28,821 nt of DNA, from positions 1 to 28,821 of the IMG/VR virus record IMGVR_UViG_3300030328_001207; one strand, given 5' to 3'. The DNA comes from a virus. A program made the translations under genes and the position numbers. Position 1 is the first letter of the stretch. Every line of letters begins with the position of its first letter. A model generated the notes under the pieces. That model worked only from the letters and a program-made list of their open reading frames with translations. It made no database searches and was not told where the DNA came from. Below, piece by piece: positions 1 to 28,821 of the stretch.

Positions 1-101
1 ACATGAGAGCAGGTGCAAACAACCAAACATCTCCAAGATTTGATGAGTATGTAATTTCATACTTTTCTCAAATTATCGCTGATGGTGTTGAGGGTTCTAT
101 T
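1..101. repeat. Left copy of the terminal direct repeat (contig circularity)
   Basis: Bases 1-98 are identical to 28721-28818; position 99 is A here and G at 28819, and the next two bases agree again. The repeat lies inside the major capsid gene and the reading frame runs through it, so it marks a circular or terminally redundant genome of about 28,720 bp, not an internal duplication. The single difference changes an Ile codon (att) to Val (gtt). Confidence 0.95.
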
Positions 102-626
102 TGGAATGGTCTTGATGCAAACGCTGGAGAATTTACAGGATTTTCAAGAGCGGGTGGACATTTAGAAGGAGACGCAACAGTTGTTGATGTAGACAATGAT
201 GGTGGTGCGGGAAATGCTTATACTACAGCTAATATTGTAACTAACTTGACTAATACTCTTGCAGCTGTACCTAGCGCAGTTTATGGTAAAGAGGACTTGT
301 ATATTTACATGTCACCAAAATCTTACAGATTATACATTGCAAAAATGTCTACTGATGGTTACTTAAACGCTTACAATATGCAAGGTGATTATGCACCTTT
401 ATTCGAAGGAACTAAATTAGCAGTATGTCCGGGAATGCAAGATGATGTATTAGTAGCAGCTGAAAAATCAAATCTTTTCTTCGGCACTGACCTAATATCA
501 GACGCTACATCTATAAGAATGTTAGACATGAATGACTTAGACGGTTCAGACAATTTAAGAGTAGTTTGTAAATATTCAGGTGGAACAATCCAAGGAGTAG
601 GTGCAGATATTGTACTGACAAACTAA
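1..626 (+). CDS. Major capsid protein, C-terminal part (continues from 28423)
   Basis: This is the 3' part of a capsid gene split by the contig ends. The ATG at position 3 is internal: the last base at 28720 plus bases 1-2 form a GAC codon, and the joined gene (28423-28720 plus 1-626) encodes 307 residues. The product is the presumed shell subunit that assembles with the portal, scaffold and protease. The call rests on its place directly after an XkdF-like protease and an acidic scaffold-like gene, its size, and its resemblance to Bacteroidota phage capsid proteins, including a start of the MAYTGTPAITSNYAGKAAGF type. No active-site motif is expected. A hairpin follows the stop codon. Confidence 0.8.
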   Translation, partial: MRAGANNQTSPRFDEYVISYFSQIIADGVEGSIWNGLDANAGEFTGFSRAGGHLEGDATVVDVDNDGGAGNAYTTANIVTNLTNTLAAVPSAVYGKEDLYIYMSPKSYRLYIAKMSTDGYLNAYNMQGDYAPLFEGTKLAVCPGMQDDVLVAAEKSNLFFGTDLISDATSIRMLDMNDLDGSDNLRVVCKYSGGTIQGVGADIVLTN

Positions 627-638
627 ATTAATTTAAGA

Positions 639-662
639 AGCAGGGGTGTAAAAGCCCTTGCT
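639..662 (+). terminator. Hairpin after the capsid gene, weak terminator or mRNA stabiliser
   Basis: AGCAGGGG (639-646) pairs with CCCTTGCT (655-662) through eight pairs, one of them G-U, around an eight-base loop. No T-run follows, so full termination is doubtful. Such a hairpin could protect the 3' end of abundant capsid mRNA or attenuate read-through into the next gene. Confidence 0.35.
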
Positions 663-689
663 ACTTTAACCTCTAAAAAATAACATAAC

Positions 690-1256
690 ATGGCATGCAC
701 ATTATTAACAAAGGGGAGAGGGCTTGACTGTAACCGTATATCAGGTGGAATTAAGTTCATTTATTTCGCAGTATATGACCAAGTGACCTCTATCCCACAA
801 ACTTCAGGGGAAATTACTGATATAGAAATGGGGAGTAATGTACTGTATAGATACACTATGCCTTTAGGTGTAGCTAGTCTTACAGATACAATTGTAGGTA
901 GCCGTGAAAACGGCACTATTTATTACACTCCACAGGTAAATATAATACTTAACAGATTAACAAAAGAAGACCAAAACCAAATTAAACTTTTAGGAGCAAC
1001 TAAAGTAATGATATTTGCTCAATTAAACCAAACTATAGCATCAAATGGTCATGATGTCATTGTTGGATTAGGAACAGGAAACGGAATGGAACTTAATGCA
1101 GGAACTATGGATAGTGGCGCAGCTTGGGGAGACAGAAATGGTTACACGTTGACCTTCGATGGAATGGAAGCATTACCTTTCGCTATGGTTGCAGATTATA
1201 CAACAGAACCATTTGACAATTCAGCATTTACGATGGGAACAATTGTAACTTCATAA
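690..1256 (+). CDS. Putative major tail (tube) protein
   Basis: A 188-residue protein with no membrane segment or signal peptide, rich in Gly, Thr and hydrophobic beta-type stretches. It starts MACTLLTKGRGLDCNRISGG and carries a DRNGYTLTFDG segment in its C-terminal third. Similar proteins in Bacteroidota siphophages lie near the capsid gene and are thought to form the tail tube. It is 63 bases after the capsid gene and is followed by two strong terminators, as expected for a highly expressed structural gene. A capsid decoration or other virion protein is the alternative. The structural role is likely, the tube assignment tentative. Confidence 0.5.
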   Translation: MACTLLTKGRGLDCNRISGGIKFIYFAVYDQVTSIPQTSGEITDIEMGSNVLYRYTMPLGVASLTDTIVGSRENGTIYYTPQVNIILNRLTKEDQNQIKLLGATKVMIFAQLNQTIASNGHDVIVGLGTGNGMELNAGTMDSGAAWGDRNGYTLTFDGMEALPFAMVADYTTEPFDNSAFTMGTIVTS

Positions 1257-1288
1257 TCTTATTAGTAGTTTTCATATATTTCGGATTT

Positions 1289-1318
1289 AGGTGGGCTTCG
1301 GTTCACCTTTTTCTTTCA
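1289..1318 (+). terminator. Rho-independent terminator with UUCG loop
   Basis: AGGTGGGC (1289-1296) pairs with GTTCACCT (1301-1308), with two G-U pairs, around a TTCG tetraloop closed by C-G. A run of T residues follows from 1308. It ends the capsid/tail-protein transcript. Confidence 0.85.
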
Positions 1319-1324
1319 ATCTTG

Positions 1325-1365
1325 GCAAAGGTGTTGCGTTTAGGCGTATCTAGGGAAACCTAGCG
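1325..1365 (+). other. Two small hairpins between the terminators
   Basis: GCAA (1325-1328) can pair with TTGC (1334-1337). CTAGG (1350-1354) pairs perfectly with CCTAG (1359-1363) around a GAAA GNRA tetraloop, and CG at 1345-1346 can pair with CG at 1364-1365 across a bulge. No coding sequence covers the stretch. It may be a small structured RNA piece or a remnant. Confidence 0.4.
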
Positions 1366-1379
1366 TTTGTCATGAAATT

Positions 1380-1407
1380 AGGTAGCTTCGGCTACCTTTT
1401 TTCTTTT
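1380..1407 (+). terminator. Second Rho-independent terminator with UUCG loop
   Basis: GGTAGC (1381-1386) pairs perfectly with GCTACC (1391-1396) around TTCG, with one extra A-T pair, and a T-rich tail follows (1397-1408). It stands just before the CTATTATATA element at 1433, so it separates two transcription units. Confidence 0.9.
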
Positions 1408-1417
1408 ATAAGCAAAT

Positions 1418-1443
1418 AAATATCTAACTTTTCTATTATATAG
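1418..1443 (+). promoter_or_regulatory. Candidate phage late promoter, copy 1
   Basis: The stretch holds AAATAT, then AACTTTT, then CTATTATATA (1433-1442), and is nearly identical to 17645-17669. The same ten-base core occurs before 26953 and, with one change, before 27698. It follows two terminators and leads into the portal operon. It does not resemble the host-type TAnnTTTG box, which suggests recognition by a phage factor. ATG at 1445 begins only two bases after the core, so the transcript could be nearly leaderless. Confidence 0.55.
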
Positions 1444-1444
1444 T

Positions 1445-1927
1445 ATGATACAAGCAACAACATCATCTAACCTTACAGTTTATTTACAAACTGAAGACAA
1501 CAGAATTAATACGAGTGTAACAACATCACAGATAAGGTTTCTAGTAAAGTTTACCAACGACATGGATAAATCTAAACTTTATGTATACGGTCAAGCCCAA
1601 ACCATATACGACAGATATACGAAAATGACTTTTTACAATGAAGCAAATAACAATGTCTACACTGGAAGATTAGAACTTTTACCGGCTGGTTATTGGAAGT
1701 ATGAAGTGTACGAAGTGTCTTGGTTAGGCGACCCAACTTTAGAAGAAGAAACTGCACCAGTAACAGAAACACAAGTAATTGAACCTGCAAGCCCTGACGT
1801 AGGAGTTGTTCAAGGGCTTGTAACTAAAGGAAAAATGTATGTCGCAGAAAAAGATGGAACACAGCAAGTTCAATACACACAACACCCTGAACCATCAGGA
1901 ACAAACTATATATATTACGGACAATAA
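1445..1927 (+). CDS. Unknown virion-associated protein
   Basis: A 160-residue protein I cannot assign to a named family. The first 95 residues look like a beta-rich domain with alternating polar and hydrophobic residues and many Tyr. Around residue 100 there is an acidic Pro/Thr-rich linker (EEETAPVTETQ), then a short tail ending in a Tyr-rich segment. It lies first in the operon that continues with the portal gene six bases later, so a head or neck role is plausible. The start directly after the late-promoter-like element supports ATG 1445. Confidence 0.6.
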   Translation: MIQATTSSNLTVYLQTEDNRINTSVTTSQIRFLVKFTNDMDKSKLYVYGQAQTIYDRYTKMTFYNEANNNVYTGRLELLPAGYWKYEVYEVSWLGDPTLEEETAPVTETQVIEPASPDVGVVQGLVTKGKMYVAEKDGTQQVQYTQHPEPSGTNYIYYGQ

Positions 1928-1933
1928 AATACT

Positions 1934-3946
1934 ATGAAAGATAACATTATCAATATCAATTTGCAAACAAGTACCGCACCATTAGTGCAAGAAGTTCGTG
2001 GCAGGGACTATATCGAATATGGCACAGATAATTGGAGAAATCTTTATCCTCAGTTTCTAATTGACTTATATTATTCTAGTAGTATTACTGCTGCTATTAT
2101 AAATGCGACTTCAGAAATGATAGCAGGCGAAGCTCTTATTATTGAAGATGATGAAGATAGAGATTTAGAAGCTAGAATAAAACTTCAAAACTTTATTAAT
2201 AGAGCAAATGGAAAAGAATCTTTACATGAGGTAATAAAGAAATTAGCTTTTGATTTTAAACTTCAAGGGGCATTTGCTTTAAATGTTGTATGGTCTAAAG
2301 ATAGAACACAAATTGCAGAAATCTATCACGTTGGTGTTGAGAAATTAAGATGTTCTAGACCTGATGAATTTGGAAGAACTCCCGGTTTTTATATTAGTGC
2401 AGATTGGTCAAACACTAGACAGAACAAACCTTATTATGTTCCTGCTTTTAATGCCAATGATAGAACATCAGCTAATCAAATACTATATTCAGGATTGTAT
2501 AGTCCAAATATGAATTCTTACTACACACCTGACTACGTTTCTTGTAATAATTGGGCTTTAATAGATGCTAGGGTATCTGAATACCATCTCAACAATATAT
2601 CTAATGGCTTTGCTGGTTCATTTATGATATCCTTTGCCAATGGCATACCAACGGCTGAAGAACGTAGACAAATAGAACAAAGTTTAACAGACAAGTTTTG
2701 TTCAGAAACCAATGCAGGGAAGTTCGTACTTACTTTTAGTGATGATAAAACAAGAACTCCTGAAATAACACCTATTAGTACTAGTGATTTAGACAAAAGC
2801 TATTTGGCACTCCAAGAACTACTCGTTCAAAACATCCTCTCCGGCCATAGGGTGACTTCTAAGACACTTATGGGTCTTGACAGTACCAATGGGTTCTCCA
2901 GTAATACAGATGAGCTTATAAACGCTGCAAACTTTTACTTAAATACTGTTGTTAAGCCGTTCCAAGACCAAATAGTAAAAGAATTGAGAAAGATTTTCCA
3001 AATCAATGATATGGATATGCCTGTTGATTTTGTTCAATTAAAACCAATAACAGTTCAATTTGATTCTAAGACTATTAGAGAAGTTATGACAATCGATGAA
3101 ATTCGTGATGAACTAGGCTTAGAACCATTAGAAAATGATGAAGATACAGTTGAACAAGATGTTAAATTAAGTAAAGTTGGAGTGATTGATGGCGAACCTG
3201 TATTTAGCACAATAGAAGAAGCAGAAGCTCATGCTAAGATAAAAGGGTGCGAAGGCTATCATGAACATGAATTAGAGGGAGAAACGGTTTATATGGCTTG
3301 CACAGGACATTCTGAAGCTACTGAACTTTCTAAATTTATTGAAGAATTTGGAGAAGATATTCCTGAGGGATGGGAAATGATAGATGATGAAATTGTAGAT
3401 GGAGAGCATCAAGATTTTGATTTTGAAAAAGAATTAAATGAAATTGCAAACGAAAAATTTGAATTTGTTTCAACAGGTAGAGCAACACCAAATACTAGAA
3501 GTGAACAAGATGGATTAAATAAAGAAGGAACTGCGTTTTATAAAGTGCGATATGTTTATACAAAAAACAATGCTTTAAGTCAAAAAGGAGGGACAAGAGA
3601 TTTTTGCAAGTTAATGATGACATCTAAAAAGATATATAGAAAAGAAAATATATTAAAGATGTCTAATATACCTGTTAATGCAGGGTGGGGTCCTCGTGGT
3701 GCAGCAACCTATTCTATTTGGCTTTACAAAGGCGGTGGAAATTGCCATCATTATTGGAAGCGTAGAATTTTTAAAGCACCTGCTAGTGATGATAATTTTG
3801 TGGTTTATCCTGATAATGTTACAACAGATAAGATTATTACAGCAGCAAAAGCAAGAAGTGAAGGATTTACAATTAAACGAAACGATAACTTAGTTGCTAG
3901 AGCACCTAAGACAATGAAAAACGCAGGATTTTTAGAACCTAGATAA
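1934..3946 (+). CDS. Portal protein with long C-terminal extension
   Basis: A 670-residue protein. Residues 1 to about 400 read like a phage portal: an N-terminal segment with DNWRNLYPQFLIDLYYSSS, a helical stem, and a C-terminal part that includes TNGFSSNTDEL. The portal forms the ring at the capsid vertex through which terminase packages DNA. The remaining 260 residues are unusual. A Cys/His segment around residue 437 (GCEGYHEHE, later YMACTGH) is followed by an acidic linker and a separate domain at about 510-670 with GRATPN, RDFCKLMM and GGGNCHHYWKRR. This is longer than common portals of 400-500 residues and looks like a fusion with a minor head protein domain. Confidence 0.8.
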   Translation: MKDNIININLQTSTAPLVQEVRGRDYIEYGTDNWRNLYPQFLIDLYYSSSITAAIINATSEMIAGEALIIEDDEDRDLEARIKLQNFINRANGKESLHEVIKKLAFDFKLQGAFALNVVWSKDRTQIAEIYHVGVEKLRCSRPDEFGRTPGFYISADWSNTRQNKPYYVPAFNANDRTSANQILYSGLYSPNMNSYYTPDYVSCNNWALIDARVSEYHLNNISNGFAGSFMISFANGIPTAEERRQIEQSLTDKFCSETNAGKFVLTFSDDKTRTPEITPISTSDLDKSYLALQELLVQNILSGHRVTSKTLMGLDSTNGFSSNTDELINAANFYLNTVVKPFQDQIVKELRKIFQINDMDMPVDFVQLKPITVQFDSKTIREVMTIDEIRDELGLEPLENDEDTVEQDVKLSKVGVIDGEPVFSTIEEAEAHAKIKGCEGYHEHELEGETVYMACTGHSEATELSKFIEEFGEDIPEGWEMIDDEIVDGEHQDFDFEKELNEIANEKFEFVSTGRATPNTRSEQDGLNKEGTAFYKVRYVYTKNNALSQKGGTRDFCKLMMTSKKIYRKENILKMSNIPVNAGWGPRGAATYSIWLYKGGGNCHHYWKRRIFKAPASDDNFVVYPDNVTTDKIITAAKARSEGFTIKRNDNLVARAPKTMKNAGFLEPR

Positions 3947-3948
3947 CT

Positions 3949-4521
3949 ATGGCATACGTATTATTTATATCAGAAGAAAAGCTAAAAGATTCAACAGCAA
4001 TTAATTTGAATGTTGACACACAACTTTTATTACCTTATGTTAGACAAGCACAAAAGCTTTATGTAGAAACAAAGTTAGGAACTAAACTTAATCAAAAACT
4101 AAAAGATTTGATTGAAGCAGGAACTATTGGTGCTGGTGGAAACGCTGCTTATAAGACTTTATTAGATGACTATATTGGTGATATGCTTCCAAATTGGGCA
4201 TTTTATCACGCAATTCCATTTCTTAGATTTAAGATAGAAAATGGCAATATATATTCTAAAACATCAGAGACAGGAACAGCTTTGTCCACTGAAGAAGCAC
4301 AACATTTAAGAGAGGAGGTTCGAAACACAGCTGAATATTATACGGAAAGAATGGTGGAGTATATATGTAACAATACTAGTAGCTTTCCTGAATATTCGAC
4401 CAATAGTGGCGCAGATGTTAATCCTGATAAAAATTCTTACTATGCAGGAATGAATCTTGAAAGACCTATGCGTCAAGGGAATAGATTAACATTGAGTGAT
4501 TTTTTAAGTTCATCAGACTAA
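3949..4521 (+). CDS. Probable head-tail connector (DUF6712-like)
   Basis: A 190-residue, mostly helical protein. The segment with VRQAQKLYVETKLGTKL, followed by a YKTLLDDYIGDMLPNWAFYH helix, resembles the connector/adaptor proteins of Bacteroidota phages grouped as DUF6712. Such proteins sit beneath the portal and join head to tail. The gene begins two bases after the portal stop and its stop overlaps the next ATG, which fits the usual portal-connector order. The family name is from memory of the pattern and would need a profile search. Confidence 0.6.
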   Translation: MAYVLFISEEKLKDSTAINLNVDTQLLLPYVRQAQKLYVETKLGTKLNQKLKDLIEAGTIGAGGNAAYKTLLDDYIGDMLPNWAFYHAIPFLRFKIENGNIYSKTSETGTALSTEEAQHLREEVRNTAEYYTERMVEYICNNTSSFPEYSTNSGADVNPDKNSYYAGMNLERPMRQGNRLTLSDFLSSSD

Positions 4522-4643
4522 TGAAGAAATACTATAAACCTAAACAAAAAAACATAACTAAGCTTAAATCCTACTTGGATAAGAAGCCAAATAATAATAA
4601 AAATGAACGACCTAAAAGACACACTACAAGTAGGGATAGCTAA
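4521..4643 (+). CDS. Small basic protein, unknown
   Basis: A 40-residue ORF starting at the ATG that shares its A with the stop of the connector gene (TAATG). The product is strongly basic (MKKYYKPKQKN at its start, many Lys and Arg) with no membrane segment. The next gene begins inside it at 4603. Its support is the coupled start and compact genome organisation; no function can be given. Confidence 0.45.
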   Translation: MKKYYKPKQKNITKLKSYLDKKPNNNKNERPKRHTTSRDS

Positions 4644-4755
4644 CGGTTCGGCAATTGGTTTTAGTATAACTGATTGCAATGAAGTGCTTACACTTATTTC
4701 GCTAATATTAGCTATCAGTTTTACTATTTATAAATTCATAAAATATAAAAAATGA
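4603..4755 (+). CDS. Small single-span membrane protein, possible holin or lysis regulator
   Basis: A 50-residue ORF in another frame of the preceding small gene. Residues 28-46 (VLTLISLILAISFTIYKFI) form one hydrophobic span, followed by a Lys-rich tail; the N-terminal half is polar (LKDTLQVGIANGSAIGFS). This layout is common for short phage membrane proteins placed before lysis genes. Its stop overlaps the next ATG. Holin activity is an inference from size, topology and neighbours. Confidence 0.55.
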   Translation: MNDLKDTLQVGIANGSAIGFSITDCNEVLTLISLILAISFTIYKFIKYKK

Positions 4756-4844
4756 AAAAATTAATTTGTAACATAATATATAAGATAACAGGACGAGTGT
4801 ATTGTCTAGGTTGGTGTGATGGTAATTTCAAAGGGTGCAAATGA
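4752..4844 (+). CDS. Cys-rich micropeptide, unknown
   Basis: A 30-residue ORF linked to both neighbours by ATGA overlaps. It has four Cys residues (CNII, then CLGWCDGNFKGC) and several Lys. No family is recognised. A small metal-binding or disulfide-bonded peptide is possible. The double ATGA coupling is the main support. Confidence 0.4.
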   Translation: MKKLICNIIYKITGRVYCLGWCDGNFKGCK

Positions 4845-4969
4845 AGAAGCGTAAACTAAACAGTAAAAATCCTAAGTATAATAAAACGGAAGAAACTGAT
4901 GTTAAAATGCGTAAGATATTTGTTAAAGAAGTTAAGGGGTGTAAAATCTACAAAGGCTATTACTACTAA
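4841..4969 (+). CDS. Small basic protein, unknown
   Basis: A 42-residue Lys-rich ORF (starts MKKRKLNSKNPKYNK, ends in three Tyr) that begins in the stop of the preceding ORF and overlaps the DUF5675 gene by 71 bases in another frame. The long overlap means only one of the two frames may be used in part of this stretch. No function is recognised. Confidence 0.35.
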   Translation: MKKRKLNSKNPKYNKTEETDVKMRKIFVKEVKGCKIYKGYYY

Positions 4970-5381
4970 AGATAATAACATAAATCTTCTAATCATTAGA
5001 GATACCTTTACTGATAATTCTACTTTAGGCGAATTGTTCATTAATGGCGAAAGATTTTGTGATACATTAGAATTGCCATGGAAAAATAACGTAAGAAACA
5101 TATCTTGCATTCCTGATGGGGAATACAATGTAAGGTTAAGATACGCAAAAGAAAGTGCAACAAGAGATTATTTGCATTTATTAGTTAAAGACGTTCCAAA
5201 TAGAGACTATATTTTATTTCATAGGGGAAATACAGCTAACGACACAAGCGGCTGCATCCTAGTAGGTCAGGGAAGCCAACAAGACATTGTTCATAATTCT
5301 CGATTAGCTATGGATTTACTGATGAAAGAAATCATAAATTTGGGTGGCAAGAATATTAAATTAATAATTAAAAATAGGTAA
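4899..5381 (+). CDS. DUF5675-like protein, possible lysis or cell-wall factor
   Basis: A 160-residue protein. From about residue 31 it matches the pattern I associate with DUF5675: LxIxRDTFTDNSTLGELFING, DTLELPWKNN, then IPDGEYNV, ending with ILFHRGN (105-111) and DTSGCILVG (115-123). The His, Asp and Cys resemble the spaced His/Cys of YkuD-type L,D-transpeptidases, but homology is not established. Such genes often stand next to holins, so a role at the cell wall is inferred. The N-terminal 30 basic residues overlap the previous ORF and the true start is uncertain, with no other ATG nearby. Confidence 0.6.
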   Translation: MLKCVRYLLKKLRGVKSTKAITTKDNNINLLIIRDTFTDNSTLGELFINGERFCDTLELPWKNNVRNISCIPDGEYNVRLRYAKESATRDYLHLLVKDVPNRDYILFHRGNTANDTSGCILVGQGSQQDIVHNSRLAMDLLMKEIINLGGKNIKLIIKNR

Positions 5382-5382
5382 A

Positions 5383-5577
5383 ATGAAAAATTGGATAACA
5401 AATGTAGTATTAGGCAAGATTCTAAATAGTCGCAAGTTTATCTATGCGATAACAGGAATTGTAGTGCCTTGGTTAATGGCACATTTTGGATGGGGTGCAG
5501 AAGTAGCTGAAACAGTATGGCAAACATTCCTAGTGTTAATCTTAGGACAAGGAGTTGCAGACATCAGTAAGAAATAA
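5383..5577 (+). CDS. Holin-like membrane protein
   Basis: A 64-residue protein with two hydrophobic segments, at about residues 19-37 (FIYAITGIVVPWLMAHFGW) and 45-60 (VWQTFLVLILGQGVAD), a short charged N-terminus and a Lys-Lys end. Two spans in a protein this small fit a class II-type holin, which makes inner-membrane lesions for lysis timing. It follows the DUF5675 gene by one base. Proof of holin function is lacking. Confidence 0.55.
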   Translation: MKNWITNVVLGKILNSRKFIYAITGIVVPWLMAHFGWGAEVAETVWQTFLVLILGQGVADISKK

Positions 5578-5620
5578 TAGATATAGATTAAAGCCACATG
5601 AAATTGTGGCATTACAAAAA

Positions 5621-6286
5621 ATGAGGGAAACCGAGACTAGGAATATCCTGGTTATCGGTGACCTTCATGAACCTTTCTGTCTTGATGGTTACTTAGATTT
5701 CTGTTTAGAACAATACGAAACTTACAATTGTAATCAAGTAATCTTCATTGGCGATATTTTAGATAACCACGCATTTTCTTATCATGAACCAGACCCTGAT
5801 GGAATGTCGGCAGGATATGAGCTGGAAAAAACCATAGAAAAGGTTTCATATTGGTATAAGGCTTTTGAATATGCAGATGTCTGTATTGGAAACCATGATA
5901 GGATGGCTTCAAGAAAAAGTATGACAGGTGGCATTCCATCTGCTTGGATAAAATCCTACAATGAAGTGTTAAGCACTCCAAATTGGAATTGGGTTGAATC
6001 AATAACTTATGATGGTGTTCTTTACGAACATGGAGAAGGAGGTCAAGCACAGACCAAAGCAAAAAACAACCTGATGTCTAGTGTTTGTGGTCATACTCAT
6101 ACTGAAGCATATTGCAAATGGTTCGTTGGAAAAAAGTTTAGAGTCTTCGGACTGCAAGTTGGATGCGGTGTAGATTCCACAACTTATGCAGCTGCGTATG
6201 CTAAAAATTTTAAGAAACAAGCGATAGGATGCGCAGTAATTTTAAATAATGGCACGCTTCCTATTAATCTTTTAATGCCTTTATAG
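5621..6286 (+). CDS. Calcineurin-like metallophosphoesterase
   Basis: A 221-residue protein when started at ATG 5621. It shows the ordered metal-binding motifs of the family: GDLH at 13-16, GDILD at 44-48, GNHD at 90-93, a His in YEHGEG (137) and GHTH at 157-160. Two metal ions would hydrolyse a phosphodiester or phosphomonoester; the substrate is unknown. The frame stays open upstream to a TTG at 5555, and the extra residues (RLKPHEIVALQKM) look like real protein, so an earlier non-ATG start overlapping the holin-like gene is possible. Its place after the lysis-like genes does not define its role. Confidence 0.85.
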   Translation: MRETETRNILVIGDLHEPFCLDGYLDFCLEQYETYNCNQVIFIGDILDNHAFSYHEPDPDGMSAGYELEKTIEKVSYWYKAFEYADVCIGNHDRMASRKSMTGGIPSAWIKSYNEVLSTPNWNWVESITYDGVLYEHGEGGQAQTKAKNNLMSSVCGHTHTEAYCKWFVGKKFRVFGLQVGCGVDSTTYAAAYAKNFKKQAIGCAVILNNGTLPINLLMPL

Positions 6287-6363
6287 TGAACAAGGATAAA
6301 AATTTGCAAATCTTCATAATGTATCTTTTGATTATTATATTAATCATAACCTGCAATACTTAA
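6286..6363 (+). CDS. Possible 25-residue membrane or lipoprotein-like peptide
   Basis: A GTG overlapping the preceding TAG opens 25 codons: a short Lys/Asn-rich start, then the hydrophobic run MYLLIIILIITC and three more residues. The Cys after a hydrophobic run resembles a lipobox, but Thr at -1 is not typical. Tiny spanin-like lipoproteins occur at such positions. Only the hydrophobic pattern and the overlap support it. Confidence 0.25.
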   Translation: MNKDKNLQIFIMYLLIIILIITCNT

Positions 6364-6422
6364 CCGAGGGTTTTTCAGCTAATCGATTTTCTTATGTTTT
6401 AAATGGTAATATATTGCATATA

Positions 6423-6441
6423 CCTTAAAACCCCTTAAAAC
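6423..6441. repeat. Tandem pair of CCTTAAAAC repeats
   Basis: Two exact nine-base copies are set ten bases apart, about one helical turn, so a protein could bind both on the same face. Two copies are too few to call iterons. Confidence 0.4.
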
Positions 6442-6446
6442 GGCTT

Positions 6447-6481
6447 ATTTTAATTAAAATAGTTAACATTTAAATTGTTAA
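6447..6481. promoter_or_regulatory. Palindrome and inverted repeat, possible operator
   Basis: A perfect 14-base palindrome (6447-6460) is followed by TTAACA, seven bases, TGTTAA (6463-6481). Both end 28-50 bases upstream of the -33 region of the early promoter. In AT-rich DNA short palindromes arise by chance, so the operator role is only suggested by position. Confidence 0.35.
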
Positions 6482-6508
6482 TAACTTTGTAAATATTTAT
6501 GTAAATAA

Positions 6509-6539
6509 TTGTGTCAATTAAAAAAAGTTTGTACATTTG
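6509..6539 (+). promoter_or_regulatory. Early promoter, Bacteroidota type (TTG / TAnnTTTG)
   Basis: TACATTTG (6532-6539) matches the -7 box TAnnTTTG exactly. TTG at 6509-6511 lies 20 bases upstream, an acceptable -33 spacing. Transcription should begin near 6544-6546 and give a leader of about 35 bases before ATG 6579. It would drive the ribozyme-separated early operon. Confidence 0.75.
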
Positions 6540-6555
6540 CATCATAATTAAAACG

Positions 6556-6581
6556 AAATTAATTTAAATAAAACTAAAATG
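6556..6581 (+). repeat. 26-nt translation leader, copy 1
   Basis: This A/T-only stretch (one C, one G) ends in AAAACTAAAATG with the start codon of the 6579 gene. It is identical to 6828-6853 and 7174-7199. No Shine-Dalgarno is present, which fits A-rich initiation regions of flavobacteria. Confidence 0.9.
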
Positions 6582-6776
6582 AAAAATCAAACTAAAACTT
6601 TTTATAGAGTAGAATCAACAGAAAATATTTTTTCACCTCCATCTTTTAACACTTTAGAAGAAGCCCAACAGTATATAAAAGATGAGCCAAAAACGGGCAA
6701 TAAAGAATATTACACTTGGTATGCTACAACATTATATATAAATAAAATTACACAAGTTATTGAAAAAATAGATTAA
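6579..6776 (+). CDS. Unknown early protein 1, followed by hammerhead ribozyme 1
   Basis: A 65-residue soluble protein of no family I recognise. It has an N-terminal FYRVESTENIFSPP segment, a predicted helix around residues 26-36 (TLEEAQQYIKDEP) and a Tyr/Thr-rich beta-like end. It is the first gene after the early promoter and uses the repeated leader. Its last codon GAT and stop TAA make up the 5' strand of ribozyme stem I, so the gene and ribozyme share bases. Early phage genes in this position often act against host functions, but nothing in the sequence shows that here. Confidence 0.7.
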   Translation: MKNQTKTFYRVESTENIFSPPSFNTLEEAQQYIKDEPKTGNKEYYTWYATTLYINKITQVIEKID

Positions 6777-6822
6777 CTGATGAGCCTTCAATAGGCGAAA
6801 CACCCTTCGGGGTGTCTTAATC
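6771..6822 (+). ncRNA. Hammerhead ribozyme 1 (type I)
   Basis: Stem I is GATTAA (6771-6776) with TTAATC (6817-6822). CTGATGA is at 6777-6783. Stem II is GCCT (6784-6787) with AGGC (6793-6796) around a five-base loop TCAAT. GAA (6797-6799) follows. Stem III is ACACCC (6800-6805) with GGGTGT (6810-6815) around TTCG. The cleavage triplet is GTC (6814-6816), so the RNA should break after C6816, leaving a 5'-OH and a 34-base leader for the 6851 gene. Only stem I is open, hence type I. It begins within the last codon and stop of the gene before it. Confidence 0.95.
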
Positions 6823-6827
6823 AACTA

Positions 6828-6853
6828 AAATTAATTTAAATAAAACTAAAATG
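6828..6853 (+). repeat. 26-nt translation leader, copy 2
   Basis: Identical to 6556-6581 and 7174-7199. It starts 11 bases after the predicted cleavage site of hammerhead 1, so it is kept on the downstream fragment. Confidence 0.9.
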
Positions 6854-7123
6854 AAAACAAAACTAAAATTAGAAAAGGTTAGAAAAACAAGTTCAGGAGT
6901 AGATTTTGCAGACATCATCTGCGAAATGCCTTATAAAGGTGCTTATTCTGATTCAGTAACAGTTAAATTGTCATGCACTAGTTGTGCAATTAGAATCATG
7001 TCAGACCACTTAGTTGGAGAAATGAGACACATTTGCGAAAACTTAGATACTGATAAAATAAGACAATTTGCAAAGGATATGCTAAAAGCATCTAAAACTT
7101 TAAACGAGGTCAGAAGTATATAG
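6851..7123 (+). CDS. Unknown early protein 2, between ribozymes 1 and 2
   Basis: A 90-residue soluble protein, not recognised. The N-terminal half has two beta-like segments (KLKLEKVRKTSSGVDFAD, then YSDSVTVKLSC); Cys 43, 46 or so lie close together in LSCTSCAIRIM, and the C-terminal 35 residues look helical (TDKIRQFAKDMLKASKTL). A possible metal site from the close Cys pair is only a suggestion. It uses leader copy 2 and its TAG stop provides the first base of stem I of ribozyme 2. Predicted processing on both sides would make its mRNA monocistronic. Confidence 0.7.
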   Translation: MKTKLKLEKVRKTSSGVDFADIICEMPYKGAYSDSVTVKLSCTSCAIRIMSDHLVGEMRHICENLDTDKIRQFAKDMLKASKTLNEVRSI

Positions 7124-7172
7124 GTTAACTGATGAGGTTTTAATAACCGAAACGTCGTGAGACGTCTTAACC
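7123..7172 (+). ncRNA. Hammerhead ribozyme 2 (type I)
   Basis: Stem I is GGTTAA (7123-7128) with TTAACC (7167-7172). CTGATGA is at 7129-7135. Stem II is GGTT (7136-7139) with AACC (7145-7148) around TTAAT. GAA is at 7149-7151. Stem III is ACGTC (7152-7156) with GACGT (7161-7165) around the GNRA loop GTGA. The triplet GTC (7164-7166) places cleavage after C7166. Stems I, II and III all differ from copy 1 by paired changes, which is strong support that the fold is selected. Confidence 0.95.
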
Positions 7173-7173
7173 A

Positions 7174-7199
7174 AAATTAATTTAAATAAAACTAAAATG
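7174..7199 (+). repeat. 26-nt translation leader, copy 3
   Basis: Identical to 6556-6581 and 6828-6853. It begins eight bases after the predicted cleavage site of ribozyme 2. Confidence 0.9.
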
Positions 7200-7385
7200 A
7201 AACTATTTTTAAACACAACGGACTTAAACAATCCAACAATTGAAATCACAGAAAAATGGAAAGTTTGGGTAACCAAAAACAGTAAACCTATTATTATGGA
7301 AGTTCCATTCACTAAAGTAAATGATGCTCACGAATTTATATGGGAACAACTAGGTAAACGACCATCATCAATATCTAAACTTTAA
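7197..7385 (+). CDS. Unknown early protein 3, between ribozymes 2 and 3
   Basis: A 62-residue protein, not recognised. It begins MKLFLNTTDLNNPTIEIT, continues with a Trp-containing beta-like stretch (EKWKVWVTKN) and ends with a helix including NDAHEFIWEQLGKRP. No Cys, signal or membrane segment. The final A of its TAA stop is the first base of stem I in ribozyme 3. It uses leader copy 3, so it shares its control with the two genes before it. Confidence 0.65.
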   Translation: MKLFLNTTDLNNPTIEITEKWKVWVTKNSKPIIMEVPFTKVNDAHEFIWEQLGKRPSSISKL

Positions 7386-7436
7386 TAACTCTGATGAGTC
7401 CTAAATGGACGAAACACCCTTCGGGGTGTCAGTTAT
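7385..7436 (+). ncRNA. Hammerhead ribozyme 3 (type I)
   Basis: Stem I is ATAACT (7385-7390) with AGTTAT (7431-7436). CTGATGA is at 7391-7397. Stem II is GTCC (7398-7401) with GGAC (7407-7410) around TAAAT. GAA is at 7411-7413. Stem III is ACACCC (7414-7419) with GGGTGT (7424-7429) around TTCG, the same as in copy 1. The GTC triplet (7428-7430) predicts cleavage after C7430, leaving a 23-base leader for the 7454 gene. Confidence 0.95.
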
Positions 7437-7453
7437 AATCAAAACAAACTAAA

Positions 7454-7705
7454 ATGTATTCAAATTTTAAAATGAAAGAAGCAACAAGTAAAGACGAAGC
7501 TATTATATCTATATTAGATGTAGTTGAGGAAAACCCTGTATGGCTAAACAAAGTTGACAGCAATCATTTAATTTTGCTAATGAGAGTGTCAAAACAAAAT
7601 CGTGAAAACCATATTGAGGTGTTGACAAATGAAGAAGTGATTGATTTATTTGTTAAAATAAAAGCTGCATACTATGACTATAAAGACAACGCCGTATGGA
7701 ACTAA
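7454..7705 (+). CDS. Unknown early protein 4
   Basis: An 83-residue acidic-to-neutral, mainly helical protein with no recognised family. Helices are suggested for DEAIISILDVVEENP and EEVIDLFVKIKAAYYDYKD. It is the first gene after the last ribozyme, and its start has only the last part of the repeated leader (AAACTAAAATG, 7446-7456). No ribozyme follows; instead it overlaps the next gene by ten bases, so from here on the operon switches to translational coupling. Confidence 0.65.
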   Translation: MYSNFKMKEATSKDEAIISILDVVEENPVWLNKVDSNHLILLMRVSKQNRENHIEVLTNEEVIDLFVKIKAAYYDYKDNAVWN

Positions 7706-8067
7706 TATGTCAAGATTTTCACTTTTATAATAACGGAATGTTTTATAAAACAATAAACAAAATATCACCTAATGGCTGGTTCTCAGATATAAAAAAAATT
7801 GAACCAAGTATTAGAATGTTTGGAACAGAAGAACAGATAAATAAAGCACTTGATGAATATTGTAAAATGACAGGACTTAATCTTAATGAATGTTATAATT
7901 ATGAGATTGAAAAGAAGGGCAGCTATTGGGAAGAAATAGTGTTTAGTGAAACTAGAAAAGATAAACCAACACTAAAAGAATATAACGATATTGTAAGTAA
8001 AAATCTCAAGATTTACAAAGAGAAATATAATAAACTAAATAATAAAGCTTTAATAACAACGATATGA
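7696..8067 (+). CDS. Unknown early protein 5
   Basis: A 123-residue protein of unknown function. The first 60 residues carry aromatic beta-like segments (DFHFYNNGMFYKTI, NGWFSDIKKI), followed by helices containing EEQINKALDEYCKMTG and a Lys-rich C-terminus (NLKIYKEKYNKLNNK). It begins within the previous gene and its stop overlaps the next ATG, so it is clearly part of a coupled set. No catalytic motif was found. Confidence 0.6.
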   Translation: MELICQDFHFYNNGMFYKTINKISPNGWFSDIKKIEPSIRMFGTEEQINKALDEYCKMTGLNLNECYNYEIEKKGSYWEEIVFSETRKDKPTLKEYNDIVSKNLKIYKEKYNKLNNKALITTI

Positions 8068-8267
8068 AAAAAGAAGAAATAATTAAACGTATGAATAATA
8101 TTAATACGTTCCAAGAATGTAAAGGTGAATTATGCCTACGCGGTACAGACGAACATGGTCAGGACTTTACAGTATGGTTTGATACCTATGACTTTTTAAA
8201 TTGGATTGATTCAGAGCAAATAGAATATATAAAAGAATGTTTAATAATACAAATAAAAGGCAAATGA
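8064..8267 (+). CDS. Unknown small early protein 6
   Basis: A 67-residue protein, coupled to its neighbours by ATGA overlaps on both sides. It opens with a helix (MKKEEIIKRMNNI), followed by beta-like CKGELCLRGTDEHGQDFTVWF and a second helix with DSEQIEYIKECL. No family is recognised. The fold looks like a small alpha/beta domain. Confidence 0.6.
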   Translation: MKKEEIIKRMNNINTFQECKGELCLRGTDEHGQDFTVWFDTYDFLNWIDSEQIEYIKECLIIQIKGK

Positions 8268-8449
8268 AAAAATACAGGTGGGGTTTGCGAAACGTTATAA
8301 AGAAAGGTAATTTTATTACCTCTAACAATAAAAAAATTGCTGAAATCAAAGGAGATGAATTACACCATTTAGGTTGGTGGAGTTGGACAGCAGCAAAACA
8401 TATTAATCATATAGCAAAAGAACTAGGATTAAAACCAATACAATATTAA
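8264..8449 (+). CDS. Unknown small basic protein 7
   Basis: A 61-residue basic protein when started at the ATG coupled to the previous stop (ATGA at 8264); an upstream in-frame ATG at 8237 would add nine residues but lies deep in the previous gene. It contains KYRWGLRNVIKKGNF, a beta hairpin-like NNKKIAEIKGDEL and a Trp/His-rich end (HHLGWWSWTAAKHINHIAKE). Nucleic-acid binding is conceivable from charge alone. Confidence 0.55.
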   Translation: MKKYRWGLRNVIKKGNFITSNNKKIAEIKGDELHHLGWWSWTAAKHINHIAKELGLKPIQY

Positions 8450-8562
8450 TGAAAGGTGTAACAATAAGCCCATTGCTAGTGATAGCTAATCTTGAGAATG
8501 GTGACGAATTAAGTAGGCCTTGTGGATTGAAAGTCGCGACAGGGAAACAAACAGCTGCTTAA
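8449..8562 (+). CDS. Micropeptide of 37 residues, unknown
   Basis: The ATG shares its A with the previous stop (TAATG). The product has a hydrophobic start (TISPLLVIANLENGDEL), then SRPCGLKVATGKQ and ends in two Ala. No family can be named, although the composition looks more protein-like than random AT-rich sequence, and GC content is locally higher. The same DNA can form a small hairpin (GCTA-GTGA-TAGC at 8472-8483), probably by chance. Confidence 0.45.
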   Translation: MKGVTISPLLVIANLENGDELSRPCGLKVATGKQTAA

Positions 8563-8607
8563 CCTTTTATTATTTAACTAAATATTAATTAAACACATAA
8601 AAACGAA

Positions 8608-8904
8608 ATGAAAACATCAATTAATGAATATGAATTTTGCAGGTGGTTTGAAGTAAACCGACCTAATAATTTTAGTTATGATGGCAGAAAGGCATTATAC
8701 GAAATGCTAACAAGCTACGAAGAAGATACAGGAGAAGAAATAGAATTTGACCCTATTGCTTTTTGTTGTGAATATATGGAATATGAAGATATGGAAGAAT
8801 TTTGGCTTGATTATGACAGGGCAGAATATCCCAATGAGGAATCAATTATGGATGCTACATTCTATTGGGCATTCGGAGATTCTTTCATAATACAGCAATT
8901 TTAA
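8608..8904 (+). CDS. Acidic early protein, unknown
   Basis: A 98-residue, very acidic protein. The centre has YEEDTGEEIEFDPIAFCCEY followed by MEYEDMEEFW, a pattern seen in small proteins of phages and mobile elements. Many such acidic proteins mimic DNA, including antirestriction proteins, but the sequence itself shows only the charge. It lies alone between two short gaps, after the coupled set, with an A-rich leader of about 45 bases. Confidence 0.6.
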   Translation: MKTSINEYEFCRWFEVNRPNNFSYDGRKALYEMLTSYEEDTGEEIEFDPIAFCCEYMEYEDMEEFWLDYDRAEYPNEESIMDATFYWAFGDSFIIQQF

Positions 8905-8974
8905 AATAAATTTTGTATTTTTAACACAATTACTAACAGGCAAAAGTCCTAGCCACTAATATAGGCAAACTAAA

Positions 8975-9367
8975 ATGAAAACAGAAAAGATTAAAGAAAA
9001 GTATTTACATTACGGATTGGAAAAAGATGATGTTTTTAAGCATCAACATTACGTAATAATCACAAGAAGTGGAATCGAAAAAATTATAGCAATGGAGGGC
9101 ATAAAAATTAACTACAATGTAGTAAAGTGTGAGAGTAATTTTGCTGCAGTATCTGCATTTGCTTCAATTGATGATAATGAACCTGTCATACAAACATTTG
9201 GTTCAGCTTTAAAAGGTAAAGGATACCAAGATGGAAATTGCAATACTTGGTATGTTTTAGAAATGGCTGAAAAAAGAGCAATGAGTAGGGCAGTATTAAA
9301 GCTTACAGGTTTTTACGAGCTTGGAGTATTTGGTGAAGATGAATCAGAAGATTTTAAAAAGAAATAA
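8975..9367 (+). CDS. Putative single-strand annealing or recombination protein
   Basis: A 130-residue protein. Its C-terminal third has TWYVLEMAEKRAMSRAVLKL followed by a GVFGEDESEDF tail, which resembles the MAEKRA..RA(V/L) motif of Erf/Rad52-like phage recombinases. At 130 residues it is shorter than classical Erf proteins of about 200, so it may be a minimal relative. The next gene is an SSB-like protein and NinG lies further down, so a recombination or replication role fits. Its start uses AAACTAAAATG like the ribozyme genes. Confidence in the family is moderate to low. Confidence 0.5.
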   Translation: MKTEKIKEKYLHYGLEKDDVFKHQHYVIITRSGIEKIIAMEGIKINYNVVKCESNFAAVSAFASIDDNEPVIQTFGSALKGKGYQDGNCNTWYVLEMAEKRAMSRAVLKLTGFYELGVFGEDESEDFKKK

Positions 9368-9370
9368 CAT

Positions 9371-9446
9371 GAGGGGGTTAAAACCTATATTAATGAATAA
9401 TGTCAGCAGTTATACTTTGAGAAAGGTTAAGTCCCCCTCTTTTTTT
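9371..9446 (+). terminator. Long-loop GC-clamped hairpin with T-run
   Basis: GAGGGGG (9371-9377) pairs with CCCCCTC (9433-9439), with a further AACC/GGTT stem inside, enclosing a loop of about 40 bases. TTTTTTT follows. It should end transcription after the putative annealing gene. The large loop is unusual for a plain terminator and might hold a regulatory element. Confidence 0.65.
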
Positions 9447-9468
9447 AATAATAATAAATAAATAAGAT

Positions 9469-9783
9469 ATGAAAATTACAGGAAAATTAGTAAAGAAATT
9501 ACAAGTAGAAGCAGGAACTTCTAAAGCAGGAAAGTCTTGGGAAAAACAATCAATACTTGTAGAACAATCAGGAACGGACTATAACAAAGAAGTAGTGATA
9601 AGTTTCTTTGGGAATAAGGTCAAAGAATTACGAGATATTGAAGAAGGGTCACAAGTTAATGTATCAGTCAACTTATCTTCAAGAGAATACAATGGAAAAT
9701 ATTATCATAATATTGATGGCTGGTTTATAGCTAAGTTAGAAGATAAATTTGTAACTGACGAAGAAACTGATTTACCATTTTAA
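9469..9783 (+). CDS. SSB-like OB-fold protein (DUF3127-like)
   Basis: A 104-residue protein with the beta-rich layout of an OB fold: MKITGKLVKKLQVEAGTS, KQSILVEQSG, EVVISFFGNKV, then SQVNVSVNLSSREYNGKYY. It ends in DEETDLPF (97-104), an acidic tip like that of bacterial SSB (DDIPF), which recruits partner proteins. The pattern matches DUF3127, considered SSB-like. It would cover single-stranded DNA during replication or annealing. It stands after a terminator and three bases before the DnaA-like gene. Confidence 0.75.
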   Translation: MKITGKLVKKLQVEAGTSKAGKSWEKQSILVEQSGTDYNKEVVISFFGNKVKELRDIEEGSQVNVSVNLSSREYNGKYYHNIDGWFIAKLEDKFVTDEETDLPF

Positions 9784-9785
9784 TT

Positions 9786-10295
9786 ATGACAGAAGAATTC
9801 AACTTTAAAGCATTGTGCGACCTCACTACTAGAGTAATGGGGTTGCCAACAGGTTCCTTATCATTAAGGAGTAGGAAAAGAGAATTGCAATCAGCTAGGT
9901 CAATAGCAGCTTATATAGGCTTAACTGAAGAAAAAATCCATAGAACTATTATTGCTAAAGTTTTAAATAGGGATAGAGCAGTTACATATCATTATGAATA
10001 TAGACATAATCATCATTTTATTTCTAGTAGAGAATATAGAAAAACTTTTGACAAAATCTACAAGGCATATAAAGACGTAGAGGGAACTAAAAGTATTTTT
10101 TCAGATAAAAAAACTATGAAGAAATATTTATTAAAAAATGGGGTTACAGAAAAGGCAGAACATGATGTAAGATTAGAGGTAAAAAGTGGCAGAGCAATAT
10201 GCTATATTAATACTACTTATTTTGATTTTTCTAACCAGCTTGAAAATATTAAATTAGCACTCGAAAATTATCATTATACAGTTAAAATATTCTAA
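9786..10295 (+). CDS. DnaA domain IV-like replication protein
   Basis: A 169-residue protein. Residues 16-75 (RVMGLPTGSLSLRSRKRELQ and beyond) resemble DnaA domain IV, in which a helix rich in Arg (SRKRELQSARSIAAYIG) precedes a helix-turn-helix near RDRAVTYHY. The ATPase domains of DnaA are absent. Such a protein could bind phage origin sequences and act as initiator together with the following wHTH protein. The last 90 residues are not recognised. The stop and next ATG overlap (TAATG), so both are made together. Confidence 0.65.
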   Translation: MTEEFNFKALCDLTTRVMGLPTGSLSLRSRKRELQSARSIAAYIGLTEEKIHRTIIAKVLNRDRAVTYHYEYRHNHHFISSREYRKTFDKIYKAYKDVEGTKSIFSDKKTMKKYLLKNGVTEKAEHDVRLEVKSGRAICYINTTYFDFSNQLENIKLALENYHYTVKIF

Positions 10296-10921
10296 TGGAA
10301 AAACCGAACTATTACGCTATACTATCAGCAGAGGTTAGATATGATAATAACCTTAGACCAAACACAAAACTGCTGTATGCAGAAATTACTGCGTTATCTA
10401 ATATAACTGGAGAGTGTTTTGCAAGTAATAGATATTTTTCAAATCTTTATAATAAAAGTAAAGGTGCAATATCAGGATGGATAAGCGAATTAGTAAAATA
10501 TGGTTATATTCAAGTTAGATATACATATAAAGAAGGTACTAAAGAAATTGAACATAGGTATATCAAAATATTAAAGGGGGGTGTTAATGAAAAAGACATA
10601 CCCCCATTAAAGAAAACTTTAAAGAATAATACTATTAAATCTAATAATAAAATAACTAATACTATAATACAAAGAAAATCCCAATTTGAAAGTAAAGTTG
10701 CTTTATTAGATTATGATGTTAAATTAAAAAGAGAATTTTGTGACTATTGGACAGAAAAAAATTCAAAAGGAACTAAAATGAAATTTGAAATGGAAAGAAC
10801 ATTTGATATTAAAAGACGATTATCAAGATGGTATAAAAATGAAAATAAATGGAATAAGCAAAACATGGGTAAATTACACTCTCAAATTAATGCATGGCAA
10901 GAAGCTAAAAAATTATTATGA
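10295..10921 (+). CDS. Winged-helix replisome organizer-like protein
   Basis: A 208-residue protein. Residues 1-95 look like a phage wHTH domain: YYAILSAEVRYDNNL, LLYAEITALSN, FASNRYFSNLYNKSKGAISG, and a wing-like KYGYIQVRYTYKEG. A basic linker follows, then a C-terminal domain with REFCDYWTEKNSKGTKMKFE and a Trp-containing end. This layout is typical of DnaD/replisome-organizer proteins that load host helicase at the phage origin. Overlaps on both sides link it to the DnaA-like gene and the next gene. Confidence 0.65.
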   Translation: MEKPNYYAILSAEVRYDNNLRPNTKLLYAEITALSNITGECFASNRYFSNLYNKSKGAISGWISELVKYGYIQVRYTYKEGTKEIEHRYIKILKGGVNEKDIPPLKKTLKNNTIKSNNKITNTIIQRKSQFESKVALLDYDVKLKREFCDYWTEKNSKGTKMKFEMERTFDIKRRLSRWYKNENKWNKQNMGKLHSQINAWQEAKKLL

Positions 10922-11280
10922 AAAGATTACAGCAAGAAAACTTACAAGAACTAACTGAAAAAGTATTAGATTTAATTGCACGAACAGGGGTAGAGATAGG
11001 ACATAAAACAGACCCTGAAACATTGGCAAATTTGAGTAAGATATTTGCAAGTGATTTAATAAATGAAAATAGATTTTATAATTTAACATTTAATCAAATA
11101 CAAGATGCATTTCGGCAGGGTGTAAGATTTGGTAAAGATGAACCATTTTTAAATATTAGAACTTTTTACAAATGGGTTTATGCTCATAAAAAAGTAATTG
11201 ATGATGCTTATTATCAAGTTCACACATTAGGACAAAAGAATGTTCCTTTTTATCAAGAACCATTAAAACTATTAAAATGA
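10918..11280 (+). CDS. Replication-region protein, unknown
   Basis: A 120-residue, mostly helical protein that starts in the stop of the wHTH gene (ATGA). Segments with NLTFNQIQDAFRQGVRFG and FLNIRTFYKWVYAHKKVID resemble proteins found beside replication initiators in Bacteroidota phages. It may help load a helicase, but there is no Walker motif. The function is inferred only from position. Confidence 0.55.
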   Translation: MKRLQQENLQELTEKVLDLIARTGVEIGHKTDPETLANLSKIFASDLINENRFYNLTFNQIQDAFRQGVRFGKDEPFLNIRTFYKWVYAHKKVIDDAYYQVHTLGQKNVPFYQEPLKLLK

Positions 11281-11336
11281 TTGGATGGGTAATAATAACC
11301 GCCATTATAATGTGGCTAATAAGAGAACTAAGATGA
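11277..11336 (+). CDS. 19-residue membrane micropeptide
   Basis: An ATGA overlap with the previous stop opens 19 codons that are almost wholly hydrophobic (WVIITAIIMWLI) and end in basic residues. Its stop overlaps the next ATG. The double coupling and clear single membrane span argue that it is translated; no function is known. Confidence 0.35.
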   Translation: MIGWVIITAIIMWLIRELR

Positions 11337-11431
11337 AAATATTATTAGGTTTTTATGTGGGGATAATTTTAATATGCATAATAGAAGCATATTTAACTAA
11401 AACAATAAATGATGAAGAAAATAACTATTAG
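11333..11431 (+). CDS. 32-residue membrane micropeptide
   Basis: It starts in the stop of the previous micropeptide. Residues 2-19 form one hydrophobic segment (ILLGFYVGIILICIIEAY) followed by a polar tail. Its end overlaps the next gene by 23 bases. The pair may form a small membrane complex, as with two-component holin-like peptides. Confidence 0.4.
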   Translation: MKILLGFYVGIILICIIEAYLTKTINDEENNY

Positions 11432-11696
11432 ACAAGGAGAAGTAAAAAGTCAATCTGATGCAGTTTTATGGCATTTAAAAACTTATGGAAGTATAACGAG
11501 CTACGAAGCTATTAAAGAATATGGTGCAACTAGACTTTCGGCTATTATATTTAATCATAGAAACGATGGATATGATATTGATAGTGTACCTTTAAAAAAG
11601 AAAACAAGATTTGGCAAAACAACTACAATAGCAAAATATATATATACTGAACCTACTAAGCAATTTAATCAAGGAATGTTGTGGCAAAATCAATAG
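11409..11696 (+). CDS. Winged-helix DNA-binding protein
   Basis: A 95-residue protein (94 if started at the second ATG, 11412). Residues 15-60 carry a helix-turn-helix pattern, DAVLWHLKTYGSITSYEAIK then YGATRLSAIIFNHRNDGYDI, close to small phage wHTH proteins. Residues 61-75 look like a wing with basic residues (PLKKKTRFGKTT). It may regulate transcription or act in replication. NinG starts inside its end, so the two are coupled. Confidence 0.65.
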   Translation: MMKKITIRQGEVKSQSDAVLWHLKTYGSITSYEAIKEYGATRLSAIIFNHRNDGYDIDSVPLKKKTRFGKTTTIAKYIYTEPTKQFNQGMLWQNQ

Positions 11697-12088
11697 GTAA
11701 GCTAAAAAAAGAACTAGATAAATGGTTTAGTTTTTATATTAGACTAAGGCATGCTGATGATAATGGTAATAACCAATGTTGTACCTGCGGTACAGTAGAC
11801 CATTGGAAAAAACTACAATGCGGTCATTTTGTTAGTCGAAAATATCTACCAACAAGATATCATGAAGTAAATTGCTTCCCACAATGTATAAGTTGTAATA
11901 TTTTTAAATATGGAGAGCAATGGAAATTTGGGCAATTTTTAGATACTAATTTTGGAGAGGGGGTATCAAAAGAATTGGTTATTTTAGGTCATACAACTAT
12001 AAAAATTACTAGAAGTGAATATGAAGAAAAGATTAGTTATTACAAGGACGCTGTTAAAAACTTAAAAAAAGAAAAAGGTATTGATTAA
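11681..12088 (+). CDS. ninG: NinG/Rap-like recombination nuclease
   Basis: A 135-residue protein from a GTG start at 11681. It shows the NinG pattern: an N-terminal helix, CTCG-type Cys residues (33, 34, 36), CGHFVSR (47-53), then PTRYHEVNCFPQC and ISCN with Cys 69 and 72. NinG of lambda (Rap) is a structure-specific endonuclease that processes recombination branches such as Holliday junctions. Its length is close to the usual NinG core. GTG rather than ATG is chosen because the Met-Ala-Lys start fits and no other start is in frame. Confidence 0.85.
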   Translation: MAKSIGKLKKELDKWFSFYIRLRHADDNGNNQCCTCGTVDHWKKLQCGHFVSRKYLPTRYHEVNCFPQCISCNIFKYGEQWKFGQFLDTNFGEGVSKELVILGHTTIKITRSEYEEKISYYKDAVKNLKKEKGID

Positions 12089-12105
12089 CTTTTTTTATAT
12101 CTTTG
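12081..12105 (+). promoter_or_regulatory. Possible promoter before the sigma-like operon
   Basis: TATCTTTG (12098-12105) matches the -7 box TAnnTTTG. The only TTG upstream is at 12081-12083, giving a short 14-base spacer. A start near 12110 would make the next transcript leaderless. The match is good for the -7 box only. Confidence 0.4.
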
Positions 12106-12109
12106 ACGT

Positions 12110-12466
12110 ATGCACAAACCGATTTTCTCAAGTGAAGAACATAGGTCAATTGTTGAGGTCTATATAACAATGTGCAAACAATTCTCAAAAGAAGTAGCAA
12201 CAAAAGCAAAATACCAAAGCTATTTAGACGTACTTTCTACTATTATTGAATATCATAATGGATATGGTGAAGGAGTAAGGGAAAACAATTTTTACGATTG
12301 GTTAGTTATCATCCCAATTAATTTATCAGTAGCTACAAATGGATTTTTTGCAGGAATAGAAACGAAATCAAATGCAGCTGTAGTTAGAGGATATAAAGTT
12401 GTGCTAGAACAAATGCTATTTGAAACCGTTAATAAGTTGGATACATTAGAACCAACAAATGACTGA
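12110..12466 (+). CDS. Unknown helical protein before the sigma-like gene
   Basis: A 118-residue protein, largely helical (RSIVEVYITMCKQFSKEVA, then YLDVLSTIIEYHNGYGEGVR) with a segment NGFFAGIETKSNAAVVRGYK. No family is recognised. It overlaps the sigma-like gene by eight bases, so both are co-expressed and may work together. The start just five bases after the TAnnTTTG box is unusual; an alternative ATG lies at 12170. Confidence 0.6.
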   Translation: MHKPIFSSEEHRSIVEVYITMCKQFSKEVATKAKYQSYLDVLSTIIEYHNGYGEGVRENNFYDWLVIIPINLSVATNGFFAGIETKSNAAVVRGYKVVLEQMLFETVNKLDTLEPTND

Positions 12467-13007
12467 TATTTATATAGAAATATCAAAATTAACAGATAAA
12501 TTTAGAGAGATGGCTTATGGATTGACTACTGATGAAGATAGAGTTAATGAAGCAGTGCAAGAACTAATGTTATATTTTTTGCAAATGAATCCCAACACTC
12601 TAAAAACAATATATGAAAAAGATGGAATTAATGGAATTGTACGATATGGTGCAGTAGCATTAAGACGTTCATTAACAAGTAAAAGGAGTGCGTTTTATTA
12701 TAAATTTGACAAATATTATAATCATGTTCAAGATTATTCAAATAAAGAAAAGATAGGCGGCAAAAGAAATCTTTATAATATTCCACAACCAGCAGAAGAA
12801 TTTCAATGGAATAAATTAGAAGAAATAGATAAAGCATTAGATGGTTTAGATAGTTGGTATGATAGAGAGTTATTTAAGCTATACTATTACGAAGGTAATA
12901 CTCTAGATAGTTTAGCTGCTAAAACAAGAATAAGTCGAAATAGCTTGTTTACAACAATAGATAAAGTAAGAACAATAATTAAAAAAGAATTGAATGAAGA
13001 TGTATAA
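12459..13007 (+). CDS. Phage RNA polymerase sigma factor-like protein
   Basis: A 182-residue protein. Residues 25-45 (EDRVNEAVQELMLYFLQM) resemble the helical region 2 of sigma-70 family proteins. Residues 118-176 look like region 4: LEEIDKALDGL, DRELFKLYYYEGNTLDSLAA and a helix-turn-helix with TRISRNSLFTTIDKVR. Similar proteins in Bacteroidota phages are called sigma factors. It could direct host polymerase to phage late promoters, for which the CTATTATATA elements at 1433, 17660, 26941 and 27676 are candidates; that link is an inference. The classic region 2.4 cannot be delimited by eye. Confidence 0.6.
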   Translation: MTDIYIEISKLTDKFREMAYGLTTDEDRVNEAVQELMLYFLQMNPNTLKTIYEKDGINGIVRYGAVALRRSLTSKRSAFYYKFDKYYNHVQDYSNKEKIGGKRNLYNIPQPAEEFQWNKLEEIDKALDGLDSWYDRELFKLYYYEGNTLDSLAAKTRISRNSLFTTIDKVRTIIKKELNEDV

Positions 13008-13134
13008 TCCAACAAAGAAAAATAGTTTTGTTATGCAATTTGGTTTTGATTTTCCTGAAAGGGTTATTAAACATAGAAAGAAAAAAAATGACAGAAGAAA
13101 ATTTAGTAGTAATTTTTCCAAATTAAATGAATAG
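13000..13134 (+). CDS. Small basic protein, unknown
   Basis: A 44-residue ORF starting eight bases before the end of the sigma-like gene and ending eight bases inside the next gene. It is strongly basic in its C-terminal half (RVIKHRKKKNDRRKF) with an aromatic N-terminal half. No family is recognised. The overlaps at both ends, which fill an otherwise empty 120-base gap, support translation. Binding to RNA polymerase or nucleic acid is possible but not shown. Confidence 0.45.
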   Translation: MYNPTKKNSFVMQFGFDFPERVIKHRKKKNDRRKFSSNFSKLNE

Positions 13135-13552
13135 ATTTTTTGTTCCTAATGAAGTATATGAAGATAGAATATCTATCTGTAAAGCTTGTGATAAATATAT
13201 AAGTTTATTGGGAAACTGTTCTATTTGTAAATGTTTTATGAAAGTCAAGGCAAGATTAGCACCAATGGAATGTGCTGACAAACCTAAAAAATGGCAAAAG
13301 ACAACTGAAATAGAAAGCCCTAAAAATTTACCTAAAGAAATAATAGATGAAATATTAGATATTTGGAAAGATTTAAATACAGGAAGGGCAAAAGACTTAG
13401 AGACAAAGAAGCGAATGATTACATTATATAATACAATACATAATACCAGCTATAGTACGGCTACAAATTGTGGTTCTTGTTTGTCAACTTGTTTTGATGG
13501 CATAAAAAAATTATATAAAAAACATAAAGATGAACAATTTAATACAAATTAG
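13127..13552 (+). CDS. Zn-finger-like protein, unknown function
   Basis: A 141-residue protein. Residues 18-49 contain Cys at 18, 21, 31, 34, 36 and 49 (ICKACDK, NCSICKCFMKVK, MEC), a likely zinc site found in small proteins of many Bacteroidota phages. Further on there is a helical part with Lys-rich stretches and a second Cys set near the end (NCGSCLSTC, 114-122), followed by a basic tail. The second Cys set in an otherwise plain protein is notable. It overlaps the next gene by 23 bases. Confidence 0.65.
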   Translation: MNRFFVPNEVYEDRISICKACDKYISLLGNCSICKCFMKVKARLAPMECADKPKKWQKTTEIESPKNLPKEIIDEILDIWKDLNTGRAKDLETKKRMITLYNTIHNTSYSTATNCGSCLSTCFDGIKKLYKKHKDEQFNTN

Positions 13553-13787
13553 AAAAGAGCAAATAACTAAAATAGATTATTTGTCTTTTTTAAAGTCTAG
13601 GAAATTACATTATAAAAGCAGATGGATAGTTAAATACGGAACTAAAGGATTAGTAAGAGAAGTTAAATTGATATTCAATCCTGAGGAATATCGCAAAGGA
13701 AAACGAGCAAAAAAATTAAATACACAGTATGGACTAATTAAAATTTTAGAAAATGACAGAAAAAGAAGATTACAAACAACATCCTGA
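13530..13787 (+). CDS. Small basic protein, unknown
   Basis: An 85-residue basic protein (IRKEQITKIDYLSFLKSRKL, KYGTKGLVREVKLIFNPEEY, then Lys/Arg-rich end). Predicted helix, then beta strands, then helix. No family is recognised. It overlaps genes on both sides (23 and 35 bases). Charge suggests nucleic-acid contact. Confidence 0.55.
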   Translation: MNNLIQIRKEQITKIDYLSFLKSRKLHYKSRWIVKYGTKGLVREVKLIFNPEEYRKGKRAKKLNTQYGLIKILENDRKRRLQTTS

Positions 13788-14016
13788 ACCAACATATTAC
13801 ACAGGAACTAAATACGGATATTCAGCAAGAAAGGTTGTTGAGGATTTTGATTTAGGGTATAATACAGGCGTAGCAGTAAGCTATTTACTACGTGCAGGTA
13901 AAAAATCAGGAAACCCTGCCGAACAAGACATACAAAAAGCAATCAACCATTTGCACTTTGAGCTAGATAAACTATATAAAGAAAATAATACAACAACAGG
14001 AGCAATACAGTTATGA
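13753..14016 (+). CDS. DUF3310-like protein (nucleotide kinase-like)
   Basis: An 87-residue protein. The core VVEDFDLGYNTGVAVSYLLR, then AGKKSGNPAEQDIQKAINHL, follows the DUF3310 pattern: a helix before G..V.Y..RAG.K, then a D..KA..HL motif. Members are common in phages and have been annotated as nucleotide-kinase-like, but activity is unproven. The usual N-terminal substrate segment is short here (HPEPTYYTGTKYG). The stop and next ATG overlap. Confidence 0.7.
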   Translation: MTEKEDYKQHPEPTYYTGTKYGYSARKVVEDFDLGYNTGVAVSYLLRAGKKSGNPAEQDIQKAINHLHFELDKLYKENNTTTGAIQL

Positions 14017-14270
14017 CACTTTATAAATGTAAATGTGGAAACGAACAAGAAATTGGAAAGGCAACTCTAGCTTTAAGAGATGGTAGATGGCGAACTATTC
14101 AAGCTTTATGTGATTGTGGTAAATGGATGGAAGCTGAACCTGCAGATGGAATGCCAACACTTATAAGAACTGAAGCATCATTAAGTAAAAAGAAAAGACA
14201 CGACAAACTTTGGGATAGTGCTAAAGAAAAATTAACAGGAGAAAGAGGAATAAATGAAACATTTGAATAA
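14013..14270 (+). CDS. Zinc-ribbon-like small protein
   Basis: An 85-residue protein. CKCG (6-9) and CDCG (33-36) are spaced like a two-knuckle zinc ribbon, and the segment between holds ALRDGRWRTIQAL. The last 35 residues are charged and helical. It could bind DNA, RNA or a polymerase. It lies in a coupled chain of small genes leading to ParB. Confidence 0.6.
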   Translation: MTLYKCKCGNEQEIGKATLALRDGRWRTIQALCDCGKWMEAEPADGMPTLIRTEASLSKKKRHDKLWDSAKEKLTGERGINETFE

Positions 14271-14451
14271 TACCGACAGAAAGAAAAGGAGAAAAAAAAT
14301 AATAGAATACTATTTTAAAAATCCGGGAACAAATTTAAAAGAGTTAGCTAAAAAATTCAAGACAAGCGAAGTAACAGTTAGCAGTGCAATTAGTGAAGAA
14401 CTTACAAATAGAATTCAGAACAGTAAAGCAAGAAAATGGATGAAGTTGTAA
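14254..14451 (+). CDS. Small HTH DNA-binding protein
   Basis: A 65-residue basic protein with a helix-turn-helix: KKIIEYYFKNPGTNLKELAK then KFKTSEVTVSSAISEELTNR. It could be a transcription regulator or a terminase-like DNA recogniser; the small size suggests a dimer. It overlaps the zinc-ribbon gene by 17 bases and the ParB-like gene follows after 12. Confidence 0.6.
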   Translation: MKHLNNTDRKKRRKKIIEYYFKNPGTNLKELAKKFKTSEVTVSSAISEELTNRIQNSKARKWMKL

Positions 14452-14463
14452 TAAAATAAATAA

Positions 14464-15171
14464 ATGAAACAAAAAATAAAGTTATATAAAATAAAAGGAA
14501 ATAAGAAAAATCCTAGAATTATTAAAGACCACAAATTCCAAAAGTTAGTGAAATCTATAAAAGAATTTCCTGAAATGTTAAAGCTAAGACCAATAGTGGT
14601 TGATGAAAATATGATGGTGCTGGGTGGTAATATGAGACTAAAGGCAAGTATTGAAGCAGGATTAAAAGAAGTATGGATAGACATAGCAGAAGGATTGAGT
14701 GAAGAACAAAAACAAGAGTTTGTTATAAAAGACAATTTATCTTTTGGCGAATGGGATTGGGATTTAATTGCTAACGATTGGACGGATTTACCATTAGAAA
14801 AATGGTCAATGGATTTGCCTTTATTTAAAGAGAATGTCTATACAAAAAATATTAAGTCACCAGAATACAAAGCAAAAGGTGTCAAACCTGAAATGTTTGA
14901 GTTGTATAATGATGACAAGACAGAAAAATTAATTGAGAAAATAAACAATGCAGATATTAGTGAAGAGGACAAAACATTTTTAAAAAAAGCTGCATATCGA
15001 CATATTGTTTTTAATTATGAAAACATTGCAGAATTTTATACTCATTCAAGTAAAGAAATTCAAGAATTAATGGAAGAATCAGCACTCGTTATAATAGACT
15101 TAAAAAGTGCCATTCATTATGGTTTTGTGCAAATGACAGAATTTTTAACAAATTTTGAAGATGACGAATAA
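14464..15171 (+). CDS. ParB/Srx-like nuclease-fold protein
   Basis: A 235-residue protein. Residues 10-100 form a ParB N-terminal-like domain: NPRIIKDHKFQKLVKSIKEF, LRPIVVDENMMVLGGNMRLK (GGNMR at 54-58), AEGLSEEQKQEFVIKDN and GEWDWD. In phages this domain is often beside or fused to DNA methylases or glycosyltransferases, and it can bind nucleotide or cleave DNA. The residues beyond about 115 are helical and not recognised. It is followed by a TET-associated-type glycosyltransferase, which suggests a DNA-modification or packaging link. Confidence 0.75.
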   Translation: MKQKIKLYKIKGNKKNPRIIKDHKFQKLVKSIKEFPEMLKLRPIVVDENMMVLGGNMRLKASIEAGLKEVWIDIAEGLSEEQKQEFVIKDNLSFGEWDWDLIANDWTDLPLEKWSMDLPLFKENVYTKNIKSPEYKAKGVKPEMFELYNDDKTEKLIEKINNADISEEDKTFLKKAAYRHIVFNYENIAEFYTHSSKEIQELMEESALVIIDLKSAIHYGFVQMTEFLTNFEDDE

Positions 15172-16021
15172 AAGTTTTGCAGTATTTATAATGGTTCATG
15201 GAAGACCTGAAAAAGACTGGACTTATCGAAGTTTAAGGAAGTTCGGCTATACAGGGAAAATTTATTTAGTTGCTGACAATCTCGATGAGACAAGACATGA
15301 TTATAAAAAGAAATACAAAGACGAGTTAATTATATTTGACAAGAAAGAAGTTGCAAAAGGTTTGGATAGCGGAGACAATAGTGGTGATATGCGTAGTACT
15401 TTATACTCAGCTAGTAATATGTTTAACATTGCAAAAGAAAAAGGCATAAAATATTTCTTTATTATGTGTGACGATTACAAAGGATTTTACTATAATTTCA
15501 ATAAGAATTTAGAATTTAAAAAAACACCAATAAAAAATTTAGACAAAGTCTTTGATATTATGATTGAATTTTACAAGAAAACGCCTGTATTAACTTTAGC
15601 GATGGCACAGGCAGGTGATTTTATTGGAGGGAAAGACGGAGGTAATGCAGAAGTAAAGTTACTAAGAAAAGCAATGAATACTTTTTTGTGTAGCACAGAC
15701 AGACCGTTTCAATTTATGGGAAGATTAAATGAAGACGTCACAACGTATGTTAATTTAGGAAGCAAAGGTAGATTGTTTTTAACAATAACAAGTTTGTGCG
15801 TTATACAAAATATGCATCAGAAAGAAAAATCAGGATTGACAGATGTTTATTTAGATTACGGAACTTATGTGAAATCCTTTTTTTCAGTAATGTATAATCC
15901 TTCTTGTGTATTGATTTCGGATTTGGGAACGAAAAATAAAAGAATACATCATAAAGTTAAATGGAAAAACGCTGTGCCTAAAATATTAAATGAAAAATAC
16001 AAGAAAAATGGAACAAAATAG
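15161..16021 (+). CDS. TET-associated glycosyltransferase-like protein (TAGT)
   Basis: A 286-residue protein from ATG 15161 (a TTG at 15155 is in frame but the ATG is preferred). It begins SFAVFIMVHGRPEKDWTYRS, LRKFGYTGKIYLVADNLDE, and carries FFIMCDDYKGFYY (99-111) with a DxD-like acidic pair, then AMAQAGDFIGGK (148-158). This is the pattern of phage TAGT-type glycosyltransferases, proposed to add sugars to modified DNA bases. No TET/JBP dioxygenase or hydroxymethylase was found here, so the acceptor is unknown; DNA, another host-made base or a protein could be the target. It lies between the ParB-like and terminase genes. Confidence 0.65.
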   Translation: MTNKSFAVFIMVHGRPEKDWTYRSLRKFGYTGKIYLVADNLDETRHDYKKKYKDELIIFDKKEVAKGLDSGDNSGDMRSTLYSASNMFNIAKEKGIKYFFIMCDDYKGFYYNFNKNLEFKKTPIKNLDKVFDIMIEFYKKTPVLTLAMAQAGDFIGGKDGGNAEVKLLRKAMNTFLCSTDRPFQFMGRLNEDVTTYVNLGSKGRLFLTITSLCVIQNMHQKEKSGLTDVYLDYGTYVKSFFSVMYNPSCVLISDLGTKNKRIHHKVKWKNAVPKILNEKYKKNGTK

Positions 16022-16361
16022 AACAAAGATTAATAAGGAAAGGCTGTTAAAAGCATTAGAAAATTCACTTGGAGTTGTGACAACAGCATTAAAAGCAACA
16101 GGACTATCAAGAACAAACTATTATAAATGGTTAAAAGAAGACGAGGAGTTTGCTCAAAGAGTTAATGAAGTGGAGGACATTTCAAAAGATTTTATTAAAT
16201 CAAAATATTATGAATGTATCAAGGACAAAGTTCCTAGTGTGGTTTTGCATGGTGCAAAAAATCATTTAGGGTGGAATGAGACTAATAATATTGACATAAC
16301 ATCAGGCAACAAACCAATAAATATGCCTGTAATTACATTTGTAGATTCTGAAACTGAATAA
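16008..16361 (+). CDS. terS: Terminase small subunit
   Basis: A 117-residue protein from ATG 16008; an in-frame ATG at 15990 would add six residues and overlap the glycosyltransferase more. Residues 10-50 hold a helix-turn-helix (ERLLKALENSLGVVTTALKA then TGLSRTNYYKWLK) that recognises the packaging site. A helical oligomerisation part and a short beta-like C-terminus (PVITFVDSETE) follow. Size and place before the large terminase fit TerS. It overlaps the large subunit by 14 bases. Confidence 0.8.
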   Translation: MEQNRTKINKERLLKALENSLGVVTTALKATGLSRTNYYKWLKEDEEFAQRVNEVEDISKDFIKSKYYECIKDKVPSVVLHGAKNHLGWNETNNIDITSGNKPINMPVITFVDSETE

Positions 16362-17550
16362 AAAATATAGTGCGTTATTTGAATCAGATGCTAGATACTT
16401 TATAATAACTGGAGGTCGAGGGTCAGGAAAATCTTTTGCCGTTACAGTATTCTTAACATTATTGACAATGACACAAGGGATTAGAATCCTTTTTACTAGA
16501 TTTACTATGGTGTCAGCACATTTGTCTATTATTCCTGAATTTTTAGAGAAAATTACTTTATTAGGATTCGAAGATATTTTTAGTATCAATAAATCAGAAG
16601 TATTAAATACTAGCAATCAATCTGATATATTATTTAGAGGAATTAAAACATCATCAGGAAATCAAACAGCTAGATTAAAATCTTTGCAAGGAATAAGTTG
16701 CTGGGTATTAGATGAAGCTGAAGAATTAATTGATGAAGATATATTTGACACAATTGATTTAAGTATTAGAGAGAAAGGAATACAAAATAGAGTTATACTT
16801 ATCTTGAATCCTGTAACAAAGGAACATTGGATATATAATAGGTTCTTTCTTGATAAAGGCGTAGAGGACGGTTTTAACGGTGTTAAAGATAATGTATGCT
16901 ACATCCATAGTACATACCTAGACAATAAAGAAAATCTCTCTAAGAGCTTCCTAGAGCGTATAGAGAGCTTAAAGCATATTAACTTTAAAAAATATACTCA
17001 CAAAATATTGGGAGGATGGTTAGATAAAGCTGAAGGAGTTGTATTTGAAAATTGGAGTTTTGGAGAATTTAATCCTGATGGATTACAAACATCATGTGGA
17101 ATGGATTTTGGTTTTAGTATAGACCCTGACAGCTTAACAGAAGTAGCTATTGACAAAAAGAAACAAAAGATATATTTAAAAGAACATATATACAAGAATG
17201 GCTTAAAATCCCAAGAATTGGCAGAAATAATACTAGACAAAGTAGGTCAGAAGTTAATTATTGCAGATAGTGCAGAACCAAGACTTATAGCAGACCTAAA
17301 GCATTTGGGCGTTAATATAAAACCTGTAAAAAAAGGAACCATTGAAAGTGGTATAACAAGAATGCAAGATTTTGAATTAATAGTAACCCCTGAATCAACT
17401 AATATAGCTAAAGAATTAAACAATTATGTGTATGCTGATAAAGGAAGTAAATTGTATGTAGATAATTACAATCATGCAATTGATGCGATAAGATATAATG
17501 TTACTTATAATTTAGATAATCCTAATGTGGGTAAATATTATGTGCAATAA
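16348..17550 (+). CDS. terL: Terminase large subunit, probable CTG start
   Basis: A 400-residue packaging motor and nuclease. Walker A is GGRGSGKS (22-29), Walker B CWVLDEAEE (D122, E123). The RNase H-like nuclease has D253 in GMDFGF, D307 in IADSAEPR and D379 in HAIDAIR. The frame has no ATG before Walker A: the first in-frame ATG is in the codon after TTG 16462 and would remove the ATP-binding loop. CTG 16348 gives the family-like start MKLNKKYSALFESD; ATT 16345 is the first open codon. Translation by coupling to TerS, which ends at 16361, is therefore likely. Confidence 0.9.
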   Translation: MKLNKKYSALFESDARYFIITGGRGSGKSFAVTVFLTLLTMTQGIRILFTRFTMVSAHLSIIPEFLEKITLLGFEDIFSINKSEVLNTSNQSDILFRGIKTSSGNQTARLKSLQGISCWVLDEAEELIDEDIFDTIDLSIREKGIQNRVILILNPVTKEHWIYNRFFLDKGVEDGFNGVKDNVCYIHSTYLDNKENLSKSFLERIESLKHINFKKYTHKILGGWLDKAEGVVFENWSFGEFNPDGLQTSCGMDFGFSIDPDSLTEVAIDKKKQKIYLKEHIYKNGLKSQELAEIILDKVGQKLIIADSAEPRLIADLKHLGVNIKPVKKGTIESGITRMQDFELIVTPESTNIAKELNNYVYADKGSKLYVDNYNHAIDAIRYNVTYNLDNPNVGKYYVQ

Positions 17551-17554
17551 AAAA

Positions 17555-17603
17555 CCCCCCACTGAAAAGGAATAACGACAAAGAAAAGTAGGTTGTGGGG
17601 GGA
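17555..17603. other. GC-clamped long-loop stem after terL
   Basis: CCCCCCAC (17555-17562) pairs with GTGGGGGG (17596-17603), eight pairs, enclosing 33 A-rich bases. Seven As precede it, so on the opposite strand it would read as a terminator with a T-run; on the + strand no T-run follows. The AAACTAAAATG motif of the early leaders recurs at 17609-17619 just after it. Confidence 0.55.
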
Positions 17604-17644
17604 TTTAAAAACTAAAATGAGGGGCAAATATATAACTTTAAACT

Positions 17645-17669
17645 AAATATACAACTTTTCTATTATATA
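17645..17669 (+). promoter_or_regulatory. Candidate phage late promoter, copy 2
   Basis: AAATAT then CAACTTTT then CTATTATATA (17660-17669), matching copy 1 at 1418-1442 in all but three of 25 positions or so. It lies 12 bases before ATG 17682, the first tail gene, after the stem at 17555-17603. Confidence 0.55.
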
Positions 17670-17681
17670 ATATAAGAAATT

Positions 17682-18284
17682 ATGAAAGTCAAAATTAAGA
17701 AGCAGGGTAAAGTAAAAAATTATTCTTTAATCAATAGCTGGGAAGATGTAACGCTGGAAAAATGGTTAAAGTTAATAGGTATAAAAGACAAGACAAAAAG
17801 TAAAGAAGCAGAACAAACAATAGCAATTTTGTCTGATATTCCTAAAGAGTTGATAAAACAACTTGAGTTAAAAGATGTTGCGCTTATAATGAGTAAGATG
17901 GGCGAATTACAAGCACAACAAGATAGTTCTTTAAAAAGAGTAATTGAGATAGAAGGAAAGAGGTATGGGTTTCACCCTGATTTAGACAGCATAACTTTAG
18001 GGGAATATGCCGATATCGAAACCTTTATTAAAAATGATATTGAAAAGAATTTACCTGAATTAATGGCTGTTCTTTATAGACCAATAGTTCAAGAAACTGA
18101 AGATGGTCTTTATAGTATTGAAGCTTATGATGGAGATATAAGAATAAGGACGGAGTTAATGAAGAAGATGTCATCAGAACAAGTGCAAAGTGCGCTGGTT
18201 TTTTTTTACAGTTTCGTAAGAGAATTGTCAATGATTATGCAATTATCTTTGATGAAGCAGCTGAAGGTAACGAAACAGCAATAG
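17682..18284 (+). CDS. Tail assembly chaperone, short form (gpG-like)
   Basis: A 200-residue protein with a beta-like N-terminus (KVKIKKQGKVKNYSL), a helical core (WEDVTLEKWLKLIG, IAILSDIPKELIKQLELKDV) and a segment EIEGKRYGFHPDLDSITLGE typical of phage tail assembly chaperones. It keeps tape measure and tail tube from misassembling. Near its end nine T residues (18199-18207) form a slippery site; a -1 slip exits to the longer product. The last 25 residues after the slip point (YSFVRELSMIMQ) look unlike the rest, as expected for out-of-frame terminal residues. Confidence 0.75.
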   Translation: MKVKIKKQGKVKNYSLINSWEDVTLEKWLKLIGIKDKTKSKEAEQTIAILSDIPKELIKQLELKDVALIMSKMGELQAQQDSSLKRVIEIEGKRYGFHPDLDSITLGEYADIETFIKNDIEKNLPELMAVLYRPIVQETEDGLYSIEAYDGDIRIRTELMKKMSSEQVQSALVFFYSFVRELSMIMQLSLMKQLKVTKQQ

Positions 18285-18460
18285 GTGACTCAGGATTTGC
18301 AGAGAAGTGGGGGTGGTTTGGAGTGATGTATAGATTAACAGGAGGAGAGATAATAAATTTAGAAAAAATAACAAAGCTTAATCTCTTAGAAGTATTTACT
18401 TGGTTAAGTTATGAAACAGATTTAGAAAGTCAAAATAAAGTAAAACATGGTTCAAAATAA
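18206..18460 (+). CDS. Tail assembly chaperone, frameshifted extension (gpGT-like)
   Basis: The -1 frame stays open from the slippery site to TAA at 18458-18460, adding 84 residues to 175 residues of the 0 frame (259 in all). It has no start of its own. The translation has FAEKWGWFGVMYRLTGG and KLNLLEVFTWLSYETD, the pattern of the C-terminal part of these chaperones, so it is real coding sequence. It overlaps the next gene by 14 bases. A homopolymer miscount (ten T instead of nine) would give one long gene instead. Confidence 0.75.
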   Translation, partial: LQFRKRIVNDYAIIFDEAAEGNETAIGDSGFAEKWGWFGVMYRLTGGEIINLEKITKLNLLEVFTWLSYETDLESQNKVKHGSK

Positions 18461-18992
18461 AACATATAACAATGTAGTAAATACATTAACAGATTTAGCT
18501 AATAATCATCATCAAATAGCAACTGTTTCTGTTGGTGATATATTTGATATAAACTTAGAAAAGCTGGAAAAATTTGTATTACTCCATATTAATCCAATTA
18601 ATGTAACAACAGGAGACAGTGAACTAGTGTATAATTTCCAACTATTTATTTGTGATATGGTAAGCGAAAAGAATGATTGGAAAACAAAACAGCAGACTAA
18701 TAATTCAAAACTCCTTTATAATAAAACAAATGAACAAGAAGTGTTCAATCAAACATTGGAAATATGTACAGATTTTATAGGTATGTTGCGACATAGTAAG
18801 CATCAATCTTTAAAATCAGTTGGAAACATTAATGAACCACTATACTTTACACAAGACCAATTTACAATAGAACCATTTCAAGAAAGGTTTGACAATTTAT
18901 GTTGTGGTTGGACTTTTAATATTGGAATAAAAGTAATGAATGACTTTGGTGCATGTACAATACCAGTAGTGAGTGAGGGTTCAGGCTACTAA
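18447..18992 (+). CDS. Tail-associated protein, unknown
   Basis: A 181-residue protein. The pattern NVVNTLTDLANNHHQIATVS, DIFDINLEKLEKFVLLHINP, then FQLFICDMVSEKNDWKT, is typical of a tail protein next to the chaperone in Bacteroidota siphophages. It ends in a Gly/Cys-containing strand region (CCGWTFNIGIKVMNDFG). A tail terminator or completion role is suggested by position; the name is tentative. Confidence 0.6.
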   Translation: MVQNKTYNNVVNTLTDLANNHHQIATVSVGDIFDINLEKLEKFVLLHINPINVTTGDSELVYNFQLFICDMVSEKNDWKTKQQTNNSKLLYNKTNEQEVFNQTLEICTDFIGMLRHSKHQSLKSVGNINEPLYFTQDQFTIEPFQERFDNLCCGWTFNIGIKVMNDFGACTIPVVSEGSGY

Positions 18993-19081
18993 TGTTAAAG
19001 TTTTTAAAACGATTAAATAAGATAAAGATAGGCAAAATAGAAATAAAAATAATACCACCAACAATAACAATTAAAATATAA
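18992..19081 (+). CDS. Basic 29-residue micropeptide
   Basis: The ATG shares bases with the previous stop (TAATG). The ORF is Lys/Ile-rich with an alternating beta-like pattern (KIGKIEIKIIPPTITIKI) and ends four bases before the next start. It fills a short gap in a dense operon, which is the only support. Confidence 0.35.
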   Translation: MLKFLKRLNKIKIGKIEIKIIPPTITIKI

Positions 19082-19084
19082 AAA

Positions 19085-19534
19085 ATGGCAGATTTAGTAA
19101 CAACAATTTCAGAAAGTGTAACATTGAATGGCTCAGTTAGAGGTTCATCTAATTCAGTAACAACTTCAAGTATAGTAGACGTTATGGAACGTATCGTGAC
19201 TTGTACACATTCACAAACAACTACAATAGCTGTATTTGATACGTTTCCTTATTCTTCAGCTGGTGCAATAGATGTAGATAGAACTAAATACATCAGAGTT
19301 ACCAACTTAGATACAACAAACGCAATAGAATTAGCAGTAGTAACCACAGCGACAAACTATCAAGTAACAATAACTGGCGGCAATTCTCATATCCTTTCTT
19401 TAGGACAGGCAGTTGCTTTAGGAGAAGGAGACACAACTCCTAGTTTTGGAACTATGGAGAACATTGCTTCTTTACAAGTTAGACCAGTAACAACAAATGA
19501 CGCACAAGTAGAATTATTCGTTGGCTTGATATAA
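19085..19534 (+). CDS. Structural tail protein, unknown
   Basis: A 149-residue, beta-rich protein with many Thr and Ser (LVTTISESVTLNGSVRG, then TTTIAVFDTFPYSSAGA and NSHILSLGQAVAL). No catalytic or membrane segments. It resembles small virion proteins in this part of Bacteroidota phages. Overlap with the next gene (stop and start share a base) keeps it in the tail operon. Either a tail tube or a decorating protein is possible. Confidence 0.5.
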   Translation: MADLVTTISESVTLNGSVRGSSNSVTTSSIVDVMERIVTCTHSQTTTIAVFDTFPYSSAGAIDVDRTKYIRVTNLDTTNAIELAVVTTATNYQVTITGGNSHILSLGQAVALGEGDTTPSFGTMENIASLQVRPVTTNDAQVELFVGLI

Positions 19535-20082
19535 TGAAAACTGAAAATATAGAAAGATACTTAAATAGCTTTGGCAAATATATAGTTCAACAATCAAGAA
19601 CTAATTTAACTAAAGGCAAAAAAAATGTAGATAAGTCGTTATATAATTCTATTAATTTTAAAGTAACTACTGATGCTAACGGTTTTTCAGTAAAATTCTA
19701 TATGAACAATTATGGAACATTTGTAGATAAAGGTGTTTCAGGAAATCAAGAAACACAAAGTTATAAAAGCTATACAGGACAAACGGTTTCTAGTCCTTAT
19801 AAATATAAAAACAAACAACCTCCAACAGGCATTATAGAAAAATGGATAAAAAAAAGAGGATTAAGAGGAAGGGTTGATAAAGATTGGAAAAGTGCCGGAA
19901 ATAAAGGAGGACAATTTATTAAAGATAAATCTTTTGCATTTTTAATTGCTAGAAAAATTAAATTAAAAGGAATAAAAAGCACTAGTTTTTTTCAAAGACC
20001 TATGCAATTAGGATTAAGGAAATTCGGTGCTGATTTGTTAAAAGCAATAAAAGAAGATGTAATGAAAGAATTTAAACAGTAA
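19534..20082 (+). CDS. HK97 gp10-like tail completion protein
   Basis: A 182-residue basic protein. The N-terminal helix (IERYLNSFGKYIVQQSRTNL) is followed by beta strands and YGTFVDKGVSG (about 63-73), then SSPYKYKNKQPPTGIIEKW and SFAFLIARKIKLKGIKSTSF, as in gp10-like neck/tail completion proteins. These attach the tail to the connector. Its usual place is close to the connector; here it sits among the tail genes. Confidence 0.6.
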   Translation: MKTENIERYLNSFGKYIVQQSRTNLTKGKKNVDKSLYNSINFKVTTDANGFSVKFYMNNYGTFVDKGVSGNQETQSYKSYTGQTVSSPYKYKNKQPPTGIIEKWIKKRGLRGRVDKDWKSAGNKGGQFIKDKSFAFLIARKIKLKGIKSTSFFQRPMQLGLRKFGADLLKAIKEDVMKEFKQ

Positions 20083-20093
20083 AACAAAAAACA

Positions 20094-21572
20094 ATGCCAT
20101 CAACAACTAGCATAATACAACAACCAGCATTTTCACCAATACCAGTTGGTCAAGATATAATATATACAGTTTCTAATACGCCTATTCTAGCTACTCAGGA
20201 AAGGGTGAAATATGTAGCGAAAGTTTGGATTAGTACATTAAGTATAAACCCAGCAGCTGACACACCTATAGGAACATTTAAAACAACACCGAACAATAGA
20301 GGGACAGGAGTATTTAACTTTAGACAACTTGCTGAAAGTTATGTTAAGTCAGATAATTTAGCAGCTAAAAATTCGCAATACAAAACTGCTTTTGTAGCGC
20401 CTGAATCTAGAGATGTACCAATACATAATATAGATAAGTATTCAGTATCCACTAACTTAGTAAAAAACTTTTTGGTTCAATTTTCAGTTGAATATTTAGG
20501 CGCAACTGATTGTGCTGGAAGTCAAGATGATGATGTTGTAAGAATATCATGTGGAAGTGAAAGCAATGCAGCAGACCAGAGATTATACATCATGAATGGC
20601 TACATAAAACACTCTGATGTTTTAAACTGGGGTGCGTTTCCTAATAATTCAGGATTTGGTTTTAAAATGAACAATTTTTATTTAACCACTGATGAAGATT
20701 CAGCACTTACTAATTTGCCTACTACATTATATGCTCAACCAACCGACTATGGAACATTAGCGTTATGGGTTAGAAACACAGCTAATTTATCTAAAATAAA
20801 GTTTCAATACAAACGAGATACTGGAGCTACTTTGAATATAGAATACTTAGAGAAAAATTCATCAAATGGAGCGTTTACTAATTTAAGTGGCATAGCAACG
20901 AAACAAGTTTTATTCTTTGGAGCATATCCAGCTAATATTAGACAATGGTCTGATACATTTGATGAATATATAAATGACGGCACAATTGGTTGTGGTTCAA
21001 TAGAAATTACTGCATGGTCAGAAGATGATGTTGCAATAAGCAAGACATACAGTATTAAATTAATTAATCCACAAGGTAAAGGCTACGAACCAATTCGATT
21101 GTGTTGGTTAAACCAATGGGGTGCGTGGGATTACTTTACATTCAACATGAAATCAACTAGAACTATAAGTAAAAAAGAAAGCACTTATGAACCACTTGCT
21201 GGAACATGGAATGATTATTTATACTTACCACATGGATTTACTGGAGGAACACGAACCTTTAGAGTTAATGCAACTGAAAAAATAACTATAAATACAGACG
21301 TTTTGCCAAATCAAGAACCTTACAAAAACAACATAGCAGTAATGAGGGATAATGACTACAATCCAGCATTTGAAGAATTAATGAATAGTCCAGAAGTTTA
21401 CAAAATTGAGGGTTACAAAACAGATTCAGCTGATGAAGTTATAACAACCTATGTAACACCAGTTAGAATGTTGTCACAGAATTTTACTAAAAAAACATCA
21501 TCTAATGATGGAGTGGTTCAATACACTTTTGAAATAGAAATAGCTAAAGAATTAAGAACGCAAACAGTTTAA
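20094..21572 (+). CDS. Tail/baseplate structural protein
   Basis: A 492-residue beta-rich protein with no membrane part. The segment IRLCWLNQWGAWDYFTFNMK near residue 338 is characteristic of a protein family common in Bacteroidota phage tails. The N-terminal region has SPIPVGQDIIYTVS and VKYVAKVWISTLS. It should be a distal tail or baseplate component with the next gene, whose ATG overlaps its stop. Its exact place in the virion is not known. Confidence 0.65.
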   Translation: MPSTTSIIQQPAFSPIPVGQDIIYTVSNTPILATQERVKYVAKVWISTLSINPAADTPIGTFKTTPNNRGTGVFNFRQLAESYVKSDNLAAKNSQYKTAFVAPESRDVPIHNIDKYSVSTNLVKNFLVQFSVEYLGATDCAGSQDDDVVRISCGSESNAADQRLYIMNGYIKHSDVLNWGAFPNNSGFGFKMNNFYLTTDEDSALTNLPTTLYAQPTDYGTLALWVRNTANLSKIKFQYKRDTGATLNIEYLEKNSSNGAFTNLSGIATKQVLFFGAYPANIRQWSDTFDEYINDGTIGCGSIEITAWSEDDVAISKTYSIKLINPQGKGYEPIRLCWLNQWGAWDYFTFNMKSTRTISKKESTYEPLAGTWNDYLYLPHGFTGGTRTFRVNATEKITINTDVLPNQEPYKNNIAVMRDNDYNPAFEELMNSPEVYKIEGYKTDSADEVITTYVTPVRMLSQNFTKKTSSNDGVVQYTFEIEIAKELRTQTV

Positions 21573-24445
21573 TGAATTTACAACTTATATTATATCCGCA
21601 GAATTACGAGGGATTTGCTACTAACTATGGCGGACCTGTGCCTACAGAATTTATTGTAGATGGCGAAGATTTTAACACATTAGACGCTTCGCCTTTATTA
21701 GCTTCTACATTGATAGACCCTGATGGCGGCGACCTTATGAATGCTTCATTAGGCGGAACATTTCCTACTATACCTAATGCTTGGTATCGCTGGCATTCTA
21801 CAAGCCCAGGAACAGCAGCTTTACCTTTTGCAGAAGCACCTTTAGTTGATGTTGGCACTGTAGCTTTAAATTCAGACTCTCAAGCACCAGCAACCACTGC
21901 GGGACAAAGTGGAATATATCAAAGACTACAAGGTTTGATAATAGGGGAAACTTATACAATCAAAGCACAATTTGCGACACCTAGTTATTTTCCAGCTAAT
22001 GCGGAAAACTTTATCAAGTTATTAGCTTATGACAACACAACTCAGATAGGGGGTGGTCAAACTTTATTAAACGCAACTGACCATGGTGCAACAAATCCAA
22101 TAGTCACTATGACTTTTACGGCAACAGCGCACAACAACACGATAATGTTGATGTATATAAACGTAGCAGAAACTGATACCACTGATAACTTAATGTCATT
22201 GTCAGTTAGGGGTTCAGGACAACCACCAAGTGGTGCTATCAATGTTATGGGTGATGGGCAAGTAATTTGTGACCTTTATGAAGATGAGGAAATGCCTTTA
22301 ACACTTAGTGTTGATGATTTTAAAAATGCAGCAGAAAAAGTGCAATCATACTCTAAAGCATTTAAACTTCCAGCGACTAAAAGAAATAACCAAATATTTG
22401 ACAACATATATGAGATAACAAGGACAATAGATGGGCATGCAGGTTTTAATCCATTAAAGAAAACTAGAGCAATTTTAAAAGAAGATGGAATGATTGTCTT
22501 TGATGGTTTTATGCGAATGCTTGATATAGTAGACAAAAAAGGAGAAATAAGTTATGAAGTAAATCTATATTCTGAAGTTGTTGCTTTAGCTGATTTACTA
22601 AAAGAAAAAACATTTAATGATATTAATTTTACAGAACTAGCACATGTTTATAATTGGGATGCAATTGAAAAAAGCTGGAATGAGAGTGGTACCGCCTTTC
22701 CTTATACTAATGCAGCTACGACACCATATCGAAGTGACTTTCATACTATAAAATACCCATTTGTTAATTGGACATCTCAGATATTAATTTCAGATGGTAG
22801 TCTTGGTACTGCTGGTAATCCTCAACTGCAATATACAGAACAAGTATTCAGACCATGGCTTCAAATTAAATATCTAATAGATAGAATATTTGCAGACACA
22901 GATTATAGTTATGAGAGTGACTTTTTAAATGATACTCAGTTTGAACGTTTATACATGGACTTTAACTGGGGTTCAGAAGAATTTGGTGCTTCCATTGCTG
23001 TTAACGGAAACTTGAAGCATAGAACTGCTCCATCTACAACAACATATATAAATGGAACAGATTGGGCTACTGCAACAGTTATACCTTTTTCAGTTTTTGT
23101 ATCAGGAGGTCTAACAGCTTACTGGGATAATACAGACTATAAGTTTACATCAGCTGTAAACAATTTAACAGTAGATGTAGAATATTATATAAGATTAACA
23201 AATACACAACTACTTTTCGATTATTCAAATAGTGTAAGAATTGCAAAATATAATTCAGCTGGGCAATGGTTAGAGACTTTAGCTGAAGATACTAATTCTA
23301 TCGTTCAAAACGGCTCTAAATACTTTCAGGGAACACTGACAACTACTTTAAATGTAGGTGAATATATTCAAGCTTCTAGTATAGTTGTTACGCATTCAGT
23401 AATTGTAGTATCTACTGTAGCTTCTACCCCATCTTACTTGCATTTTACAGCTTCTAATACGGCAACACAAGCTGATATGTTATTGAATAACTTACGTGGC
23501 GAGGTAAATCAATGGGACTTCTTAAAAGGAATTTTCACTATGTTCAACTTGGTTACCATACCAGTTGAAAGCAATCCAAAAGCTGTTAAAATAGAACCAT
23601 GGAATGACTTTTTTAAAGCTAAAGAATTAAATTCAGCTGTTCTTGCTATTGATTTTGAAGAAAGAGATATACAACATGATTGGACACCTAAGATTGATAT
23701 TTCAGAAATTAAACTTAGTCCACTGGCGGATTTAAATGAATTTACAATTTTTAAGTTTGAAGAAGATGATGATGACTGGGCTTTTCAAAATTATAAAAAT
23801 AACACGTCTAATAATCATTTGTACGGAAGCAAAAAGTTTGATGGTAAGTATATAGCAACCAATGGTGCGAACAGTGTATTAGAGGGAACAAAAGAAATAA
23901 TAGCGACACCTTTTGCTGCTACAGTGCCAGCACCTTTGCAACCTACTTGGGACGACATTATAGTTCCTCACATTTATTCTTACAATCCTGATGATGGAAC
24001 ATCTAAACCTTTTGATAATTTACCACGAATATGTTACAATAACGGAGTTAAGTCTACCTTTTCAAGTAAATATTACATACCAGCACAGAACGGTTCTTCA
24101 GCTGTTAGCGCACAAGATGAATATTTGCAGTTTAGTCATTTAAACTCTATACCAACTGCATCAGGAACAGTAGATTATAATTTTGGAGATTGTCAATTAC
24201 TTAATCCAATAGGATTACCAACACCTATTAATTTGTTTAGTGTCTTTTGGTTGCCTTATTTTGCTGAATTATATAATCCTGACACAAGAATAATGACAAT
24301 TAAAGTGGATTTAAACCCAGCTGATATACAATCATTTAATTTCTCAGATAGAGTGTTTATTAAAAATAGAGAGTTTAGAGTAAATAAAATAGACTACAAA
24401 CCTGGTCAATTATCAACTGTTGAATTTATCTTAATACCTTATTAA
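21572..24445 (+). CDS. Large tail tip/baseplate protein
   Basis: A 957-residue protein, the largest gene. Residues 1 to about 220 look like a separate beta-sandwich or carbohydrate-binding-like module (YQRLQGLIIGETYTIKAQF and Gly/Thr-rich stretches). From about 225 the sequence (VICDLYEDEEMPLTLSVDDF, VQSYSKAFKLPATKRN, MIVFDGFMRMLDI) matches a common Bacteroidota tail-tip protein. The end has FNFSDRVFIKNREFRVNKID. It probably forms the hub and the receptor-facing part of the tail. The N-terminal module may have been gained separately. Confidence 0.65.
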   Translation: MNLQLILYPQNYEGFATNYGGPVPTEFIVDGEDFNTLDASPLLASTLIDPDGGDLMNASLGGTFPTIPNAWYRWHSTSPGTAALPFAEAPLVDVGTVALNSDSQAPATTAGQSGIYQRLQGLIIGETYTIKAQFATPSYFPANAENFIKLLAYDNTTQIGGGQTLLNATDHGATNPIVTMTFTATAHNNTIMLMYINVAETDTTDNLMSLSVRGSGQPPSGAINVMGDGQVICDLYEDEEMPLTLSVDDFKNAAEKVQSYSKAFKLPATKRNNQIFDNIYEITRTIDGHAGFNPLKKTRAILKEDGMIVFDGFMRMLDIVDKKGEISYEVNLYSEVVALADLLKEKTFNDINFTELAHVYNWDAIEKSWNESGTAFPYTNAATTPYRSDFHTIKYPFVNWTSQILISDGSLGTAGNPQLQYTEQVFRPWLQIKYLIDRIFADTDYSYESDFLNDTQFERLYMDFNWGSEEFGASIAVNGNLKHRTAPSTTTYINGTDWATATVIPFSVFVSGGLTAYWDNTDYKFTSAVNNLTVDVEYYIRLTNTQLLFDYSNSVRIAKYNSAGQWLETLAEDTNSIVQNGSKYFQGTLTTTLNVGEYIQASSIVVTHSVIVVSTVASTPSYLHFTASNTATQADMLLNNLRGEVNQWDFLKGIFTMFNLVTIPVESNPKAVKIEPWNDFFKAKELNSAVLAIDFEERDIQHDWTPKIDISEIKLSPLADLNEFTIFKFEEDDDDWAFQNYKNNTSNNHLYGSKKFDGKYIATNGANSVLEGTKEIIATPFAATVPAPLQPTWDDIIVPHIYSYNPDDGTSKPFDNLPRICYNNGVKSTFSSKYYIPAQNGSSAVSAQDEYLQFSHLNSIPTASGTVDYNFGDCQLLNPIGLPTPINLFSVFWLPYFAELYNPDTRIMTIKVDLNPADIQSFNFSDRVFIKNREFRVNKIDYKPGQLSTVEFILIPY

Positions 24446-24446
24446 T

Positions 24447-25301
24447 ATGGGAAAATACGATACACCTTTCACTTTAATAAATACAAATGCTGTTCCAAAA
24501 AGCGTAAGTAATACTGGCGTGGTTACCTTTAATGATGGAACAAGTGACTTTACACCAAACCGTAGTCAATGCGAACAATATGGATATACGTTTGATGTAG
24601 CAACCCAAACATGCAGAGCATTTATTAATAGCACCATATTAAACAATTCTTTTGCAAAGGTTAAAAAAAATATTCAGGGAACAAATAATTTTGTAGCACC
24701 CACATCGACGAATATCTATGTAATGGGGCAAAATAATAATGTAAATGGATTGGCAAGAAACAACATTGTAATAGGTGAATCAAATCAAATAAATGATTCA
24801 GTTAATAATGTGCATGTTTCAGGTGCTTTAGGTGAAGCTACGGCAACGAACTCACTTGTGATAGGGGGTAATGCCGCAGGTGATAATTTAGGGGAAAGAC
24901 AAAGCATACAATTGCTTTACGGATTACAAACAACAGCAGGAGGAACAACAGCTAGCTTTTTAAATAATACCACTGATAGCTATTTTGTAGTTCCAAGTAA
25001 TACAGCTATTTATTTTCATGCCGATATTTTAGCGGTTAGAGTAGGCGGAACAGGAACAGGAACAGCAGGTGATTTTGCAAGTTGGGTTGAAAGAGGAGTT
25101 GTAATAAACAAATCAGGAACATTAAGTATAGAAAGAGAACGTGATACAATTAAAAGCTCAGGAACAGTAACTAATTGGCGACCAACAGCAGCAGTTGATG
25201 GAACAAATTTTACGATAAATGTTAGAGGTGCTACAGATGTAACGATTGAGTGGTGTAGTAACATAACAATGACACAGATAAAAACAGGAGTAACATTATA
25301 A
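24447..25301 (+). CDS. Tail fibre or receptor-binding protein
   Basis: A 284-residue protein. Residues 95-145 contain repeats like NNIVIGESNQINDSV, NNVHVSGAL and NSLVIGGNA, the short beta-roll repeats of trimeric autotransporter heads and phage fibres. The N-terminus is compact with a Cys pair (SQCEQYGYTFDVATQTCRAF), and the C-terminal part is a beta-rich knob (SGTLSIERERDTIKSSG, NFTINVRGATDVTIEWC). This fits a trimeric fibre that touches the host. It follows the tail-tip gene by one base. Confidence 0.65.
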   Translation: MGKYDTPFTLINTNAVPKSVSNTGVVTFNDGTSDFTPNRSQCEQYGYTFDVATQTCRAFINSTILNNSFAKVKKNIQGTNNFVAPTSTNIYVMGQNNNVNGLARNNIVIGESNQINDSVNNVHVSGALGEATATNSLVIGGNAAGDNLGERQSIQLLYGLQTTAGGTTASFLNNTTDSYFVVPSNTAIYFHADILAVRVGGTGTGTAGDFASWVERGVVINKSGTLSIERERDTIKSSGTVTNWRPTAAVDGTNFTINVRGATDVTIEWCSNITMTQIKTGVTL

Positions 25302-25311
25302 AATAAAGATA

Positions 25312-26916
25312 ATGGCAAACACAACAGAAACAGCAACATTTAATGTTAAATCTAACATAGGAGAAGTTGGAAAAGATGCAGCATCAGCAGCAGGAGAATT
25401 TAGAATCATGGGAGTTTCTTTAAATTCAGTTAAAGCAGGATTTATTTCAGCAGGAACTTCAGCTAAAGCAATGTTTGGTTCAATAAAGGCAGGTTTAATA
25501 TCAACAGGAATTGGTGCTTTTGTGGTTTTAATTGGTTCTTTAGTTAGCTATTTTACAAATACTAAACGTGGTGCAGATAAATTAGCACAAGCATTTACTG
25601 CTATGGGTGCTGTGGTTGACGTGCTAACTGATAGATTGAGTAGCGTTGGAGAAGCTTTAAGCTTTGTCTTTTCAGGGGAATTTAAAAAAGCAGGTGAAGC
25701 ATTAAAAGGCACTTTCTCTGGAATTACTGATGAAGTTACAAAAGAAGTAGCTGCAATGGTTGCATTAAAACAAAGAACACAAGAACTTAGAGATGCAGAT
25801 ATGGACTTTATGGTTCAAAAGGCGGCTACTAGACAAGAAATAGAAAAAGCCAGATTAATAGCAGAAGATGAAACTAAGTCTGCACAAGAAAGATTAAAAA
25901 ATCTCAAAACAGCATTAGAATTAGAAGCTGAAACAACTGAACAAGAAATAGCTTTAGCTAAAGAAAGAATGGCTATTCAAGAAGCAGAAATGAAGTTGAG
26001 TGAAAATTCGGCAGAAGATGAACAAAGATTAGCACAATTAAAAACAGAAATTATAGAAAAAGAAACAGCTTCTATTAAAATGAGAAGAAGGGTTGTTACA
26101 GAAGTTAACGCATTAGAACGTGAAATACATGCTGAAGAAAAAGCAAGGGCAAAAGAAAAGCAAGATGAAATTGATGCTAAAAACAAAAAAGATGAAGAAG
26201 ATAGAATAGCTAGAGAAACAAAAGCAAGAAATGAAGCAGCGGTCTTATTAGCTTTACAACAAGAAAACACATTGGCTTTAATTGATGATTTAAAAGAAAG
26301 AGCATTAGCAGAATTAAAAATTAAAGAAGATAAAGAAATAGCTGAAGCTGAATTATTAGATAATGCTGAAGCGGTTAAATTAGAAATAGCAAAAAAATTC
26401 GCAAGAGAACGTGGAGAGGTTGAAAAACAATTTGCTGAAGATACAGTTAAATGGTCAGAAATGTCAGCTGAACAACAAAGAGATATTGCGTCATCAACAG
26501 CAGGAAATATGGCTACAATACTAGGAGAAGAAACAGCAGCAGGAAAAGCTTTTGCAATAACACAAGCAACAATAGACACATTTGCTTCAGCACAAGCGGC
26601 ATACAAAGCAATGGCTGGAATATATGGTGTAGGACCTGTATTAGCACCAATAGCAGCAGCAGCAGCAGTTGCAGCAGGTATGAAAAACATAGCAGCTATA
26701 AAATCAACAGGAGGAGGAGGAGGAGGAGGAGGAGGTGGAAACCTTAGTGCAGCAACAACAGGTATGCAACCCCCAGCACCACAGATGATGTCAGGAGCAT
26801 TTGAATTAGGTGGCGGTATTCCTGAACCTGAACCTATAAAAGCTTTTGTAGTTACAGATGAAATGACTAATAGTCAAGACCAATTAGCCAACATAAGACG
26901 TAGGGCTACAATCTAA
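25312..26916 (+). CDS. Tail tape measure protein (short)
   Basis: A 534-residue protein. A hydrophobic segment at about 61-82 (GLISTGIGAFVVLIGSLVSY) is followed by a charged coiled coil at about 145-395 rich in Glu, Lys and Ala. An Ala/Gly-rich helical part (ASAQAAYKAMAGIYGVGP, AAAAVAAGMKNIAA) leads to a run of ten Gly and a Pro/Gly-rich tail. This is the layout of a tape measure protein, whose length sets tail length. At 534 residues the tail should be short, perhaps 80 nm or less by the usual scaling; that figure is an estimate. Confidence 0.75.
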   Translation: MANTTETATFNVKSNIGEVGKDAASAAGEFRIMGVSLNSVKAGFISAGTSAKAMFGSIKAGLISTGIGAFVVLIGSLVSYFTNTKRGADKLAQAFTAMGAVVDVLTDRLSSVGEALSFVFSGEFKKAGEALKGTFSGITDEVTKEVAAMVALKQRTQELRDADMDFMVQKAATRQEIEKARLIAEDETKSAQERLKNLKTALELEAETTEQEIALAKERMAIQEAEMKLSENSAEDEQRLAQLKTEIIEKETASIKMRRRVVTEVNALEREIHAEEKARAKEKQDEIDAKNKKDEEDRIARETKARNEAAVLLALQQENTLALIDDLKERALAELKIKEDKEIAEAELLDNAEAVKLEIAKKFARERGEVEKQFAEDTVKWSEMSAEQQRDIASSTAGNMATILGEETAAGKAFAITQATIDTFASAQAAYKAMAGIYGVGPVLAPIAAAAAVAAGMKNIAAIKSTGGGGGGGGGGNLSAATTGMQPPAPQMMSGAFELGGGIPEPEPIKAFVVTDEMTNSQDQLANIRRRATI

Positions 26917-26925
26917 AAATCAAAT

Positions 26926-26950
26926 GAATATTAATTAAATCTATTATATA
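26926..26950 (+). promoter_or_regulatory. Candidate phage late promoter, copy 3
   Basis: GAATAT then an A/T stretch then CTATTATATA (26941-26950), ending two bases before ATG 26953. Its layout matches copy 1 at 1433-1442, including the very close start codon. Confidence 0.5.
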
Positions 26951-26952
26951 CT

Positions 26953-27666
26953 ATGCCTTGTAAAGAATGCGAAAACGGAAAATATAAATGGGGTAACACA
27001 GGAGAATGTGAATATGACTCTATGGCTGAATGTGAAGCTGCTAATAAAGACTATTACGAAAAGACAACATCTATCGTAGAATTAGTTATTGCAGATGAAA
27101 ACGAAGAATTAGCAATTGATGCTATTAGCTTAGTTTCAGCACCTGCTATAGAACAAGATTTTGTTTATTTTAGTAATAAGAAAAACAATTTAACTTTTGC
27201 TAAAATAGATGAAGAAAAACGAATGTTGGTTAGTCCAGCTTTAATACCTAATAAGCAAATCTTCCGATATGACCCAAATACTGATTCAGAATACTATGTC
27301 TATTTTAGTCCTGAAACGGTGCGTAAAGCAAGTGAACTTTATTTAAAACACAACAATCATCATAAAGCTACGTATGAACATCAAGATAGAGTATCTGGTG
27401 TACTTACAGTAGAAAGTTGGATAAAAGAAGGTGATAGCGATAAGTCTAAACTATATGGCTATGACCTACCAAATGGAACTTGGTTTGTTAAAATGAAAAT
27501 AACAAATGATGATTTATGGGAAAAAGTAAAAGCTGGAGAATTGAAGGGATTAAGTATCGAGGGCTACTTTACTGATAAAATGGAAAAAATGTCAGAAAAA
27601 GCACCAACAGACGAAGAAATCTTATCAGCTTTAAACGAGATAATAAAGGAAAATCAAACAAAGTAA
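26953..27666 (+). CDS. XkdF-like prohead serine protease
   Basis: A 237-residue protein. Cys residues at 3, 6, 19 and 27 (MPCKEC, GECEYD, AECEA) open a small N-terminal module. The rest fits the XkdF-like protease (Peptidase_S78_2): AIDAISLVSAPAIEQDFVYF, HHKATYEHQDRVSGVLTVES with a candidate His at 143 or 137, then GTWFVKMKITNDDLWEKVKA and GLSIEGYF (199-206) with Ser 201. It should cut scaffold and capsid during head maturation. Its position before scaffold and capsid is typical. Confidence 0.8.
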   Translation: MPCKECENGKYKWGNTGECEYDSMAECEAANKDYYEKTTSIVELVIADENEELAIDAISLVSAPAIEQDFVYFSNKKNNLTFAKIDEEKRMLVSPALIPNKQIFRYDPNTDSEYYVYFSPETVRKASELYLKHNNHHKATYEHQDRVSGVLTVESWIKEGDSDKSKLYGYDLPNGTWFVKMKITNDDLWEKVKAGELKGLSIEGYFTDKMEKMSEKAPTDEEILSALNEIIKENQTK

Positions 27667-27685
27667 CTAACTATTCTATTATATT
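27661..27685 (+). promoter_or_regulatory. Candidate phage late promoter, copy 4
   Basis: CTAACTATT then CTATTATATT (27676-27685), nine of ten bases of the core. It lies 12 bases before ATG 27698 and overlaps the end of the protease gene. Confidence 0.45.
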
Positions 27686-27697
27686 AAAAAAGAACCT

Positions 27698-28417
27698 ATG
27701 GACATTAAAGAACAAATACTAGTAGCACTTGGCTTGAATAAGGCTGAGGAAGAAGTAAAATTAGCTTGGCAGGCGAAAGGAGAAGATGGTACAATATATG
27801 TATCAACTGCTGAAGAATTAGAAGCAGGAGTAGATATTTCTGTACTTACTGAAGATGGAACAACTATTCTATTACCTGTTGGAACTTATAAAACTGACAC
27901 AGGAGTATCTTTCAGAGTTGAAGAAGAAGGCATTGTAGCTGAAGTTATAGAAAGCGAAACTGAAGAAGAAGTAACTGAAGAAGAAATGACTGAAGAAGTA
28001 AAAGAAGAAATGGGTGTTGATAGAGGAGAAGATGATGATGAAGTAGCTGTTGACGATTGGGAAGGTATGGAAAAAAGAATCAAAAACTTAGAAGATGCTA
28101 TTGCTGATATCAAATCAAAATTAGGTGAAACTGATTCAGAAGAAATGTCAGAAGAAACTGTTGAAGAAACATCTGACAAACCTAAGTCAATTAAAACTAC
28201 TGAAGTAGTAGAATTTTCAGCTGAAGATGAAATAAAAAAACTTAAAGAGGAAAATGAAAAACTAAAAATGGAATTATCTGAATCACCAGCAGATGCACCT
28301 CTAAACACAAACGCATTTTCAACTGAAGAAAACTGGTTTAATCAAACAAGAAAACCACAAAAAAATCTATCTAAAAGAGAAAGAATACTAAATAATATAT
28401 TAACAAATAAAAATTAA
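27698..28417 (+). CDS. Capsid scaffold protein
   Basis: A 239-residue protein. The N-terminal third is a compact beta-like domain (WQAKGEDGTIYVSTAEELEA, LPVGTYKTDTGVSFRVEEEG). The middle is extremely acidic (Glu-rich from about 88 to 125). It is followed by coiled-coil stretches (MEKRIKNLEDAIADIKSKLG, EIKKLKEENEKLKMELS) and a basic C-terminal end (KPQKNLSKRERILNNIL). Acidic and coiled-coil regions plus a basic end that contacts capsid, between protease and capsid, fit a scaffold removed during maturation. Confidence 0.75.
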   Translation: MDIKEQILVALGLNKAEEEVKLAWQAKGEDGTIYVSTAEELEAGVDISVLTEDGTTILLPVGTYKTDTGVSFRVEEEGIVAEVIESETEEEVTEEEMTEEVKEEMGVDRGEDDDEVAVDDWEGMEKRIKNLEDAIADIKSKLGETDSEEMSEETVEETSDKPKSIKTTEVVEFSAEDEIKKLKEENEKLKMELSESPADAPLNTNAFSTEENWFNQTRKPQKNLSKRERILNNILTNKN

Positions 28418-28422
28418 ACATT

Positions 28423-28821
28423 ATGGCTTATACAGGAACTCCTGCAATTACTAGTAATTATGCAGGAAAAGCAGCTGGATTCTATATCGCAGCGGCTTTA
28501 AAAGAAGCAAAATCATTGGAATTTTTAACAATGATAGAAAACATCAAGTACAAAGAGAACATTCAAAAAATGGCTGGCGCTTCTTTAGTGGCTGATGCAA
28601 CTTGTGACTTTACGGATGCAGGGACATTAACTATGACAGAAGCAGTTTTAACGCCTAAGAATCTACAAGTAAATGTAGACCTTTGTAAAGGGCAATTATT
28701 ATCAAGCTGGGAAGCGGCTGACATGAGAGCAGGTGCAAACAACCAAACATCTCCAAGATTTGATGAGTATGTAATTTCATACTTTTCTCAAATTATCGCT
28801 GATGGTGTTGAGGGTTCTGTT
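28423..28821 (+). CDS. Major capsid protein, N-terminal part (continues at 1)
   Basis: ATG 28423 opens a frame that runs off the contig end and continues at base 1 (see 1-626). The joined protein has 307 residues. Its first part includes IAAALKEAKSLEFLTMIENI and GQLLSSWEAADMRAGANN, the latter crossing the join. It starts five bases after the scaffold stop with an A-rich leader. The last codon read here is Val where the other copy has Ile. Confidence 0.8.
   Translation, partial: MAYTGTPAITSNYAGKAAGFYIAAALKEAKSLEFLTMIENIKYKENIQKMAGASLVADATCDFTDAGTLTMTEAVLTPKNLQVNVDLCKGQLLSSWEAADMRAGANNQTSPRFDEYVISYFSQIIADGVEGSV
28721..28821. repeat. Right copy of the terminal direct repeat
   Basis: Matches 1-101 with one difference (28819 G, position 99 A). 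See the left copy for its meaning. Confidence 0.95.

Follow-up and report, generated by a model that had tools for sequence, protein, structure and literature searches.

The window, i.e. the whole stretch of DNA analyzed here, is a virus record of 28,821 bases from a phage described as marine. Open reading frames g1 to g4 follow one another behind a promoter, and a type I hammerhead (HHR1, HHR2 and HHR3) occupies each of the borders g1/g2, g2/g3 and g3/g4, all on the coding strand. The features are, in order:

6509–6540, plus strand: Bacteroidota-type promoter (TTG, N20, TACATTTGC) upstream of g1, from a pattern scan
6551–6584, plus strand: leader copy 1, g1 5' UTR and first codons; repeat family D1, 91% to the reference copy
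6579–6776, plus strand: g1, ORF of 65 aa, no PHROG match
6771–6822, plus strand: HHR1, predicted cut after 6816; covariance model 61.4 bits, E 6.2e-15
6823–6856, plus strand: leader copy 2, predicted g2 5' UTR after the cut and first codons; D1 reference copy
6851–7123, plus strand: g2, ORF of 90 aa
7123–7172, plus strand: HHR2, predicted cut after 7166; covariance model 77.3 bits, E 1.8e-19
7169–7202, plus strand: leader copy 3, predicted g3 5' UTR after the cut and first codons; D1, 97% to the reference copy
7197–7385, plus strand: g3, ORF of 62 aa
7385–7436, plus strand: HHR3, predicted cut after 7430; covariance model 56.7 bits, E 1.3e-13
7454–7705, plus strand: g4, ORF of 83 aa, the first conserved-backbone gene 3' of the array

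The promoter at 6509–6540 is the only recognizable one ahead of g1 to g4, and boxes of the TAnnTTTG type are present at the same place in relatives L010, L017, L018, L038 and L074. The 34-base leader repeat D1 is found at three sites, following the promoter, HHR1 and HHR2. A similar leader lies 3' of the promoter in L010 and L017, and before g4 in L032. Each hammerhead is set between two genes, with the stop codon of a small gene on its 5' side and the ATG of the following gene on its 3' side. The TAA stop of g1 falls within stem I of HHR1, while in HHR2 and HHR3 the outer end of stem I overlaps the TAG of g2 and the TAA of g3, respectively. An earlier note, made from the sequence of the window, had placed the hammerheads between genes, one after each of three short early genes. 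The ORF borders agree with this placement; the term early draws solely on the adjacent replication and recombination genes and is best read as presumed. No function was assigned to any of g1 to g6 by PHROGs, and a search of IMG/VR with the g2 protein as query returned no relative. No terminator-like sites were found between 6200 and 8300. Intrinsic terminators were rejected as an identity for the hairpins, since no T run follows the GC-rich stem III.

Direct reading of the sequence gives the following structures, with hairpins in parentheses and the predicted cut marked by a slash:

HHR1: GAUUAA-CUGAUGA-(GCCU UCAAU AGGC)-GAA-(ACACCC UUCG GGGUGU)-C/UUAAUC
HHR2: GGUUAA-CUGAUGA-(GGUU UUAAU AACC)-GAA-(ACGUC GUGA GACGU)-C/UUAACC
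HHR3: AUAACU-CUGAUGA-(GUCC UAAAU GGAC)-GAA-(ACACCC UUCG GGGUGU)-C/AGUUAU

In all three, stem I is open and 6 bp long, stem II has 4 bp and a five-base loop, and stem III is a hairpin, closed by UUCG in HHR1 and HHR3 and by GUGA in HHR2. The catalytic core (CUGAUGA, GAA and the GUC triplet) is intact in each, and all pairs of the three helices form. With stems II and III closed by loops and stem I open, the order stem I, core, stem II hairpin, GAA, stem III hairpin, stem I is that of type I in all three cases. The coordinates, stem sizes, loops, cut positions and type I topology given in the earlier note match this reading exactly. HHR1 and HHR2 conform fully to the family consensus for flanks, closing pair and loop II, while the closing pair of stem I in HHR3 is A-U rather than G-C.

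The earlier note had proposed a hammerhead covariance model as a check. A model trained on 62 hammerheads, all from contigs other than the window, recovered the three elements at the E-values listed above, and its next-best match in the window had an E-value of 0.36. A type I descriptor likewise matched HHR1, HHR2, HHR3 and nothing else in the window, as compared to 3 matches in total among 300 dinucleotide shuffles of the window (0.01 per shuffle). At its gathering thresholds, Rfam detected none of the three. With relaxed limits, RF00163 Hammerhead_1 scored HHR3 at 22.6 and HHR1 at 14.5 bits against a cut-off of 34, and RF03152 RAGATH-1-hammerhead gave 26.4, 21.0 and 19.5 bits against a cut-off of 56.3.

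The predicted minimum free energy structure in isolation is the hammerhead fold for HHR1 (-15.2 kcal/mol, z -2.65) and HHR3 (-15.9 kcal/mol), whereas for HHR2 a rival fold is 1.8 kcal/mol more stable than the hammerhead fold. In 110-nt contexts, the predicted structures of HHR1 and HHR3 contain stems II and III without stem I. These energies were calculated with ViennaRNA, which leaves tertiary contacts out of its score.

A wider family of compact type I hammerheads

Searches of IMG/VR with two patterns and a single scan of genome contigs identified at least 194 distinct type I hammerheads in at least 96 contig clusters, of which at least 39 contain two or more. The largest array among the matches listed has 14 hammerheads on one 22-kb record. 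Because one pattern fixes part of stem I and the other part of stem III, and because the listed matches are a lower bound, these counts should not be taken as abundances. The contig clusters were defined by shared identical hammerheads alone, so that contigs of the same lineage are not independent. An overly strict pattern gave no match. Among the carriers are T7-like phages that encode an RNA polymerase of their own, phages with a GroEL gene and others.

The descriptor behind the set of at least 194 demands paired stems, and covariation was therefore judged on pattern hits only. In 90 hits to a pattern that leaves stem I free, pairs 1 to 4 of this stem form in 90, 90, 89 and 87 cases, as compared to 60, 40, 40 and 46 in the shuffle control. 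A gap-free alignment of 62 sequences has 99.7% of its cells paired, and two-sided changes are seen in all 10 variable pairs (223 cells, versus 64 in shuffles). The three helices are thus supported by covariation at the level of the family.

Among the matches listed, the consensus is a 6-bp stem I flanked by single A residues and a loop II of the form UNAWU. For 147 sequences, an A precedes stem I in 99%, the closing pair is G-C in 95% and an A follows stem I in 87%. The flanking A residues, the closing pair and the UNAWU loop lie outside what the patterns require, and their conservation suggests selection for a form stabilized by tertiary interactions, possibly through a contact between loop II and the stem I region as in extended (fast) hammerheads. 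Two further features of stem I, an excess of G-U pairs with the U on the 3' strand (16 versus 2) and an invariant 3' strand combined with a varying 5' strand, come from a small number of lineages and were given no weight as evidence.

The placement at stop codons is a property of the family as well. The core lies within -20 to +15 nt of the stop codon of the upstream ORF in 166 of the 184 members with a scored ORF, the first ATG is located at a median of 24 nt 3' of the cut, and the flanked genes are mostly small. Rfam at gathering thresholds gave no match at 20 family loci with obvious hammerheads.

Two observations concern the composition of the arrays. Arrays of mixed type exist, since the type I elements of L120, L123, L125, L138, L139 and L140 have a type III hammerhead upstream, at a distance of a few hundred bases. 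Eight type I hammerheads, along with many short genes, are present on a 5.8-kb contig binned to a bacterium (L244, Aliivibrio MAG contig JAAGZR010000219.1), which is probably a phage fragment.

Predicted cleavage into single-gene mRNAs

The explanation that we favor, with a probability of about 0.82, is that HHR1, HHR2 and HHR3 belong to one transcription unit and cut its RNA at each border during transcription, leaving separate single-gene mRNAs. Transcription would begin at the promoter near 6509–6540, and each hammerhead would fold as the RNA polymerase passes and cut after 6816, 7166 and 7430, respectively. The upstream product of each cut would retain the full reading frame and its stop codon, and would end in the hairpins of stems II and III and carry a 2',3'-cyclic phosphate. 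The downstream product would have a 5'-OH end, followed by a short A-rich leader that resembles the one made from the promoter. A single promoter would in this way supply g1, g2 and g3 with mRNAs of their own, plus a message from g4 onward, through the cuts at each border.

This explanation is supported by several computed observations: the matches to the independent model, the covariation in the family, the placement at stop codons, the repeated leader and the lack of a terminator-like site in the region. The points against it are the rival fold of HHR2, the context folds without stem I for HHR1 and HHR3, and close relatives that have no hammerheads. Cleavage of the three elements and the nature of the product ends are expected from the chemistry of the class and from comparable arrays. 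Cutting into single-gene mRNAs, as suggested in the earlier note, appears to be the best mechanism.

The purpose of such cuts is a separate matter, and we suggest with less confidence that they equalize or protect the mRNAs of the individual small genes. A possible alternative, to which we give somewhat less than an even chance, predicts the same cleavage step and differs only in purpose: the cuts would give the fragments different stabilities, through a 5'-OH leader on one side and a hairpin-capped 3' end on the other, and thereby set the ratio of the g1 to g4 products, rather than merely separate the genes. Stem III would provide a 3'-terminal hairpin on each predicted upstream product, the region has no other terminator-like site, and the flanked genes are mostly small, all of which is consistent with this alternative; it is, however, hard to tell from gene separation by sequence alone.

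Relatives of the phage and origin of the array

The terminase of the window and that of Nonlabens phage P12024S are 66% identical at the protein level; P12024S is a relative in culture and has a similar gene order. No hammerhead was found in the first 23.2 kb of P12024S, and no near DNA match to the window was found among named phages. We sampled 80 relatives by their portal protein (68–86% protein identity), about 30 of which span the region from the metallophosphoesterase gene to g4, g5 or the SSB gene. The covariance model found no hammerhead in 87 relatives, i.e. these 80 and seven relatives of g3 (967 kb in total; best E-value 0.28). Close relatives do without the hammerheads, which are thus not essential to this type of phage.

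Homologs of g4 are present in many relatives, often immediately 3' of the promoter. In L010, a similar promoter and leader are followed directly by g4. In L017, they are followed by a g3 homolog and then by g4, with no hammerhead in between; this homolog is 87% identical in L017 and L151, where it lies directly 3' of the promoter and leader. Because the relatives run from the promoter and leader directly to the next gene without hammerheads, the stretch from g1 through HHR3 most plausibly represents inserted gene-plus-ribozyme units, the alternative being loss in the relatives. A separate observation was made in L032, where about 300 bases between the promoter and the leader of the g4 homolog (5930–6240), the ends of which (TTGAAATAGTAGC and TACTACTATTTCAA) are complementary, resemble a structured non-coding RNA and have no convincing Rfam match.

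More distant phages carry some of the same units. A g1 homolog in L224 (42% identical) is directly followed by a type I hammerhead, and a g2 homolog in L141 (39% identical) is followed by one as well. As in the window, both units lie upstream of a recombination-type gene, in L224 also of an SSB gene. Since the homologs in these distant phages each precede a type I hammerhead, the association of the genes with ribozymes is probably old.

The recurrence of these units in L224 and L141 would also be expected if the hammerheads were linkers for cassette exchange, as would an array that, compared with its family, looks inserted between the promoter/leader and g4. Phages would then swap gene-plus-ribozyme units at gene borders, with stem I and the core as short stretches of homology and cleavage as a secondary matter. 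The identity of stem I, which is 73% within the cluster of a phage and 48% between clusters, agrees with such exchange. However, the compensatory changes in the stems and the conserved flank and loop bases point to selection on the RNA fold and not on DNA homology, and we consider this explanation unlikely.

The identity of stem II is 58% within and 41% between clusters, while stem III shows no excess. Full cross-pairing of stem I (6/6) is possible for 50% of consecutive elements, 35% of non-consecutive elements of the same phage and 12% of elements from different phages. The sharing of stem I fits duplication or exchange of units. It could in addition be taken as a genome-wide tag: the 5' end of an RNA released between successive hammerheads would pair again with stem I of its own 3' ribozyme and be ligated, to give circular or exchangeable single-gene mRNAs. 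The frequent cross-pairing of consecutive elements is in line with such circles, as is the g2 segment of the window, which can cross-pair with one G-U. The g3 segment cannot (0/6), duplication or conversion would also yield similarity within a phage, and Perreault et al. sought spliced and circular products in their systems and detected neither (PMC3088659). We therefore regard circular mRNAs as very improbable. Even less credible is that the motifs arose by chance or are decayed and inactive, as their scores below the Rfam gathering thresholds might suggest, given E-values of 1e-13 to 1e-19 with the independent model, intact cores and stems in all three, and other clear family members that likewise fall under the Rfam cut-offs.

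Comparison with known hammerhead systems

The hammerheads of the window share their topology, catalytic core and cleavage triplet with RF00163 Hammerhead_1, and differ from it in the open 6-bp stem I flanked by single A residues and in scores below the cut-off. RF03152 RAGATH-1-hammerhead, which we take to be the same form as the pseudoknot hammerhead, has the hammerhead core in common with the window. In the pseudoknot form, the structure of which is given in PMC11300833, a pseudoknot and an extra stem-loop stand in for stem II, whereas stem II of the window hammerheads is an ordinary hairpin of 4 bp with a UNAWU loop. An identity with RAGATH-1 was rejected, based on this normal stem II and a best RF03152 score of 26.4 out of the 56.3 needed.

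Hammerheads of type I, II or III were also found at early gene borders in the cultured Pelagibacter phages HTVC109P, HTVC142P, HTVC031P, HTVC168P and Eistla EXVC025P. HTVC142P, HTVC031P and Eistla have a common type I element at one junction, with homologous downstream genes; at the same junction, HTVC168P (L255) has a different GC-rich hairpin at 1764–1822. Predicted cuts fall after 720 in HTVC142P, after 2148 in HTVC031P and after 10098 in the Eistla record (position 5099 of L254). In HTVC109P (L249, MH598805), a type I hammerhead is located at 1105–1164, with a predicted cut after 1158. In this phage, gp05 is annotated to start at 1121, inside the hammerhead, and the next in-frame ATG is at 1172, for which reason the annotation of the start is probably mistaken. 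Further sequences that resemble type I hammerheads but have an imperfect stem III were missed by the descriptor and spotted by eye near 2954 in HTVC019P (L252) and near 2303 in HTVC022P (L256). The pelagiphage hammerheads resemble those of the window in lying by stop codons at early gene borders and, in the case of the type I members, in the layout of the core. They differ in the mixture of types I, II and III, in a longer stem III and in belonging to an unrelated group of phages (podoviruses). Since cultured Pelagibacter phages have such hammerheads at early borders, the function is testable, and transcript ends can be mapped in a real infection.

The literature considered, which left many subscription-journal papers outside its scope, contained no description of the compact subfamily, of its aquatic extent or of pelagiphage hammerheads. 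The uniform compact subfamily, the range of aquatic phages that carry it and the presence of hammerheads in cultured pelagiphages may thus be new. A compact form of the hammerhead set closely at the stop codon appears to be common in aquatic phages, cultured ones included, and this uniform subfamily escapes Rfam at its own cut-offs in many unrelated phages. If the favored explanation proves true, RNA catalysis, and not protein nucleases or extra promoters, would set the mRNA units of many phage operons.

The arrangement as such is already known. The earlier note knew of no described phage operon with such an organization, a view that does not hold, because Perreault et al. described clusters of gene-flanking hammerheads in 2011 (PMC3088659). 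In their study, several hammerheads flank individual prophage genes, and processing into single-gene mRNAs was proposed (PMC3088659). The systems were Clostridium scindens, Azorhizobium caulinodans and the ardA region of Agrobacterium tumefaciens; three tandem arrays cleave in vitro and one, from A. tumefaciens, in E. coli (PMC3088659). A review from 2017 noted the link to phages and considered the role of prokaryotic hammerheads open (PMC6155905). The window resembles the clusters of Perreault et al. in that three close hammerheads lie on one strand, each at a gene border, and flank single genes on what would be one transcript. Their clusters are located in prophage regions and are of types I, II or III, whereas the array of the window is of type I throughout and follows one compact consensus. 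Further differences are the overlap of the array with the stop codons and, behind two of its three ribozymes, a repeat of the leader found at the promoter.
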